A DNA stretch of 63,943 nucleotides from an uncultured Alphaproteobacteria bacterium (lineage in GTDB: Bacteria; Pseudomonadota; Alphaproteobacteria; UBA7985; CAJQQZ01). A program made the translations under genes and the position numbers. Positions 1 to 63,943 of this stretch are shown here, piece after piece; position 1 is the first letter of the stretch; each line of letters begins with the position of its first letter. The DNA lies in NCBI GenBank assembly GCA_905480575.1, contig CAJQQZ010000016.1:1-63943 (forward strand), given 5' to 3'. The notes under the pieces were generated by a model. It worked only from the letters and a program-made list of their open reading frames with translations. It was not told where the DNA came from and searched no databases.

Positions 1-92
1 GGACTTCACCAAGTTCTGAGAAGTCTGGGTCTTTCGCCTCTTGTGCTCAGTCTTCCATTCAAGTTCCGCATGCATTTGCTCAACCCAAATCC

Positions 93-214
93 CCTATCCC
101 TAGAGGCACAAAGTGCCGAAGGGTCTGTTTGTTTGTGAAGCACTGTCGCAGAGGGAGAACCGAGCACTGGTTCCAACAGATCTTTCGTTCGCTCCCGCTC
201 TTTCCAGGAATAGG
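93..214 (+). repeat. Palindromic element family A, copy 1
   Basis: About 120 bases beginning CCTATCCCTAGAGGCAC and ending CCAGGAATAGG, so the ends are inverted repeats. An inner pair (GAAGGGTCTGT and ACAGATCTTTC) extends the hairpin. Closely similar copies lie at 41122-41237 and 41376-41491, and a diverged inverted copy at 4257-4364. It has no coding content and looks like a MITE- or REP-like non-autonomous element. Confidence 0.75.
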
Positions 215-270
215 TGCGGTAGCGGCAAGAGCGAACGCCGGCGGGCCGTTGCCAATCCTGCCCTGTTTTT

Positions 271-320
271 CACAGATCCCGGGCCTCTCTTCGTTCGTCC
301 GGGAAGGTGTTTGAATTGAA
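271..320 (+). repeat. Short repeat family B, copy 1
   Basis: A segment running CAGATCCCGGG...TCGTCCGGGAAGGTGT...GAATTGAAG. Related segments occur near 8241-8280, 51805-51855 and, inverted, 60251-60302. Together with the element at 93-214 it fills the gene-free first 381 bases, where I see no credible gene on either strand. Confidence 0.5.
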
Positions 321-381
321 GGCTCTTACCAACGCGATCTCCAATCTTGCTTCTGCCCTCTGACGGCTTATAGTCAAACCC

Positions 382-1965
382 ATGAGGAGAATTAGAAAAG
401 CCTGCGCCAACGCCTTGAGGGCTGTGGCATTCGGGAGCATTGGGTTTGCGGCGGCGCTGTCCGCGGAGGCACAAACCGCCGGCTGCGGTGATTACCACGC
501 AGTCTCTGGCTTTGGGGCAGAGAAGAACGGCATGGTGCTTTGCCTAGTGGAGGGCGCCAATTCTGCGCCGTGGAAGAAACCGCGCCAGATCCTTTTTGCC
601 AGCGAGAGCGAGCTGTTGGTGACGGATTTCGCCAGTTGGGGCAATCACAAGGCGGGCAAGCTCTGGTCCTACAATCTTGAAACCCGTGAGTTCAGTCAAC
701 GCTACCGCCGTGGCAATCGCACCCACGGGCTGGCCATTGACCGTTTCGGGCGGGTGCTGGTCGGTGATGCGGGCGCGGTCATACGGTTGACAGAGCAGGG
801 CAGCGAGACCTTAGTCACCGGCCTGCCAACGAAAGGCAGCCATCCACTCACCCATATGATCCTGCTGCCGAACCAGGACCTGATCGTCAACGTCGGCGCA
901 CCCTCTGACCAATGCAAGAAGGAGATGAAGCGCAGTGCCAACAAACTGACCTGTCATTCGCGGGACAGTGAGGCCGAGCTGAGGCGTTATCGCTACCGCG
1001 CGGACAGTGACAGTTACGATCCGGCTTATCAAGTCGCGGCGCGCGGCCTGCGCAATTCAATGGCGCTGCTCTATAACAGCTTGACGGGTGATCTCTATCA
1101 GGCTGAAAACAACATGGACACGCGTGGGATCGTTGAGGAGTTCAACCGTGTCCCCTTGACCTCAGAGACCTCAGGCGCTCAAAAGGCACCCGACTATGGT
1201 TGGCCCTTTTGCAGTGGTTTTGGGGAACGCAACCAGAGTTTCGGGCGATCGTTCCGCACGTTCTGTCAGAAGGTCAATGCCGATCCGCTGTTTAACATTC
1301 CGGCACACGCCGCACCCCTGGATATGGAATACTATTGCGGTGGTCTGTTCGCTACGCTGGACGGTGCGATTCTGATGGGGTGGCACGGTCACAGCCGCAC
1401 CGTTGACTATGCCCTAGTGGCCTACCCCACGGATGCCGCCTTTGAGCCACTGGTCAGTGATCCTGAGCGCAATGGTTTTATGGCCCTGTTGAAAGGCAAG
1501 AACAATCGCGGCGACAAGCTGCGTCCTGTAGGGGTGACGACTGACCGCCTCGGTCGGATCTGGTTCGTCGATGACCGCTCAAAGCGGCTCTATATGCTGA
1601 CTAAAGCGAGCGGTAGTTCCGACCAGACGCAGCAAGACGGGAACCACAACGCTCTCCAGCTCAGCCAGCAAGATAAAGAGGATTTCGCCGAGATTTACCG
1701 CCGGTTCTCCGCCGTTGAGACCTGCTCAGCCTGCCACCAAGAAATTGTGCCAAGGCGCGCCTTTGACACGCTCGATAACATGCTGGCCTCTGGCTGGCTG
1801 CGTCCAGGAGCCAGCGCGGTCGATATGCCCTTTGTTGGATCACTAAGCGGTGAATCAGAACACTTCCGCCCCATGCCCCCAGCACCAGACCAGGCTTTTG
1901 CAAAGGCTCACGCTGAGGTCTACCATGCGATCCGTGTTTGGGCGGCAGGAGTGCTCAATCTGTGA
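382..1965 (+). CDS. Secreted glucose/sorbosone dehydrogenase-like protein with c-type haem motif
   Basis: 527 residues with an N-terminal export signal ending near AEA (about residue 30). The body resembles the six-bladed propeller of soluble PQQ-dependent sugar dehydrogenases (GSDH family), with the phrases RGNRTHGLAIDRFGRVLVGD, ARGLRNSM and RPVGVTTDRLGRIWFVDD. The C-terminal 80 residues carry one CSACH haem-binding motif (448-452) and a downstream Met-Pro-Pro that could supply the axial Met. This suggests periplasmic oxidation of a sugar or alcohol with electrons passed to an internal cytochrome. The substrate and PQQ use are inferred. It is monocistronic, with no clear Shine-Dalgarno sequence before the ATG, and converges on the LysR gene. 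Confidence 0.75.
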   Translation: MRRIRKACANALRAVAFGSIGFAAALSAEAQTAGCGDYHAVSGFGAEKNGMVLCLVEGANSAPWKKPRQILFASESELLVTDFASWGNHKAGKLWSYNLETREFSQRYRRGNRTHGLAIDRFGRVLVGDAGAVIRLTEQGSETLVTGLPTKGSHPLTHMILLPNQDLIVNVGAPSDQCKKEMKRSANKLTCHSRDSEAELRRYRYRADSDSYDPAYQVAARGLRNSMALLYNSLTGDLYQAENNMDTRGIVEEFNRVPLTSETSGAQKAPDYGWPFCSGFGERNQSFGRSFRTFCQKVNADPLFNIPAHAAPLDMEYYCGGLFATLDGAILMGWHGHSRTVDYALVAYPTDAAFEPLVSDPERNGFMALLKGKNNRGDKLRPVGVTTDRLGRIWFVDDRSKRLYMLTKASGSSDQTQQDGNHNALQLSQQDKEDFAEIYRRFSAVETCSACHQEIVPRRAFDTLDNMLASGWLRPGASAVDMPFVGSLSGESEHFRPMPPAPDQAFAKAHAEVYHAIRVWAAGVLNL

Positions 1966-2018
1966 CCCTTGTGTTTCGCTTGGAATAGCTCATTAGGTAA
2001 TCTCTAAGACGCCTGTAT

Positions 2019-2921
2019 TCAACCCACCGCCTGCATCACCTCGGTTTTCAAGTGTTCAACGAAGGCGCGCGTGAGTTGGGACTTAGCCTTGTGGGTCGGG
2101 GTCAGGATGGCGACGTTGTAGGCTGTGTCCTGTTCGAACGGGATGAATTTCAGGCGGTCTTTGTTTGGCACTGTGCGGCGGTAGTTTTCTGCTGACATGG
2201 CGCTGACCAATGCCACGGCCAGGTTATGCTCGACGACCACCATCTGGGCCGCGGCGTGTTGCATCTCGAACTTCACTTTCAACGCCAGCCCTGCCTCTTC
2301 ATAAACCTGTGCCAGATGGCGTCGGATGAAGTGATGGGGGAGGAAAGTCGCGATATCGTGGTCTTTAAGGTCTGACAGATTGATCACGTCCTGGGCTGCC
2401 AGTTCGCTCTCTGCATTGACGGCGCAAAAGCAGCGCATGGTCACCAGCTCCTCTTCCACGAGTGGATTGGAGGTAGAGGCCTCGGCCAACCCCAGATCAA
2501 ACTGTTGGGAGGCAACACGCTCATAGACTAGTTCAGAGCTGTGAGAAGTGAGGTAGAAGGTGACGTCCTTGCGGTTCCCGGCAAACCGCGAGATCGCACG
2601 CGGCAGGAGAGTTTCGGAATAGATCGGCATACAGGCGATGGTCAGATGACCGGAGGCCTGAGAGCCGATGTCCTTCATCGTGCGGTCGAGGTTGGCCAGG
2701 CGCTCTAGCACGACATCCGTTTCAGACAGCAAATAATGCGCCTCTGGAACCGGATGCAATCGCCCACCCAGACGATCAAAGAGGTTATAGCCGACAGATT
2801 GCTCGAGTCCCACGATCAAACTGCTAATTGCTGGTTGTGTACGGCCCAGATTTTCCGCCGCTTTGGTCACAGAACCCGCCCTCATGACTTCCTGAAAGGC
2901 TTGAAGTTGTCGGAAATTCAT
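2019..2921 (-). CDS. LysR family transcriptional regulator
   Basis: 300 residues, the usual LTTR length. The N-terminal winged helix-turn-helix (about 1-60) contains SVTKAAENLGRTQPAISSLI, and a periplasmic-binding-protein-like effector domain follows (about 90-295). The gene is divergent from the TAXI solute-binding gene at 3103, with 181 bases between the starts. The usual LTTR arrangement makes it the likely regulator of the TRAP/DadA-like operon. The shared region is AT-rich, but I could not fix an LTTR box. The effector is unknown; an amino acid is the natural guess from the downstream oxidase. Confidence 0.9.
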   Translation of the reverse strand: MNFRQLQAFQEVMRAGSVTKAAENLGRTQPAISSLIVGLEQSVGYNLFDRLGGRLHPVPEAHYLLSETDVVLERLANLDRTMKDIGSQASGHLTIACMPIYSETLLPRAISRFAGNRKDVTFYLTSHSSELVYERVASQQFDLGLAEASTSNPLVEEELVTMRCFCAVNAESELAAQDVINLSDLKDHDIATFLPHHFIRRHLAQVYEEAGLALKVKFEMQHAAAQMVVVEHNLAVALVSAMSAENYRRTVPNKDRLKFIPFEQDTAYNVAILTPTHKAKSQLTRAFVEHLKTEVMQAVG

Positions 2922-3102
2922 AAGAAGGCCTTAGAATTAGTGAGATTTGTTGAATATGAGGCACATCAATAAAGAAAGTTTATGGGTTAAGAAATATTAA
3001 TAATTGGCCTTTATGGAATTTTGTTCATAAGCTCACTATCTGATTGACACTCCCGTTGGTCCAAGAACAAAAAACAACACTCATATATCCAGGAGAGACC
3101 CT

Positions 3103-4110
3103 ATGAAATTCAATAAAGCTCTCGTCGCAGCAGCCATCGCTGGTGTGATGACCGCGACAACTGCTGTCGCTCAAGACATGACATTCTTCCGCATTGGTAC
3201 TGGTGGTGCCGGTGGTACTTACTTCCCAATCGGTGGTATTATTGCAAATGCCATCTCAAACCCTCCGGGCTCTCGCGCTTGTGACAAGGGTGGTAACTGT
3301 GGTGTTCCAGGTCTGGTTGCCATGGCTCAGTCCACAAACGCATCCGCGCACAACGTGAACGCCATTCAGGCGGGTCAGATGGAAGCGGGCCTTTCCGGTG
3401 CTGCAACGCTGCACTTTGCCTACAACGGCACGGCCAAGTTCGAAGGCAATGCAAAGCCTGACCTTCGCATCATTGCGAACCTCTACCCAGAAGATCTGCA
3501 TCTTGTCCTTCCTAAGGGCGGTTCACTGGCCAGCCTGGCTGATCTTAAAGGCAAGCGTGTTGGTATTGCTCAGGCCGGTTCTGGTACACAGATTGCGGTT
3601 GAGCTGATTATTGCTGACCACGGCGTTAACCGTGACAACATTGATGAGGCAGAACTGAACAACTCTCAGTCTGCAGAGCGTTTGGCCGATGGCCAGTTGG
3701 ATGCTTACTTCTATGCGGCTGGCACACCGGTTTCAGCGATGATCCAGTTGGACAACACCAAGGGCATGGAACTTTATTCCATGACGGATGAAGAAGTCAC
3801 TCAGGCAAACAAGTCTGTGCCTTACTACATTCCGTCAACGATCAAGGCCGGTGTTTACCCTGGTGTCCAGTATGACGTGAACACAGTTGCGGTTTCCGGC
3901 ATCTTGGTTACGAATGCAAACCAGCCTGAAGAGCTGATCTACGAGATCACGAAAGCTCTTTGGTCAAAGACAGCGCGCAAGCTTCTGGATAACGGCCACG
4001 CAAAAGGCAAGGTCATCACGCTTGAAACAGCGCTTGACGGTGTTGCCGGTATCGGTGTGCCTCTGCACCCAGGTGCCGCACGTTTCTACAAAGAAGCAGG
4101 CATGATGTAA
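3103..4110 (+). CDS. TAXI family TRAP transporter solute-binding protein
   Basis: 335 residues with a clear Sec signal peptide (MKFNKALVAAAIAGVM... cleaved after AVAQ, about residue 24). TAXI-family signatures follow: FRIGTGGAGGTYFPIGG at the start of the mature protein, VGIAQAGSGTQ, and the C-terminal LHPGAARFYKEAG. It is the periplasmic receptor that delivers substrate to the TRAP permease. A good Shine-Dalgarno (CAGGAGA) precedes the ATG. A hairpin at 4147-4185 follows, so the receptor is probably made in excess of the permease at 4476. Codon use is even and clean, as expected of a highly expressed gene. Confidence 0.93.
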   Translation: MKFNKALVAAAIAGVMTATTAVAQDMTFFRIGTGGAGGTYFPIGGIIANAISNPPGSRACDKGGNCGVPGLVAMAQSTNASAHNVNAIQAGQMEAGLSGAATLHFAYNGTAKFEGNAKPDLRIIANLYPEDLHLVLPKGGSLASLADLKGKRVGIAQAGSGTQIAVELIIADHGVNRDNIDEAELNNSQSAERLADGQLDAYFYAAGTPVSAMIQLDNTKGMELYSMTDEEVTQANKSVPYYIPSTIKAGVYPGVQYDVNTVAVSGILVTNANQPEELIYEITKALWSKTARKLLDNGHAKGKVITLETALDGVAGIGVPLHPGAARFYKEAGMM

Positions 4111-4146
4111 GATCGCTTTGATCTTATGAAGTGATTTGAAGACAAC

Positions 4147-4185
4147 ACACCACCTCGGGGTTTCTTGGGGTGGTGGTTTGTTTTC
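4147..4185 (+). terminator. Hairpin terminator/attenuator after the TAXI gene
   Basis: CACCACCTC and GGGGTGGTG form a GC-rich stem around a short loop, followed by GTTTGTTTT. Its position between receptor and permease genes fits partial termination that sets receptor-to-permease stoichiometry. Confidence 0.7.
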
Positions 4186-4256
4186 TGTCGTACCTACTAC
4201 TTGCCGACATGAGCGCTCAGACGGATGTCGAGACCACTAATACCTATCACCCAAGC

Positions 4257-4364
4257 TCTATTCCTTGAGGAGCAGCGTAGCTGAGACGAAGGATCTGTCG
4301 GTTGCGTTGGCGCTTTAGTAAGATGGCTTGCTTCATCAAACAGGTCCTTCAGTCGCCTCTGTAG
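4257..4364 (-). repeat. Palindromic element family A, diverged inverted copy
   Basis: The sequence runs CTATTCCTTGAG...GAAGGATCTGTC...CATCAAACAGGTCCTTC...GCCTCTG. This is the reverse complement of the family A element, best matched by 41122-41237, with more substitutions. It lies in the 365-base gap between the TRAP receptor and permease genes, downstream of the 4147 hairpin. Confidence 0.6.
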
Positions 4365-4475
4365 ACACCAACGATTGTTTCCGCCTCTCGTGAAGGCTCC
4401 TTCGAGGACTAGGACACGGTGGTATCGGCAGTGTGAGCGATAGACTAACTGGGGAAGTAGGAAGAGGGGAACAAA

Positions 4476-6698
4476 ATGAACAGCGAAAACCAAGCAAAGA
4501 GCCAGTTGAGCGCCGCTGAGTTAGAAGAGTTGGAAAAGAAATTCGATTCCGCTCTCAACACGCGCGATAACGGCACGACCCTGGGGACTTGGCTCTATTG
4601 GGCCACGGTTGCTTTTGCCTTCTATCACATCTGGACCGCTGGATTTGGCACCCCTGTTGACTACGTTCACATGGGCGTTCACTTGGCTGGGCTCTACCTT
4701 TTTATTTTCGCGGCATTCCCACTGCTCAAAAGCAAGAAGACGCTGGACTGGCAATCCAACAGCCTGGCACGTTGGGGCAATGTCCCGCTCTATGATTGGC
4801 TGTTGATGATCCTTGGCATCACGGCGGCGCTCTTCCTTTGGTTCTCCTGGCGTGGTGTCGATCTGTTCGGCTACGTGATCCAGGAACAAACGCTGAGACA
4901 AGGTAACCCGAGTGGCGCTGATGTCCTGCTTGGTTCTTTCCTAATCCTCGCGACGTTAGAGATCGCCAGACGCACCATCGGTTTTATTCTGCCCATGATC
5001 ATCTTGGTCTTTGTTGCTTACGCTTTGCTAGGCCCCTGGATACCAGTGCAGATCCTTAAGCACCCCGGTGTCAATTGGCAGCAGTTCGTCAACAACATGT
5101 ATTTCCCTTTTGAGGGCATTTTTGGCATCACGCTGTGGGTGGTCTCAACCGTCGTGTTCCACTTTGTTTTATTTGGTGTCGTGGCACAGCGCATGGGCCT
5201 CGGCCAGTTCTTCGTTGACAACGCCATGATGGTTGCAGGGCGATACACTGGTGGGCCAGCGAAGGTCTCGGTCGTCTCATCCGCTTTCTTCGGCACGATC
5301 TCTGGCTCATCAATAGCAAACACGGTTTCTACGGGCTCCTTGACGATCCCCAATATGATACGGCTGGGTTATCCACGGCATTTTGCTGGCGGTGTTGAAG
5401 CAGCCTCGAGTGCCGGTGGTCAAATCACGCCACCAATCATGGGGGCAGCCTCGTTCCTCATGGCAGAGTATTTGGAGGTGCCATACACGACGATTGTCAT
5501 CGCGGCGATCGTTCCGGCGCTGATGCATTACATCGGCGTCATGACAATTGTTCACTTCACAGCAAAGCGCTTAGGTTTAGCGGCATACCCGAAGGAAGAG
5601 CTGCCAAAGTTCATCGCAGTGTGGAAGAATGGTTGGCACACGATTATTCCACTGTTGGCTCTGCTCTACGTACTGTTCTCCGGTTACTCGCCCAACATGG
5701 CGGCCTTCTGTGGTTTGATGCTCTGTATCATCGTGGGTTTTTGTTCCATCTACCGACCCGTCACGTTGATAGTTCCCTTCGCTTTCCTGGCCTTTGTTCT
5801 GTGGAAAGCCTCACCCATATCGGGGGCGGGTTTCTCGCCAATTCTGGCAGGGTTGCTTTCGGCTGGCATCATCATTTCTGTCATTCATAAACATGAACGC
5901 GGTACGTTTAAAGACCTGTTCGACTCGTTCCATGTTGGTGTGAAGTACGCATTGGCAGTCGGTGCAGCCTCCGCGGCTGTGGGTATCGTGGTTGGTGTGA
6001 TCAACACCACTGGCGTCGGTTTCCGCCTTGGCTTCATGGTGACATCTGGTGCTGCCGATATGGCAGACAGCCTCCATGCCATGCTCGGTTTCATTCCACT
6101 GGATATCTTCACACAAGCCTCGATCCAGCAGTTCTTATCGCTGGTCATGATCGCGATTGCTTGTATCCTGATGGGGGCGGGATTGCCGACGACCGCGCTC
6201 TACATCATGTTGGTTGCTGTGGCACAGCCTGCGTTAGCCCAGCTTGGCGTACCACCGCTCGCGACCCACATGTTTGTGCTCTATTACGGTGTCATATCTG
6301 AAATCACGCCGCCGGTCTGTGCCTCGGCCTACGCCGCCGCCGGGATAGCGGGTGCCAATCCGTTCAAGACAGGGCTCAGTGCCTTCACGCTTGGTATCGG
6401 CAAGCTCATGGTGCCCATGGTCTTCGTCTACGCGCCGACCATGTTGATCGTCATAGAAGGGCACTTTACCTTGGTCTCCTTCCTGCAAGTCTCCTTGTCT
6501 TGTGCCTTGGGCGTCTTCCTGATCGCAACCACGGTCTCCGGTTACTTCCTCATGATGCTCACCGCCTGGATGCGTGCGGTGATGTTGATTGCTGGCTTGT
6601 TGTTGGTGGCACCCAGTTGGGGCAGTGACATTGTTGGTCTGGTGATTGCGGCGGCCATGATCGTGCTGCAATTGGCACTACGCAAGCAGACTGCCTAA
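4476..6698 (+). CDS. TRAP transporter permease, fused small and large subunits (TAXI type)
   Basis: 740 residues, very hydrophobic, with a short charged N-terminus and then about 16 or more membrane segments. The first four-helix part corresponds to the DctQ-like small subunit and the rest to the DctM-like large permease. The fused 4TM/12TM layout is typical of TAXI systems. Permease motifs include SGSSIANTVSTGSL, GGQITPPIMGAASF and ILMGAGLPTTALYIM. It imports the ligand captured by the 3103 protein using an ion gradient, by family knowledge. The Shine-Dalgarno is GAAGAGGGG. The next gene starts 4 bases after the stop, so the two are co-transcribed. Confidence 0.93.
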   Translation: MNSENQAKSQLSAAELEELEKKFDSALNTRDNGTTLGTWLYWATVAFAFYHIWTAGFGTPVDYVHMGVHLAGLYLFIFAAFPLLKSKKTLDWQSNSLARWGNVPLYDWLLMILGITAALFLWFSWRGVDLFGYVIQEQTLRQGNPSGADVLLGSFLILATLEIARRTIGFILPMIILVFVAYALLGPWIPVQILKHPGVNWQQFVNNMYFPFEGIFGITLWVVSTVVFHFVLFGVVAQRMGLGQFFVDNAMMVAGRYTGGPAKVSVVSSAFFGTISGSSIANTVSTGSLTIPNMIRLGYPRHFAGGVEAASSAGGQITPPIMGAASFLMAEYLEVPYTTIVIAAIVPALMHYIGVMTIVHFTAKRLGLAAYPKEELPKFIAVWKNGWHTIIPLLALLYVLFSGYSPNMAAFCGLMLCIIVGFCSIYRPVTLIVPFAFLAFVLWKASPISGAGFSPILAGLLSAGIIISVIHKHERGTFKDLFDSFHVGVKYALAVGAASAAVGIVVGVINTTGVGFRLGFMVTSGAADMADSLHAMLGFIPLDIFTQASIQQFLSLVMIAIACILMGAGLPTTALYIMLVAVAQPALAQLGVPPLATHMFVLYYGVISEITPPVCASAYAAAGIAGANPFKTGLSAFTLGIGKLMVPMVFVYAPTMLIVIEGHFTLVSFLQVSLSCALGVFLIATTVSGYFLMMLTAWMRAVMLIAGLLLVAPSWGSDIVGLVIAAAMIVLQLALRKQTA

Positions 6699-6702
6699 AA
6701 TC

Positions 6703-7971
6703 TTGGCCGAGAAAGAAGAAGGCAAACAGGCGGATGGTAAGAGCGTCGTTGTTCTAGGCGCAGGTATTGTTGGCATCTTCACGGCCTTGTCGTTGTTGGA
6801 ACGCGGCTTCAAAGTCACGCTGGTCGACCGCGACGGCCCGGCAGAAGGCGCCAGTCATGGCAATGCGGGCGTCATTTCTCCCTGGAGCGTCGTACCGCAA
6901 GCCATGCCCGGCATCTGGAAAAACGCGCCGAGGTGGTTGATTGACCCAGAGGGGCCGCTGTCGATCCGCTGGCCCTACGCGCCGCGCCTAATACCCTGGA
7001 TGCGGCGGTTTTTTCAGGTCGGAACAGAACAGCAGTTGCCATCGACGGCGGATGCCATGTTCGCCCTCAACCGCCCCAATGTCGACCTCTATCGCTACCA
7101 CTTGAAAGGTACTGGCAAGGAGCATCTGGTGGTTGATTCCGTTTACCTTCATGTCTTCCGAGACCCCAGTGACGTTGATCCCAATGGCATGGGCTGGCGC
7201 TTGCGGGCGGAACGTGGTGTGCCGTTTGAGGTGTTGAACGTGGGGGAGTTACATGAGATGGAACCGGCCCTGTCTCCAGATTACAAAGCGGCCTTCTTGA
7301 TCAAGGACCAAGCCCGCGCCACAGACCCTGGCGGTGTGGGCAAGGCCTTGGCGGAGAAGGCGCTGAGTTTGGGCGCTGTGTTTGTGCGCGCAACGGTTGA
7401 GCGCATTATTCCGCAAGAGGGCGGGGGCTACCGCCTGGATTGTGGAAGCCGCCAGATCGAGGCACCGCGCCTGGTTCTAACCGCCGGTGCTTGGTCCGCG
7501 CGCCTGCTGGCGACCTTGGGTGTTAAGGTGCCGTTGGAAGCAGAGCGCGGCTACCACCTGATCCTCCAGAACCCTGGCATCAACGTCAATTATTCAGTCA
7601 TGGATGTGAAACGCTACTTCGTGGCCAGCCTGATGGACGCCGGTGTGCGCTTGGCTGGCACGGCAGAGTTCGGTGGCTTGGATGCCGAACCCAACTATGA
7701 GCGCGCGCGGATGTTAAAGGCCCTGGCACAAAGCCTGTTTCCGGCCATCAATGCCGAAGACACCGTCGAGTGGTCCGGCATCCGCCCTTCATTCCCGGAC
7801 AGCCTGCCCTGCATCGGCGAAGTCCCAGGCCACAAAGGCCTGATCGCCGCCTTCGGGCATTCCCACTACGGCTTCGGCATGGCCCCCAACACCGGACGGT
7901 TGGCCGCGATGGTTGTTAATGAAGAAACGCCTAACGTGCCGATGGAACCTTATAGCGTTGATAGGTTTTAA
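6703..7971 (+). CDS. DadA-like FAD-dependent amino-acid oxidoreductase
   Basis: 422 residues starting at TTG, four bases after the permease stop; no ATG precedes the dinucleotide fold. GAGIVGIFTALSLLERG followed by VTLVDRD is a Rossmann FAD site, GASHGNAGVIS is typical of the D-amino-acid dehydrogenase small-subunit (DadA) group, and the C-terminal GHSHYGFGMAPNTGR completes the DAO fold. It probably oxidises an amino acid or N-methyl amino acid imported by the TRAP system, feeding electrons to quinone. The substrate is inferred from linkage only. Confidence 0.87.
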   Translation: MAEKEEGKQADGKSVVVLGAGIVGIFTALSLLERGFKVTLVDRDGPAEGASHGNAGVISPWSVVPQAMPGIWKNAPRWLIDPEGPLSIRWPYAPRLIPWMRRFFQVGTEQQLPSTADAMFALNRPNVDLYRYHLKGTGKEHLVVDSVYLHVFRDPSDVDPNGMGWRLRAERGVPFEVLNVGELHEMEPALSPDYKAAFLIKDQARATDPGGVGKALAEKALSLGAVFVRATVERIIPQEGGGYRLDCGSRQIEAPRLVLTAGAWSARLLATLGVKVPLEAERGYHLILQNPGINVNYSVMDVKRYFVASLMDAGVRLAGTAEFGGLDAEPNYERARMLKALAQSLFPAINAEDTVEWSGIRPSFPDSLPCIGEVPGHKGLIAAFGHSHYGFGMAPNTGRLAAMVVNEETPNVPMEPYSVDRF

Positions 7972-7983
7972 CGCCTCCATCAC

Positions 7984-8118
7984 CACTTCCCCGTCGAAGG
8001 ACGGGGCCCACTTCGGCACTTGGCTTGGTGAAACCAGGGAGGCGAGGAAGAAGATCCCGCTCCACTTCTCTGGCATCTCTCAGGTGGACGAGTAGACCCC
8101 GCAACAAGTGCGGGGAAG
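7984..8118. repeat. Family C paired GC-rich repeat, copy 1
   Basis: Begins CACTTCCCCGTCGAAGGACGGGG and ends GACCCCGCAACAAGTGCGGGGAAG, each end being a small hairpin and the two ends inverted to each other. Similar composites lie at 38375-38514, 46017-46173 and 49518-49652. The stretch 7972-8463 has no credible gene; it holds this element, a family B-like piece (8241-8280) and a GTCAT repeat. Confidence 0.65.
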
Positions 8119-8333
8119 ATTTTTCGAATGCAGGCATCGCGTCACGACGACTGCACAACGCTAATTCAACCTCCGTTGCGTATCCCCCACTGGTTCCCGG
8201 AATTTCGGCAGGAAATATCCGGGACCTCTTTCCGTTTTGAGATCCCGGCTCGCAGTTTCGCCTTGATCGGGAAGGTGTTTGGCTGGGCGAGTGGCGTTGA
8301 GTGAAAGCCCACATCATACCCCTCTCCCAAAAA

Positions 8334-8427
8334 ACGTCATTCTGGAATCCTCGCAGAGGATATCCAGAATCTTTCAGCCATTGAAGCTCACTATCAGGGA
8401 GATCCTGGGTCGAGCCCAGGATGACGT
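8334..8427. repeat. GTCAT-type palindromic repeat
   Basis: Starts CGTCATTCTGGAATCCTC and ends GAGCCCAGGATGACGTG, so the ends are inverted. Inner short hairpins read TCTGGAATCC/GATATCCAGA and TGGGTCGAGCCCA. It lies immediately downstream of the TIR gene stop (minus strand), where such hairpins often end transcripts. Confidence 0.7.
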
Positions 8428-8463
8428 GCTTTTGGTCACCAAGATTGTCACCGAGGCTAACAC

Positions 8464-10512
8464 CTAAAACAGCGTCAAAATATAGGCCAGTATTTGCTCT
8501 ATGCGCGTTAGCAGGGTTTGAACGGCTGTCGGTGCCGTTAGCACATTGATGGATACACCTGCGACAATGGCGGAAAAGACGCCGCCCGCGGCGATCAGGC
8601 CTTTGCGCATCAAGGACATCTTGCGGGCCTTGGTTTTTGGGTCGAGGGCTTCGTCCATGTCGGGCTCGCGCTTGGCGGCGTTCAAGAGGTTGGCGGGGTG
8701 CTCAACCGCTTCTCTTGTTTCCGGGGTTAGGCTCTCCTCAGCTTCCTGTGTTGACAGCAAATCCTGAATGTCGCGCAATATTTGGGTAATCGTCTGGTCA
8801 TTGAGAGCATCGGGGCGCGGTTGCGGTGCGGGCCTGGGTGCATCGGGATCATTGGCGGGGAGGGGCTGGTGCTCAATGCGGGGACGCAGGCCCTCATGAC
8901 CAGCCAGCAAAGCGTCACAGCGACCCAGCAGATTGCTTTGCCAAATCCGATCTGGATCATAGTGATTGATGTCTGTTCGGATGATCTGAACTTTGCTGTC
9001 CAACAGGTGCCAGTTAACTTCTGCACCAGTTTTCGCGATGTCCAACGATTTGGATAAAGCGGTTTGGTAGCGTTCCAATTGCTGACCAAAGGGAGGCGGG
9101 GCCTGAAACAGCGGCAGCTGGAAGTCCGTGACGAAATCGATCATAAAATCCAACTGTGTCTCTAACCGTTGAACCAAGTCTTTCTGGTCGGGGGCCAGTG
9201 GTGGCATGTTCCGGGGGCGGTTGAAGGAAGCGACTTTGCCATCGACCAGATCGAACTCCTGTCCGCTGGCGTTGGTCATCCGACTTCTTAAATCGCTTGA
9301 ACTCGGCGGTGACAGCTTGTCTTTGATGGATTGCAACAGCTTCGCGACCGTCGGATGGTCGGGGTCCAGGTCGTCCAATGATAGACCACTCAAGTCAGCG
9401 TATCGGATTTCCGAAAAGCCAAAAGGAAGCTCGGCTTTATCGAGGCGCGCGTGAACCAGCTTGTTACCGTTCTTTCCTGCCCAGGCTTCGTCGCGAACCG
9501 AGGTAGATAGTACGCTATCCGTCGACCAAAGCGTGAAAACCACGGGTGCATTGGCGAGGTTCTTAGCGACCTGATTACGCCAGTTCTCACCAAAGTTCGT
9601 ATCTTCATCCCACCAACAGGTGAGGCCTTGCCCAACCAAGAAATGCCGAATTTCTCTGACCTGTTCTTTGTTCTCGTGACTGTAAGACAAGAAGATGAAG
9701 GGTTGATCTGGGTTTGGAATTTCCATAGTTTGAGGTGGTTCGTTTACAGCTTCATCTTGATCGTCAGTCTCTTCTTCAACAACCTCAATTTCCTCACTCG
9801 TGTGCCCTCGCCAATTGGGCCAGCGTTCTGGGCGGTCGATGTGTTCCGGCAAAATGGTGCCGCTGTCACCATTCATGCCATTGACTTGAATTTGCGTGAG
9901 AAAATATGAATCAGAAAGATCTGTTCTGATTTCAATGCGAGATCTTTTATCTAGATACGAAGTTGCCAAGAAACTGCGAACGTCAGCTAAATCTAATTGA
10001 GTACCTTCCATGTTAGTTTTTCCCAAATTGGCACCTTTCAGGTCTGCCCTTAACAAATCTGCCTGCGAAAGCTGAGTTTCTCTTAAGTCAGCTGCTCCAA
10101 ATACTGCGTATACTAAGATTGCATTACTGAGATTGGCTTTTCTTAAATCTGAATCAGTTAGATTGCTTTTCATCAGATTAGAAAATTGCAGATTACTCCC
10201 TCGTAGGTCAGCAGCTTTTAGTCCGGCTTCATATAAATTAACCCTTTCTAAGTTTGCGTTCTGTAGCAGTGCATCTTTCAGATTGGCGTTTTGTAGATTA
10301 CAAGACTGTAAGTCAGAATCCCTCAAATCTGCGTCCCTTAAATCAATGCCGACTAACGAAACACGATCTTCCAAATCAAGTTCGCCGGTAGCTTCGAATT
10401 CGTCATAAAAACTCACACCAATGAAATCTGGAACAAAATCGTCTTCTTTCCGACGCCTGTTCCAGGCTTCAACGCCTTCAAGGAGCCATTCTATGTGTTG
10501 AGGATTTGCCAT
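8464..10512 (-). CDS. Pentapeptide-repeat plus TIR-domain protein, C-terminal membrane segment (paralogue 1)
   Basis: 682 residues. Residues 1-40 (HIEWLLEGVEAWNRRR...) form the conserved lead-in seen before many pentapeptide domains. About 51-178 is a pentapeptide right-handed helix (repeated A/N-(D/N)-L-x-x). FLTQ...GDSGTILPEHIDRPERWPNW is the usual cap. Residues 271-375 form a TIR domain: FIFLSYSHENKEQ, CWWDED, and SVRDEAW with a possible catalytic Glu near 342. A polar linker and a hydrophobic helix (about 640-665) end the protein. TIR domains of this kind can be NAD hydrolases or adaptors in immunity; activity here is inferred. The pentapeptide part is strikingly AT-rich. The paralogue is at 49937. 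Confidence 0.85.
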   Translation of the reverse strand: MANPQHIEWLLEGVEAWNRRRKEDDFVPDFIGVSFYDEFEATGELDLEDRVSLVGIDLRDADLRDSDLQSCNLQNANLKDALLQNANLERVNLYEAGLKAADLRGSNLQFSNLMKSNLTDSDLRKANLSNAILVYAVFGAADLRETQLSQADLLRADLKGANLGKTNMEGTQLDLADVRSFLATSYLDKRSRIEIRTDLSDSYFLTQIQVNGMNGDSGTILPEHIDRPERWPNWRGHTSEEIEVVEEETDDQDEAVNEPPQTMEIPNPDQPFIFLSYSHENKEQVREIRHFLVGQGLTCWWDEDTNFGENWRNQVAKNLANAPVVFTLWSTDSVLSTSVRDEAWAGKNGNKLVHARLDKAELPFGFSEIRYADLSGLSLDDLDPDHPTVAKLLQSIKDKLSPPSSSDLRSRMTNASGQEFDLVDGKVASFNRPRNMPPLAPDQKDLVQRLETQLDFMIDFVTDFQLPLFQAPPPFGQQLERYQTALSKSLDIAKTGAEVNWHLLDSKVQIIRTDINHYDPDRIWQSNLLGRCDALLAGHEGLRPRIEHQPLPANDPDAPRPAPQPRPDALNDQTITQILRDIQDLLSTQEAEESLTPETREAVEHPANLLNAAKREPDMDEALDPKTKARKMSLMRKGLIAAGGVFSAIVAGVSINVLTAPTAVQTLLTRIEQILAYILTLF

Positions 10513-10555
10513 GGGGTGGGGAGGGGCTTTCGGTGGCTGGCGGTTGCGAATGCGT

Positions 10556-10586
10556 TCACCCTAAAGGCGTTGGGTGGTTTTGGCAA
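10556..10586 (-). promoter_or_regulatory. Conserved upstream element shared by the two TIR genes
   Basis: On the minus strand ATTGCCAAAACCACCC, then a GCC-rich spacer and TTTAGGGTGA, 43 bases before the TIR start. The same arrangement (ATTGCCAAAACACCCC ... TTAAGGTGA) occurs 26 bases before the second TIR gene at 51586-51617. TTGCCA could be a -35 box and TTTAGGGT a poor -10. It could instead be a regulator site. Confidence 0.45.
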
Positions 10587-10619
10587 TCCGGGAACCGTGG
10601 GCTCGCCCAACAACCGCCT

Positions 10620-12965
10620 TCAGAGGCCCGCCCACCGACTGATGCGTTCGGCGATTTGGATGGCGCTGCCGCTGTGCAACATGGAGAGGTGGTCGCCGGT
10701 TTGGCGGAAGAGGTCGGCTTGGCCTCCAAAGAGTTTTTGCCAGTGGGGCAGTTTGCCCGCTGGAAAATCATCGCCATAAAAGATCGCGACTTTGGCTAGG
10801 TTGAGCGGGCGCGGGTTGTAGAGCCGGTCGCCGGGGTAGTCCTCTTCAAAACCCAGAGGTGCTGGCTTTCGCAACTGCTGCTTGGCCACTGCCGCCGTGT
10901 AGTGCAGCCACTTGGGGCGCTGAAAGAACTTGGAGTAGGGATCGATCAGAACCAGTGACGTGCTTGTTTGTGGTGTCAGGCGTGCGATTTCCAGCGCGAC
11001 CAGACCGGCGTAAGAGAAACCGATTAACAACCGCTCGGCTTCATCGGGCAGGTGCCGCACGGCTTCCCGCGCTTTGGCTTCGATAGAGATCGCTCTGGAC
11101 CTGGCGAAATAGTCGGCGGTGCACCCAAGCACCCTGACATCACGGTCGAAGGCCGCCGCCAGATCGAAGTAGTCCGACACCCCGCCGTCATAGACATGGG
11201 TCACGTAGAGGGACTTGGCTGTGGTACCAGGTTTCAGGACCCGGATGCGTTCCTGGCTGTCACTGTCAATCAGGTTGGCGAGCGTGGTAATGGTCGCGCC
11301 ACCAACGATGAAACTGTCCAGGCTGATCCGCTTGTGGAACAGCCGTTCAACATCCAACAGCATGTCCATAGAGCTGAGCGAATCCCCGCCAATATCAAAG
11401 AAGTTATCGTTGATGCCAAAGTCCTGCCAGCTCAACACCCGGTGCCAGATGTCCGCGAGCTGTTGTTCGGTTGGTGACAGTTGGGCTTGGGGCTTGGTGG
11501 CTTGCGCCGATGCGGTATCCGACAGCTGGTTCCGCCTGATCTTGCCTGTGACGGTTTTGGGCAGTTCCGTTACCTGGTGCAGGTCCTTGGGGATCATATA
11601 GGGCGGCAGGCCTTGACCCAGAAAATCTCTAATTTCTTGCTCTGTGGCTGTGCCGACATAAAAGCCAAAGAGACGGTTGATGCGCCTCTGGTCTGGCTCT
11701 GTGATGACTGCGCATTCACGCACATCTGGATGGCGGTTTATCTCCGTCTCGATCAAGGACAGGCGCACGTTCAAACCGTTGATGCGCACCTGATCATCCT
11801 TGCGACCCATATAGTGCAGGTCGCCGTCATCATCGTAGTAGCCGAGGTCGCCGGTGGCATAAGTGCGCTGTCCCGCTGCATCGGTGGCGTACTTGCTGTT
11901 TTCCTCGTCCGCACCACCGATATAGCCATCGGGCAAGAGAGGCGAGGTGACGATGATCTCACCGATCTGTCCGGCTTTCACCTCTTCACCGTCGTCAGCT
12001 AATAAAGTCAGGCGATGGGGAGCGATCGCCGGACCCGCCGGGATAGTCAGCGCTGAGAAGGCATCGCCGTTGCGAATTCGAAAGCTGGTCAGCCAGGTGG
12101 CCTCCATGGCGGCGTAAGCGTTGAGGAGGACCGCACTTGGTTTGGTGAGCTTGTTGAAGATAGCGACCTCGTGATGGGTAACGGCCTCGCCGCTGAGACC
12201 AACCAACCGCAGGTCTGGCAGTGTACGTCCAGCGTTCTCGAACAGCTTAAAAAGCGCCAGATAGCCCAGCAGGACGGTGGCCTTATCCTCGGCTAGGCGA
12301 TCAATGATCTGGCCCATGCCTTCAACAGAGGTGTCGATGCAAGTGACCGTTGCTCCAGCAGCCAAGGTCGCCAGGATAGATTCCATCCAAAAATTCCCGG
12401 TATGCACGACGATGTCGTCATCGCTCAGTCTGTATTCGTTGTGATGGATGCGGGTGTACTCGCCCTCCATATAGCGGGTGTAGGGGATGATCTTGGGTTT
12501 GCCTGTGGAGCCAGAGCTGCATTGCAACAAGGCGACATTGCTCTCGGGAAAGGTCTCGATTTTTAGGGGCGCGGCGGTCGGCGCTGCCATTGGCGCGCGC
12601 GGCATTTCCCAGATTGGCACGGTGCCTTTTGGTGGCGCTGGATCATTATCGGTGATCACGAGCGAGACATTGGCCCTGGCGCAAACGTCATCGATGATTG
12701 GCAGCGGGTATTTCAGGTTTAGCGGGAAGAAAGCGAGGCCTAGTTTCTGGGTCGCGATGAAGGCTACAATCAGGCTGATGCCGTTTGATCCGAAATAGGC
12801 CAAGGGGCGTGCGGGATCGAGGTTTGCCGCCTGTAACTGCCGCGCGACTTCGTCAGTCCACTGCCACAACTCAGCAAAAGTGAGCGATTGGTTGGCGGCG
12901 ATCACCGCCGCTTTATCGGGCCTGTTTTGAACCTGGCGTTCTATTTCTGACAGTGTTAAAAACAT
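10620..12965 (-). CDS. Stand-alone NRPS: adenylation, carrier and thioesterase domains
   Basis: 781 residues in the order A-PCP-TE with no condensation domain. The adenylation core shows SSGSTGKPK (A3, 150-158), TGDLG (A7, 371-375), GRKDDQVRINGLNVRL (A8) and TGKIRR (A10). The carrier serine is S529 in DIGGDSL. The thioesterase has GFSYAG (S651), LVLIDP (D675) and GDH (H759), a full triad. Such A-T-TE enzymes activate one amino or aryl/keto acid and release it as a dimer, ester or free product. No phosphopantetheinyl transferase or tailoring gene is beside it. The product is unknown. It lies 107 bases upstream of the TIR gene on the same strand. Confidence 0.85.
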   Translation of the reverse strand: MFLTLSEIERQVQNRPDKAAVIAANQSLTFAELWQWTDEVARQLQAANLDPARPLAYFGSNGISLIVAFIATQKLGLAFFPLNLKYPLPIIDDVCARANVSLVITDNDPAPPKGTVPIWEMPRAPMAAPTAAPLKIETFPESNVALLQCSSGSTGKPKIIPYTRYMEGEYTRIHHNEYRLSDDDIVVHTGNFWMESILATLAAGATVTCIDTSVEGMGQIIDRLAEDKATVLLGYLALFKLFENAGRTLPDLRLVGLSGEAVTHHEVAIFNKLTKPSAVLLNAYAAMEATWLTSFRIRNGDAFSALTIPAGPAIAPHRLTLLADDGEEVKAGQIGEIIVTSPLLPDGYIGGADEENSKYATDAAGQRTYATGDLGYYDDDGDLHYMGRKDDQVRINGLNVRLSLIETEINRHPDVRECAVITEPDQRRINRLFGFYVGTATEQEIRDFLGQGLPPYMIPKDLHQVTELPKTVTGKIRRNQLSDTASAQATKPQAQLSPTEQQLADIWHRVLSWQDFGINDNFFDIGGDSLSSMDMLLDVERLFHKRISLDSFIVGGATITTLANLIDSDSQERIRVLKPGTTAKSLYVTHVYDGGVSDYFDLAAAFDRDVRVLGCTADYFARSRAISIEAKAREAVRHLPDEAERLLIGFSYAGLVALEIARLTPQTSTSLVLIDPYSKFFQRPKWLHYTAAVAKQQLRKPAPLGFEEDYPGDRLYNPRPLNLAKVAIFYGDDFPAGKLPHWQKLFGGQADLFRQTGDHLSMLHSGSAIQIAERISRWAGL

Positions 12966-13159
12966 AGTCGCGAGCAGCGAAGCCTTTAGATGAGAGCCGT
13001 GATGCTTGCACTATAGAAGCTGTGTTCTTGAATTGACAGAAGCCATCGGATTCCATTTTGCTGATGGGGCGGCAATTCTCTTTGAGGATACAAAGATCCC
13101 TGATATTTTGCTGTGCAAAATTCTGGGATGACGGCTGGAGGGCAGGGACGAAAAGCACC

Positions 13160-15754
13160 CTAAAAACTCGAACAATCCAAGCCTTCTTGCGCTCTGAGCA
13201 GCCTTCGTAAAGCGCGGCGTATGCGCAGGAGGCGGTGGGCCTCGGTGGAGCCTGGGGTGGTCAGGGCCAGGTCGGCTTCGGCTTTAACCAAGGCTTGCTC
13301 GGCTTGGTTGCGGTCAACGTTGGCCAGCAGTTCCTCCTCAGTTTCTTCGCCGTCCCACCATTGCCTGGAGGAGGCACCCGCCGACGCACCGGCGGCGGCG
13401 ACCTGATCCAGCGCCGCTTGCGCCATGTCTTTGGCGGCTTGCTCGACATTGATCTGGCGGTAGGTGTCGTCACCGGTGACACGGCTTGCGCTTTCAAACA
13501 CGATGAGCGAGGCCGCGTGCGCCGCCGCGGTCAAGGGAATGCCACCGATCACCAACTCAACTGTCATGTTGACCCCGGCTCGGGCCGCTGCATCCGTCAC
13601 GGCTTTGCCTTGAGATTGCAGGTCCGACATCTCTGCGACTGCTGCGGCGACGGTTGCCGCCAACAGGAACCGGTCCAGCGGTCCCATGCCTTTGATCGCG
13701 TCACCGAACTCAGCCTTGCGCGTCATCTCCATGATATCGCCAGCGGCTTTCATGTTGGCGCTCGTAACACGCCCGAAGTCTGCCATCATGTTGGCGAGCT
13801 TCGGCAAGTGCAAGCTATTGAGCGAGGTCGCCGCCGCCTTCATCTCGGTCAGTTTTGACAAGGCCGCCCGGGCCTCTTTGCTCCGCCTCAATCCGCCCTT
13901 GAGTGGTCCCTTTTCAAAGGCCTCTATGGCGGTGGAGAAACTAGAGCTCGAGAAATAGCCGTTGGCTTCGATCACCTCATTTAAGGTTTTGGTAAATTCA
14001 CGAACCAGCTTATTGCGTGCCTTCTTGAACTTCTGTCCCTTGCCAAGACCAGGCAGGGAGGAGAGCTCCGTCATCTGTCGTTGCAGGCGTGTCAGGGCCA
14101 ACTGCGCCTGCGTGAGTGCCACCCGGTTGATGCCGAACTCTGCGCCGTCCTTCCAACCGGCCAACCAGTCGATGTCGTTCTTGAGGTCGAGAATCTGCTC
14201 GGCGTAACTCTGGGCCTGCGCCGGTGGTTTGCCAAAGGGCCTGCCGTCGCCAACGCCGGTGTCAGCCAAGGATGCCAGCAGCGCGTCACGGATGGTGCCA
14301 TAGGTTTGCCCCGATGGCGAAATGTACACAAGATCACCGTAAGCACCCTGACGACAGTTGCGCTCTCTATCACTTTCAGACAGCCTGCCGAGGGCACCGC
14401 CATGGCGGTCCATCAAGGCGCTGCCCTGACTGGAGCCTCCGCAGGGGGTTTGAGCCAAAGCAGTGGCGAGGCGACCGGCGAGGTCTTCTTCGCGCTTGTC
14501 GATGTCGGCTTGCCAGATTTCGCGGTGACGATCCAGAACCTCCAGCCACTTGTTAATCTTGGCGGTTTTATCATCGATGACGCCCTCGCGCGCCCGTCGC
14601 CAATGGCCGTAGTTCTTTGAATGTTTGGCCTTGTCTTCGGCCTTCTCTGCTTTTGCCATTGCTTCACGGATGGCGGTGCCGGTAGTTGAGTATCCCATCT
14701 CCGGCACGTAGGCAGCAGCCTCATCTCCTATGGCTTGATAGTGGGCCAGGTCGCGCTGTAACTCAGAGATTTTATCGTCGATGTCATCTTTGCTCAGTCG
14801 GTATCCGACCTTGTTGTTGTAGTTGATGTAGAGGCCATTGCCCCAGCCTTGCTTCACCTCATTCAGGGCGGCGGTCGCCTCGTCGACAAGACCTTGCACA
14901 TGGTTACGGTCGGTACTGTACCCCAGAGTGGGAACGTAAAGTTTGAAGGTGCCAGCGGCAATTTGCATCCGGGCTTCGCGCAGGGCGTCCAGCCGCTTTT
15001 GCAACTCCTTGTCGATGCCTGCCCCGTCAAGACTATAGCCCAAGGTTGGCAGGTAATAAGCGTTCTTGCGGGCGAGCGTGTCGGCAAGCTTTTCTCGCTC
15101 GGCCGCAAGGCGTTCCTGCGCGCCGCTCCAGGAAATCGAATAGCCCATGAAGCCCAAATAGATCGGCACATTACCTGCCGCGTGGTCCGCCGTGGTCTTG
15201 GCGCGGGCCGCCGTTTCCTTGGTGACGAAGTCTTGCCAGCCTTTGGTGCTGCTGGAGTACCCCAGTTTGGGGGCATAGCCGGTGACCTCTCTGGCGGCAT
15301 GTTTGGCGGAGAGGTCAGCGATTGATTTGCGCAGAGATTTGATTGAGTTCTCATCCTTGGCCTTGATGGCTTTCCTGAGTTGGGTGTGGAGCTCGGCGAG
15401 ACGCTTGTTGACCGAGGCCGCGATATCAGAAATTGCCAATTTAGCCGCACCGATACGGTTGTCGTGGTTATCAAGGTCAGCCTGGCGCTTGGCATCAAAA
15501 TTGGCGCGCGATGCCGTCAGCTTTGCCATGAATTCGCGGATAGACTCCGCTGCTTCGGCTGTTTTGGTCGCATGATGATCGCGCCCCTGTTGGGCCTTTT
15601 CAACGCTGTCTAAAAAGGGCTGGAGAACACGTTCAGTTGTTTTCTGGCATGTTGGTGGATCGTCATCTGCCGCGGCCAAAGCAGCAGGCAAACTGGCGAA
15701 GGACAGCGCCCCGACAAGCGTGATCAGAAGTGAGAAAGTAACGACAAAGCGCAT
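13160..15754 (-). CDS. Secreted alpha-helical protein with six GYS repeats
   Basis: 864 residues from the ATG at 15754, chosen for its Shine-Dalgarno (GGGAGGAT) and signal peptide (to about residue 28); the frame is open 82 codons further but without such signals. Residues 30-160 are helical and charged. Then comes a unit ending in Y-x-P-x-(L/M)-G-Y-S, with the Gly at about 165, 204, 239, 278, 317 and 354 (35-39 residue period; the fifth is GYR). A lysine/alanine-rich coil and a Cys-containing middle follow. Two apolar stretches around IGGIPLTAAAHAASLIVF may enter a membrane. I recognise no family. It is divergent from the 15940 oxidase and upstream of the NRPS gene. Confidence 0.8.
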   Translation of the reverse strand: MRFVVTFSLLITLVGALSFASLPAALAAADDDPPTCQKTTERVLQPFLDSVEKAQQGRDHHATKTAEAAESIREFMAKLTASRANFDAKRQADLDNHDNRIGAAKLAISDIAASVNKRLAELHTQLRKAIKAKDENSIKSLRKSIADLSAKHAAREVTGYAPKLGYSSSTKGWQDFVTKETAARAKTTADHAAGNVPIYLGFMGYSISWSGAQERLAAEREKLADTLARKNAYYLPTLGYSLDGAGIDKELQKRLDALREARMQIAAGTFKLYVPTLGYSTDRNHVQGLVDEATAALNEVKQGWGNGLYINYNNKVGYRLSKDDIDDKISELQRDLAHYQAIGDEAAAYVPEMGYSTTGTAIREAMAKAEKAEDKAKHSKNYGHWRRAREGVIDDKTAKINKWLEVLDRHREIWQADIDKREEDLAGRLATALAQTPCGGSSQGSALMDRHGGALGRLSESDRERNCRQGAYGDLVYISPSGQTYGTIRDALLASLADTGVGDGRPFGKPPAQAQSYAEQILDLKNDIDWLAGWKDGAEFGINRVALTQAQLALTRLQRQMTELSSLPGLGKGQKFKKARNKLVREFTKTLNEVIEANGYFSSSSFSTAIEAFEKGPLKGGLRRSKEARAALSKLTEMKAAATSLNSLHLPKLANMMADFGRVTSANMKAAGDIMEMTRKAEFGDAIKGMGPLDRFLLAATVAAAVAEMSDLQSQGKAVTDAAARAGVNMTVELVIGGIPLTAAAHAASLIVFESASRVTGDDTYRQINVEQAAKDMAQAALDQVAAAGASAGASSRQWWDGEETEEELLANVDRNQAEQALVKAEADLALTTPGSTEAHRLLRIRRALRRLLRAQEGLDCSSF

Positions 15755-15939
15755 AGAACTATCCTCCCAATAGAGAGACATAATAGAAAATTTCCGCCCA
15801 TCTGGCAAATTGATGGCTTTGGGTGAGCGGGCTGGGCAGTGAACGGCAGCTGCTGTTGACGATTGCCTCCTTCGACCATTGACAGATCCGGTGCTGGCTT
15901 TAAGTCTGTTTGGACAGATGAAATTAAAGGCCACAATCC

Positions 15940-17250
15940 ATGACCAACTCGATCTTTCTTCCCGATCACAAAGAACAACCCTTCTGGTGGGAGGGCGCAC
16001 CGCGGCCAGCCGATGACAATGCCGTTCTGCCTGCTAGTGCCGACGTTGTGATCATCGGTTCGGGCTACACTGGGCTGAACGCTGCGATTGAAACTGCGCG
16101 GGCAGGGCGACACACAGTTGTCGTCGATGCAGAGGCCGCAGGGTGGGGGTGTAGCTCGCGCAATGGTGGTCAAGTTTCACCGTCGCTCAAGTGGTCTTAC
16201 CATGAGTTGGTGGATAAGTTCGGGCCAGAGCTGGGATATGAAATCGCTAGAGAAGGCGATGCAGCGCTCAAGTGGATCGGTGCTTTTGTTGAGGGAGAGG
16301 GCATTGATTGCGATTTCCAACGGGTCGGACGTTTTCACGGCGCGCATGCCGCCAGCACCTACGAAGGACTAGCCACGCGCAACCTGAAGGAAGTCCCCGA
16401 TGATATCAAGCTAGAGGCCCACATGGTGCCGAAGTCTGAGCTCCGCAGCGAGATGGACACGGACTATTATCATGGCGGTATCGTCTTCCCCCATCACTGT
16501 TCCTTGCAACCGGCCAAGTATCATCTGGGCCTGTTGGAGCTAGCCACCAAAGCAGGGGCCGAGGTTGTTTCTCACTGCAAGGTCGAAGGCATCAATAAAG
16601 AGGGCGCTGGGTTTGCGGTCAACACCACAAAAGGGGTGATCGCCGCCAAAGAGGTCATCGTGGCAACTTCGGGCTATACGGGACGAACAACGCCCAGCCT
16701 CATGCCCTGGCACCGCCGTCGTATCATTCCCATTGGCTCTTACATCATTGCCACTGAGCCATTGCCAGAAGAACAGATCAACCGTCTGATGCCTAAGAAC
16801 CGCGTCAACTCTGACACGCGAAAGATGGTCGTTTATTACCGCCAATGCCACGAGGGCAAGCGGATCGTTTTTGGCGGGCGCGTGGCAATCTCTGAGAGTT
16901 CGGCTAGCAAAGCCGCGCCGGACTTGCACAAAGAAATGTGCCGTATCTTCCCTGAGTTGGCGAATACAAAAATCTCCCATTCTTGGATGGGGTTTGTTGG
17001 CTACACGTTCAATTCCTTGCCTCATTTGGGTGTTAAAGACGGCATCCACTATTCCATGGGCTATTGCGGTTCCGGCGTGTCGCTGGCTTCATATTTTGGC
17101 AAGCGGATCGGGCAACGGGTTTTGGGCAAGAAGGAGGGCATTCGCCCGCTTGAGAAAATCAAGTTTGAGACCCGACCTTTCTACAACGGCAAACCCTGGT
17201 TCCTCGAGCCTTCCATTGCCTACTTCCGCTGGAAAGACGGGCGGGCATAG
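15940..17250 (+). CDS. FAD-dependent oxidase, gamma-glutamylputrescine oxidase-like
   Basis: 436 residues. The opening PFWWEGAPRP, the FAD fold DVVIIGSGYTGLNAAIETAR and GCSSRNGGQVSPS match the PuuB-like branch of the DAO family. The C-terminal GYCGSGVSLASYFGKRIG completes the flavin site. It should oxidise an amine (gamma-glutamylputrescine or a related secondary amine) to an aldehyde, H2O2 and a free amine. The aldehyde dehydrogenase at 19884 is a plausible partner, though an MFS gene and two small genes intervene. A puuB name would over-claim the substrate. Confidence 0.83.
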   Translation: MTNSIFLPDHKEQPFWWEGAPRPADDNAVLPASADVVIIGSGYTGLNAAIETARAGRHTVVVDAEAAGWGCSSRNGGQVSPSLKWSYHELVDKFGPELGYEIAREGDAALKWIGAFVEGEGIDCDFQRVGRFHGAHAASTYEGLATRNLKEVPDDIKLEAHMVPKSELRSEMDTDYYHGGIVFPHHCSLQPAKYHLGLLELATKAGAEVVSHCKVEGINKEGAGFAVNTTKGVIAAKEVIVATSGYTGRTTPSLMPWHRRRIIPIGSYIIATEPLPEEQINRLMPKNRVNSDTRKMVVYYRQCHEGKRIVFGGRVAISESSASKAAPDLHKEMCRIFPELANTKISHSWMGFVGYTFNSLPHLGVKDGIHYSMGYCGSGVSLASYFGKRIGQRVLGKKEGIRPLEKIKFETRPFYNGKPWFLEPSIAYFRWKDGRA

Positions 17251-17518
17251 GGGGGGGCAGGCTGCACGATTCCCCATTCAAATACCTTTCCGAACGCGCG
17301 AAGGGGCACCTATCGACATCGCTTCCCATCTTCTTTCCCTCCTGCCTTGCTCCCAGCCTTTTAACATCATTCTGTCCGAGCTTAACATTCCGCATGCAGA
17401 CTCCCGCATTTGCGAAAACTCGTCATAAGGAGGTCGGCTCTCTGTTAGCAGGGCGGAGTTTCCAAGGTTAAAGGGGAAGTGAGCGCCTACTAAAGAGCGC
17501 TAGCAGGAGCGAGTTCCC

Positions 17519-18709
17519 ATGGCGATACGGCCCCCTATACGACGACCGTTCCCCACGGAGCCTGGCAAGACCTCTATCGCTGGTTTGTATGCTCTCGAGA
17601 ACATGTCGAGAGCCGTCATCGGCCCGGTCATCGCGCTAGAGGGGATGCGAATTCTGGGTGACGCACAGCAACTGTCGGTCATACTCTTTGTTGGTTCGAT
17701 CTTCTCGATGGCGATCATGTTGTCGTCTGGCTGGTTCATCCGCAAGTTCTCGCGCAAGTTCGTCTTCACAGCCGCCTCTGTCATGGCGGTAGTCGCTGCC
17801 TTTTTCTATGTGCAAGAAAACGCGCTGTCTTTTGGTATTGCCACGGCGCTCAGGACCGCAGGGGCCGGATTGGTGATGGCTGTGGTGTCGCTCTATATCA
17901 TGGATTTTATACCGTCAGAAGACTTGCCAAAGGCGGAGGCACGCAAGATATTGATGGCGGCCTCGACCTGGATCTGCTTCCCCATTATCGGGGTCTGGCT
18001 TTGGTCCAATAGCAGCCACTCGTCACCCTTTGTTGTCTCTGGATTTGCAGCAGTCCTGATGTTCCTTTTCTTCTGGTACCTGCGGGTGAAGGAGGCCGAC
18101 GCGATCCAGGTGCCCAATGCGAAGAGCCTCAATATCTTCCAGTCTTTGAGGAAGTATTTCTCCAACCGCAATTTGACCATCGCCTATTTGATATCCTTCG
18201 TGCGGGCGACGTTCTGGTACATGCTCTTTACCTACAGTCCGGTTTATATTGTTCATGCAGGCCTTCATGAATCTTGGAGCGGAATTTTTGTCGGGGTTAT
18301 CACGTCGGTGCTGTTACTCTCCGATTATTTCGCGCGCATTGGCCAGCGTTTTGGCATCCGTCGATCCATACGTTTCTCGTTCTTCCTGGGCGGAATCTGT
18401 TTGACGGCAATCGGTTTATTACCGGAACCAACCGTCTATGCCCTGATTTTCTGGTTTGTTGCATCGTTGACCGCGGACATGTTGGATGTTGTTGGTAACC
18501 TACCCTTCATGCGTATCGTTGACGAGGATGAGCGTGTTGAGATGACCATGGTTTTTGCCACTTGCCGTGAGATGGCCGTGACCGTCACACCAGGGATCGG
18601 CGCGCTGATCCTGTTCTTCTTCCCGATAGAGGCACTTTTTATCTTCTGGGGGCTGCTGTTCCTGGCGGTGGGATCGGTGGTGATGAAACTGCCCAGGCAC
18701 GTTGACTGA
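17519..18709 (+). CDS. MFS transporter
   Basis: 396 residues with about 11-12 hydrophobic helices across the whole length, and short basic cytoplasmic loops (WFIRKFSRKF; RIGQRFGIRRSIRF) where MFS motif A-like loops fall. A CAGGAG box precedes the ATG. It follows the PuuB-like oxidase after 268 bases that contain no gene. The substrate is not readable from sequence; both amine uptake and drug efflux are possible. It ends 9 bases from the convergent gene at 18719. Confidence 0.82.
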   Translation: MAIRPPIRRPFPTEPGKTSIAGLYALENMSRAVIGPVIALEGMRILGDAQQLSVILFVGSIFSMAIMLSSGWFIRKFSRKFVFTAASVMAVVAAFFYVQENALSFGIATALRTAGAGLVMAVVSLYIMDFIPSEDLPKAEARKILMAASTWICFPIIGVWLWSNSSHSSPFVVSGFAAVLMFLFFWYLRVKEADAIQVPNAKSLNIFQSLRKYFSNRNLTIAYLISFVRATFWYMLFTYSPVYIVHAGLHESWSGIFVGVITSVLLLSDYFARIGQRFGIRRSIRFSFFLGGICLTAIGLLPEPTVYALIFWFVASLTADMLDVVGNLPFMRIVDEDERVEMTMVFATCREMAVTVTPGIGALILFFFPIEALFIFWGLLFLAVGSVVMKLPRHVD

Positions 18710-18718
18710 GCGACCGAC

Positions 18719-19171
18719 CTACCAGGTCAAGTAATTGCCAGTCTTGCGTAGGATCACTTGATCGGCTTTGAAGGCCGCACAGCCATTTTCCTTAAATCCG
18801 ACTACTTGGTCATTGCGGATGAGAACGAGATTCCAGTTCTCCTCCACCACGCCCACCGGTAGTCCAGGTCCAGCCAGCGCCCGGTAGCGCACAAAGCTGC
18901 AGGATCCCCAGCGGCGTTTATCACTGTTTTGACTTTTGTAGCTCTGAAGCTCACCGATTTTCAGCAGGCCGATATTGCGGGAGAAGTGCTCCTCGTAATA
19001 ATCCCGCACAATGCCTCGGTGGTTGAGGGGCTTCGGCCCTGCTTCCCAGTCCGCCTGATCCTGAACAAGCTCAGGGGTCGAGAACAGCAAGCTGCCATCG
19101 CCGCAGACCGTCAGGGGCAGTAAGATTAAGAGAAATAAAAGAGGGCGTACCAAAGCCAATGGCTCCATCAA
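18719..19171 (-). CDS. Small secreted protein of unknown function
   Basis: 150 residues. The N-terminus (PLLFLLILLPLTVCGDG) is a signal peptide, and the Cys after VT could make it a lipoprotein, although the lipobox is imperfect. The mature part has two further Cys (GSCSF and NGCAAF) that could form a disulfide. I recognise no domain. Even coding character and a start close to the hydrophobic signal support a real gene. Confidence 0.6.
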   Translation of the reverse strand: MMEPLALVRPLLFLLILLPLTVCGDGSLLFSTPELVQDQADWEAGPKPLNHRGIVRDYYEEHFSRNIGLLKIGELQSYKSQNSDKRRWGSCSFVRYRALAGPGLPVGVVEENWNLVLIRNDQVVGFKENGCAAFKADQVILRKTGNYLTW

Positions 19172-19242
19172 AGGGAGGAAATCACTGCCTTTATAACAAA
19201 GAAACCGGAGTCATTCTCGCGTTTTTTTAGCCAGTCGGTAAG

Positions 19243-19638
19243 TTACAATGGTTGTTGGCCCCCTGGAGGGCTTGATGGAGAGGGTGATGGACTTGGGCCG
19301 CCGCCCTCCGGTTCGCCGTCTCCCCCAGCATCTTCAAAAAAGATGTCGCCGGTTCCATCGGAACTGCCAGGGGTGATGACGGAATGCAGAATGGCTCCGT
19401 CTCAACCAATTATGAAGCGGGTGCCATTGGGGAAGGAGTAAGTAGCTCGACCGGCTTTATCTATTTCGATTTCAGGGGTCGAACCAAGGTTGTTTTCTGT
19501 GATGAAAACTTCAGCTGCTGCCATTTGAGCGGCGGTCAGTACTCTGTTGGCAAAGGCCAATGGCAACCAAGCCGTCGTTAACAGAACCGAAGCGCTGCCC
19601 AGTAAAAACAGGCGTCTCGTCAGGTTTGATTGATCCAT
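19243..19638 (-). pseudogene. Small exported protein interrupted by an in-frame TGA
   Basis: The first 78 codons encode an export signal (LTRRLFLLGSASVLLTTAW...AFA, with a twin arginine) and a short mature region ending RFIIG. TGA at 19402-19404 stops it. The same frame then stays open for 52 codons (DGAILHSVITPGSSDGTGD, then an acidic and Gly/Pro/Ser-rich tail ending GGQQPL) to TAA at 19243. The tail keeps coding-like composition and continues naturally from the 78-residue part, so I read one gene with a nonsense codon (TGG to TGA would be one base). A genuine 78-residue protein cannot be excluded. Confidence 0.55.
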
Positions 19639-19883
19639 GTTTTGCCTATCTACCCCAAAGCTGTTCCTGCGAACGCCAATCAGAGAGCAGTTTTCGTGGG
19701 AAGTAAAGCGTCGTGTGAAAGTCTACCCGTTCAGCTATAGTGGGCTGGCAGAAGAGCGGCTTGAAACAGAGAAACTTCCTCTAAAGGGGTGGTTTTTGAT
19801 TAAAGCCGCTCTTAATAATGCCTCTTCCTTTTTTTATCAATCGCGCTAATCTCTCCTCAATCAAATTCAGGGAGTAAAGCGAC

Positions 19884-21392
19884 ATGTCCGTTCTAGAGAA
19901 AATGCAGAGCCTGTCGGGGCAGGTTTTTATCGACGGTCAGTTCCGGGCATCCGACGCCACAAAGGGCTTCGATATCATTGACCCGGCGACGGAGAACCGC
20001 ATCGGTGAGTATGCGGAAAGCTCTAACGCGGAGATCGACCAAGCTGTTGCTTCCGCTAAAGCAGCGCAGAAGATCTGGTGGGCCAAGTCGGCGCTGGAGC
20101 GTGCGGAGATCATGCATGAAGTCGCCAACCATATGCACACACTGAAACCACAGTTGGCCGAAGCCATGAGCCGCGAGATGGGCAAACCCTTCAAGGAAGC
20201 CGCTGATGAGGTTGATTGGTCGGTGTCCGCGATCCGCTATTACGCCGAAGTCGGCCGTCATGACCAGGGCCGCGTGATGGGCAACGCCGTGGCCGGACAC
20301 ATGAATTATTCGTTGAAAACACCGCTGGGTGTGGTGGCTTCGCTCCAGACGTTCAACTATCCGCTTGTGCTGCTCGCCTGGCAGTCTGGTGCAGCGCTGG
20401 CGACCGGCAACGCTTGTGTCATCAAGCCGTCTCAGTACACGACGCTGACGACGCTGATCTTCACAGAGGCATACAAATATCTACCCGAAGGCTTGTTTCA
20501 GGTTGTGAGCGGTGCGGGTGACGCAGGCAAGCAACTGGTCGAGCATCCAGACGTCAAGATGGTTGCCTTCACCGGCTCTGTGCCTGTGGGCAAGTCGATT
20601 GCCGAGCGCTGTGGCGCGCTCATGAAACGCTGCCTTGTGGAAATGTCAGGCAACGATCCATTCTTGGTCATGCCGTCGGCCCCGATGGATATCGCGGCGC
20701 GGGGCGCTGCATTCTCGGCCTATATGAACTGTGGCCAGATCTGTGTTTCGGCAGAACGCTTCTATGTGCATGAAGATATCCATGACGTCTTTGTTGAGAA
20801 GCTGATTGAAAACGCCCGAGCTTTGCGCATCGGTAACGGCCTCGATAAAGTCGACATGGGGCCGATGGTGGCGAGCCGAGAACGTGATCGCTTTGAAAAC
20901 ACGATCCGCAAAGCCAAAGATCAGGGCGCGAAAGTTGAGCTCGGCGGTGGTCGCCCGGCGGAATTCAACCGCGGCTGGTTTGTTGAACCGACGATCCTCA
21001 CCGGCTGTACCCAAGACATGGACATCTTCAATGAGGAGAGCTTTGGTCCCGTCGCACCGATCTGCAAGGTTAAGTCCTTCGACGAGGCTATGGAGCACGC
21101 CAACAACTCCGACTTCGGCCTGGGCGCTTGTCTCTACTCCACAGATTTGAAGGAAAGTATCCGAGCGGCAGAAGAGCTGGAAGCCGGCATGGTTTGGGTC
21201 AACGCGCCGCTGCTGGACAACGACGCTGGCCCCTTCGGCGGCACAAAGAACTCCGGCATGGGCAGACAGCTGGGCGCAGAAGGCCTCGATAACTTCCGCA
21301 ACACCAAGACCGTCATGATCGACCCACACTGCGAGACCCAAGACTTCTGGTGGTTCCCTTACGCCGATGGCGAGATGGGGCCGGGGGCTTAG
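19884..21392 (+). CDS. NAD(P)-dependent aldehyde dehydrogenase, betaine/aminoaldehyde type
   Basis: 502 residues, full length for the ALDH superfamily. Catalytic Cys287 sits in MNCGQICVSAER, the general base Glu253 in LVEMSGNDP, Asn158 in QTFNYP, and the cofactor motif FTGSVPVGK at 229-237. The closest flavour is betaine-aldehyde or gamma-aminobutyraldehyde dehydrogenase. The Trp-rich tail DFWWFPYADGE is an extension seen in some members of this group. It may oxidise the aldehyde made by the amine oxidase at 15940, or sulfoacetaldehyde from the taurine aminotransferase at 47162; neither is shown. The Shine-Dalgarno is GGGAG before the ATG. Confidence 0.9.
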   Translation: MSVLEKMQSLSGQVFIDGQFRASDATKGFDIIDPATENRIGEYAESSNAEIDQAVASAKAAQKIWWAKSALERAEIMHEVANHMHTLKPQLAEAMSREMGKPFKEAADEVDWSVSAIRYYAEVGRHDQGRVMGNAVAGHMNYSLKTPLGVVASLQTFNYPLVLLAWQSGAALATGNACVIKPSQYTTLTTLIFTEAYKYLPEGLFQVVSGAGDAGKQLVEHPDVKMVAFTGSVPVGKSIAERCGALMKRCLVEMSGNDPFLVMPSAPMDIAARGAAFSAYMNCGQICVSAERFYVHEDIHDVFVEKLIENARALRIGNGLDKVDMGPMVASRERDRFENTIRKAKDQGAKVELGGGRPAEFNRGWFVEPTILTGCTQDMDIFNEESFGPVAPICKVKSFDEAMEHANNSDFGLGACLYSTDLKESIRAAEELEAGMVWVNAPLLDNDAGPFGGTKNSGMGRQLGAEGLDNFRNTKTVMIDPHCETQDFWWFPYADGEMGPGA

Positions 21393-21413
21393 GAGCCTAA
21401 TCAAACACGGCTA

Positions 21414-21528
21414 GTCACCCCAGCCGGAGCGAAGCGGAGAGCAGGGATCTTTGTCGGCTTTGAGCTCGAAATGGTGGCGGAGAGCTGGCTGAAACAAAGA
21501 TCCCCGATCGGGTCGGGGATGACAATCG
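21414..21528. repeat. GTCAT-type palindromic repeat
   Basis: Half-sites reading CACCCCAGCCGGAGCG...GGGATCTTTG and CAAAGATCCCCGATCGGGTCGGGGATGACA face each other. It lies in the 418-base gap after the aldehyde dehydrogenase, which has no gene. Confidence 0.55.
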
Positions 21529-21634
21529 CTGTTTGTTGTGACAGCAAAGATACCACATCATCGAAATGGAAATTAGTATCCATCGACGATGCAGCTAGAA
21601 GATGACGACTATTAGGATAATTCATTTTTCCAAC

Positions 21635-21718
21635 CACGTCATCCCGGCGCAGGCCGGGATCCCTGTCCGGTGGAGCTCAGAGGTTCCAAGAGATCCCGGC
21701 CTGCGCCGGGATGACGTG
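21635..21718. repeat. GTCAT-type palindromic repeat
   Basis: A near-perfect inverted repeat: CACGTCATCCCGGCGCAGGC at one end and GCCTGCGCCGGGATGACGTG at the other, about 40 bases apart. It would form a strong hairpin in either transcript. Confidence 0.85.
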
Positions 21719-21810
21719 ATAACTGGTGAGTGCCGAGCAAGAAACGGGAAGATGCGGCGCTTGGGCTTTGATAGTCTGCGGCTAGAACCAATCTATTGAG
21801 GACGCAAACA

Positions 21811-22278
21811 ATGCCCTTTCAAATTCACTCTTTGCCAGCTGCCCCGTTCGCCAACTACTTCAAACTCACTAAAAAAGAACTGGATGCAAAAGGCGCGCAT
21901 ATTGAGGTCGTTCAGGAATGCCCGGGCACGCCTTGTCGTGTGTCGATGGCGGATGCTGAGGTGGGGGAGACTGTGCTGTTGGTAAACTATGAACACCAGC
22001 CTGAGAATTCTCCTTACCAAGCGACCCATGCGATTTTCGTGCGTAAAGATGCGGAGCAGGCGGCGTTGGCCGTGGATGAAATCCCGGTACAACTCTCCAG
22101 CCGTCTGATTTCGATCCGTGGCTTTGATGGCAAACACTTCATGCGCGAGGCGGATGTGGTTGATGGTCAACAGCTGGGTGAGGCGATTGAGACAGTTTTC
22201 TCGAACCCCTCTATCGACTATATTCACCTTCATAACGCGAAGCCTGGTTGCTTTGCGGCGAAGGTCACACGAGCCTAA
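21811..22278 (+). CDS. DUF1203 family protein
   Basis: 155 residues from the ATG at 21811, chosen over a TTG five codons earlier because GAGGA sits at the right distance. It matches my memory of DUF1203: a conserved CPGTPCR-containing start, NYEHQPENSPYQATHAIFVR in the middle, and IDYIHLHNAKPGCFAAKV at the end. Function is unknown. The tpm gene follows after 20 bases, so the two probably form an operon. Confidence 0.8.
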   Translation: MPFQIHSLPAAPFANYFKLTKKELDAKGAHIEVVQECPGTPCRVSMADAEVGETVLLVNYEHQPENSPYQATHAIFVRKDAEQAALAVDEIPVQLSSRLISIRGFDGKHFMREADVVDGQQLGEAIETVFSNPSIDYIHLHNAKPGCFAAKVTRA

Positions 22279-22298
22279 GGGCCACTCAGGAGACGCAA

Positions 22299-22952
22299 GT
22301 GGACGCAGATTTCTGGCAGCAAATGTGGAACGATGGTGACATCGGTTTCCACAAGAGTGAAGCCCATCCCCTGTTGGTTGAACACCTGCCTCGTCTCGGG
22401 TTAGGGCGAGGCAGTCGTGTTTTCATTCCGCTGTGTGGCAAAACCCGAGACATCGCATGGTTGTTGTCTCAGCGTTACCGCGTCGCCGGTGCTGAACTGA
22501 GCGAGATCGCCGTACAACAGCTGTTCGAAGAGCTCGGTGTAGCGCCCGAGATCGAAGAACTGGACCAGTTGAAAGCCTACCGTGCCGAAGGTGTCGACAT
22601 TTTCGTTGGCGACATCTTTCAACTCACACAAGAACTTCTGGGCCCTGTTCATGGTCTCTTTGACCGCGGTGCGCTGGTGGCTTTGCCCCCTGAAGTCAGG
22701 GTTGCATACGCTAAACATTTGATGGCAATCACGGCTTCTGCACCGCAACTATTGGTGACGTTCCTATACGACCAGTCCGAAATGTCAGGCCCGCCGTTCT
22801 CAATTACTGAAACCGAAGTAGCAGGGCATTATCAGTCCGCTTATCAGTTATCGTTGTTGGCCTCTGATGATCTGAAGGGTGGTTTCAAGAACTGTAGCGC
22901 AGTCAAAGAAGAGCTTTGGTTGTTGGGGACGGACCTGAAAATTTCTGCATAA
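22299..22952 (+). CDS. tpm: Thiopurine S-methyltransferase
   Basis: 217 residues from GTG at 22299 (Shine-Dalgarno CAGGAG). The TPMT signature is clear: FWQQMWNDGDIGFHKSEAHPLL at the start, VFIPLCGKTRDIAWLL for the SAM-binding loop, GAELSEIAVQQLFEE, and FDRGALVALPPEVR. Bacterial members methylate thiols and selenium or tellurium compounds with SAM; the natural substrate is not settled. It is cytosolic, and coupled to the DUF1203 gene upstream. Confidence 0.92.
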   Translation: MDADFWQQMWNDGDIGFHKSEAHPLLVEHLPRLGLGRGSRVFIPLCGKTRDIAWLLSQRYRVAGAELSEIAVQQLFEELGVAPEIEELDQLKAYRAEGVDIFVGDIFQLTQELLGPVHGLFDRGALVALPPEVRVAYAKHLMAITASAPQLLVTFLYDQSEMSGPPFSITETEVAGHYQSAYQLSLLASDDLKGGFKNCSAVKEELWLLGTDLKISA

Positions 22953-23031
22953 AGCCTGACAAATATCCCCCGAAATGAACAGGTCATTCTGGGCACGGGC
23001 TCAGGTGGGTCTTGTTGCGGATAACGGGTGA

Positions 23032-24384
23032 TTAGTCCTGCAGCGTATCCAGCATCTCAAGCACGACCTCGGCCTTAGTTTCTGGATTGACAAAACAGAG
23101 CCTGTAAACCGGCACGCCGCTCCAGAAGGTTGGAATACAAAGTATAGTGCCATCAATGCGGTGGCGTTCTGACCAAGCCGTCATTTGCTCTAAATCCCAA
23201 CCAACGCGGCGGAACAACAAGACCGAGAGGTCCGGCTCAAACAACAGGTCGAGGAAGTCGCGTTTTTTGATGCCATCGGCGACGGCGTGGGTCGTGGCAA
23301 TGACCTGGTCCACGGCATCGGCGTAGCGATCGGTGCCGTAGGTTGCGAGCGAGAACCATAGGGGCAGCCCTCTTGCCCGGCGTGACAGGTGAATGGCAAA
23401 ATCGCTGGGGTTCCAGACTTCGCGGTCGACCAGTTCCAGATAGGGCGCTGTTTGGGTGTTGGCCGCGCGGGCCTGTGCCGGGTCACCGTAAACCAATGCG
23501 CAGCAGTCATAGGGTGCGAACAACCACTTGTGCGGATCAACGATGAAGGAATGAGCGCGCTCTAACCCCTTGAACTGTGGGCGGACATCCGGTGAGACAA
23601 TGCCAGCAATGCCGTAAGCACCATCGACGTGCATCCAAACTCCCTCAGCCTCACAGTAGTCGGCGATGGCTTCCAGATCATCAATCATGCCGGCATTCGT
23701 TGACCCTGCCGTTGCTAGGACTGCGAATACTTGTGTCTCGCCGCCGAGAGCAGCCTTGAGGCTTTCGCGGGTGATCCGGCCACGCTCGTCAACGGGGATG
23801 GAGACTGTGTCAACCCCCAACACCCTGGCGGCGAGGTGATTGGACGAGTGAGCGTTCTCTGATATCGCCAGTTTCCAGTCTGCTGGTTTACCGCCGCGTT
23901 CCCGCACCGCCTTTTCGCGCGCGGTGAACAGCGCAGATAGATTGCCTACTGTGCCGCCCGAAACGAAGGTGCCACCGGCGCCGTTTGGAAATCCAGCCAG
24001 CTCGGCTAGCCATTTCAATGCCTGGTTTTCGGCGTGGATTGCACCTGCACCGGCCTCCCAGGCCCCGGCGAAAATCTCAGCAGCACTGAGTGCTAGATCA
24101 ATGGACACGGATGCAGCAGAAGGGGCGGCGGGCACATAGGCCAGATTGTAGGCACCATCGTTGGCGCGGATCGCAGGCACTATGACATCGGTAAAACGGC
24201 GAAAGGCTTCTGTGCCGCCAATGCCACCGGTCGTGATAGAGGCACCCAGGTCACCTTCCAGCTCGCTCGCTGTTCTCGCACCGTTCTTGGGATCGGGTCC
24301 GTTGATGATGCGGTTGCGAGACCACAACTCGATTGAGTGGACGAGATCTTCGTCGACGGGGAAGAATTTGGGAGCCTGGCTCAT
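23032..24384 (-). CDS. Group II PLP-dependent decarboxylase
   Basis: 450 residues. VDPHKWLF carries the Schiff-base lysine (K286). The motifs HAENQALKWLAELAGFP, FVSGGTVGNLSAL and WMHVDGAYG (PLP-stacking and Asp residues) identify the aromatic-amino-acid/glutamate decarboxylase fold. It would release CO2 from an amino acid to give an amine. The substrate is uncertain: tyrosine, tryptophan, DOPA and aspartate-type enzymes share these motifs. A second, distantly related decarboxylase lies at 29964. hpt lies 22 bases after it in the physical order, upstream on the same strand. Confidence 0.87.
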   Translation of the reverse strand: MSQAPKFFPVDEDLVHSIELWSRNRIINGPDPKNGARTASELEGDLGASITTGGIGGTEAFRRFTDVIVPAIRANDGAYNLAYVPAAPSAASVSIDLALSAAEIFAGAWEAGAGAIHAENQALKWLAELAGFPNGAGGTFVSGGTVGNLSALFTAREKAVRERGGKPADWKLAISENAHSSNHLAARVLGVDTVSIPVDERGRITRESLKAALGGETQVFAVLATAGSTNAGMIDDLEAIADYCEAEGVWMHVDGAYGIAGIVSPDVRPQFKGLERAHSFIVDPHKWLFAPYDCCALVYGDPAQARAANTQTAPYLELVDREVWNPSDFAIHLSRRARGLPLWFSLATYGTDRYADAVDQVIATTHAVADGIKKRDFLDLLFEPDLSVLLFRRVGWDLEQMTAWSERHRIDGTILCIPTFWSGVPVYRLCFVNPETKAEVVLEMLDTLQD

Positions 24385-24406
24385 GGGGTGGCCTGATTGT
24401 TGGCGG

Positions 24407-24943
24407 TTAATCTAACAGCGTCACGGCCCCAATGTAGGGCAGGTTTCTATTCCGTTGGGCGTAGTCAATACCGTAGCCAACCACGAATTCGTCGGGGATC
24501 TCAAACCCAACCCAGTCGGTCGGGACCTCGACTTCACGGCGGGAGGATTTGTTGAGCAGGGCGCAGACCTCGACTGATTTGGGATGACGGGTTTCCAGGA
24601 TCTCCATGACTTGCTTCAGCGTGAAGCCGGTATCGATGATGTCCTCTACGAGCAGCACGTCCAGGCCTTCAACTTCGCCGTCGAGGTCTTTCAGAATGCG
24701 GACATTGCGGGATGAATCCATGGCGTTGCCATAGGAGGAGGCACAGATGAAGTCGACCTCAACCGGCAGGTCCAGATGGCGCACCAGGTCGGCGATGAAG
24801 ACGAACGATCCACGCAGCAAGCCAACCACAACCAGCTTCTCGGTGTCCCGGTAATGGGTGTTGATTTGTACTGCAAGTTCTTCAACACGCTTAGCGATGG
24901 CTTCCGCCGAGATCATTTCCCGGACTTCGTAATTGTTAGACAT
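24407..24943 (-). CDS. hpt: Hypoxanthine phosphoribosyltransferase
   Basis: 178 residues from the ATG at 24943, preceded by AGGGGGAT; the longer open frame upstream has no signal. [15 protein letters not shown] is the PRPP-binding loop, [15 protein letters not shown] the N-terminal phosphate-contact region, and [20 protein letters not shown] the purine-contacting end. It salvages hypoxanthine and guanine to IMP and GMP with PRPP. The start codon is divergent from the small gene at 25106. Confidence 0.93.
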
Positions 24944-25105
24944 GGCAATGATCCCCCTAAGTGAAGGCTCCTTATAAACAGGGATTCTTGTTGTGGGAAG
25001 ATTGCTGCTTGTGGATAGCTTGCCCCTATCGAAAAGCTCTTGAGAAGAGTAAGGGCGATCCCCAGATATAAGGTGCAAACAAGTGATTTATCAAGAAAGG
25101 GCATT

Positions 25106-25423
25106 ATGGGCTTGCTGGGTCCCGGTCGTTCAACAAAACATCTAGAAGAAGAAATCAAAATGAAGGCAAAGCGGCCCGTGATCTATGCTGACGAGCAATC
25201 GCTGCGCATGATAAAACAGGACGAGGCTGGCTTAAACCGCAAGCGGCCAGTCGCAGAGCCTTTGTAGGCTGGAGTTCTGTTGGGCCTAGCTCTGTTCGCT
25301 TTCATCTTCGCCGTCGGTTACTTGGCTTTCGAAAGCAACGGGCGGACTGCACTTTCGATCATGCTTTCCACGGAAGAGGCGCAGGTTTGTGTCCCAGGGG
25401 AAACTGGGCTAGTCTGTCATTAG
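25106..25423 (+). pseudogene. Small membrane protein gene interrupted by an in-frame TAG
   Basis: The ATG at 25106 follows an AAAGG box and opens a basic, hydrophilic 53-residue stretch (MGLLGPGRSTKHLEEE... ending RPVAEPL). TAG at 25265-25267 stops it. The frame continues at once with a typical membrane helix (GVLLGLALFAFIFAVGYLAF) and a Cys-containing tail ending GLVCH at 25421. Together they make a sensible 105-residue single-span protein. Translation could instead restart at TTG 25280, which has GGAG five bases before it, giving a 47-residue membrane peptide. Confidence 0.5.
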
Positions 25424-25445
25424 AACTGTTGAAACAGGAGTTCGC

Positions 25446-25733
25446 ATGTTGATATTTTTTCAAACGATAAAGCCACTGGAAACAATTAAGACTGAACTTG
25501 CTTTCGAGGCTGCACCCTATCAAAGCGCACGGCAACGTGTGCAACGAGACGTGAGCTCGGCTGACTGGGCTCTCCACCAAGGCAACCACAGGGTTCCCGC
25601 CCATAACTCTAGCGCGGTAGTGCGTTCCAACCCTTTGAGTGGGATCACTGGTGTGCATTGGTTAACCGCTGCTTGTATCATCGCGACGGTTGGTTTTGTT
25701 GTCGCTGGCCTCGGGAATTTGCTGATTTTCTAG
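25446..25733 (+). CDS. Small single-span membrane protein, unknown
   Basis: 95 residues from an ATG with CAGGAG at good spacing. The N-terminal 65 residues are polar. The C-terminal 25 (TAACIIATVGFVVAGLGNLLIF) form one membrane helix, ending in the bilayer like a tail anchor. No known domain. It lies between two other small membrane-protein genes on the same strand. Confidence 0.6.
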   Translation: MLIFFQTIKPLETIKTELAFEAAPYQSARQRVQRDVSSADWALHQGNHRVPAHNSSAVVRSNPLSGITGVHWLTAACIIATVGFVVAGLGNLLIF

Positions 25734-25884
25734 AACCATTGATCTCACGGCACCTGTTTTAGCAGAGCTGTACCAGCCCTGACACTTAGACAACCTTGTC
25801 TCGCTAGTTGAGAGATCCGCTTGATTTCCTTAAGTCGCGTCACTATCTGTAAAATCTAATCAAGAGAGTGTTTAGGGGGTGGAG

Positions 25885-26634
25885 ATGGCGTTACGACCAG
25901 TTTTACAGCAAGCCTACGAAGACGATGCCATGGACAGGGCCCATGGCGTTAAGACAGGTATTGGTACAATTGACCAACAGCTAGACTCTGTCTCGGTTTC
26001 AGAAGTCGAAACTAACTGGAAACACAAAAGCGTCGACACGTCCGAGTTTGAGCGGATCGATGTCGAGCTTGTTGGTCCTCTTGAAACATTCACCAAAAAT
26101 ATTGACGGCCTGTTGGGCTCCCGAGTTCGTCCGCTTTCCAATCTGCCAGCTTGGCAGGATTTACTGAGGAGCGTCACGCGCGAGACCTCTGTGGATCGGC
26201 GCAAGGTTGAGGAGTATCTAGTGGTTTCTATGAGCGCTCGCCAAGGCCAAGGTTACGGCGATGAACGCATTTCCTTTGAGCAAAGGGAGATTTGGCAGGC
26301 TCTGGATCATGCCTTTGGCTGGTCCGGCAATCGTATGACTATAACCAAGTTCTGCCGCGGCGACGCAGAACGGGTTCGCCATTTCCTCTGGCCGCTTGGG
26401 CGTTTAAGAAATGAGACGCCTGAGGGTGGCTGGCGCGATGGGGCCTCATTACAAAGCCTTGCTTATACAATCAAATCCCCAGTTGAAATCAACCGAGCGC
26501 AGGCAAAGGCAAAAAAGAAAATTCTGAAATCTTTCGGACTGACGGACTGGGAGACAATGAGAACCACAACGGTTTTGGTCGGCGTTGTCGCTTTGGTTTT
26601 ACTCATCGTTGGTGTTGGTCTTTGGGTGATTTGA
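25885..26634 (+). CDS. C-terminally anchored protein, paralogue of the 48817 gene
   Basis: 249 residues from the ATG at 25885 (AGGGGG five bases before). The soluble part is helical. The final 20 residues (TVLVGVVALVLLIVGVGLWVI) form a membrane anchor. Residues in the middle align with the 48817 protein without gaps for a long stretch: WQDLLRSV...KVEEYLVVSM against WEGLLDQI...DVEFYIVKSL, and WQALDHAFGW against WALLEKEFGW, then a D-x-x-R...P-L-x-x-(L/V)-x-N pattern. No characterised family is recognised. The next gene starts inside this one. Confidence 0.7.
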   Translation: MALRPVLQQAYEDDAMDRAHGVKTGIGTIDQQLDSVSVSEVETNWKHKSVDTSEFERIDVELVGPLETFTKNIDGLLGSRVRPLSNLPAWQDLLRSVTRETSVDRRKVEEYLVVSMSARQGQGYGDERISFEQREIWQALDHAFGWSGNRMTITKFCRGDAERVRHFLWPLGRLRNETPEGGWRDGASLQSLAYTIKSPVEINRAQAKAKKKILKSFGLTDWETMRTTTVLVGVVALVLLIVGVGLWVI

Positions 26635-26891
26635 GCGACAAGTCTAACCCGCGAGTAAGGGGAAGCCGTTTTAAGGAGAGCGACTATTTACCGGCACTGT
26701 CGGCGCAAGAGTGGGAAGCCGGGGGCCGAGAAATTTTTGGAGCGATTAGAAACCGCCGCAGAAACGAAATCAAGAAATGGACCGGTCTCGACCTCTTCCA
26801 ATTGGTTTTAACGATTTCATCGCGGATGGCCCTCGTGATTGCCGTCTTGTTCGTTCTGTACATGATTTTGAGGATTTTCTTCATTGATTAG
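26622..26891 (+). CDS. Small single-span membrane protein, coupled to the 25885 gene
   Basis: 89 residues from TTG at 26622, overlapping the previous stop by 13 bases, which suggests translational coupling. The N-terminal 60 residues are charged. A helix near the C-terminus (LVIAVLFVLYMILRIFFI) anchors it with the tail in or just past the membrane. No domain is recognised. The start is uncertain because no ATG is available before the body. Confidence 0.55.
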   Translation: MGDLSDKSNPRVRGSRFKESDYLPALSAQEWEAGGREIFGAIRNRRRNEIKKWTGLDLFQLVLTISSRMALVIAVLFVLYMILRIFFID

Positions 26892-27209
26892 CGGAGACCG
26901 ACTGCAATTGTTTTGATGGAACAAATATCGCGGAATCGGAATGGAAGGCACAGGAGAGTTTCTCTCAAAACTCTGGATTCCTGGATTTTCCGTTAGAGAA
27001 TATCTGGGGGATGTCAGTCTTTGTGCTTCTACGTCCCAAAATCTAAGGCCTCTTAACTCGAAGTTCTGTGAAGGTATCTTATACTCATATAGTGGAACTA
27101 CAGCGTTGATCATCAAACCTGGTGTGACTCAGTTGGCCATTCTGGTTCTTGTTGTTGTCCGCACTCTGTTTAGATAAACACAAGCCACTTCAACCGCAGG
27201 AAACCGATT
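26892..27209. other. Gene-free stretch with a degenerate repeat
   Basis: An open frame here (26941-27177) lacks a Shine-Dalgarno and any family features. Part of it (CTGGATTCCTGGATTTTCCG...GAATATCTGGGG) resembles the GTCAT/GGAATTTTC palindromic repeats, so I leave it as non-coding. Confidence 0.45.
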
Positions 27210-27506
27210 ATGAGCAATGACAACCAACCGCTAGCCGTGCCAACGGTCTTTATTGACAATGAGCGCACTCGCGTCACGGAATGGCGTTTTCCGGTTGGCT
27301 CGCATACAGGTTGGCATCGTCACGAGATGGATTATACGGTTGTTCCCATTATGGACGGTGAGCTGAAGATTGTTGGCCCCGGCGGTGTCGAGACTGTCGC
27401 TGAACTCAAACTGGGTGTGCCTTACTACCGTGACTGTGGTGTTGAACACGATGTTATCAACAACAACGATTTCGAATTCGCCTTTATCGAAGTTGAGATT
27501 AAATAA
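27210..27506 (+). CDS. Small cupin-domain protein
   Basis: 98 residues, a single cupin barrel. Motif 1 is visible as HTGWHRHEMDYTVVPIMDGELKI (two His and a Glu/Asp that could bind metal), and a degenerate motif 2 as YYRDCGVEHDVIN. Small cupins of this sort are dioxygenases, isomerases or ligand sensors; nothing here separates these. It has a weak GCAGGA box and no operon partner. Confidence 0.78.
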   Translation: MSNDNQPLAVPTVFIDNERTRVTEWRFPVGSHTGWHRHEMDYTVVPIMDGELKIVGPGGVETVAELKLGVPYYRDCGVEHDVINNNDFEFAFIEVEIK

Positions 27507-27550
27507 CAGGATTCAGGATAAGGAACTTAGCGGCGTTTTCAAAAGTCGCC

Positions 27551-27590
27551 CCTTTCCCGGAATTTTCGCGAGAAAATATCCGGGATCTCT
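27551..27590. repeat. Palindromic repeat (GGAATTTTCGCGAGAAAATATCC type)
   Basis: CCCGGAATTTTCGCG and CGAGAAAATATCCGGG form a hairpin. Related pieces occur near 8185-8225 and 33905-33950. It lies just after the cupin gene and before the convergent gdh gene. Confidence 0.6.
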
Positions 27591-27705
27591 AAGATGTTTG
27601 AGCCCTATTGTTACCTGGTACCGGGAATTTCCCTTGGAAACACTGAAAAAGGGCAAAGGGCTTTTTTTCCAAATTTCAAGATTAAACAACCTCAAGCATT
27701 AAAGC

Positions 27706-29127
27706 CTATAGCCCCAGTGCCCCGTAGGAGTCTGCGATGCGCTGGATTGAGATGAGATAGGCGGCGGTGCGCAGATCGTCGACTTTGTCATTGGAGCGCC
27801 AGACTTCGTGCATCTGCTGATAGGCTCCGCGCATGGTGTCGTCCAGACCAGATCGGACCAGGGCTAACTCGTCGGCCCCCTGCATGTAATGCAGCTTGAA
27901 TTCGTCCGAGAAACTCTGCCCAGTGATGCGTTCCAACTCGTCGATCAAAATGAGATTGCGGGACTCTTCCTGGCGACGCTGCATGCGGCCAAAGCGGATG
28001 CGTGACAGGTTCTTGACCCATTCGAAGTAAGAGACGGTTACGCCGCCAGCGTTGGCATACATGTCGGGAATGATGACCTTACCCGCGTTGCGCAAGATCT
28101 CGTCCGCGCCTGCCGTGATTGGACCGTTAGCGGCTTCAATTATCAAAGGTGCCTTAATCTTGGCGGCATTCTCGCGCCTAATCACAGCCTCAATGGCGGC
28201 GGGGATAAGAATGTCACAATCTTCCTCAAGAACCAGCGCGCCGTTCTCCTCGAAACGATCGGCGCCTTCGAAACCTTTCACCGTTCCGTGCTCGTCCAAA
28301 TGCGCGCGCAAGGCATCCACGTCTAGGCCATCTTCGCGAACAACCGCACCGCCACGTTCGATGACGGCGGTGATGGGGCACTTGTCTTCTTCGGCTAAGA
28401 ACTTGGCGGCGTGATAGCCCACGTTGCCTAAGCCCTGAACAATCACGCGCTTGCCACGCAGTCCAGCGGTCAGGCCAGTGGTTTTAACGTCGTCTGGATG
28501 GCGGAAGAATTCGCGCAGGGCATATTGCACGCCGCGGCCGGTTGCTTCTGTCCGCCCGCGAATGCCACCCTTGTTCAGCGGCTTGCCGGTTACACAGGCA
28601 TTGGCGTTAAGGTCGGTGGTTTTCATGCGCTTGTATTGATCGGTGATCCAGGCCATCTCTCGCTCGCCGGTGCCCATATCAGGAGCGGGGACGTTCTGAC
28701 TGGGGTTGATCAGGTCGCGTTTGATCAACTCATAGGCAAAGCGGCGCGTGATACGCTCCAGCTCGTCGACTTCCCAGTCATTAGGATTGATCCTAAGACC
28801 ACCCTTGGAACCACCATAAGGAACCTCCACGAGCGCGCATTTGTAAGACATGAGCGCCGCCAGGGCCTCAACCTCGTCCTGGTCGACACCCATGGCAAAA
28901 CGAATGCCGCCTTTGACGGGCTCCGCGTGGTCAGAGTGTACTGATCTATACCCGACGAAGGTGTGAATTGAACCGCGCAGTTTAACGCCAAATCTCACAG
29001 TGTAGGTTGCATTGCAAACACGAATCTTCTCCTCTAGGCCCGGCGCTAGGTCTAGCAATTGCGCAGCCTTAGAAAACATCAAATTTACGGATTGACGGAA
29101 GGACGGTTCGGTGGCGGGATTGGACAT
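27706..29127 (-). CDS. Glu/Leu/Phe/Val dehydrogenase family, glutamate dehydrogenase type
   Basis: 473 residues. KGGIRFA (K72) and the catalytic-lysine motif VPYGGSKGGLR (K108) are intact. GKRVIVQGLGNVGYHAAKFL is the NAD-binding fold and ITAGADEILR is in place. It most likely interconverts glutamate with 2-oxoglutarate and ammonia, linking the amino-acid genes around it to central metabolism. Whether it is NAD- or NADP-specific cannot be read with confidence. It converges on the cupin gene. Confidence 0.9.
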   Translation of the reverse strand: MSNPATEPSFRQSVNLMFSKAAQLLDLAPGLEEKIRVCNATYTVRFGVKLRGSIHTFVGYRSVHSDHAEPVKGGIRFAMGVDQDEVEALAALMSYKCALVEVPYGGSKGGLRINPNDWEVDELERITRRFAYELIKRDLINPSQNVPAPDMGTGEREMAWITDQYKRMKTTDLNANACVTGKPLNKGGIRGRTEATGRGVQYALREFFRHPDDVKTTGLTAGLRGKRVIVQGLGNVGYHAAKFLAEEDKCPITAVIERGGAVVREDGLDVDALRAHLDEHGTVKGFEGADRFEENGALVLEEDCDILIPAAIEAVIRRENAAKIKAPLIIEAANGPITAGADEILRNAGKVIIPDMYANAGGVTVSYFEWVKNLSRIRFGRMQRRQEESRNLILIDELERITGQSFSDEFKLHYMQGADELALVRSGLDDTMRGAYQQMHEVWRSNDKVDDLRTAAYLISIQRIADSYGALGL

Positions 29128-29263
29128 AAAAGTCTCCTGTTTCTGAGTCGTCGTAGAGTCAGCCTAAAGCTTTAGCGTTAAAGGTCAAGCAGGCCTTGCT
29201 TTTCAGGGGGTGAAGCGTCATAAGCAGGACAATCCCAACCATTTGAAAAAATTGCGCATTTCG

Positions 29264-29926
29264 ATGATTACCTCGACAACTGAAGACTGTATCCAAAGCC
29301 TTTTATCTGCAATCAAAGCAGCGGCTCGTTCCGAAGATCCTTATCGCCATTGGATCGTTAAAAGCTGTTTTCCAGAAGACGTGCGCGCAGCCATGTTGGA
29401 AATGCCGTTTCCGGTTCCAGAGCTTGGTGGTGAATCAGGCCGACGTGAGATTCATAACAAGACCCGCAATTACTTCGATAGCGAGAACTATAGCGAACAC
29501 AAAGTTTGTCAGCTTGTGTCGGATGCCTTTCAATCAAAGGAAGTGATCGACTGTATTCAGGAATCATTTGGCCTCGACCTGTCTGGCACTTTCCTTCGCC
29601 TGGAATATGCACAAGACGGCGATGGTTTCTGGTTGGAACCACACACGGATTTGGGTGTTAAAAGGTACACTATGCTGTTGTACCTATCGGATGAAGCAGG
29701 CCACGAGAACCTCGGCACTGATATCTACAGCGATGCGGATACCCATCATTCCGCGCCTGCATTCATTTCGAATTCTGCGTTGGTTTTTGTGCCCGCCGAC
29801 AATACCTGGCATGGCTTTGAAAAACGCGAGATCCCAGGTGTGCGCAAATCCTTGATCATCAACTACGTAACATCAGATTGGCGCGCGAAAGAGCAGTTGG
29901 TTTTTGCTGACCAGGTGGTTGCTTAA
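29264..29926 (+). CDS. 2-oxoglutarate/Fe(II)-dependent oxygenase
   Basis: About 220 residues from the ATG at 29264; a GTG 18 codons earlier (29210) is an alternative with equally poor ribosome signals. EPHTDLG supplies the H-x-D pair, and TWHGFEKREIPGVRKSLIINYV the distal His and the 2OG-binding Arg of the double-stranded beta helix. It belongs to the 2OG-Fe(II) prolyl-hydroxylase-like superfamily. The substrate is unknown. The gene for a PLP decarboxylase follows after 37 bases, probably in one transcript. Confidence 0.75.
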   Translation: MITSTTEDCIQSLLSAIKAAARSEDPYRHWIVKSCFPEDVRAAMLEMPFPVPELGGESGRREIHNKTRNYFDSENYSEHKVCQLVSDAFQSKEVIDCIQESFGLDLSGTFLRLEYAQDGDGFWLEPHTDLGVKRYTMLLYLSDEAGHENLGTDIYSDADTHHSAPAFISNSALVFVPADNTWHGFEKREIPGVRKSLIINYVTSDWRAKEQLVFADQVVA

Positions 29927-29963
29927 CAGATCGGTGTCTTGAGCGCTTGCCCTTACACAAGAC

Positions 29964-31289
29964 ATGAAATTTGACACAACAACGATTGACGATCTAGCCG
30001 CAGCCCTCATCGGTGAGTTGAAGGCGGTTTATGCGGGTGTTCAGCCTGTCGGTGAAGGTCTGATGGCGGTTCCGAATATCGCGAAGCAGGGTAGGGCGGC
30101 GCCGGCGATTGCTACTCTTTGGCGCGAAATCGTACAGCATTCTTCGCACCTGGCTTCACCGCTTGCCATGGGACACATGGATACCGCTCCGCACCCGGTC
30201 GCGGCCATGACCGACGCACTGGTTTCCGCACTCAACAACAACATGCTGTTTCATGAGCTGTCGCCGTTGGCAAGCCAGATCGAGGCGCAACTGGTCGCCT
30301 TTATGGCTGAGCAGCTAGGGCTGAAAGAAGACACAACCGGCACCTTCGTTTCGGGCGGCAGTCTCGCTAATCTGACCGCTCTCTTCGCGGCCTGTGGTGG
30401 TTATGCAAAAGCGGGAGAGAGCCGGGCGGACATTCGTGTTGTTGTCCCTGAGAACGCCCATGCCTCGATTAAGAAAGCTGTTGCCGTCTTGGGCCTAGGG
30501 CCAGATCAAATCATTGTCCCGCCCAGCGATGAGCAGGGTCGGTTGTTGCCTCAGGCCTTGGACGACTGCCTGAACCAGCTTCAGGGAAAGCGCAAAATTG
30601 TGGTCGCCAATCTAGGCTCAACCATCCATGGCGCGGTGGATGATATCCAGTCGCTGGGCTCTATCGCAAAACGTCATGAGGCCTGGTTTCATGTGGATGC
30701 CGTCTACGGCGCAGCCTTAGCCTTCTGCGAAAAACACCGCGACTTGATCGCAGGCTTGGACATTGCGGATTCTGTCGTCGCTGGTCCGCAAAAATGGATG
30801 TACGCGCCGCGTCTCTCGTCCATGGTCTTTATGAAAGATCCTGTGGTGTTTGAGGAGGCGTTGGGAATGGCGCTGCCCTATTCGGTGAGCGGCGAGGAGC
30901 ACCGTGGCCAATGGGGCATTCAGGGATCCAGGCGTGCTGACGCTGTGACGCTGTGGATGACTTTGCAAGCCATGGGCAGCGAAGGGATTGGAGCCATTGT
31001 CGACCGTTCTATCGATCTGACCGGCGAGTTCAACGCTATCTTGGCAGATTCAGCAGACTTTGAGCCGAGCCACTCGCCCGATTTAAACCTGCAATGCTTC
31101 CGGGTCAAAGGCGGCCTTGACTCTGATCGTATGCAGGCAGCACACAAGGCTCTCACCCAAGCGGGTGGCCCCTGGGTTTCCCTATCAAACTGGCGCGGCG
31201 AACTCCTGTTCCGCACGGTTCTCCTGTCCCCTGGCACGGGCGCGCATGATCTAGAAGATTTGCTGCGAGATTTGGGCACTTTAACTTGA
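29964..31289 (+). CDS. Second group II PLP-dependent decarboxylase
   Basis: 441 residues. K277 in VAGPQKWMY is the PLP lysine. FVSGGSLANLTALFAACGG, NAHASIKKAV and WFHVDAVYG are the other family motifs. It differs considerably from the 23032 enzyme, so substrates probably differ; aspartate, glutamate, diaminobutyrate or an aromatic acid are all possible. It sits 37 bases after a 2OG oxygenase gene, so the pair may act on one amino acid, for example decarboxylation with hydroxylation. That is inference. Confidence 0.85.
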   Translation: MKFDTTTIDDLAAALIGELKAVYAGVQPVGEGLMAVPNIAKQGRAAPAIATLWREIVQHSSHLASPLAMGHMDTAPHPVAAMTDALVSALNNNMLFHELSPLASQIEAQLVAFMAEQLGLKEDTTGTFVSGGSLANLTALFAACGGYAKAGESRADIRVVVPENAHASIKKAVAVLGLGPDQIIVPPSDEQGRLLPQALDDCLNQLQGKRKIVVANLGSTIHGAVDDIQSLGSIAKRHEAWFHVDAVYGAALAFCEKHRDLIAGLDIADSVVAGPQKWMYAPRLSSMVFMKDPVVFEEALGMALPYSVSGEEHRGQWGIQGSRRADAVTLWMTLQAMGSEGIGAIVDRSIDLTGEFNAILADSADFEPSHSPDLNLQCFRVKGGLDSDRMQAAHKALTQAGGPWVSLSNWRGELLFRTVLLSPGTGAHDLEDLLRDLGTLT

Positions 31290-31437
31290 TGTTAGTGTGA
31301 AGCTAAGATCAAGTTAGAGGGTTAAGTTGATCTTACGGGATTTTTGTCTTTCGTTTGTTCCCATTTCCAGTACTTGACCCTCGTAGTTTTCACTCTAGCC
31401 TCTTTAGAGTAGCGCAAAACATAAGGAGGAAGAGTTT

Positions 31438-32259
31438 ATGTGTGATCATTGCTGTATTGAATCAGTCAAAGAGAGAATGTTGAGCAGGCGGCATCTGTTT
31501 ACGGGCGCGGCTGCGGTGGCGGCGACGGCGGCTGCGGCATCCGTTGTGAACACTGCACCCGCGATAGCCGCGGGCCATGGTGGACCCAAGGATCTAACGC
31601 ACGAGCTGCATCACGATTTCCCAACCTATTTTGGTGCACCGGGTTTTACGTCGACCCAGAAGTTTAACTTTGCTCAACATGGCTTTAACTTGAATGAGTG
31701 GACGGTGAATGAACACACCGGTACCCACATGGATGCACCGTTGCACTTCTCGGCGGACGGCCAGTCGGTGGCGGAAATTCCAATCGAGAGCTTGGTCGTG
31801 CCTTTGTCCATCGTCGATATCGCAAGCCGGGCGCAGGATAATGCCGACACCGAAGTCACACCTGACGACATCAAAGCCTGGAAGGCGGCTAACGGAGACC
31901 TGCCAGCTGGTGGTTGCGTCGCCATGCATTCTGGCTGGGGCGTGCATGTGAACTCTGACAAATTCCGCAATGCCGACGGTGACGGTAAAATGCACTTTCC
32001 GGGCTTCCACAAAGAAGCAACACAGATGCTGATCGAAGATGGCAACACCATTGGGATGGCTGTCGATACGCTGTCACTGGACTATGGCTTGTCTGGTGAT
32101 TTCGCCACGCACTACGCTTGGTTACCGACCAATCGTTGGGGGCTGGAAAATGTTGCTAACCTGGATAAGCTCCCGGCTTCCGGCGCAACTTTAGTTGTCG
32201 GAGCGCCCAAGGTTAGGGGTGGCACCGGCGGCCCATGCAGGTTGATCGCATTAACCTGA
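31438..32259 (+). CDS. Tat-exported cyclase family (kynurenine formamidase-like) hydrolase
   Basis: 273 residues. A strong AAGGAGGA box precedes the ATG. SRRHLFTGAAAVAATAAAA is a twin-arginine export signal. The metal-binding motif EHTGTHMDAPLHF (HxGTHxDxPxHF) and AMHSGWGVH mark the cyclase/formamidase (KynB-like) fold with a divalent metal. It acts in the periplasm, so a role in cytosolic tryptophan breakdown is unlikely; an amide or lactone substrate is more likely. It is monocistronic and followed by the serC leader. Confidence 0.88.
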   Translation: MCDHCCIESVKERMLSRRHLFTGAAAVAATAAAASVVNTAPAIAAGHGGPKDLTHELHHDFPTYFGAPGFTSTQKFNFAQHGFNLNEWTVNEHTGTHMDAPLHFSADGQSVAEIPIESLVVPLSIVDIASRAQDNADTEVTPDDIKAWKAANGDLPAGGCVAMHSGWGVHVNSDKFRNADGDGKMHFPGFHKEATQMLIEDGNTIGMAVDTLSLDYGLSGDFATHYAWLPTNRWGLENVANLDKLPASGATLVVGAPKVRGGTGGPCRLIALT

Positions 32260-32348
32260 CAGTTTGGAACGTCAAGCCTACTATATCTTCTAGTTGTAAA
32301 GCGAAAAAGATTTTGTAGTTTGTAATGAGCGCGTAAGAATGGATGCGT

Positions 32349-32424
32349 GTTTTCCGTTGCCTCCAACCTCGTAACGGAAAAAAAGCCTGAGAAGAGGTGT
32401 CTCACTTTTTCTCGGGCTTTTTAT
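32349..32424 (+). ncRNA. Candidate serC leader RNA: hairpin plus intrinsic terminator
   Basis: A perfect 9-bp stem (TTTTCCGTT at 32350, AACGGAAAA at 32373) encloses a loop reading GCCTCCAACCTCGT. Three bases later a second stem (GCCTGAGAA with TTCTCGGGC) runs into TTTTT, an intrinsic terminator. This sits 168 bases before the serC start. The serC RNA motif described from alphaproteobacteria lies exactly here, upstream of serC-serA. I assign it by position and shape, not by a covariance model. It also ends the 31438 transcript. Confidence 0.6.
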
Positions 32425-32592
32425 TTCTCAAACTTTTTGATTCCCAGGCCTTTTGATTCCGAGCCAACAAAACAAAAACGACCACAATTTACCTTTTTGC
32501 GAAATAGAGCTTGCCTTCCTCCTCTCTCCCTTTATGTTCGTTGGTGGGACACCCCTCCCCAACGAGGGGCATATATCTGTGAGGATACCACT

Positions 32593-33792
32593 GTGAATAA
32601 GATGACGAACCCTGCCGCGAATGCGGTGGGACCGGACACGCGTCCGTTGAACCCACGCTTTTCTTCGGGGCCTTGCACCAAGCCACCAACGTGGAACTTG
32701 GATGCTCTCAGCAAAGCCTGGTTGGGACGCTCCCACCGCGCGGCAGAGGGCAAAGCCAGATTGAAACTGGCGATCGATCTCACCCATGAAATTTTGGAAC
32801 TGCCAGAGGATTATTTGGTTGGTGTCGTGCCAGCTTCTGATACCGGTGCCGTTGAAATGGCGCTCTGGTCCTTGCTGGGTGAGCGGTCCGTTGAAATGCT
32901 TTCCTGGGAGTCTTTTGGTTCCGGTTGGGTGACGGATGTCGTCAAACAATTGAAGCTTGAAGGCGTTACACATCACCATGCGGACTATGGCCACCTGCCA
33001 GACTTGAGCGCGGTGAACTTCGACAACGATGTCGTCTTTACCTGGAACGGTACGACCTCTGGTGTGCGAGTGCCAAATGGCGATTTTATTCCCGCCGACC
33101 GTAAAGGCCTGACTATCTGTGATGCGACATCGGCTGCTTTTGCGCAGAAGCTCGACTGGGACAAGATCGATGTCGGCACTTTCTCTTGGCAGAAGGTGTT
33201 GGGCGGGGAAGCCGCGCATGGCATGCTGGTGCTGTCACCGCGCGCTGTTGAACGCCTGGAAAGCTACACGCCGCCATGGCCTTTGCCGAAGATTTTCCGT
33301 CTGACGAAAGCCGGTAAACTGAACCGCTCCATCTTTGACGGAGCGACGATCAACACGCCGTCCATGCTTTGTGTTGAGGACTATCTGCATGCCCTAAAAT
33401 GGGCGCAGTCCCTCGGCGGATTACAGGGCTTGATCGCGCGTGCCGATGCTAACCTTGCAGCCGTCAAAGGCTTTGTTGAACAGCGCGATTGGATTGAATT
33501 TCTCGCCGTAGATCCCGCGACTTACTCGAACACCTCGGTCTGTTTGAAGATCGTCGATGCGCGTGTTCTGGCTCTGCTGGAGAAAGAGCAGGCGGCTTTT
33601 GCAAAAGGTTTGGCGAAACGCTTGGAAACTGAAGGTGTCGCCTTTGATATTGGTGCTTACCGCGACGCTCCTCCTGGCCTCAGGATCTGGACCGGCTCGA
33701 CGGTGGAGACCGCTGATGTGGCGGCGCTCATGCCCTGGCTCGATTGGGCGTTTTCGCTTCAGCTTGAGGAAATTTCCTCGTCAGCGGCATAA
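32593..33792 (+). CDS. serC: Phosphoserine aminotransferase
   Basis: 399 residues from GTG at 32593 (GAGG eight bases before); an ATG three codons later is possible, and the longer open frame upstream runs through the leader hairpins. [46 protein letters not shown] and the PLP-lysine region [19 protein letters not shown] mark the alphaproteobacterial SerC type. It converts 3-phosphohydroxypyruvate and glutamate to phosphoserine. serA follows after 190 bases that hold a palindromic repeat, so co-transcription is likely but may be modulated. Confidence 0.93.
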
Positions 33793-33800
33793 CTCACACC

Positions 33801-33951
33801 CCGTCATCCCCGCCAAGCAAAGCGCGAGCGGGGATCTTTGACAGATATTACACGAGAAGCTGAAAGAGTTTCTCGAAGCTAAATTAGATACAAACCTACT
33901 TTCAGAAGAGATCCCTGATATTTTTGCTCCACAAAAATTCTGGGATGACAA
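33801..33951. repeat. GTCAT-type palindromic repeat between serC and serA
   Basis: CCGTCATCCCCGCCAAGC at one end and CTGATATTTTTGCTCCACAA...TTCTGGGATGACA at the other are inverted ends; the first half has its own GCGAGCGGGGAT hairpin. A half copy of the second end is at about 13073-13128. Confidence 0.6.
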
Positions 33952-33982
33952 GAGAGAAGTAATTCGCAAAGGAACCGCCAGC

Positions 33983-35599
33983 ATGGCAACCGAAACAAAT
34001 CAAACAAGAAAACCCCGAGTTCTCGTTTCAGACAAACTCAGTGAAACCGCCGTCCAGATCTTCCGCGACAAGGGCATTGATGTGACATTTGAACCTGATC
34101 TGGGCAAAGACAAGGACGCGTTGCGCCTGGCGATCAAAGACTACGACGGTCTTGCCATCCGCTCTGCCACCAAAGCGACCGAGAAATTGTTGCAAGCCGC
34201 CGACAATCTCAAGGTCATCGGGCGCGCCGGTATCGGTGTCGATAATGTTGACCTGAAGGCCGCGTCCCGCAAAGGCGTGATCGTCATGAACACTCCCTTT
34301 GGCAATTCCATCACGACAGCGGAACATGCCATCACGCTGATGATGTCAGTCGCGCGCCAGATCCCGGAAGCTAGCCAATCCACCCACGCTGGCAAGTGGG
34401 AAAAGTCCAAGTTTATGGGGGTCGAGCTGACCAACAAGACGCTCGGACTGATCGGCTGTGGTAACATCGGAACCATCGTTGCCGACCGCGCTCAGGGGCT
34501 GAAGATGAAGGTCTTGGCCTATGATCCCTTCCTTTCTCAGGAGCGCGCGGACAAGCTCGGCGTGACCAAGGTCGAGCTGGAGGACTTGTTCCCAGCGGCG
34601 GACTTCATCACGCTGCACGTACCCTTGACCGATAAAACCCGCGGCATTATCTCCGCAGATGCTATCAAGCAGATGAAGGACGGTGTCAGGGTTATCAACT
34701 GTGCCCGTGGCGGCTTGGTGGACGAGGCTGCTTTGGCTGCTGCCCTCAAGGCTGGCAAGGTTGCTGGCGCTGGCTTCGATGTCTTTGAGACCGAACCTGC
34801 TACTGAAAGCCCACTGTTCAACCTGCCCAACGTGGTTTGCACCCCTCATCTGGGCGCGGCGACCAAAGAAGCGCAGGAAAATGTAGCGGTACAGGTCGCT
34901 GAACAAATGTCCGACTACTTGCTGAACGGTGCCGTCACCAACGCCATCAACATGCCCTCCATCACGGCGGAAGAAGCACCGGTTCTCTCACCCTTCGTCA
35001 AACTGGCAGGCTACCTCGGTGCCTTCGTCGGACAAATGACGGAAGACCCGATCAAGGCGATCAATCTGACCTATGATGGTGCCGTGGCGGACATGAACAC
35101 CCGGGCGCTTAACTCATCTGCTGTCGCTGGAGTGATCGCGGCTCAGTTGCCAGACGTGAACATGGTCTCCGCACCAGTGGTGGCCGAGGAGCGGGGTATC
35201 AAGGTCTCAACCACGACCCAGTCTCGCTCTGGGGTGTTTGAAACCTACATCAAGCTGACCGTGACCACTGACAAAGCCGAGCGTTCAATTGCGGGCACGG
35301 TATTCTCTGATGGCAAACCGCGGTTTATCCAGATCAAAGGCATCAACATGGACGCTGAGATTGGACCGCATATGCTCTACACCACGAACAATGACGTGCC
35401 GGGTATCATCGGCGCGTTGGGAACCGTTCTGGGCGGCGCTAAGGTCAATATCGCCAACTTCCACCTTGGCCGCGCCGAGCAGGGTGGTGAGGCGATTGCT
35501 TTGCTCTACGTCGACCAGGGCGTGAGCGCGGCGACAGTGCAGGAGCTGCAAAACACCGGTTTGTTCCAGCAGGTCAAGCCATTGACGTTTGACGTTTGA
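33983..35599 (+). CDS. serA: D-3-phosphoglycerate dehydrogenase
   Basis: 538 residues, the long form with an intervening domain and a C-terminal ACT domain (about 460-538, GIIGALGTVLGGAKVNIANFHLGR). IGRAGIGVDNVDLKAAS, the NAD fold GLIGCGNIGTIVADRA, ARGGLVDEAALAAAL and the catalytic His in CTPHLGAATKEAQENVA are all present. It makes 3-phosphohydroxypyruvate, the first step of serine synthesis, and the ACT domain usually gives serine feedback. A GAAGTAA...AAAGGA box lies before the ATG. Confidence 0.96.
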   Translation: MATETNQTRKPRVLVSDKLSETAVQIFRDKGIDVTFEPDLGKDKDALRLAIKDYDGLAIRSATKATEKLLQAADNLKVIGRAGIGVDNVDLKAASRKGVIVMNTPFGNSITTAEHAITLMMSVARQIPEASQSTHAGKWEKSKFMGVELTNKTLGLIGCGNIGTIVADRAQGLKMKVLAYDPFLSQERADKLGVTKVELEDLFPAADFITLHVPLTDKTRGIISADAIKQMKDGVRVINCARGGLVDEAALAAALKAGKVAGAGFDVFETEPATESPLFNLPNVVCTPHLGAATKEAQENVAVQVAEQMSDYLLNGAVTNAINMPSITAEEAPVLSPFVKLAGYLGAFVGQMTEDPIKAINLTYDGAVADMNTRALNSSAVAGVIAAQLPDVNMVSAPVVAEERGIKVSTTTQSRSGVFETYIKLTVTTDKAERSIAGTVFSDGKPRFIQIKGINMDAEIGPHMLYTTNNDVPGIIGALGTVLGGAKVNIANFHLGRAEQGGEAIALLYVDQGVSAATVQELQNTGLFQQVKPLTFDV

Positions 35600-35630
35600 T
35601 TGCCAGGCTTGAATTCTTTCTAATCTCTCA

Positions 35631-35724
35631 ATGTCATCCCCGCCTTGAGCGGGGATCTCTTTTTTCCACAAGAAAGATTGTGACAGTACAAACAAAGATC
35701 CCCGCTCAAGGCGGGGATGACAAT
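35631..35724. repeat. GTCAT-type palindromic repeat after serA
   Basis: GTCATCCCCGCCTTGAGCGG and CCGCTCAAGGCGGGGATGAC are perfect inverted ends with about 45 bases between. It can serve as a bidirectional hairpin between serA and the convergent ridA-like gene. Confidence 0.85.
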
Positions 35725-35797
35725 GGAGTCTGCAATCAAGGATCTTTCTGGATCTGCTCGGGGAGTGTTCCAGGATGATCCAAACGTGCGACGGTGC

Positions 35798-36154
35798 TTA
35801 AGCAGCCGCGATCACACCAATCTCAACTGTAAAGGCAGGTGTCGCGAGACGAGGAGACTCAACACAGGCACGGCAAGGGGCGTTGCCTTCAGGAACCCAA
35901 GCATCCCAAACCGCGTTCATCTCAGCAAAGTCATCCATAGAGCAAAGCCAGATGGTTGCAGACAGGATCTTTGACTTGTCACTGCCCGCTTCGGCTAGCA
36001 AGCTGTCGATGGTGTCCAGGATGTCCTGCGTTTGTGCCGCGACTGACTGGCCGCCCGTGTTCTGACCAACCTGACCCGCAAGGTAGACTGTGTTGCCGTG
36101 AACGACGGATTGGCTCATGCGCTGGTTAGTGTGGCGGCGTGTGATATCTGACAT
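35798..36154 (-). CDS. RidA/YjgF family enamine-imine deaminase
   Basis: 118 residues from the ATG at 36154 (AGGGAAAG box); the longer open frame upstream passes through a palindromic repeat. VVHGNTVYLAGQVG, the helix QTQDILDTIDSLLAEAG and the end NAPCRACVESPRLATPAFTVEIGVIAA, with the conserved Arg, are RidA-family hallmarks. Such proteins clear reactive enamines from PLP enzymes, which suits the many PLP enzymes nearby. This family branch is not the archetypal RidA, so the substrate is open. Confidence 0.85.
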   Translation of the reverse strand: MSDITRRHTNQRMSQSVVHGNTVYLAGQVGQNTGGQSVAAQTQDILDTIDSLLAEAGSDKSKILSATIWLCSMDDFAEMNAVWDAWVPEGNAPCRACVESPRLATPAFTVEIGVIAAA

Positions 36155-36215
36155 GGTTCTTTCCCTTTTGTTTAGAAGATTTGCAGTCTCTTTATCTGAA
36201 AGGGCAATCTTTCTC

Positions 36216-36308
36216 AACACGTCATCCCAAGTGCGATTTGAAACCAGTTCACGACTCACGGTCAAAAAGATCCTGGATATCCTCCTTGAGGATTCCAGGA
36301 TGACGTGA
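36216..36308. repeat. GTCAT-type palindromic repeat
   Basis: ACACGTCATCCCAAGTGCG at one end and ATCCTGGATATCCTCCTTGAGGATTCCAGGATGACGTG at the other (written here by position as one arm of inverted repeats, key ends GTCAT/ATGAC). Confidence 0.7.
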
Positions 36309-36355
36309 AACACGAGTAAGATATAGTTGATAGCTACAAACTGCCCACTGCAAAA

Positions 36356-36448
36356 CGTCATCCTGGACTTGATCCAGGATCTCCCACCAATTGTGTCTCA
36401 CCGTCAAAAAGGTCCTGGATATCCTCTGCGAGGGTTCCAGGATGACGT
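36356..36448. repeat. GTCAT-type palindromic repeat, adjacent second copy
   Basis: ACGTCATCCTGGACTTGATC at the start and GGGTTCCAGGATGACGT at the end are inverted. It is a tandem neighbour of the copy at 36216-36308, together filling the 331-base gap between ridA-like and rraA-like genes. Confidence 0.75.
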
Positions 36449-36485
36449 TGATGGTGGACAGCGCGTTAGAACAAAGCCTGAGGCT

Positions 36486-37184
36486 TTAATCAATCATCCG
36501 TGTCTGATCACTCTCCAGCAATTCTGCAATCGCATCGGGCAGTTTAAGGCCGTCGGCAACTTCTTTGTCCAGGGCGGTTTCCAGTTCAACAATGCGCTCC
36601 AGGCGTTCGACGACTTGTGCGATCCCCTCAAACGGCACAACGACCACGCCGTCGGTGTCGGCGACTATCATATCACCAGTCTCGACCTCCATGCCGCCAA
36701 CGGGAATTGGCAAGCCAACACGCCCTGGGCCCGACGCAACGGGCGAGTTGGGGTTGAGGCCCGTGCACCAAGCGGCTAGACCGACGTCGACGATGCCCTG
36801 GTAATCACGCATGGGGCCGTCGGTGACAAAGCCAGCAGCACCGTTGTTTTTCATCATGCCAATCAAGCGGTCACCGCAGGCTGCACAGCCCTGGAAACCT
36901 TCGAAAGCATTGACAACGATATCACCCGGTTGGATGAACTTGAGCGCGGCCAAGGTGCCGAGAATGTCCGCTGGGCCAGAAGCACAGGTCAGCGCAGGCC
37001 CCGCCGCAACGCATTTGAGGTCGCGACCCTCACCCAGAGGGCGGATGGCGGGTGACAGCGCGCCGTAGCCATCCATAGCATCAACGACAAAGCCCGTCGG
37101 CACGCCTTGGAAAGCCGCAATTTGTGCTGCGGTGGGGCGGCGGCTGGGTTTCTTGATGGTCAGTTTTGCGGGTTCTTCGATCAC
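36486..37184 (-). CDS. RraA/HMG-aldolase family protein
   Basis: 232 residues from GTG at 37184 with AAGGAT at good spacing. DAMDGYGALSPAIRPL, DIVVNAFEG, GAAGFVTDGPMRDYQGI (the Gly-x-x-Arg-Asp active-site motif) and GDMIVADTDGVVVVP are the RraA-fold signatures. Members are either RNase E inhibitors or class II aldolases for 4-hydroxy-4-methyl-2-oxoglutarate and oxaloacetate decarboxylases. The Arg-Asp pair favours the enzyme. The Cys-rich FQGCAACGD is unusual and may bind metal. Confidence 0.82.
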   Translation of the reverse strand: MIEEPAKLTIKKPSRRPTAAQIAAFQGVPTGFVVDAMDGYGALSPAIRPLGEGRDLKCVAAGPALTCASGPADILGTLAALKFIQPGDIVVNAFEGFQGCAACGDRLIGMMKNNGAAGFVTDGPMRDYQGIVDVGLAAWCTGLNPNSPVASGPGRVGLPIPVGGMEVETGDMIVADTDGVVVVPFEGIAQVVERLERIVELETALDKEVADGLKLPDAIAELLESDQTRMID

Positions 37185-37318
37185 GGCGGTTTATCCTTGC
37201 GATTGGGGTGCGGTTTTACGCGCTTCTTTGTCCCGAAGTCGGTGACTAGTTTTGGGAGACAGGATGTAGACTAGTCTGTTATAGACCGCCGTCAAGAAAG
37301 CTGAGGACTGTTGAACGC

Positions 37319-37723
37319 ATGAAAATCATCTGTTTATCCAATCAAGGCTCCTTCGCACCTGCGGAGCAACTGACCCCTGGCGACGACGGCTCTCTGGTTT
37401 ATCCCATTGTTGTGGACCAGACCTATGACGTTCATGGTCTGCTGATCGCGCCTAACACCTGTCATGTGTTGGTGGTGGTTGATTTTAAACCGCGCTGGAT
37501 CCCGATCGGATTGTTCGAGATCACCAACGCAGAGATGAGCGCCGATTGGGTCAAAGTCGAGATAGAGGGTATTCCCTTCTATGACGAACTGCACAAACAA
37601 TCCGGCTTCACCACCTTGGTTGCCTACCCCCGCCTAACCGAAGATCCGGCCCACTATAACGGTGTTGTTAACTGGGAACCGGATCACTTGATCGATTTCT
37701 ATAAGGAAGTTGGGCTGGTTTAA
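37319..37723 (+). CDS. Conserved-looking hypothetical protein
   Basis: 134 residues, no signal peptide or membrane segment, rich in Trp, Pro and acidic residues; the N-terminus MKIICLSNQG and the phrase HVLVVVDFKPRWIPIGLFEI suggest a beta-rich soluble fold. I do not recognise it. It lies alone between the rraA-like gene and the phage-type block, convergent with the latter by 13 bases. Confidence 0.6.
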   Translation: MKIICLSNQGSFAPAEQLTPGDDGSLVYPIVVDQTYDVHGLLIAPNTCHVLVVVDFKPRWIPIGLFEITNAEMSADWVKVEIEGIPFYDELHKQSGFTTLVAYPRLTEDPAHYNGVVNWEPDHLIDFYKEVGLV

Positions 37724-37736
37724 CTCAAAGACAGAA

Positions 37737-38300
37737 TTAAGCCGCCCGTCGCCTGGCCTGACGGTCTGCGCTCGCCATCAAAATTCTCACTCCATCGTTC
37801 CATCGTCCCCGGGCGGTGTCTTTGTTACAGCCGAGTTGTTCGCCAAGCCGGCGCCAGGGGTAGAGAGGGCGGCCCGTTCTGGGTTTGACTAGCATGCGAT
37901 AGAAGATAGCACGGCGAACTTCAGTCATAGACGCACCGTAGAGCGCGTCGTTGATCCAATCCAACACGGCATCCATGTCGCTGATCTCTCGCGGGGAGGG
38001 GATGCGGCGCAGGCGGGCCTCTTTATCGCTGTAATCGGTCGTGACATTGGGCATGGTGTCGAGCTGGACAGAGAAGTAACCCATTGGGCGCACACCTTTT
38101 ACCACCAATGACATGAGCACTTCGCCTGAATCATAGAGCAGACTTTCCAGCCAACGATCGTCCACAATGCCATCTGATGGCAGGGGGATTGGGCGTTTGG
38201 TTTTGGCCACTGTCTTCGGACCACCGGTAAAGGAGAGGCGGTTGGAGGAGGGTGTGAAGGTCGAAGAGGTAAAGGGTGATGGCTGGTGCATAGCATTCAT
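37737..38300 (-). CDS. Phage-associated DUF6362-like DNA-binding protein
   Basis: 187 residues (AAGGATCC box before the ATG). The last 40 residues contain PWRRLGEQLGCNKDTARGRW, a helix-turn-helix of the kind in phage DUF6362 proteins, preceded by MDAVLDWINDALYGASMTEVRRAI. In alphaproteobacterial prophages this gene type lies between replication and terminase genes. The N-terminal 60 residues are Ser/Pro-rich and probably disordered. Family name from memory. Confidence 0.65.
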   Translation of the reverse strand: MNAMHQPSPFTSSTFTPSSNRLSFTGGPKTVAKTKRPIPLPSDGIVDDRWLESLLYDSGEVLMSLVVKGVRPMGYFSVQLDTMPNVTTDYSDKEARLRRIPSPREISDMDAVLDWINDALYGASMTEVRRAIFYRMLVKPRTGRPLYPWRRLGEQLGCNKDTARGRWNDGVRILMASADRQARRRAA

Positions 38301-38374
38301 GAGTGCGGATCCTTTTGGCTTTTCGGGTGGCGAAGTGGGGTTGTGAGTTTTGGCTCAAATTCGACGATCACGCC

Positions 38375-38514
38375 CTTCCCCGCACTTGTTGCGGGGTCTA
38401 CGGTTGGGTTGGGTCTGCTGTTGATTGTCGGGGCTCGCTGTGTGCATTTTCAGTTTCCTTTTCTGTCATTCTTCCCAGTGGTTGGCGTGGACCCCTGCGA
38501 CAAGTGCGGGGAAG
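38375..38514. repeat. Family C paired GC-rich repeat, copy 2
   Basis: Opens CTTCCCCGCACTTGTTGCGGGG and closes GACCCCTGCGACAAGTGCGGGGAAG. The two ends are inverted, as in the other three copies. It fills the gap between two phage-type genes. Confidence 0.7.
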
Positions 38515-38527
38515 GGGGCGTTTGCCC

Positions 38528-38806
38528 CTAGTTCTTCATCCGTTTGCCGAAGCGTTTGGTGGCCATGTTGTTGAGGAACTGGCGTTCGAATTCGTCTTCG
38601 ACGTCTTGCAGGGACAGCATGGCAACGCCTTGGTTCTTCCAAGCGGCCTCGCGCAGGTTCTCAAGATCGTCGGCGCTCCAGTTCTTGGGCATGAGTTTTG
38701 CCAGGCTGGAGGGCGTTGCGCTGTGGGTTGGCACAGGGTCTTGATCTTCGCGCAAGTTGGCTTGGCGCAGTTCTACTCTTCTTCGGGTACGGGCGTTGCT
38801 AGGCAT
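38528..38806 (-). CDS. Small phage-type hypothetical protein
   Basis: 92 residues, very basic and acidic, no membrane segment. A GGAGA box stands before the ATG, which overlaps the stop of the upstream gene by 8 bases, so the two are translationally coupled. SADDLENLREAAWKNQGVAMLSL suggests a helical DNA-associated protein. No family recognised. Confidence 0.6.
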   Translation of the reverse strand: MPSNARTRRRVELRQANLREDQDPVPTHSATPSSLAKLMPKNWSADDLENLREAAWKNQGVAMLSLQDVEDEFERQFLNNMATKRFGKRMKN

Positions 38807-39377
38807 GGCGGGTGGTGTCTCCTGATTTAATAAAGGCCTGAGGATAGATGCGGCATTGGCCGCTTGGTTGGGTTTGATCGCTTAACAGGCCCAGCTTCTG
38901 GTGAACCTGTTTGATGCGTTCAGCGATGGCTTGCAGTTCTGTGACTTCTTCGACAGCGAGAGCGCGAATGATGCCGGGTTGCGGCTTCTTCTTGCAATTG
39001 CGGCCAGACAGATAGGATTTACAGGCGGCGTCTAGCGCCCAGAAGGGCAGGCCGGAAAGACCCTCTCGCCAATCGGCAAAAATCATGGCGTGGGCTTCGC
39101 TTGGGATGTCACCAACATAATACTGGCTGAGCAGGGCGAAAGCACGTCCGGTGACCTGCTTACCATTGGCGGGCGCGAGGCAGGCCTCGATGTCGCCCAA
39201 CAGAGCCTCGGCGTCGGCGCGCTTGTCACCCGCCGCCCTCCGACCTCTCAGCTTCTGCCAGCGCTCCAGCAAGCATGAGCGCATGAGCCGACCCTGGTCG
39301 ACCCGCTCTGGCGGCTGCAGGACCGCGGGCAGGATTGGGTGTTGTGTGGGTGTTGGTGGTGATGAAAGATCCTTCAT
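38799..39377 (-). CDS. Phage-type hypothetical, possible replication helper
   Basis: Up to 192 residues; ATG at 39377, or an internal ATG at 39284 that lessens the overlap with the preceding gene. The body, GDIPSEAHAMIFADWREGLSGLPFWALDAACKSYL then RNCKKKPQPGIIRALA, resembles small replication-region proteins of prophages in which a helical domain precedes a P-x-P-G-x-(I/L) motif. The assignment rests on position after the replication gene. Confidence 0.55.
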   Translation of the reverse strand: MKDLSSPPTPTQHPILPAVLQPPERVDQGRLMRSCLLERWQKLRGRRAAGDKRADAEALLGDIEACLAPANGKQVTGRAFALLSQYYVGDIPSEAHAMIFADWREGLSGLPFWALDAACKSYLSGRNCKKKPQPGIIRALAVEEVTELQAIAERIKQVHQKLGLLSDQTQPSGQCRIYPQAFIKSGDTTRHA

Positions 39378-40164
39378 CGTCTGCTTCCTTCAGGTTTTGG
39401 GCGGTAAGGCTTTGAGTGTCGAGGTTTTGGCCATTGAGATTTTGGTCATTGAGATAGGAGCGGCGCGCCAACGCCTCCATGATCGACGGGGTGAAGTAGG
39501 CCCAACTGCGGATGGAGGCTTTGGCCTTGGCCTGGACCAGGGGGTAGATGTCGTCCTCTGGGGTGGCCCCAGCATGCAGCCAAGCCGCAATGGGGCTGAG
39601 GTCATGGAAGCCAGGCGCGAAATTGGCGACAGACTGGAGACCTGAGATTTCCAAGCTTTTCTCGGCAATGGCTTGCAGCTCTTCTCTTGATCGTTTGTTA
39701 TCGACATTCGATTGCAAACAAGCGGCTGAGGAGCCAGAGTGCTTAGTTTGATTAGTTTTGTTTGACTCTTCTTTCTTCAGGCTGTCCTGCTTTTGTTTCT
39801 CTTGGGGTGTCGCGACTGTTTCAAGGCCATCGGTTTGACCGTAAAAAGACTCGTAGTTTTCAAGCCGTATAATTTGGGATTTTCGACCCTTAGTAGAAAC
39901 GATTCATGTGATCCTTTGCCCTTCCTCAAGGCGTTTGAGGAAGCGGTCAACCTTGCTGCGTGACCAGCCAAAGAGGGTTGAAATAGAGCGGAGAGAGGCT
40001 GCCAGTTCACCACGATCCAGGTCGTATTTCTGCCCTTGATCATAGATGGTGCAGGGGCTCCATGCGGCCATCAGGGCCATCCAAATATAGCACAATGCTT
40101 CTTGGCGATCGCGGAATATGGGGTCGGTTAGGACCTGTCTATAGATGCGAAGATATCCGGTCAA
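39226..40164 (-). pseudogene. Phage replication-initiator-like gene interrupted by an in-frame TGA
   Basis: TTG at 40164 opens 86 residues with a winged-helix replication-protein start (YLRIYRQVLTDPIFRD, RGELAASLRSISTLFGWSRSKVDRFLKRLEE). TGA at 39904-39906 stops it after GQRIT. The same frame stays open without a break for 225 more codons: IVSTKGRKSQIIRLENYESF directly continues the usual RxLxxLE...I...ITNY pattern of such proteins, then a polar linker and the segment beginning LQSNVDNKRSREELQAI. One base (CGA to TGA) explains the stop. The C-terminal 50 codons overlap the next gene in another frame. Confidence 0.7.
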
Positions 40165-40314
40165 AGTAGAGTCCTAGGTGTGGTGAGGGGAGGGCTAACA
40201 ATCTGGAGTTTTAGCGCTGACGGCAGGGAAACCAGCCTCAGGTCCGGTAAAGCCCGGAAACTTATCTCGACAAAGTGTAAGTGAATCATCATTCGATCGT
40301 TATTAACCAAAACA

Positions 40315-40339
40315 GTATTATATTTCAAGAATAAAATAC
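40315..40339. promoter_or_regulatory. Palindromic operator candidate upstream of the repressor gene
   Basis: GTATTATATT-TCAAG-AATAAAATAC: arms match at nine of ten positions. It lies in the AT-rich 222-base region between the divergent repressor and replication genes, where a cI-like repressor would act on both. Confidence 0.55.
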
Positions 40340-40363
40340 CAAATTAGATAATTACATTACCGA

Positions 40364-40376
40364 ATGACTCCGTCAT
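40364..40376. promoter_or_regulatory. Short palindrome next to the repressor start
   Basis: ATGAC-TCC-GTCAT, a perfect 5-bp inverted repeat ending 10 bases before the repressor ATG. It could be a second operator or overlap the repressor promoter. Confidence 0.35.
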
Positions 40377-40386
40377 AATACCAATT

Positions 40387-41031
40387 ATGAACCGTGTGAA
40401 AGAAATTCGTAAGTCTTTGGGGCTCACACAGCAAGAGCTGGCCGAGCGTTTGGAGACGACAGCTGTTTCGATTTCTCGTTATGAGAACTCGGAGCGTAAG
40501 CTAACTTTACCCATCCTTGAGAAACTCTCAGTGGCGATGCAATGCAGCATTGCTCAGCTGACGGGAGAGGATGATCATCTAGGTAGTGACTATACTGCCA
40601 CCAACCGCTTGTTGCCTGGTTTTGCCACTGTCCCGGTCTATGATCTGGATGCGTCTGCCGGGCCTGGCTCCTATTTTGAAGTTGAGAACAAAATAGACGA
40701 ATTGGCCTTCCAGGAGAATTGGTTGAGAGACCATACTTCCGGCGGCATAGACCAGTTGGCAGTGTTGAAGGTCAAGGGGGATTCCATGGAGGATACCCTG
40801 CGGGACAGTGACCATGTTCTGGTTGATCGCACTATTGACCACATTGTTGGCGGCGCGATCTATGTCCTGTGGTGGCGCGATACACTGATGGTGAAGCGCA
40901 TCAAGGTGAACTTCAAAGACAACACCGTTGATGTCATATCCGACAATCCGCGTTACGAGCCAGAACTGGGCGTTGACCCAGGCGACCTCCGCATCGCTGG
41001 CCGTGTCCTCTGGTTAGGCCGCAAGGTTTAG
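40387..41031 (+). CDS. Phage-type cI/LexA-like repressor (XRE helix-turn-helix plus S24 peptidase)
   Basis: 214 residues. Residues 1-60 are an XRE helix-turn-helix (LGLTQQELAERLETTAVSISRYE). The C-terminal half is a peptidase S24 domain with the catalytic Ser133 in KGDSMEDTL and Lys170 in MVKRIKV. The self-cleavage site is probably Ala91-Gly92 in DASAGPG. It should keep the prophage silent and be cleaved with RecA help on DNA damage. It is divergent from the broken replication gene; all catalytic residues are intact although neighbouring phage genes are decayed. Confidence 0.9.
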   Translation: MNRVKEIRKSLGLTQQELAERLETTAVSISRYENSERKLTLPILEKLSVAMQCSIAQLTGEDDHLGSDYTATNRLLPGFATVPVYDLDASAGPGSYFEVENKIDELAFQENWLRDHTSGGIDQLAVLKVKGDSMEDTLRDSDHVLVDRTIDHIVGGAIYVLWWRDTLMVKRIKVNFKDNTVDVISDNPRYEPELGVDPGDLRIAGRVLWLGRKV

Positions 41032-41121
41032 GCCTGAGGGCGGGGTTGTGATTTGCGGGGAGTAGGTGCAGAAGTTTCCGCTGGCTCCCGCCAACTCCAC
41101 CATCCCTGTCACCCCTAAGCA

Positions 41122-41237
41122 CCTATCCCTAGAGGCACGGAGTGCCGAAGGGTCTGTTTGATGCCGGCACGGTGACGTTGATCGGTGCTCTGCTTCTGAC
41201 AGATCCTTCGCTCGCTGTCGCTCACTCTAGGAATAGG
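41122..41237 (+). repeat. Palindromic element family A, copy 3
   Basis: CCTATCCCTAGAGGCACG... to ...CTCTAGGAATAGG; inner arms GAAGGGTCTGT and ACAGATCCTTC. Part of a tandem array: flanking sequence (GGCGGGG-TGTGAT-TGCGGGGAGTAGGTGCAGAAG) recurs around 41038, 41250 and, in part, 41500. The gap 41032-41652 has no gene. Confidence 0.8.
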
Positions 41238-41375
41238 CGTGAAGGAGGCGGGGGTGTGATCTGCGGGGAGTAGGTGCAGAAGTCCCCACTAGCTCCCGCT
41301 AGCTGTCACCAACTCCACCAACCCCTACCAACCCAACTCCTTCCAACTCCCGTCGCCCCTGTCACCCCAAAGGCA

Positions 41376-41491
41376 CCTATCCCTAGAGGCAGGAAGTGCC
41401 GAAAGGTCTGTTTGATGATGACGCGGTGACGTTGATCGGCGCTCTGCTTTTGACAGATCCTTCGCTCGCTGTCGCTCACTCCAGGAATAGG
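41376..41491 (+). repeat. Palindromic element family A, copy 4
   Basis: Nearly identical to 41122-41237, in the same orientation, about 254 bases downstream, so the array is a direct duplication of element plus flank. Confidence 0.8.
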
Positions 41492-41652
41492 CGTGAAGGA
41501 GGCGGGGGTGTGACTTGCGGGAATAGAAGTGAATGGGGCGAGGTTGAACCCTTATCCTTCCGGCGGTAAGGTGCGGTGATGCAAGGGTGATCTAGTTCCG
41601 TGCTAGCCCTTTTCACAGCGATCTCTTTTCAAACACAAGCGAGAGGCATGTT

Positions 41653-42735
41653 ATGTCCGGTTCTTCCTATGGTGCATTTTCCCTCAGCGATGAGGCAGAA
41701 GCCAAGCTCTCTCAGCGGTTAGGTAACCGCCGCATCGATCTGCGCAGTGATACGGTGACACAGCCGTCAGAGGCCATGCGCACGGTCATGGCTCAAGCGC
41801 AAGTTGGTGATGACGTTTACGGCGAAGACCCGACCGTTCATGCGCTCGAAGCTCGAACCGCCAAACTGTTGGGTAAAGAGGCTGCAGTGTTTGTCTCTTC
41901 AGGGACACAGGCTAATTTGATCGCGATGCTGTGCCACTGCAACCGCGGGGACGAATACATCGGGGGCCGAGAATACCATAGTTACAGCGCGGAGGCGGGC
42001 GGTGCCGCGGTCCTTGGTGGTATCTCGCCTTATCCCCTGGATACTAATGCGAATGGTGGGCTGGAACCCCTAGATGTTCATGGCGCTATCAAACCCGACG
42101 ACAGTCACTTTGCCATATCCCGCCTGCTCTGTTTGGAGAACACGGTCTCTGGCAAGATCCAACAAACCGCCGATATAGAAGGTTTGGCGCACATTGCCAA
42201 AGCCGCTGGCATGGCCGTTCACATGGATGGTGCGCGCTTTATGAATGCAGCGGTGGCCCTGAACGAGAATCCGGCGGATATGCTGGCCTCGGTAGATACG
42301 GTTTCGCTGTGCCTATCAAAGGGGCTGGGCGCACCGATTGGTTCGGTGCTTGCTGGGCCGGTGGATTTCATTAAGAAAGCCAAGCGACAACGCAAATTGC
42401 TGGGCGGTGGCACGCGCCAGGCCGGACATCTGGCCGCGGCGGGTCTCTATGCTCTCGATCACAATATTCAACGTTTGAGCGATGATCACCGCCGAACCCG
42501 GCAACTGGCAGTGGCTTTAGCCGACATGCCCAAGTTGGAGGTCGAACTGGATGCTGTGCAGACCAATATGCTGTTTGTAAAGCCGCCGCGCGGTGGGGAG
42601 CGCGCTTTGTATGATCACTTGACAGAGCAGGGCGTTGTGACCGGAGGGCCATCAACTGCGATGCGCCTGGTGCTTCATTTGGACGTTGATGACAACGATT
42701 TGGACCAAGTAATCGAGGCCTTTAAAAGCTTCTAA
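41653..42735 (+). CDS. Low-specificity L-threonine aldolase
   Basis: 360 residues. LRSDTVTQPSEAMR at 31-44, VGDDVYGEDPTVHALE, FVSSGTQANLIAML and the PLP-lysine motif VSLCLSKGLGAPIGSVLAG (K223) are the threonine aldolase signatures. It splits threonine or allo-threonine to glycine and acetaldehyde. It has GAGAGG before the ATG and stands alone before the porin pair. The stereochemistry (L versus allo) cannot be read, so no gene symbol is given. Confidence 0.92.
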   Translation: MSGSSYGAFSLSDEAEAKLSQRLGNRRIDLRSDTVTQPSEAMRTVMAQAQVGDDVYGEDPTVHALEARTAKLLGKEAAVFVSSGTQANLIAMLCHCNRGDEYIGGREYHSYSAEAGGAAVLGGISPYPLDTNANGGLEPLDVHGAIKPDDSHFAISRLLCLENTVSGKIQQTADIEGLAHIAKAAGMAVHMDGARFMNAAVALNENPADMLASVDTVSLCLSKGLGAPIGSVLAGPVDFIKKAKRQRKLLGGGTRQAGHLAAAGLYALDHNIQRLSDDHRRTRQLAVALADMPKLEVELDAVQTNMLFVKPPRGGERALYDHLTEQGVVTGGPSTAMRLVLHLDVDDNDLDQVIEAFKSF

Positions 42736-42965
42736 TAGGCCTTTTGCAGCGCGCAAAACATGGTGTTTTGTCTCCTGGTTTTCGACTCAGTTTGACTTTT
42801 GATTGACGCACTTTAAAGGCGTGAACGTATTAAAAAGCTTTGAGATACGTTAGATTTCACTACTACGGCGGGCAAATCAAGCCCTGATGCTGGGTTCTGC
42901 AGCCAGATCTGTGACTAAACTGCAACAGATTTGTGTCTAGAAGGGGATGTGAGAGAACAGCCGTG

Positions 42966-43001
42966 TCTTTATGAGGCTGCGTCTCTTTATGAGGCTGCGT
43001 C
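42966..43001 (+). repeat. Exact 18-base tandem duplication
   Basis: TCTTTATGAGGCTGCGTC occurs twice in direct contact, 50-85 bases before the first porin ATG, within a 315-base gene-free leader. It may change spacing of a promoter or leader element. Confidence 0.8.
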
Positions 43002-43050
43002 CGCTATCCTAAGACCAGGATCATTTTATACGTTTATTTGGGGGAGCGTA

Positions 43051-44261
43051 ATGCTCAACAAGAAATTTAGAGCTGGGTTGTTGGCGGGGACATTCTTGTT
43101 CGCCTCTTCCACTGCTGTTCTGGCTTCTGGGCCAGACGGTGACAATTTTACCGTAGTTTTCAACGGGCAGACCTCTTTGTCTGTCGGGTACATGTCTGGT
43201 GATCTAATTTCAGAGCCAACAAACGTTGGCGCTACCTGGGGCGGCCCCGGTGCTTTCCTCAGCCCGCCACTTTCTGTCATTCTTGGAGCAGGCCCTTTGG
43301 TTGCATTTGATGTGCCTGACGCCTCCTTCACTTCCATGTCGACACAGTATACTCGTTTTGGATTTACAGCGACGGGCGATACCGCTCTCGGCGCTTTCAA
43401 GGCGGTTATCGAAGGTGACTTCAACGGCGCTGGTGGCAACTTCAGAATTCGTCACGCTTATGGTGAAGTTGGCCCGATCCTCGCTGGTCAAACTAATTCA
43501 CTTTGGAGCGACGGTCATATTTACGTTTCTGGTTGGGACTGGAACGGCGATGTCGTCAGCCCAGGCAATAACATCGCCCGCCGCCAACAGCTGCGTTACA
43601 CACACGGTTTTGCTAACGGTGCCAAATTGGCCGTCGCCCTCGAAGCAGAGAGCGATACTGCTTCGGCCTTCTCAGGAGCGTTTGGCATCACACCAGATCA
43701 AAAGTTCTTCGACATTACCGCCAACTTGCAAACGCAGGTCGGTCCTGCGGATGTAACTGTTTCAGCGATCTATTCTTTCGAAGATGACGTTTATGACGTG
43801 GCACCTCTCTTCGGTTTCCTTGGTATTGATGGAGAGTCATACGCGGTAGCAGCTTCTGCAACGATGCCATTGAGTGCGTCTGTGGATGCTGGCCTTGTTG
43901 GTGTTTACAGTGACGGTGGCGCAGGTATGGGCCGGATCAACAACACAGGCGGTATGGACACGTCCTGGGGTGTTGGTGCAACACTGGGCGGTGCTCTTGA
44001 CGAGAACCTACACTGGCATGCCGGTGCATCCTATGCGGAAACAGAGCTCTTCACTATTGGTCTGCTACCAATCGATATGACTAGAAAGCACGTCTACGCG
44101 ACCGGTAGCCTGGAATGGAAACCAATGCCATTCTACTCAGTCATCGGTCAGGCTCATATGAGAGTGCCGAATTTGAGCTGAACATTCCACCGATCCCAGC
44201 AAGTCTTGCTTCGAAAGGCGATGCGATTTCTATGACAGCAACTTGGATCTACAGAATGTAA
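43051..44261 (+). pseudogene. Outer-membrane porin 1, frameshifted near the C-terminus
   Basis: From the ATG at 43051 (signal peptide ending AVLA) the frame encodes an alphaproteobacterial porin, with IEGDFNGAGGNFRIRHAYGE and SGWDWNGD. It stops at 44181 after RVPNLS. The frame one base deleted at about 44157-44161 continues ESAEFELNIPPIP...GDAISMTATWIYRM to TAA at 44261, which matches the C-terminus of porin 2 (GDALSFLNYWIYKF) with the aromatic last strand needed for barrel insertion. A lost G in CATATGGAGAG-like sequence is enough. The last beta strand is thus lost as sequenced. Confidence 0.75.
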
Positions 44262-44327
44262 GGTCTGAGCAAAGGCTCTCTCTAGAGCCCAGCTGACAAA
44301 GACTACGCAGGCCTTAGGGTCTCAGAT

Positions 44328-44356
44328 AACCCCGGCCACTACGCCGGGGTTTTTCT
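44328..44356 (+). terminator. Intrinsic terminator after porin 1
   Basis: AACCCCGGC and GCCGGGGTT pair around CACTAC and are followed by TTTTCTTT. The rest of 44262-44674 is gene-free and AT-rich and must hold the porin 2 promoter. Confidence 0.85.
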
Positions 44357-44674
44357 TTGTGGGAAGCTTTTATTCCGAATTAGGTAGGGAAAGACACGAG
44401 CGTAGAACGTCTAGCGCAACACTTTCCTTCGCCTCTGAATACGAGCCGCCTCAACAGTTCCAACGCCAAAACGGGCTAGAATCCGTCTGATATTACCCGA
44501 GTCGCTGCTGACGCCCGCGTTTTTGTGCTAAATATATCACAGCGGCATTGAAATTTGGTCATTTTAGCACAACACATCTTTACCGAGATTCGATCGACCT
44601 GCTAGTCTAGCTCCATAAATATTTTAGACGTGCGATTTTAACGCACCCACCTTTTTTAAATAGGTAATTTTACG

Positions 44675-45856
44675 ATGATGAAAACAAAGGCGCGTAGCGC
44701 TTTCTCCCTATCTTTCCTTTCAGTTTTGGCTTTATAGACCAGCATGAGCGCGGGTTCCGCAATGGCTTCTGGTCCTGACTCCTACAGTGACTTTACCGTG
44801 ACCTTCAACGGTCGCACATCCCTTATGCTCGGTTACCACACAGGTGATTTGGTCAGCGAGCCGGGTGCCGCTGGTTCAACTTGGGGCACACCAGGTTTAG
44901 CTGGTGTCATAGGTTCTGGCCCTTTGGTTACAGGTCCAGTCGTTCCAGAGGGTGAATTTTGGACCATGTCCACGAACTTCACGCGTTTCGGTTTCACCGC
45001 AAAAGGTGACACAGCGCTTGGTGCGTTCACAGCGCGCATCGAAGGTGACTTCAACGGTGCGGGTAATACTTTTAGAATTCGCCATGCTTATGGTGAAGTT
45101 GGCCCGATCCTCGCTGGTCAGACCTGGTCCTTGTGGAACGAAGGTCAAGTGTCGATTTCTGGTTGGGACTGGAACGGTGATCCGCTCAGCCCAGGTAACA
45201 ACATCGCACGCAGACAGCAGTTGCGTTACACAACAGCAACGGACGACGGCGTACAGCTCGCAGTGGCGATTGAACAAGCTAGCGATACAGCAACAGCCTT
45301 CACAGGCCTTTACACGCCTAATCCAGAATTCTTCGACATCACAGCCAACATTCAGGCAAAAGTCGGCGACGTTGATCTCGCCGTTTCCGGTATCTATTCC
45401 ATGGAAGACGATGGTCTTGCTGCCGGTGGTGCACCGGCCGGCATTGATGGCGTGTCCTTTGGCGTCGCTGCTTCAGCATCATTTGACCTGCACGGCATGG
45501 ACGCCGGTGTCGTTGGTGTCTTCAGTGATGGTGGCGCCGGTATGGGCCGCGTGAACAACACGGGCGGTATCGACGAAGCCTGGGGCATTGGCGCGACATT
45601 GGGCGGTGATATCGATGAAAACATGTCTTGGAATATTGGCGGTTCTTACACAGAAGCTGACGTCCTGACAGGCATTGTAGCGCCCGCAGCAAAGCGTTAA
45701 CACATCTATGCAACAGCTGGCGTAACCTGGTCCCCCATGCCGCAGTATTCTGTCGTTGGGCAGGTTGTCTATGAAGAAGCAGAGATTTCTTCCGGTGGCG
45801 TTGCTCTCGATGGCGATGCTCTATCCTTCTTGAACTACTGGATCTACAAGTTCTAG
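44675..45856 (+). pseudogene. Outer-membrane porin 2, two in-frame stops
   Basis: ATG at 44675 begins a signal peptide (KARSAFSLSFLSVLAL) broken by TAG at 44735-44737. The frame resumes TSMSAGSAMASGPDSYSD and runs through the porin body to TAA at 45698-45700 after PAAKR. It continues HIYATAGVTWSPMPQYSVVG...FLNYWIYKF to TAG at 45854. Porin 1 has a Lys where the TAA lies (TRKHVYATG). Both stops are single-base changes from sense codons. A start at 44744 would make a signal-less fragment, so I call the locus a pseudogene. Confidence 0.75.
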
Positions 45857-45880
45857 ATCTCGAATCTCCCCTTAAGACTC

Positions 45881-45917
45881 AAAGCCGGTTTCCCCAAAAG
45901 GAGACCGGCTTTTTTTG
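45881..45917 (+). terminator. Intrinsic terminator after porin 2
   Basis: AAAGCCGGTTTCC and GGAGACCGGCTTT pair (one G-T) around CCAAAA, followed by TTTTT. Confidence 0.9.
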
Positions 45918-46016
45918 TGCTCGGTGGTGAGTTACAAATCAGTCCCTCAATTTTGCTGGTGGACAGACTGTGACGGGGTCACCGGTGATGCCAATTACCC
46001 GAACACCTCTCAACAC

Positions 46017-46173
46017 ACTTCCCCGCACTCGTTGCGGGGCCCACGGTGCAGCGAGCGAGCTTTCGGTTGTGACACTCCGTTGATTGACGGGGATGCCGGT
46101 TGGTGTCAACGGCGTCATCTCCTTACAAAATCCCGCCTGATGACGAGTAGGCCCCGCAATAAATGCGGAGAAG
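46017..46173. repeat. Family C paired GC-rich repeat, copy 3
   Basis: Opens CTTCCCCGCACTCGTTGCGGGG and closes GCCCCGCAATAAATGCGGAGAAG; the second hairpin is degenerate. It fills most of 45857-46267, which has no gene. Confidence 0.65.
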
Positions 46174-46267
46174 GCGGAGCGAGGCGGAGACTATGATTCC
46201 TCTATATCGAGCGCTGGATTTGTTCTACCATTCTGACCAACAAAGAACCCTTGGAGGAAAAGAAGCA

Positions 46268-46561
46268 ATGATAGTGCTTATCGAAGGAACTTACCGTGTG
46301 CCAGATCTGGCGGTGGCGCGCCCGCATATGGAGACCATGGTGTCTGCGTCGCGGGCAGAGGACGGCTGTATCTCCTATGCTTTTTCTAGCGACCTGCTGG
46401 ACCCTAACTTGATCCATGTCGCTGAGCGCTGGCAGAGCCGGGAACATCTGGCCGCCCACGCTGCCACCAACCATATGGCAACCTGGCGTGCCGCCGCTGC
46501 AGAGCTGGGTGTATCTGATCGCGCCCTGCGGATTTATGATGCCGAGCCACAGGATCTTTAG
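46268..46561 (+). CDS. Antibiotic biosynthesis monooxygenase (ABM) family protein
   Basis: 97 residues from the ATG at 46268, chosen because GGAGG lies eight bases before. MIVLIEGTYRVPD, SRAEDGCISYAFSSDLLDPN and HVAERWQSREHLAAHAATNHMA match the ABM ferredoxin-like dimer fold. Members include quinol monooxygenases (YgiN-like) and haem-degrading enzymes. It is a cofactor-free or substrate-assisted oxygenase by family. It stands alone. Confidence 0.82.
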   Translation: MIVLIEGTYRVPDLAVARPHMETMVSASRAEDGCISYAFSSDLLDPNLIHVAERWQSREHLAAHAATNHMATWRAAAAELGVSDRALRIYDAEPQDL

Positions 46562-46633
46562 GTCGGTTGAACAACCATTCGAGGGTCGGCGGAGCAAGTT
46601 GCCAAGCAAGTTTCTGTGTAATGATTAGTAAAC

Positions 46634-46918
46634 TTACTTTCGCCACCGACAAATCCATGTAATGCGCTTCAACGTTGGCCTCATTTCGCATTCGCGAATA
46701 AAAACAGGGTCAAAGCCCGTACAATCGATTTCCGCTCCACCTTCCTCAAAGCCAATGGGATTTAGGGTAAGTCTTACCAAGTTGCTAGAACTTGTGGGCA
46801 AGGGGACCCTGCCTTCTCCATCTTCCTCAGACACTGGCTGATCAAAATTGTAGGGCAAAATCTGGCCTTGGCAACCATTTGAATGGAGAAAAGGCACAAA
46901 CAGGGCGAATTCCATCAT
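46634..46918 (-). CDS. Possible small secreted protein, unknown
   Basis: Up to 94 residues with a short apolar N-terminus (EFALFVPFL), an acidic Pro/Ser-rich middle and four Cys. No Shine-Dalgarno is visible before the ATG pair and no family is recognised. Coding composition is plausible but weak. The surrounding 46562-47161 otherwise holds only the minus-strand terminator at 47045. Confidence 0.3.
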   Translation of the reverse strand: MMEFALFVPFLHSNGCQGQILPYNFDQPVSEEDGEGRVPLPTSSSNLVRLTLNPIGFEEGGAEIDCTGFDPVFIRECEMRPTLKRITWICRWRK

Positions 46919-47044
46919 TATTAGTAGGTTCTAATGATGGGCCTGAGTGGGTGGCGGAGGAGTATAGGAAGTGTAGGAAGTTTATCAATCCACTTAGGGG
47001 CGACAATTCTTGAACGACTCTTCACGGTATGAATTTGTTTAGTT

Positions 47045-47082
47045 GGTAAAAGAAAACCCCGCAACTGAGATGTTGCGGGGTT
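47045..47082 (-). terminator. Intrinsic terminator of the tpa gene
   Basis: AACCCCGCAAC and GTTGCGGGGTT pair perfectly. Read on the minus strand, the stem is followed by TTTTCTTTTACC. It lies 80 bases after the tpa stop. Confidence 0.85.
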
Positions 47083-47161
47083 GACTGGTTCTTCGTGCCA
47101 TTCCGAAGAGGCAAAGCCGAAAGGGGGAATAACCTTATGGGTATTTGATTAGCGTTAGATC

Positions 47162-48544
47162 TTAACCAAAAACCTCGCTCAAAGCATTGTCGATGGCGTT
47201 AACGATCTGGTCACAATCGTCTTTCGTGACGATCAGAGCAGGGCTGAGGCAGAGGGTGTTGTTGAAACCAGCGAGCGAACGGTTGGTGACACCGATGATC
47301 ACACCATTGGCCATGCAGTGCCCAACAACCGCCTGTGCTTTGCTCTCATGAACAGGTTCTTTGGTTTCACGATCTTCAACCAGTTCAGCACCGATGAACA
47401 GACCCTTGCCGCGCACCTGACCGATGCAGCTGTGCTTGTCCATGAGGCCTTCCAGTTTAAAAATAAGATAGTCACCCATCTTTGTACAGTTATCGAGCAA
47501 GTTCTCTTTCTCGATGATCTCTAGGTTGGCAAGTGCTGCCGCTGGACCAGCGTTACAACCGCCAAATGTTGAGATATCGCGGAAGTATGACATTGGATCG
47601 GCTTCGTCGTCTTTAAAGGCGTTGAAGACTTCTTCTGTTGTCACCGTGCAAGAGATCGCCGCGTAGCCAGAGGCGACACCTTTGGCCATTGTCACCATGT
47701 CTGGCTTGATACCGTAGTGCTGGTAACCGAACCACTTGCCTGTGCGACCGAGGCCACAAACAACTTCGTCGATGATGAGCAGGATGTCGTACTGCTTACA
47801 GATTTCCTGAACACGGTCCCAGTAGCCCTCTGGTGGTGTGATAACACCGCCGCCGGCTGTGACGGGCTCGAGGATCAAACCGCCAACTGTATCTGGACCT
47901 TCAGCCAAGATTACTTCTTCGATGGCGTTGGCTGCGCGCAGACCATAGTCATCCACGTCGCCCCACTGTGAACGGTACTCAAGGCAATGTGGAACGTTCA
48001 CGAAACCAGGTGTGAATGGACCGTACAAAGCCTTACGCTCGTCCTGACCACAAGAGGAGAGGGCGGTGATTGTGGTGCCGTGGTAATCGCGGTCACGATA
48101 AAGGATCTTGTTCTTCTTGCCACCGTGCTTTTGCGCGGAGATCTGGCGAACGATCTTGTAGGCTTTCTCGTTGGCTTCAGAGCCAGAGTTCGACATGTAA
48201 ACGCGGCTCATGCCAGGCATCTTGTCGATCAAAGCTTTAGAGAAGTTAGCACCAGGGATAGAGCCCATGGAATTGGCGAAGTAGTTCAGCTTAACCAGCT
48301 GGTCACGAACCGCATCCGCGATCTCTGTGCGGCCGTAGCCGACGTTGACGGTCCAAACACCACCGGATACCGCATCCAGATGCTCTTTGCCGTTTTGGTC
48401 CCAAACGCGCATGCCTTTGCCCTCGATGATGATCTTCGGGTCAACGGTCTCGTATTTCTTGTGCTGGCTCAGGTGATGCCAGACGTGGGCTTTGTCGTTG
48501 GCGACAATTTCACTGTAATCATTGGTTTTATCTAGTGGGCTCAT
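47162..48544 (-). CDS. tpa: Taurine-pyruvate aminotransferase
   Basis: 460 residues, class III PLP aminotransferase with K288 in VTMAKGVASGYAA. The opening NDYSEIVANDKAHVWHHLSQ, EGKGMRVWDQNGKEHLDAVS, SGGVWTVNVGYGR and LYRDRDYHGTT match the Tpa branch closely from memory. It transfers the amino group of taurine to pyruvate, giving sulfoacetaldehyde and alanine. No xsc, pta or taurine transporter lies in the window; the ALDH at 19884 could take the aldehyde. Beta-alanine or another omega-amino substrate is possible. GGAGG precedes the ATG. Confidence 0.87.
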   Translation of the reverse strand: MSPLDKTNDYSEIVANDKAHVWHHLSQHKKYETVDPKIIIEGKGMRVWDQNGKEHLDAVSGGVWTVNVGYGRTEIADAVRDQLVKLNYFANSMGSIPGANFSKALIDKMPGMSRVYMSNSGSEANEKAYKIVRQISAQKHGGKKNKILYRDRDYHGTTITALSSCGQDERKALYGPFTPGFVNVPHCLEYRSQWGDVDDYGLRAANAIEEVILAEGPDTVGGLILEPVTAGGGVITPPEGYWDRVQEICKQYDILLIIDEVVCGLGRTGKWFGYQHYGIKPDMVTMAKGVASGYAAISCTVTTEEVFNAFKDDEADPMSYFRDISTFGGCNAGPAAALANLEIIEKENLLDNCTKMGDYLIFKLEGLMDKHSCIGQVRGKGLFIGAELVEDRETKEPVHESKAQAVVGHCMANGVIIGVTNRSLAGFNNTLCLSPALIVTKDDCDQIVNAIDNALSEVFG

Positions 48545-48816
48545 GGTGGTAACCTCCTGAAGCGGGCGCAGATACCTGCGGCCCTAAGCCATAAGAATCT
48601 CGAATTTTGCTGCATTAAGCATTTAGACTGAATCTCGCAAGCGCATAGGGCCAGCTGGATCGAATAGGGGGAACCAATGCGACCAGTTTGTGGGGTGGGA
48701 ACTTCGTGACTGCTGGTGCCCAACTGGAGCCGCGACTTTTGCGAGGCTGGCCACTTTGTTTGAAAGCCGTTAGAAGGTTTGCAATTGTTGATCCGTCCTG
48801 AACCAGTAATCAAACC

Positions 48817-49458
48817 ATGACCCAGTCCGACATTCTTTCATCTTTTAGAGCGCGCCCAGATTGGTGGGGGACGGGACCTTTGTCTGTTCTGGCCGACGTC
48901 CAACAGCTGTTCCGCGATAGCACGGACCCGCTGGATGAGACCGAATTCTGGGAAGGTCTGTTGGACCAAATCCGAGGGCTAGAGAGTTACGAGCGTGCAG
49001 ATGTAGAGTTCTACATCGTGAAGAGCCTGGCGGAAAGTGGGGCTCCTGGTTTCGATGAAGAAGCCCTCAGCGACACCCACAAAAACACCTGGGCTTTGTT
49101 GGAAAAAGAATTCGGATGGACGAAAAGTCAGGCATGGCTTGCTGAATTGATCTCCCAGGGTGATTTCTTAGACCCTGACCAGCGCCGTGACAAGTTGATG
49201 ATGCCCCTGAGTAAGGTTGAGAACATCGCCTACACGAAGACAGCGAAAAAACCGACGGCTGTCACACGCTCAAGCGAACCAGATGAGCCGGTGCGCCCCA
49301 GTTTTTGGGAGGCCAAATCCATCGCCAAAAGAGAAGCCGAGCGCAAAAAGCGGGAGAACCCGGGTAACAACAACGGCCTTATCCTAGGTGGCATCGTGGT
49401 TTTCGTGGCACTGGTTGCGGGCTTCTTCGCCTGGGCGGCGGGGCTGCTGACTTTTTAA
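48817..49458 (+). CDS. C-terminally anchored protein, paralogue of the 25885 gene
   Basis: 213 residues. A helical soluble region with WEGLLDQIRGLESYERADVEFYIVKSLAE and WALLEKEFGW aligns with the 25885 protein over about 90 residues, ending at a PLSKVEN/PLGRLRN match. A lysine/glutamate-rich stretch (AKREAERKKREN) and a final helix (GLILGGIVVFVALVAGFFAW) anchor it. No characterised family. It converges on the second TIR gene, separated by 478 bases of repeats. Confidence 0.7.
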   Translation: MTQSDILSSFRARPDWWGTGPLSVLADVQQLFRDSTDPLDETEFWEGLLDQIRGLESYERADVEFYIVKSLAESGAPGFDEEALSDTHKNTWALLEKEFGWTKSQAWLAELISQGDFLDPDQRRDKLMMPLSKVENIAYTKTAKKPTAVTRSSEPDEPVRPSFWEAKSIAKREAERKKRENPGNNNGLILGGIVVFVALVAGFFAWAAGLLTF

Positions 49459-49517
49459 GGGACACGCAACTTTGCTTGTTGTCGTCGTATGTCATCCTGG
49501 CACCAAACAGTCTCAAT

Positions 49518-49652
49518 ACTTCCCCGTCGAAGGACGGGGTCTACTCTGGTACTAGGCGTGGTTGTGCGGTTGGTGCTCGACTAGCATGCATGCCGCAATT
49601 CTCCACCAACAGGCAAACTGATCCGTAGCCCCCGCAACAAGTGCGGGGAAGA
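49518..49652. repeat. Family C paired GC-rich repeat, copy 4
   Basis: Opens CTTCCCCGTCGAAGGACGGGG (nearly the same as copy 1) and closes CCCCCGCAACAAGTGCGGGGAAG. Confidence 0.7.
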
Positions 49653-49718
49653 GCGGTGAGGTGGCGGCACTGGTCTTTGTGGTCTTGGTTGCGAGCTACT
49701 CTGCCTGCCGTCGTCATA

Positions 49719-49824
49719 CGTCAGCCTGGACTTGATCCAGGGTCTTGTTGATGACGTGCGACTACGTTCGTGCTCACGTGGTTGGAGATCCTGGATATCC
49801 TCTGGGAGGATTCCAGGATGACGT
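49719..49824. repeat. GTCAT-type palindromic repeat
   Basis: ACGTCAGCCTGGACTTGATC at one end and GGAGGATTCCAGGATGACGT at the other. A further half (CGCCATCCTTGGCTTGACCAAGGATC) follows at 49872, so the 478-base gap to the TIR gene is filled with repeats. Confidence 0.7.
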
Positions 49825-49936
49825 CGATGTGGGATAGTAGATGCAGAATTGAGCGACGGCATACCCCAAAACGCCATCCTTGGCTTGACCAAGGATCTTT
49901 GTCCAATCGAGCCTCACTCCCAACAAAATCTCTGGC

Positions 49937-51559
49937 CTAAAACCCGAACCACTTGGTGAAGATATCGACCAGTGTATCGAGGCGTTTGACGACGTCGGTG
50001 GTGTTTTTCAGTTTGTCGCCTGCTTCACCCGCCAGCTGGCGCATTTCGGCGGCGCGGTGGGCGGTGCGGTAGGTGGCGTTGAGGGCTTCTTCTTCCGCTG
50101 CGGCTTTGTCGGCTTTGCTGGCGTCGGCAGGTTGGATACGGTTGTCGATCTTGGCCTTGTCTTTATTCAGGTCCTGAGCAAGCGAGGACTCTGCAATCTC
50201 CAGCATGACAGGATAGTTGGAATGGAAGGCCGCGATGTCTTCCTCTTCCGCGGTTTGCAACCTCATCTCTGCGCGGGCGGCGAGGGTTTCGGCAACGTGG
50301 TCTTGCGAGATGCGGATGTCGAGCGCGGATTTTTCCAAAGCTTTGTGCAACTGGCGAATTTGCATGGTGTTGGGCAGCCAGCCATCTTCAACAGCGCGAG
50401 CCAATTCAACCCGCATTTCGGCGAAAATGTCATGGACAAAGAGCGCGTCACCGGCGCTGCCAACCAGAGCTTGCTCTAGCTGTTGAACTATGTCGCTGTC
50501 GTCTTTCAACCCATTGCCACCTTTGGCGAGTTGCAAGATGTCATGCACTCGTTTCAGAGCGTTGGTGTAAAGCGCGGCTTTATCAAGAGGGGCGGTGTCA
50601 CGACTGACTTTGCCTTTGTCGGTGACGGCCAGTTTCTCACCACCCAGCGGTGTTTTCTGTCTCAGGTCGGTGGCTTTGTAGGCTTCGAGCTTTGCCCTTA
50701 ATCCCAGAAGGAGGTTACTGAGAGCGAAGCGAATTCGCTCATCCTTAACAGTTTTCAAACCGCCAGTTATTTGCGCTTCTTCAAGCAATTCCCAAGAGCG
50801 CAGGTCCACCCACTGTGTTTCGCCAAAAAAACGGGGCAGGGTGACGGGCTCAAGCATGCCATGAACCAACTTACCTTGCTTCTGAGCGAAGGTTGCTTCC
50901 TCTATCACCGGGTCAGATTTGGTGGAGGCTTTTGTCCAGAGTGTGAAGACAGCCGACGCGGCCTCCAGCTGGTGGCTGATTTCCTGGCGCCATTTTTGAC
51001 CTGGCAAAATATCCTGATCCCACCAACAGTTTATGCCTTCGGCGAAGAGGAAACGACGAACTTCCCGAACTTGATCTCGATCTTCGGCAGAATAAGAGAT
51101 GAAAACAAAAGGCAGGGCCGGGTCGAATTGCTTTTCTGGTGGCTTGGCACTTTCACGCCAATCCGGCCAATGGGCGGGTCGGTTGATGTGATCGCGTAGA
51201 ATGGTGCCAGTGTCTCCTGCCATGCTGTCCACTTGTTTTTGGGTAAGGAAGTGACTATTTGATAGATCAGTAAAGATGGCTTCCGCTGGCGATGTGCCGG
51301 AAGTCATCTTTAGTACGATACTCCTAACGCGTGAATCCGTAAGGTCCGCCAGGAACAGGTTCGCCCTGGTCAGGTCCGCCTCGGTCAGGTTCGCCTGAAT
51401 CAGGTCAAACCGACCAAGGTCGTCTAACTTATCAGCGGCATTGAAAGCCTCATAAATGTTGGCGTTTTCGAAATCCGGAACAAAGTCGTCTTCTTCACGC
51501 CTTTCGTTCCAGGCTTCGACGCCTTCGAGGAGCCATTCGATGTGTTGAGGGTTTGCCAT
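49937..51559 (-). CDS. Pentapeptide-repeat plus TIR-domain protein (paralogue 2)
   Basis: 540 residues. Residues 1-29 equal those of the 8464 protein except two (HIEWLLEGVEAWNERR...DDFVPDF). The pentapeptide domain is much shorter (about 52-75: ANLTEADLTRANLFLADL). The cap FLTQKQVDSMAGDTGTIL is shared. Residues 150-255 form the TIR domain (FVFISYSAEDRDQ, CWWDQD, a Glu pair at 220-221 where TIR NADases have their catalytic Glu). The C-terminal 280 residues are helical, partly coiled-coil, and differ from paralogue 1, which alone has a clear membrane helix. The upstream element at 51586 is conserved. Confidence 0.83.
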   Translation of the reverse strand: MANPQHIEWLLEGVEAWNERREEDDFVPDFENANIYEAFNAADKLDDLGRFDLIQANLTEADLTRANLFLADLTDSRVRSIVLKMTSGTSPAEAIFTDLSNSHFLTQKQVDSMAGDTGTILRDHINRPAHWPDWRESAKPPEKQFDPALPFVFISYSAEDRDQVREVRRFLFAEGINCWWDQDILPGQKWRQEISHQLEAASAVFTLWTKASTKSDPVIEEATFAQKQGKLVHGMLEPVTLPRFFGETQWVDLRSWELLEEAQITGGLKTVKDERIRFALSNLLLGLRAKLEAYKATDLRQKTPLGGEKLAVTDKGKVSRDTAPLDKAALYTNALKRVHDILQLAKGGNGLKDDSDIVQQLEQALVGSAGDALFVHDIFAEMRVELARAVEDGWLPNTMQIRQLHKALEKSALDIRISQDHVAETLAARAEMRLQTAEEEDIAAFHSNYPVMLEIAESSLAQDLNKDKAKIDNRIQPADASKADKAAAEEEALNATYRTAHRAAEMRQLAGEAGDKLKNTTDVVKRLDTLVDIFTKWFGF

Positions 51560-51585
51560 TGCGGTTCTGGATGGTTGAGGTTGCG

Positions 51586-51617
51586 CTCACCTTAAGGGCG
51601 GTGGGGTGTTTTGGCAA
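51586..51617 (-). promoter_or_regulatory. Conserved upstream element of the second TIR gene
   Basis: On the minus strand ATTGCCAAAACACCCC ... CTTAAGGTGA, as at 10556-10586. The rest of 51560-51888 holds a half GTCAT repeat (51670) and a family B segment (51805-51855), no gene. Confidence 0.45.
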
Positions 51618-51804
51618 TTGGCGTCTTGGTGGGTGGTGTGACGTTGCAGTCGTGAAACCTTTTCGCGTCACGTCATTCTTGGCTCGACCAAGGATCTCTT
51701 TCACACTGTCCTCTCCGCCCCCCCCCACAACCTTCCCCGGAGCCAGAAGGGCATCCGGGGTCTGTTGGCCTTTCGGGGTCTGTTGGCCTTTGTGCTCTAT
51801 TGGT

Positions 51805-51855
51805 GAGAGATCCCGGGTCTCACATTGTTCGCCCAGGAAGGTGTGTGAATTGAGG
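51805..51855 (+). repeat. Short repeat family B, copy
   Basis: GAGATCCCGGGTCTCAC, then TTCGCCCAGGAAGGTGTGTG and AATTGAGG; same order of words as at 271-320. Confidence 0.5.
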
Positions 51856-51888
51856 TAGTGGGGAAACCGCTAGAACGACAGCTGAGAC

Positions 51889-52224
51889 CTAACGCCCTTT
51901 CCAAAGGTGTAAAAACAGAGCAATCAGGATCACGACATTCATCGCCATGAACAGCAGAATGAACCACATCAACAGGCCAGACGGCGGCAGGTTGATGTAG
52001 GCAGCGACGCAGCCGATTAGGGTGAAGATGAAAGCGATGTAGGTAACGATTTTCCAGCCGCGCAGGATTCCCAGGCCCAGCAAGGCATAGACTACACCGA
52101 AGGCCGCCATGGGGGGCACGGTCATGCCGGTGATCACAAAAGCCACCACATGGAGGATACCGGAGAGGACCAGCAGTTTACCTGCGAGTTCGAGTGATGA
52201 GGTAGGCTTGCTCAGTAAAGACAT
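51889..52224 (-). CDS. Small four-helix membrane protein, unknown
   Basis: 111 residues with four hydrophobic segments (about 13-35, 38-55, 60-80, 85-108) and short charged loops. No family recognised; the layout resembles many uncharacterised inner-membrane proteins. It lies downstream of the IorAB-type genes on the same strand, 87 bases after the large subunit's stop, and could be co-transcribed. Confidence 0.65.
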   Translation of the reverse strand: MSLLSKPTSSLELAGKLLVLSGILHVVAFVITGMTVPPMAAFGVVYALLGLGILRGWKIVTYIAFIFTLIGCVAAYINLPPSGLLMWFILLFMAMNVVILIALFLHLWKGR

Positions 52225-52311
52225 AAAATTAGGTTCCGCTGTTTTTGGGTTCTGGTCACTCTATCACCCTTTTGCAGGTGGGCAAGTAATCCGCATTAAA
52301 CAAAATCCAAC

Positions 52312-54558
52312 TCAAACAAAATCTATATGCTTGTTGAGCGGCAACTCGCGGTAGCGTTCACCGGTCAGATCGAAAATCGCATTGGCGAGTGCCGGGATCG
52401 AGGGCGGTGTGCCGGGTTCGCCGGCACCGCCCAGCCGGGCTTTGTTGGACAGGGTGGCGAATTCCATCTCCGGACATTGCACCATGCGCATGGCGTCATA
52501 GTCGGGGAAGTTGAACTGCTCTGCTTCACCGTCCTCAAACGTGATCTCCCCCATGATCGCAGAGGTCAAACCGTAGATTATGCCAGACATCATTTGAGCC
52601 TCGAAGTTCTGGGGGTCAATGACTTTGCCGGGATCGGCCACACACCAGACCTTGTCGATTTTGATCTCTCCGTCAATCTGGCTGACCTTTACGACCTGTG
52701 CCACGTAAGTGCCGAACGAGAGGGTGTGCGCGAAGCCCATGCCGCTGCCCGCATTGATCTTGGAGCCCCAGTTTGACATCTCTGCCACTTTCTCAACCAC
52801 TGCCTTTGCCACCGAGTGGTTGGCCATCAGCTGGAGACGCATTTCCACGGGGTCAACGCCGCGGTGATGGGCGATTTCGTCCAGGAAGCTCTCATGGAAA
52901 AAGCCACCAAAGGAGTTGCCGACTGAACGCCAGAAACCTACGGGCACGCCGACCTTTGCATTATAACCATAGACTCGGTAGTTCTCGATATCGATTGGCT
53001 GGTTATGAATGCCTTCTGTCAACTGAGGATCGGGCCCGCCGACAGGAAACCCGAGACGGCCCATCGCATCGTAGGTTGGCGAGGGGCTGGAGACCTTGGC
53101 ATCAAAGCCTTTCAAATTTTTGCTGCTATCGAAGTAGGCATTGAACCGTCCAAGTGCTATAGGGCGATAGAAATCATGGGTCATGTCTTCTTCGCGGGTC
53201 CAGGTCATTTTCACTGGTTTGCCTTTGACGGCATTGGCGAGCTTAGCGGCGTGGACCGCGGCGTCATATTCACCACGACGACCGAAACCACCACCCAGGA
53301 AAGTCGTGTGGACCTTGACCTGTTCTGTGTCCAGGCCCAGAGCCTCTGCCGCGAATTGCTCAACGATCCCAGGGGCTTGTGTACCTGTCCAGATTTCCGC
53401 GCTGTCACCGTTGACCAGGGCTGTCGCGTTCATAGGCTCCATGCAGGAGTGCGCGAGGAAGGGCGCGCGGTATTCCGCCGTGATGCCATCGGGGGCGTCG
53501 GCACTGGCTTTGACCACATCGCCGTCATCTCTGAGGGTGTTGAGAGGATCCAGGGAGAAGCCTTTCTCCAATGCTTCCCACATGCCGGCTTGGGTGGCGG
53601 GGTAGGGCGCACCGCCCCACTCAACCTCGATTGCATTGACGGCATTAAAAGCGCGCCACGTATTGTCGGCAATAACACCGACGCCGTCACCTAAATCAAC
53701 AACCTTGACGACACCCGGCATTTTCTTGGCTTCAGCGGCATCATAGGACCGCATTTTACCGCCGAGTTTCGGGTTGGTTCTGACGGAGGCATAGAGCATG
53801 TCGTCTAAGCGAACATCGATGCCGAACTCAGCCGTGCCTGTGGCCTTAGCGGGCATGTCGAGGCGCGGCATAGACTTGCCGAGGTACTTCCACTGCGATG
53901 GATCACGCAGAGGCACGGTCGCTGGGCGCGCGTCGGCGGCTTCCGATGCGATCTCACGGTAGTCCAATTTCTCACCATTGGCCGGATTGATGACTGCACC
54001 ATTTTCGGTCTTGAGGCTGGCGGCTTCCACGTCCCAGCGCTCAGCCGCCGCAGTCTTCAAGGCCTCCCGCGCGGAACAACCCGCCATGCGCATCTTGTCA
54101 ATGCCATCGATGGTGGCGGTGGAGCCACCCGTTAGCTGAATCGCGAGAATCTTGCCAAGCTTCTTCATGCCTGAGCGCAGGGTCTCGGCCAGGAAGGATT
54201 TGTCGAACTCGTTAAACGGCACCCCGGCGGCAAACATGGCATTGTTGTAGTAAGCCGACGCCGCGGGGCCGTGTTCAAACTTGACGCTTTCCCAAGCGAC
54301 ATCCAGCTCCTCAGCGACCATGGCGGCCAGTGTTGACTGAATGCCTTGACCCATCTCCGCGCGTGGCGTGATGATTGTAACACCGTCTTTGTTGATCAAA
54401 ACAAAAGGATTGAGCGTTGCATCACCCTCAGCCAGATCATCTAACAAGGGGTTGGCGTAAGGTTTTTTGTATGTGTAGACCCCAAAGGCGGCGCCACCAG
54501 CAACTGCAACAGAGCCGATGAGGAATGAGCGGCGTGCAATCGTTTTCAACTTGCCCAT
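52312..54558 (-). CDS. Molybdopterin subunit of xanthine dehydrogenase family (IorB type)
   Basis: 748 residues from the ATG at 54558, four bases after the small subunit's stop with GGAGGG just before; the longer open frame overlaps the small subunit and is spurious. ARRSFLIGSVAVAGG is a twin-arginine-type export signal. Moco-site motifs include PRAEMGQGIQSTLAAMVAEE, GGGFGRRGEYD and GAGEPGTPPSIPALANAI with the catalytic Glu. It resembles isoquinoline 1-oxidoreductase beta: a hydroxylase of an aldehyde or N-heterocycle passing electrons to [2Fe-2S] in the partner. Likely periplasmic. Substrate unknown. Confidence 0.9.
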   Translation of the reverse strand: MGKLKTIARRSFLIGSVAVAGGAAFGVYTYKKPYANPLLDDLAEGDATLNPFVLINKDGVTIITPRAEMGQGIQSTLAAMVAEELDVAWESVKFEHGPAASAYYNNAMFAAGVPFNEFDKSFLAETLRSGMKKLGKILAIQLTGGSTATIDGIDKMRMAGCSAREALKTAAAERWDVEAASLKTENGAVINPANGEKLDYREIASEAADARPATVPLRDPSQWKYLGKSMPRLDMPAKATGTAEFGIDVRLDDMLYASVRTNPKLGGKMRSYDAAEAKKMPGVVKVVDLGDGVGVIADNTWRAFNAVNAIEVEWGGAPYPATQAGMWEALEKGFSLDPLNTLRDDGDVVKASADAPDGITAEYRAPFLAHSCMEPMNATALVNGDSAEIWTGTQAPGIVEQFAAEALGLDTEQVKVHTTFLGGGFGRRGEYDAAVHAAKLANAVKGKPVKMTWTREEDMTHDFYRPIALGRFNAYFDSSKNLKGFDAKVSSPSPTYDAMGRLGFPVGGPDPQLTEGIHNQPIDIENYRVYGYNAKVGVPVGFWRSVGNSFGGFFHESFLDEIAHHRGVDPVEMRLQLMANHSVAKAVVEKVAEMSNWGSKINAGSGMGFAHTLSFGTYVAQVVKVSQIDGEIKIDKVWCVADPGKVIDPQNFEAQMMSGIIYGLTSAIMGEITFEDGEAEQFNFPDYDAMRMVQCPEMEFATLSNKARLGGAGEPGTPPSIPALANAIFDLTGERYRELPLNKHIDFV

Positions 54559-54562
54559 TGTC

Positions 54563-55018
54563 TTAACCCTCCATCTTAGAGGCGGCGGATTTGATCGCGG
54601 CCCGGATACGGGGGTAGGTGCCACAGCGGCAGAGGTTGCCCGACATGGCCTCATCGATTTCATCATCGCTGGGGTTTGGGCTAGTCTGGAGCAATGCCGC
54701 CGCCGACATGATCTGGCCGGACTGGCAATAGCCACATTGCGCGACCTGCTCTTCGATCCAGGCTTCCTGGATCGCTGCCAAGTTATCAGGTGTGCCGATG
54801 CCTTCGATGGTGGTGATTTCGCCCTCGACATCACCAACCGCCGTAGAACAAGAACGGATAGGTTCACCGTTCATATGAACCGTGCAAGCACCACAAGCGG
54901 CAACACCACAACCGAACTTTGTGCCGGTGTATCCCAACTCGTCTCTCAGGACCCAAAGCAACGGCATGTCCGCCTCCACTTCTATTTCGTGAGCTTTTCC
55001 GTTAATAGTCAGTTTCAT
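54563..55018 (-). CDS. [2Fe-2S] subunit of the IorAB-type oxidoreductase
   Basis: 151 residues. The plant-ferredoxin domain has [20 protein letters not shown], and the C-terminal helical domain [16 protein letters not shown]...[16 protein letters not shown], so eight Cys bind two [2Fe-2S] clusters. It hands electrons from the Moco subunit to an acceptor, typically a cytochrome. It is first in the operon, immediately before the Moco gene. The export signal of the large subunit would carry this partner with it. The promoter region holds two candidate operators. Confidence 0.93.
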
Positions 55019-55044
55019 TGACGGCTCCTGGGCGCTATGCTGAT

Positions 55045-55096
55045 GTAATCAGTCGTTTACTAGCGTTGGGCTTTTGAAATGTCAACATTCGTTTAC
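55045..55096. promoter_or_regulatory. Two copies of a 16-base TetR operator candidate
   Basis: GTAATCAGTCGTTTAC at 55045-55060 and GTCAACATTCGTTTAC at 55081-55096 agree at 12 of 16 positions, and each has GT...AC dyad ends. They lie between the start of the [2Fe-2S] gene (55018) and the divergent TetR gene (55111), the usual place for TetR autorepression and control of a neighbour. Confidence 0.6.
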
Positions 55097-55110
55097 TTGA
55101 GTTAAAATCA

Positions 55111-55677
55111 TTGATTTGTAAGTCTAATAAACCCAGAAATGCCGATGCCACCAAGGAAGCGATCCTAGAGGCCGCACGCATCGCCTTTTCAGAAAAGGGC
55201 ATTGACGGTGTGGGCGTGCGCGAGATTGCAGAGGCCGCCGGTTGCAACGCGGCGCTGGTTAACCGTTACTTCGGCGGCAAGGAGCAGCTCTTTGCGGCGG
55301 CCCTTGTCGGTGCCTTTGATATGAGCCAGCTGTTGGAATTGCCAAAGGACCAATTTGCGGAGGCCATGGCGGCTTACATGGTGAGCAAGCGCACCGAGCA
55401 TAAGACCTTTGATCCCATGTTCCTGGCTTTGCGGTCAATCTTTAACCCAAGTGCGATGGAGCTGGTGCGCCAAGAGATCCAAACCCATGTGACAGACGTT
55501 TATGCGTCATGGCTGGACGGCGAAAACCGCCAGCTGCGCGCGGCGATGATCGGCTCGCTCTTTGCCGGTTTCTACCTGTCTCGTTTCGTGATGTGCAGCG
55601 AGAGCATGGGCTTTGAGCATGACGAGACCTTGGCACCTCTGTTGGCTAAGACGTTGCAGATTTATGTTGAGGGGTAA
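55111..55677 (+). CDS. TetR family transcriptional regulator
   Basis: 188 residues from TTG at 55111; no in-frame ATG precedes the DNA-binding domain. Residues 8-55 (ATKEAILEAARIAFSEKGIDGVGVREIAEAAGCNAALVNRYFGGKEQLF) are the TetR helix-turn-helix by position and key residues. The rest is the helical ligand domain. It faces the IorAB-type operon and probably represses it until an aldehyde or heterocycle binds. Confidence 0.9.
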   Translation: MICKSNKPRNADATKEAILEAARIAFSEKGIDGVGVREIAEAAGCNAALVNRYFGGKEQLFAAALVGAFDMSQLLELPKDQFAEAMAAYMVSKRTEHKTFDPMFLALRSIFNPSAMELVRQEIQTHVTDVYASWLDGENRQLRAAMIGSLFAGFYLSRFVMCSESMGFEHDETLAPLLAKTLQIYVEG

Positions 55678-55721
55678 GTTGTTAAGTTTTCCAAAGAATC
55701 GCAAGAGATCTTGAATTTTTC

Positions 55722-55761
55722 TTTCTCAGGATGTATATTGTATTAAATATTTCTTGAGAAA
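55722..55761. promoter_or_regulatory. Inverted repeat at the RES-Xre promoter
   Basis: TTTCTCA (55722) and TGAGAAA (55755) form a perfect 7-bp inverted repeat around the AT-rich TGTATATTGTATTAAATAT, which contains a likely -10 box. It ends nine bases before the antitoxin ATG, as an autoregulated antitoxin operator would. Confidence 0.5.
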
Positions 55762-55770
55762 GGATGACTC

Positions 55771-56151
55771 ATGGCAATAGCACAGATAGAACGGGAGCTG
55801 CCGGACCGTTCCGAAGTTGTTGGGAAGGCCGTTCTTCGGTCCGCTGAGTTACTTGGACTAAGTGCGGCACAGCTTGGCAAAGCTGTTGGGCTGAGCGAGG
55901 CATCCGTTTCGCGGTTAAAGTCTGGCACTTTCCGACTTGAAGTCGGCAGTCCTGCCTATGAATTGTCGCTCTTTGTTATACGGGTGTTTCGCTCCCTCGA
56001 TTCCATCGTTGGCGGTGATAAGGATGTGGCGCAATCATGGATGAAGAATAAAAACTCTGTTCTGGGCGCGCGGCCTTGCGAGATGATCACATCTCTGCCG
56101 CGATTGGTTGATCTGGTAAACTACCTCGATAGTCGCCGAGCTCTTGTCTAA
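55771..56151 (+). CDS. Xre/MbcA/ParS-type antitoxin
   Basis: 126 residues. An Xre-like DNA-binding start (LGLSAAQLGKAVGLSEASVSRLKSG at about 28-52) precedes the toxin-binding domain (DUF2384), visible as SLFVIRVFRSLDSIVGGDKDVAQSWMKNKN and PCEMITSLPRLVDLVNYLD. It neutralises the RES toxin encoded next and probably represses the operon. Its stop overlaps the toxin start by eight bases. GAGAAAGGAT gives a good ribosome site. Confidence 0.88.
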   Translation: MAIAQIERELPDRSEVVGKAVLRSAELLGLSAAQLGKAVGLSEASVSRLKSGTFRLEVGSPAYELSLFVIRVFRSLDSIVGGDKDVAQSWMKNKNSVLGARPCEMITSLPRLVDLVNYLDSRRALV

Positions 56152-56905
56152 GGACGACCTGCCAGAATTCAATCAACATTTCCGCCGGTGCGCCGGGCGC
56201 TGTTGGCGCGTGGTAGAGGCTCAGCATATTACATCGACCCTCAAACTCGTCGATAACCTAGATGAACAATCCGTGCTGGAGGAAGCGCTAGAGGGATCCA
56301 AGCCGTTGATACCGGCGGACTGTCAGCATCTCTGTTATCTCTTTGCCGGACCATTTCGCTATGGAGCAATCTATCCTCATGGTTCTCGCTTTAGGAGAGC
56401 AGGCTTCACTGCTGGGGTTTATTACGCTTCGGAGCAGTCTTCGACGGCCATTGCAGAAGTAATATTCTACCGGATGCTGTTCTTTATTGAGTCGCCCGCA
56501 ACACCTTGGCCTGCGAATGCTACTGATTATTCAGCGATCGAGGCGGCTTTTCAAACCACGACGATGATCGATCTGACCAACGAACCCTACTTGAGCAGGC
56601 TTAGTGATTGGACTGATCACAATTCTTATGGGGCTTGCCAGGATTTGGCAGATAAGATCCGGGAAGCAGGCGGGGACGTCATTCGCTATTCGTCCGTTCG
56701 TGATCCACAGCGCGGGAAGAACTTGGCGCTTCTGTCTGGGCAAGTGTTCGCAAAGGCGGATCCGGTCGGTCAAGAAAGCTGGCGCATCAAACTCAGCAAC
56801 CAAGGGGCGGTCGCCATTCGTGATTTTCCTCGCCTACAGTTTGAGTTTCCCTGGTCGGATTTTGACGACGATAATCGCTATAATGAAGATCTGTTAAGGC
56901 GGTAG
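56144..56905 (+). CDS. RES-domain toxin (NAD-degrading by family)
   Basis: 253 residues from TTG at 56144, inside the antitoxin end. The RES core has CWRV at the start, LFAGPFRYGAIYPHGSRFRRAG and YYASEQSSTAIAEVIFYR (Arg, Tyr and Glu-Ser positions), and ends in a region with NLALLSGQVF. RES toxins consume NAD+ and arrest growth until the Xre-type antitoxin is restored. Length is within the family range and all obvious core residues are present, so the pair looks functional. Confidence 0.88.
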   Translation: MSKDDLPEFNQHFRRCAGRCWRVVEAQHITSTLKLVDNLDEQSVLEEALEGSKPLIPADCQHLCYLFAGPFRYGAIYPHGSRFRRAGFTAGVYYASEQSSTAIAEVIFYRMLFFIESPATPWPANATDYSAIEAAFQTTTMIDLTNEPYLSRLSDWTDHNSYGACQDLADKIREAGGDVIRYSSVRDPQRGKNLALLSGQVFAKADPVGQESWRIKLSNQGAVAIRDFPRLQFEFPWSDFDDDNRYNEDLLRR

Positions 56906-56931
56906 TTTGGTATTAGAAAAGGGAGTCTAGC

Positions 56932-57693
56932 ATGACCTGCACGCATTCACTTCATAAAGACAAAGTGGCGCTGATCGCTGGTGGCGGAGGTGGTATGGGG
57001 CTGCAGACTGCTTTGGACTTGTTGAAAGCTGGCGCTCGAGTGTGGGTTTTGGATATGAAGCCGGAACCGCATGAGTTGAAGGAGCAGGACAGGGCGCATT
57101 ACTTTCAGGGCGACGCAACCGATCAGACACAGCTCGATAGGCTTTTTGCCGACATCGAAGCGAAAGCAGGGCATCTCAACTATCTGGTCAATACAACAGG
57201 AGTGCTCTGGTTTGATCGCGATAAATCGTTTCTTGAGATCGATATGGACGTTTGGGACCAGGTTTATGAGATCAATCTCAAGTCTTTGGTTTTGACGACC
57301 AAGGGCGCGGTTCCGCTCATGCGAAAAGCAGGTGGAGGGGCCATGGTTCATATTTCCTCTATCGACGCTTTATCCGGGGATGCAGCACCGCAAGACGCTT
57401 ACGGCTCTGCTAAAGCGGCGCTAATACGTTTCTCCAAATCAGTGGCGGTCCAGTGTGCGAAAGATGGCATAAGGTCGAACACGATCCTTCCGGGTGGTGT
57501 TCACACTTCTATGCAGGAGCGCTGGGATCTTGATCCATCGAAGAAAGAGGCGTTGGCAAACTTCGTGCCGCTGGGTCGGGTCGGGGTGGCTCAAGATATC
57601 GCAAATGCCATTCTCTTTCTGCTTTCTGACAAGGCCTCATACATCACCGGCACAGAACTGGTCATTGATGGCGGCATTCGCGCTTTACCATAA
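56932..57693 (+). CDS. SDR family oxidoreductase
   Basis: 253 residues, classical SDR. The cofactor loop is AGGGGGMG (about 17-23), NTTG at 87-90, the catalytic Asn115, Ser143 in HISSIDALSG, and Tyr157/Lys161 in YGSAK. The C-terminal YITGTELVIDGG is typical. It reduces a ketone or oxidises an alcohol with NAD(P). DMKPE after the second strand (Asp41) suggests NAD preference. It follows the RES gene after 26 bases but is probably transcribed with its own promoter. Substrate unknown. Confidence 0.88.
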   Translation: MTCTHSLHKDKVALIAGGGGGMGLQTALDLLKAGARVWVLDMKPEPHELKEQDRAHYFQGDATDQTQLDRLFADIEAKAGHLNYLVNTTGVLWFDRDKSFLEIDMDVWDQVYEINLKSLVLTTKGAVPLMRKAGGGAMVHISSIDALSGDAAPQDAYGSAKAALIRFSKSVAVQCAKDGIRSNTILPGGVHTSMQERWDLDPSKKEALANFVPLGRVGVAQDIANAILFLLSDKASYITGTELVIDGGIRALP

Positions 57694-57827
57694 ATTACCA
57701 AATCGGTAAATAATAGTAGACAAAAGGGCCGGTTTCGGCTATAGATGGTGATAGTTTGAGAATCGTTTGACTTCTCCCATGGGTCGACGCCTCTCGCTTT
57801 CCCCATTTTCTGTTTTCAGGTTAATCG

Positions 57828-58265
57828 TTGAAACCACTCCTATCAGAGCGGCAAGAAGCTTTCACGCGTGCGGTGGTCAGAGGGCTTGATCCTGTTCAGG
57901 CCTTTCGTGATGCAGGTTACAGCGGTGGCCCGGCAAAGGCCGAGCGCCTGCTACATCTGCCACGTATTCAAGAGCGGTTGGAGGAACTGAAGCAAGAGGC
58001 TCCAGAGGAACAGATCCCAGAAGCGACATCCGACCCGCCTCTTACCAACGACCCCTACGAGACCATCTTCCACGCCGCGCTCGCCGAAAAGAAATACGGC
58101 GACGCCCTCAGGGCCCAACAAGCCCGCGAAGCCAAAAGCAAAAGCGGCGATGTCGCTTTCCAACCCATCGACTTACAACGTTTGAACGAGGCTCAGCGCA
58201 AAGCCCTGCGCGGCCATATAGAGGCTGCCTTCACGCTGCTTGGGTTACGACCAGAAGATTTGTAA
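57828..58265 (+). CDS. Phage small-terminase-like protein (TerS)
   Basis: 145 residues from TTG at 57828 with a CAGG box. The start LSERQEAFTRAVVRGLDPVQAFRDAGYSGGPAKAERLLHLPRIQERLEEL is the DNA-binding part of small terminases. An acidic linker and a basic C-terminus (PIDLQRLNEAQRKALRGHIEA) follow. It would recognise phage DNA and load it onto the large terminase. The next phage gene is interrupted by an unrelated hydrolase gene. Confidence 0.75.
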   Translation: MKPLLSERQEAFTRAVVRGLDPVQAFRDAGYSGGPAKAERLLHLPRIQERLEELKQEAPEEQIPEATSDPPLTNDPYETIFHAALAEKKYGDALRAQQAREAKSKSGDVAFQPIDLQRLNEAQRKALRGHIEAAFTLLGLRPEDL

Positions 58266-58308
58266 GCGACGGTTGATTGCCTGGTACAGCTTGCGCTAAG
58301 GTTGAGCA

Positions 58309-58974
58309 ATGCGTGATCATGAAGCTCAGCCCAACATCGTTCTTCTTCCTGGTTTGGACGGCACGGGGATTTTGTTGGAGGAGCTCGCAAGCAAGCTCGC
58401 TGAGAATTTTGATGTCACTGTGATCACCTACCCCATGGATGCAAGCCTGGGGTACAAGGAGTTGACGGCGTTGGTTCGAGCCCAACTGCCGGATAAGCCT
58501 TTCATTCTATTGGGTGAATCTTTCTCCGGCCCCATCGCCATAGAACTTGCTGTGCAAGAAAAAGAGCGGATGGCGGGGTTGGTTCTGGCGGCAACCTTTG
58601 CGAAAGCACCCAAACCTCGGTTCTTGACGCCACTGATCTCCCTTTATCACTCTGCGCTGGCACCGGCTTGGCTGTCGCGCGCCTTGTTGCTTTCTGGTTT
58701 TGGTGACAATGTTTTGTCGAGAAAGTTGCAGACCGTCCTGACCTCTCTGCCAGACGCCGTCGTGCGCAAACGCTTGCGCGAGGTGATGGCGGTCGACAAG
58801 ACCGAATTCCTGCACCAAATCGAATGCCCAACTCTTTACTTTAGCGGCAAGAAAGATCGCCTGATCGGCGCTAAACCAGCTGAGCTGATCCAAAATAAAG
58901 TGCCCAATTGCCAGGCCCAAACGTTGGATGCACCCCATATGCTGTTGGCTACTCGTGTGGATGTCCGCGCCTGA
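58309..58974 (+). CDS. Alpha/beta hydrolase, C-terminally truncated at the terminase junction
   Basis: 221 residues from an ATG with AAGGTTGAG before it. VLLPGLDGTGILLEELA, the nucleophile elbow LLGESFSGPIAIELA (Ser in GESFSG) and the Asp region FSGKKDRLIG mark the fold; the catalytic His is in LDAPHMLLA. The protein stops about eight residues after that His, where family members go on 15-20 more with an A-x-x-I-x-x-F helix. The truncation coincides with the first recognisable terminase codons, so the end was probably replaced. Confidence 0.75.
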   Translation: MRDHEAQPNIVLLPGLDGTGILLEELASKLAENFDVTVITYPMDASLGYKELTALVRAQLPDKPFILLGESFSGPIAIELAVQEKERMAGLVLAATFAKAPKPRFLTPLISLYHSALAPAWLSRALLLSGFGDNVLSRKLQTVLTSLPDAVVRKRLREVMAVDKTEFLHQIECPTLYFSGKKDRLIGAKPAELIQNKVPNCQAQTLDAPHMLLATRVDVRA

Positions 58975-60224
58975 TCATTAATGTGCCGCCGCGCTATGGC
59001 AAGACAGAGCTGGCCGTGCGCTTGTTCATGGCTTGGTCCTTGGCGCTTAATCCTAAGGCACGGTTCCTGCACCTCTCGTATTCTGACGACTTGGCCTTGG
59101 AGAACTCTGCCGCCACGCGAGAGATCCTGCGCTCTGATGCCTTTCAACGGCTGTGGCCGATCAAACTGAAGGACGCGACCAAGTCGAAAAAGAAGTGGGC
59201 GACAGAGGCGGGCGGTGGCATTTATGCGGCGTCCGCCGGTGGAGCCGTGACGGGATTTGGTGCCGGTTCGACGGTGCCAGACTTAGACGATCAGGGCAGG
59301 GTCTTGTTTGGTGGTGCTGTGATCATTGATGATCCGCTGAAACCCGAAGATGCATTTTCTGAATCCATCCGTAATCGAGTGAACCGTCGCTTTCATTCCA
59401 CCATTCTTTCCAGACTGAACGCGCGCGATACGCCGATCATTTTGATCATGCAACGCCTGCACGAACAAGACCTCTCTGGCTACTTGTTGGACCAAGAGTT
59501 CGAGGATTGGCATCAGCTCAAGTTGCCAGCTCTGGATGACGACAGCGAGCAACCACTCTGGCCCGAACGGCATTCAAAAGATGAGCTCCGCCGGATCGAG
59601 CGCGCCGACGCTTATGCCTTCGCCGCACAGTATCAACAGCAGCCGGTGAAGCTTGGCGGCAGTCTGTTCAAAGACAGCTGGTGGCAGTTCTATGAGCACA
59701 AACCTGGCAATTTGGTCTGGCGTGCGATCTACGCCGATACTGCTCAGAAAACCGGTGAAGCCAATGACTATTCGGTTTTTCAATGTTGGGGATTTGGTGA
59801 GGATGGCCGGGCCTATTTACTTGATCTCATCCGTGGCAAATGGGAAGCGCCGGAATTGGAAGTTCAAGCCATGGCGTTTTGGAACAAACACCGCACCAAC
59901 GACCCCCGACAACCCGCACCGCTTCGCAAGTTTGTGGTCGAGGATAAAGTCAGTGGCACGGGCTTGTTACAAAAACTGGCCCGCGAAGGTTTGCCAATCG
60001 AGGGATTGCAACGCGCGCGAGACAAGCTGACCCGAGCCATGGATGTTGTCGGCTTTGTTTCATCGGGCCAGGTGTTCTTGCCATCTGATGCGCCTTGGCT
60101 TTCTGACTACTTGCAGGAGTTAAGACAGTTTCCGCAAGGCCGATATGATGACCAGGTTGATCCAACGTTGGACGCCCTTGCCGATATGCTGGGCGGCGGG
60201 CAGAGCCTCTATGATTTGCTTTGA
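58962..60224 (+). pseudogene. Large terminase (TerL) lacking its N-terminus
   Basis: The terminase frame is recognisable from CPRLIINVPPRYGKTELA (Walker A) on. Walker B is VIIDDPLKPED, and the nuclease domain has YADTAQKTGEANDYS, VVEDKVSGTG and YDDQVD. About 60-80 residues that normally precede Walker A are missing; upstream of 58962 the frame runs antiparallel to nothing but the hydrolase gene's alternative frame. A start within it would lack a ribosome site. The protein would otherwise pump phage DNA. No portal or head gene follows, so it is a remnant. Confidence 0.75.
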
Positions 60225-60250
60225 GTGGAGTTGGAAATTGGCACGGTTTC

Positions 60251-60445
60251 AACTCAGACACTTTCCCGGACGAACGAAGTGGGATTTGGGACCTTTGAAG
60301 GCTGAGCACGGCAGGTGAGAGATCTTTGGTCAAGCCAAGGATGACGTTTTGGGGCAGGCGGTTCCACTTGATCTCTTGTTGCTTCTTTGCTGCGACGTCA
60401 TTCTGGAATCCTCAACGAGGATATCCAGGATCTGTGGACGACAGT
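60251..60445. repeat. Composite of repeat families after the terminase
   Basis: An inverted family B segment (TCCCGGACGAACGAAGTGGGA), then GATCTTTGGTCAAGCCAAGGATGACG and CGACGTCATTCTGGAATCCTC...GGATATCCAGGATC, facing halves of GTCAT repeats. The gap 60225-60566 has no gene. Confidence 0.65.
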
Positions 60446-60566
60446 GCACCAGAGGTGAGAGACCCCGGATGCCTTGCAAGCTTCGGGGCATGTCTTTTCT
60501 CCTTTCCCAGCTTCAATTTGAATATTCCCTAAACGAGCCTTGTAATTAGGAAGGTTGAACGCGTCG

Positions 60567-61052
60567 ATGACATCTCCGGTACGCATGGCGCTCATGCTGT
60601 TCTATGCCAGCTCCCTACTGAATTTGATTCTGGCCTTTGGCGTTATGCTGTCTTGGAATGCCAGTGGGGGTGAAAGCGACTATGACGCGATTGCGGTTGG
60701 TGTCACGGCGCTGGAAATCTTGCTCGCGATTGTCGCCGGTGGGGGGTATTGGCTGGTCAGGGGTGCCGCGATCCGGTCGTCGGAGCGGGAAACCAGAGCA
60801 GAGCTGGCCAGGACCCTGCCAGGTCAATTGGAAACGCAGCTGACCAACCGTTTGAATCACCTCTTGCCGTCGCTTGTGAAAGCAGAGTTAGAGCGCATTG
60901 TGCCGCCTGCCGTCGCGCGCCAGTTGGGCCGACTGGAGGACGCGGTATTGATGCGCCTCCTCGACGAATTGTTTGACCGTGGATTGATTGATGATCTGGA
61001 CCGAGACTGGGGACAGTCTGTTGATCCAGACGCAGAAGAAAAAGAGAATTGA
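60567..61052 (+). CDS. Two-helix membrane protein with a helical C-terminal domain
   Basis: About 161 residues from the ATG at 60567 (AGGAAGG box 12 bases before; a TTG at 60555 is the alternative). Two membrane helices (ALMLFYASSLLNLILAFGVML and AVGVTALEILLAIVAGGGYW) precede a charged helical region ending in acidic residues. No family recognised. Its stop lies 5 bases before the ImmA-like start, so the pair form an operon. Confidence 0.65.
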   Translation: MTSPVRMALMLFYASSLLNLILAFGVMLSWNASGGESDYDAIAVGVTALEILLAIVAGGGYWLVRGAAIRSSERETRAELARTLPGQLETQLTNRLNHLLPSLVKAELERIVPPAVARQLGRLEDAVLMRLLDELFDRGLIDDLDRDWGQSVDPDAEEKEN

Positions 61053-61057
61053 GATAT

Positions 61058-61561
61058 ATGATAGGCGTGGATCAGCTCATTGAAAGCTACCGCAGTAAAC
61101 TGGCAGTGGATGCTTATGGCTTGGCGAAAGCTCTGGACTTGGAGGTTGTTGAAAGTGAGTTGGAGCCGAATATCTCCGGCGTCATTGAACCCTCTGGCTC
61201 CTCATTTCGCATCACTCTCAACAAAGAGGACCACAAGTTTCGCAAGCGCTTTACGCTGGCACACGAGCTAGGCCATTGGCTCTACCACTCTCACTTGATC
61301 GGCGCGGGTGTTGGTGACAATCGCCTCTACTACAGCAGTGATACCGAGCGCTTCTACAACACGTCTATACGCCGCCGCCATGAGAACCAAGCCAATGCTT
61401 TTGCGGCTTGGTTATTGATCCCCGATGGACTGCTTGAAAAGGATCTCTGCAGTTTTAGAGGGAAGCCGGATTGGAGCTATCTCTCTAACCGCTATCAGAT
61501 TTCCAAGGCAGCGCTCAAAATCAAGGCCCGTCATCTGGGGCGGAGAATGTCGTCGCAATAA
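61058..61561 (+). CDS. ImmA/IrrE family metallo-endopeptidase
   Basis: 167 residues from the ATG at 61058. FRKRFTLAHELGHWLYH is the HExxH zinc site, and RRRHENQANAFAAWLLIPD supplies the third ligand Glu and the typical N-A-F-A-A-x-L-L-x-P. ImmA-type proteases cleave phage or mobile-element repressors. There is no Xre partner in the operon; the membrane protein upstream takes that place. The S24 repressor at 40387 is the only candidate phage repressor in view, but its distance argues against a direct pair. Confidence 0.85.
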   Translation: MIGVDQLIESYRSKLAVDAYGLAKALDLEVVESELEPNISGVIEPSGSSFRITLNKEDHKFRKRFTLAHELGHWLYHSHLIGAGVGDNRLYYSSDTERFYNTSIRRRHENQANAFAAWLLIPDGLLEKDLCSFRGKPDWSYLSNRYQISKAALKIKARHLGRRMSSQ

Positions 61562-61683
61562 GCCTGTAAGCTCGGTTTCTCCTCCCAGAACTAGGAGGTA
61601 ATGCCTAATTCAAGTTTACTTCCTTCCTTCGCGATCTACCGTTCATAAAGCTTTAGTTCTGAAGTTGAGTGAGGAGAAATGGA

Positions 61684-63732
61684 ATGAACTGGCTTAAAAA
61701 ACAAAGTGTTGTTGCCTTTGGTGTCGGTCTGTCGATGACGGCACTGACGGGAATGACTGTTTCAGCCCAAGAAAGAATCGTCGAGAACCCACCGCTTGCT
61801 TCGGTGGTCCCCGTTGACCGCGGTGTTCAAATGATGGGGACCATGTTGCCGGAAACTGGTGGCAGTTACCAGGGGCGCTCCCCCACGGGTGAGGTCGTTT
61901 GGGATACGGACATCAAGTATGTCAACGCCACCATCTTTAACCCCCGCACTGGTGAAAATGACAAAGTGGAGCTGCGCGCTTACAGTCAAAACAGCATTCA
62001 ACCCAATGCACCCTTCGTGGCCCCGACGATAAACATGTGGCCGGGGGAGACGTTCAGGGTAAATCTCAACAACCAACTGCCCAAGAAAGATGAGAGTTGC
62101 AAGGTGAGCGGAGATCCCAATATCCCGCATTGTTTCAACTCAACCAATCTTCATACCCATGGGTTATGGATCAACCCAGCAGGTAACTCTGATAACGTTC
62201 TGATTAAGATCGACCCGGGAGTCAAATTCCAATACGAATATAATGTGCCGCCGGATCATCCGGCTGGAACCTTCTGGTATCACCCCCATCTACACGGCTC
62301 CACCGCTTTGCAAGTTGGCAGTGGTATGGCTGGTGCACTGATCATTCGCGGGGATAGAACGCCCATTCTCAATGGCTCAGAGATTAAGTCCGGTGATATC
62401 GATACGCTGTTGCGCTACACTTCTGGTGCTCAGTTTAACGAGCGCATTATGTTGTTCCAACAGATCCCCTACGCTTGCCGCAAACAAAGCGGTGCCATCT
62501 ATAAAGATGGCGATGGCAACTGGGCCTGCCCGGCGGATCAGAATGTAATGGGCAAAATCGAGCAATACGGTGGGCAATTTGGACCTTCTGACTGGAGCAA
62601 CTCTGGTCGCTACACCTCTATCAATGGCGTTGTAGCTGGTGATTTCAAGGGTACTGAAGTTGGCAAAATCGCACGCTGGCGTCTCATCCATGGCGGCGTC
62701 AGGGATACTATCAACCTGACGGTCCTGAAAATGCCGGGCGAAAGCGGAAAACTGGCAACGGCGAAAGATTTCGCGTCTGACGCGGCTCAGGAAGACTTCA
62801 TCGCTAACCATTGCACTGGCACAGCGGTTAAGCAATTCTCTTTCGCGACGGACGGTTTGACCCGTGATTTCGTCGTGCCACAAGACAGCAGCCGGCTTCA
62901 GCCAGGGTACCGCGAGGATCTGCTCATGGTGTTTGCTGAACCTGGGACCTATTGCCTGATCGATAAAGAGTCCGCCGCTGGTGGCAATGTCAATAATCAA
63001 GCGAATTTCAACGAGATCCTCGGTTTCATCAAAGTCGCCCCCAGCAGTGATGGTACGGTCGTTGGCGACCCAGCCGAGTTCATTCAAAAGGGTCTGATGC
63101 AGGCGGCGGACAAGTATATGCCGAACGATGTTAAAATCACTGTCTTAGCCGCGCTGAAAGATGGACTAAAACTAACGGCCTTCGCACCACACGAACCGAT
63201 CACCGCGGAAGAAGTCACGGGTGATCAAGGTTTGGCATTCAACATTGATACCGGTGCCAGCCCGACGCGTTTTGAAGTGGGGCAGTTGGACGACAATGGT
63301 AACCCATTCGAGCTTGAACCATATAAGCCAGGGGTCATGAACCGCGATCTTACGCTAGGCGATGTGGACGAATGGACGATGAAATCCAAATTCGTCAGTC
63401 ATCCGTTCCATATTCACGTTAATCCTTTCCAGGTAGTTGAAGTGATCGACAACAAAACCGGAAAAGATGTCAGTGGATATGAGGCGGGCAACAACTCGCC
63501 CTATGCTCGGACCAAAGGGGCCTGGAAGGATACATTGATGATCCATGGTCCAAACCCAGGCGTCGACTTCATTCCTTATACGGTTAAAGTTCGGACACGC
63601 TACCAACGCTATATCGGTAAATTTGTGCTTCATTGCCATATCTTGGATCATGAAGATCAAGGCATGATGCAGAACGTGATGATCTCGCTGCCAGATGGCA
63701 ACGGCGGGTCAACAGGACTAGAGCACCACTGA
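61684..63732 (+). CDS. Exported multicopper oxidase
   Basis: 682 residues from the ATG at 61684 (GAGGAG box); a GTG five codons earlier is in frame but less well placed. Signal peptide to about residue 28 (VSA-QE). All four copper motifs are present: HTHG (157), HPHLHG (200-205), HPFHIH (573-578) and HCHILDHEDQGMMQ (650-663), the last with the type 1 Cys and axial Met. Length exceeds CueO-like enzymes because of a large Gly/Asp-rich middle segment. It oxidises a phenol, metal ion or similar in the periplasm with reduction of O2 to water. Substrate unknown. A strong terminator follows. Confidence 0.93.
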   Translation: MNWLKKQSVVAFGVGLSMTALTGMTVSAQERIVENPPLASVVPVDRGVQMMGTMLPETGGSYQGRSPTGEVVWDTDIKYVNATIFNPRTGENDKVELRAYSQNSIQPNAPFVAPTINMWPGETFRVNLNNQLPKKDESCKVSGDPNIPHCFNSTNLHTHGLWINPAGNSDNVLIKIDPGVKFQYEYNVPPDHPAGTFWYHPHLHGSTALQVGSGMAGALIIRGDRTPILNGSEIKSGDIDTLLRYTSGAQFNERIMLFQQIPYACRKQSGAIYKDGDGNWACPADQNVMGKIEQYGGQFGPSDWSNSGRYTSINGVVAGDFKGTEVGKIARWRLIHGGVRDTINLTVLKMPGESGKLATAKDFASDAAQEDFIANHCTGTAVKQFSFATDGLTRDFVVPQDSSRLQPGYREDLLMVFAEPGTYCLIDKESAAGGNVNNQANFNEILGFIKVAPSSDGTVVGDPAEFIQKGLMQAADKYMPNDVKITVLAALKDGLKLTAFAPHEPITAEEVTGDQGLAFNIDTGASPTRFEVGQLDDNGNPFELEPYKPGVMNRDLTLGDVDEWTMKSKFVSHPFHIHVNPFQVVEVIDNKTGKDVSGYEAGNNSPYARTKGAWKDTLMIHGPNPGVDFIPYTVKVRTRYQRYIGKFVLHCHILDHEDQGMMQNVMISLPDGNGGSTGLEHH

Positions 63733-63752
63733 TTGAGCTTTCAGCGACATGT

Positions 63753-63786
63753 AAGGGGTATGAGAGTTGATCTCATACCCCTTTGC
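63753..63786 (+). terminator. Intrinsic terminator of the multicopper oxidase gene
   Basis: AAGGGGTATGAG and CTCATACCCCTT form a 12-bp stem around a short loop, followed by TGCTTTTT. Confidence 0.85.
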
Positions 63787-63820
63787 TTTTTAGGAAACAA
63801 AAAGTTAGAGCATGTTGCGT

Positions 63821-63943
63821 TTAATTGTTTCCATATCCAGCCGCCTTTAGGAAGTTGTGACATTCTTCGTCCGAGAAGAGATCGCAGACTTGTCCAAGCC
63901 TCTTCCATAGTTCTTCATAAGTTCTTGCGGCTGCCTTACGCAT
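63821..63943 (-). mobile_element. IS630-type transposase, C-terminal end (runs off the window)
   Basis: 40 residues are visible before the TAA at 63821: RKAAARTYEELWKRLGQ, then DLFSDEECHNFLKAAGYG. This matches the end of IS630-family transposases, where A-R-T-x-x-x-L-W and E-C-x-N-(Y/F)-x-x-x-A-G-Y are conserved. The N-terminal part lies outside the window. An IR end should lie between about 63780 and 63820, but I cannot define it. Confidence 0.75.

What the first reader, a model, noticed from the sequence alone, without database searches (positions are those of the whole stretch)
8464..10512. Two pentapeptide-TIR paralogues with the same N-terminus and upstream element
This protein and the one at 49937 share 27 of the first 29 residues, the pentapeptide cap (FLTQ...GD.GTIL..HI.RP) and a TIR domain. 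They differ in pentapeptide length (about 130 against 25 residues) and in C-termini: one ends in a membrane helix, the other is helical. Both have an ATTGCCAAAAC...AAGGTGA-type element just upstream. Sensing by a variable pentapeptide helix with TIR output (NADase or scaffold) is plausible; the diverging tails suggest different triggers or sites of action. TIR as immune NADase is known for bacterial defence, but this domain combination as a paired system is not something I know to be described.
Basis: partly seen in the sequence, partly recalled or inferred. Interest (0 to 1): 0.65.

Follow-up and report, generated by a model that had tools for sequence, protein, structure and literature searches.

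The report
TIR receptors with swapped sensor modules
Two bacterial genes encode likely NAD-destroying TIR alarm proteins built from interchangeable parts: the start and the TIR core are shared, while the repeat-built sensor and the tail have been exchanged, much as immune receptors swap their sensing ends; that they defend against phages is plausible but untested.

Summary
Window 8464-10512(-) (682 aa) and 49937-51559(-) (540 aa) share 27/29 N-terminal residues, a post-repeat cap, a TIR_2 domain above Pfam's cut-off and a 36-bp upstream block (30/36 identical) found nowhere else in the genome. They carry 24 versus 5 pentapeptides, and only the first has a membrane-type tail.

The N-terminal cap is not special to the pair: it is a widespread cap of pentapeptide proteins fused to ion channels, a hydrolase or unknown domains. 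What is notable is modular exchange around one TIR clade: (i) P0001's TIR plus tail is homologous to an LRR-TIR-tail protein in another alphaproteobacterium (tails alone E=4e-26), while P0002's tail is not; (ii) P0001's pentapeptide block is compositionally foreign (GC3 0.31 versus 0.65±0.06); (iii) a congener has one copy, at another locus, with 8 repeats.

Both TIRs keep four residues aligning with AbTir positions needed for NADase activity, including the catalytic Glu. Best reading: single-gene repeat-receptor/TIR-NADase proteins with swappable sensors. Immune function is inferred only: neighbours are metabolic, and no defence model, phage or partner gene was found.

The parts
8464..10512 (-). 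P0001, 682-aa cap-pentapeptide-TIR-tail protein
10551..10587 (-). shared upstream block ATTGCCAAAACCACCCAACGCCTTTAGGGTGAACGCA, probable core promoter (TTGCCA-17-TAGGGT)
   Evidence: one search shows it is below a strict sigma-70 cut-off
10423..10512 (-). P0001 N-terminal cap, residues 1-30 (MANPQHIEWLLEGVEAWN...FVPDF)
9973..10332 (-). P0001 pentapeptide block, residues 61-180, 24 repeats, GC3 0.31 (foreign composition)
9808..9924 (-). P0001 post-repeat cap, residues 197-235 (TDLSDSYFLTQ...GDSGTILPEHIDRPERWPNWR)
9382..9696 (-). P0001 TIR domain, residues 273-377; S276, R286, D302, E342 align with AbTir S140, R151, D167, E208
8467..9372 (-). P0001 tail, residues 381-682, homologous to the tail of an LRR-TIR protein (G692)
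8539..8601 (-). P0001 hydrophobic segment, residues about 638-658, likely tail anchor
49937..51559 (-). P0002, 540-aa cap-pentapeptide-TIR-helical tail protein
51582..51618 (-). shared upstream block ATTGCCAAAACACCCCACCGCCCTTAAGGTGAGCGCA, probable core promoter
51470..51559 (-). P0002 N-terminal cap, residues 1-30
51320..51394 (-). P0002 pentapeptide block, residues 56-80, 5 repeats
51155..51271 (-). P0002 post-repeat cap, residues 97-135
50789..51106 (-). P0002 TIR domain, residues 152-257; S155, R165, D181, E221 align with AbTir S140, R151, D167, E208
49940..50773 (-). P0002 tail, residues 263-540, predicted largely helical, no membrane segment; shared with the congener G001 homologue only

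Best explanation
Both genes encode stand-alone, repeat-built TIR receptors. A capped pentapeptide beta-helix (the sensing or docking end) is followed by a TIR domain that is probably an NAD+-cleaving enzyme kept inactive until ligand binding or clustering brings TIRs together; the tail sets location or oligomeric state (membrane-anchored in P0001, soluble helical in P0002). On activation the TIR would consume NAD+ and stop growth or kill the cell, most likely in response to infection or another intracellular insult. The family evolves by exchanging modules around a conserved TIR core: the repeat block has been expanded or replaced in P0001, and a relative carries leucine-rich repeats instead. 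Shown here: domain content, shared 5' block, TIR clade, tail homology to an LRR-TIR protein, foreign composition of the pentapeptide block, conserved NADase-type residues. Inferred: NADase activity, autoinhibition, ligand sensing, defence role.
For: Domain content. Conserved Ser/Arg/Asp/Glu aligning with AbTir residues whose mutation inhibits NADase activity (profile alignment; mutational data in PMC11374754). TIR tree with P1,(P2,G1) 98/93 and G692 as sister 96/90. P0001-G692 alignment over TIR plus tail E=1e-54, tails alone E=4e-26 and about 43 SD above shuffles, while the P0002 and G001 tails score near shuffle level. LRR_4 and TIR_2 above their cut-offs in G692. P0001 pentapeptide block GC3 0.31 against 0.647+-0.064 and minimum 0.475 over 289 same-size windows of window genes; P0002's repeats are 0.72, so repeats do not force low GC3. 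Fast divergence: the congener homologue is 45-48% identical to P0002 while the MFS gene beside it is 89% identical to its window counterpart. No partner gene: each gene has its own upstream block and metabolic neighbours.
Against: No defence-island, phage or plasmid linkage. P0002 has only 5 pentapeptides (about 1.25 coils), barely a sensor. The G001 homologue has lost the Asp (WWSQD) and has Lys in place of the Arg, so NADase activity may not be general. The Trp of the WxxxE motif is absent. No confident structure (pLDDT 35 and 39).
Confidence: 0.5

Rival explanations
1. The TIR is a non-enzymatic or weakly enzymatic assembly module: the proteins are scaffolds that polymerise through TIR and beta-helix and control an ordinary process (stress, envelope, development), with no role in defence.
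For: Metabolic, housekeeping-like neighbourhoods here and around the LRR-TIR relative (asd-, MFS- and hemN-like genes); D and R not kept in the G001 homologue; pentapeptide repeats are discussed as superstructure-forming scaffolds in PMC7159879.
Against: All four NADase-type residues are retained in both window TIRs and the Glu in all nine aligned TIRs; fast divergence and module exchange are unusual for housekeeping genes.
Confidence: 0.22
2. The proteins are a two-component or heteromeric receptor: P0001 and P0002 work together through their near-identical caps, one at the membrane and one soluble.
For: 27/29 identity of caps and the shared upstream block suggest co-expression.
Against: Genes 39 kb apart; the congener has one detected copy (84% complete genome); the cap is a widespread module, so identity need not mean interaction.
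Confidence: 0.1
3. Secreted or injected effectors against eukaryotic hosts (some pentapeptide proteins and some bacterial TIR proteins are effectors).
For: Partial NCBIfam matches of the repeat block to PipB/PipB2 and other pentapeptide families, all far below cut-off.
Against: Matches are repeat-driven; no secretion genes among the annotated neighbours; the hydrophobic segment is at the C-terminus, as in a tail anchor.
Confidence: 0.08
4. Decaying or neutral domain fusions without selected function.
For: Short repeat block in P0002; rearranged region between species.
Against: Both ORFs intact; conserved caps, upstream block and TIR residues; P0002 and its homologue align end to end without stops.
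Confidence: 0.05

Closest known systems
Bacterial TIR NADases (AbTir, TcpC; Pfam TIR_2 PF13676)
   Same: TIR fold family by profile; Ser, Arg, Asp and catalytic Glu equivalents present
   Different: Trp of WxxxE absent; the pentapeptide block and these tails are not part of those proteins as far as I know; activity untested here
SpbK-type single-gene TIR abortive-infection proteins (PMC12847820, PMC11984713)
   Same: One-gene logic: a sensing region plus a TIR NADase
   Different: Only a weak PADLOC spbK match in P0001 (E 0.007); different sensing domain; no known phage trigger
Thoeris (ThsB TIR plus ThsA effector)
   Same: TIR protein that could make a nucleotide signal
   Different: No ThsA or other partner gene adjacent
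Multidomain conflict proteins with pentapeptide repeats, TRADD-N, TIR or STAND modules (PMC7159879, PMC8195603)
   Same: Constant module combined with fast-varying repeat and effector modules; pentapeptide repeats as supersecondary scaffold
   Different: A direct cap-pentapeptide-TIR chain with pentapeptide/LRR interchange was not found described in the papers searched
LRR-TIR receptors (eukaryotic TLR/NLR logic) and the bacterial LRR-TIR protein G692 found here
   Same: Repeat sensor joined to TIR; G692 shares TIR and tail with P0001
   Different: Domain order and membrane topology differ from TLRs; window proteins use pentapeptides, not LRRs

Membership tests
TIR domain proteins (Pfam TIR_2) | Profile score above gathering cut-off | tested here: met
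   58.4 and 74.0 bits against 28
TIR NADases | Catalytic Glu plus Ser/Arg/Asp equivalents of AbTir S140, R151, D167 | tested here: met
   P0001 S276/R286/D302/E342, P0002 S155/R165/D181/E221; the WxxxE Trp is absent
TIR NADases | NAD+ cleavage | not testable with these tools
   needs an enzyme assay
TIR NADases | Nucleotide pocket in a structure | tested here: inconclusive
Pentapeptide repeat proteins | Tandem A(D/N)LXX repeats, Pfam PF00805 above cut-off | tested here: met
   91.1 and 21.6 bits against 20.2; 24 and 5 in-phase repeats
Thoeris | Adjacent ThsA-type effector gene | tested here: not met
   Pfam scan of neighbours shows metabolic genes only
Known defence systems in PADLOC | Full-length model match | tested here: not met
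   only weak partial TIR-region matches, best E 2.7e-10 over 82 residues of SAVED_TIR
P0001-type TIR-plus-tail module (shared with LRR-TIR G692) | Homologous TIR plus tail | tested here: met
   met for P0001; for P0002 only the TIR is shared, the tail is not
Defence-island or phage-linked genes | Neighbouring defence or phage genes, or occurrence on phages or plasmids | tested here: not met
   an Xre/MbcA-type antitoxin lies 4.2 kb from P0002, not a specific link

The most novel reading that the evidence does not exclude
Alphaproteobacteria carry a family of single-chain TIR receptors in which a fixed TIR core is recombined with interchangeable solenoid sensors (pentapeptide helices of varying length, leucine-rich repeats) and interchangeable tails, i.e. 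a bacterial counterpart of LRR-TIR immune receptors that diversifies by swapping sensing modules.
Probability: 0.3. Interest if true: 0.75.

Novelty: new variant of a known kind. Interest (0 to 1): 0.5.

Why it matters
TIR enzymes are known bacterial immune effectors, and how they gain new specificities is an open question. Here the TIR core is constant while the repeat sensor differs (pentapeptides versus LRR), with a compositionally foreign sensor block in one gene. That makes sensor swapping directly testable with chimeras and suggests that other pentapeptide-cap fusions (ion channels, hydrolases) may be receptor-effector proteins too.

Tried and rejected
Paired-system reading: rejected as main claim because of distance, own upstream blocks and a single detected copy in the congener. 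N-terminal cap as a unique signature: rejected; it occurs with ion channels, a DUF900 hydrolase, TIR-less Rhodobacteraceae proteins and uncharacterised C-termini in cyanobacteria, Chloroflexota and Azospirillum; note that the exact MANPQHIE match of L011-L014 is partly selected by the search pattern. A membrane-tail link between P0001 and the TIR-less Rhodobacteraceae proteins looked tempting by eye but is not supported by profile comparison (one marginal E 0.0016 hit for L014). Upstream block as a genome-wide regulatory site: rejected, only two copies; a strict sigma-70 scan does not call it, so 'promoter' is an inference from position, spacing and conservation. Gene conversion of the 5' end: 4-fold sites 6/10 identical against 18/66 elsewhere in the pair, but the congener shows the same, so only suggestive. 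Viral-contig searches found no relative.

Full report
OBSERVATION. The two ORFs are intact at 8464-10512(-) and 49937-51559(-). Pfam finds pentapeptides and TIR_2 above the curated cut-offs in both. The first 29 residues agree at 27 positions. The post-repeat cap (FLTQ..V..M.GD.GTIL..HI.RP..WP.WR) is shared. P0001 has 24 in-phase pentapeptides (61-180), P0002 has 5 (56-80). P0001 alone has a hydrophobic C-terminal segment. The upstream block is 30/36 identical; the next best site in the window reaches 22/36, and a 3-mismatch pattern search of the 4.03-Mb genome finds only these two sites. A diverged copy (TTGCCAAGCCACCCAAACGCCTTTAGGTTAA) stands before the homologue in the only congener held. 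Its position shortly before the start codon and the TTGCCA-17-TA(A/G)GGT layout suggest a core promoter, although a strict sigma-70 scan does not call it.

THE N-TERMINAL CAP IS A COMMON MODULE. Related caps (M(A/V)N.EH...L..GV..WN.WR....PDL) precede pentapeptides in proteins that end in an ion channel (L052, L062), a DUF900 hydrolase (L051), TIR-less tails in Rhodobacteraceae (L011, L012, L014), and C-termini without a Pfam match in Tolypothrix/Nostoc, Azospirillum and Chlorohelix. The own genome has a third, TIR-less cap-pentapeptide protein. In evenly drawn alphaproteobacteria (385 genomes) and phylum members (398 genomes), no other genome showed the full cap-pentapeptide-TIR chain; only the top few candidates per genome are scored, so its rarity is not proven.

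MODULES HAVE BEEN EXCHANGED AROUND THE TIR. The congener G001 has one homologue (528 aa from the MANPQ start, 8 repeats, 45-48% identical to P0002 end to end) beside an MFS gene that is 89% identical to window 17519-18709. The syntenic neighbours of P0001 and P0002 in G001 have no TIR gene next to them, in a region that is generally rearranged between the two drafts. A search of the phylum found G692, an ORF cut by a contig end with LRR_4 and TIR_2, whose TIR plus tail aligns with P0001 (E 1e-54). The tails alone give E 4e-26 and a Smith-Waterman score of 279 against 38+-6 for shuffles; the tails of P0002 and G001 stay near shuffle level (34 and 49). The TIR tree groups P1,(P2,G1) (98/93) with G692 as sister (96/90), though the bootstrap had not fully settled. 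So sensor type (pentapeptide or LRR) and tail type (membrane or helical) do not follow one another. The pentapeptide block of P0001 has GC3 0.31; 289 windows of the same length in window genes average 0.647+-0.064 with minimum 0.475, and P0002's repeats are 0.72. The simplest account is that this block came from elsewhere while the TIR and tail are native-like; strong codon constraint on long repeats is a weaker alternative. The cap (GC3 0.40) is intermediate and too short to judge.

CATALYSIS. A profile of nine TIRs matches AbTir, 3h16, SARM1 and other TIR structures in the PDB. The invariant Glu of the V..EA motif falls on AbTir E208; Ser, Arg and Asp equivalents of S140, R151 and D167, whose mutation inhibits AbTir NADase (PMC11374754), are present in both window proteins. 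The G001 homologue keeps Ser and Glu but has Lys and Ser at the other two. The Trp of WxxxE is missing; in TcpC its mutation had no effect. AF2 models from two sequences were unusable (pLDDT 35 and 39) although they show the beta/alpha order expected of a TIR.

CONTEXT. Neighbours are transporters, oxidoreductases, a ligase, an aminotransferase and a molybdopterin enzyme. No partner gene, no strong PADLOC model, no phage, viral-contig or full-length plasmid relative. An immune role therefore rests on what TIR NADases usually do and on the mode of evolution, not on location.

LITERATURE. [quoted passage not shown] I found no description of cap-pentapeptide-TIR proteins or of pentapeptide/LRR interchange before a TIR; most subscription papers are not in that library.

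VERDICT. Observation confirmed; interpretation partly supported. New variant of a known kind: stand-alone repeat-TIR proteins with exchanged sensor and tail modules.

Noticed in passing
window 7986-8118, 38375-38514, 46018-46173, 49519-49651; L059 3003-5688: REPIN-like dispersed repeats (CTTCCCCG...CGGGGAAG, two hairpins about 110-135 bp apart). The variant with CCCCGTCGAAGGACGGGG occurs in the window only 3' of the two TIR genes and flanks the TIR gene in the congener, but also occurs in a cluster elsewhere in that genome.
   Followed up: partly
L005 988-1887(-) (G000 contig C185): Third cap-pentapeptide protein of the genome, without TIR, with an Ala-rich segment and a very acidic Asp-rich tail.
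   Followed up: partly
L058 704-1174(-) (G000 contig C120): Third TIR_2 match of the genome (156 aa, just over the cut-off) next to a 194-aa ORF on the same strand; possibly a separate two-gene system.
   Followed up: no
window 55771-56151: Antitoxin of the Xre/MbcA/ParS type; the overlapping ORF 56144-56905 may be its toxin.
   Followed up: no
window 4.4-56 kb against G001 contigs C68, C173, C208, C284, C346, C4: Gene order of this region is strongly rearranged between the two species of the genus (e.g. window 13.2-15.7 kb adjoins 52.3 kb in G001); draft assemblies, so misassembly is possible.
   Followed up: partly
L131 628-2193(-), L144 4454-6019(-): Bacterial LRR-TIR-membrane tail protein, cut by the contig end, next to an asd-like gene.
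   Followed up: partly
L065 (Azospirillum brasilense plasmid): Cap-pentapeptide gene directly after a CHAT-domain gene, with DUF4231 and TIR genes following: a possible conflict-gene cluster.
   Followed up: no
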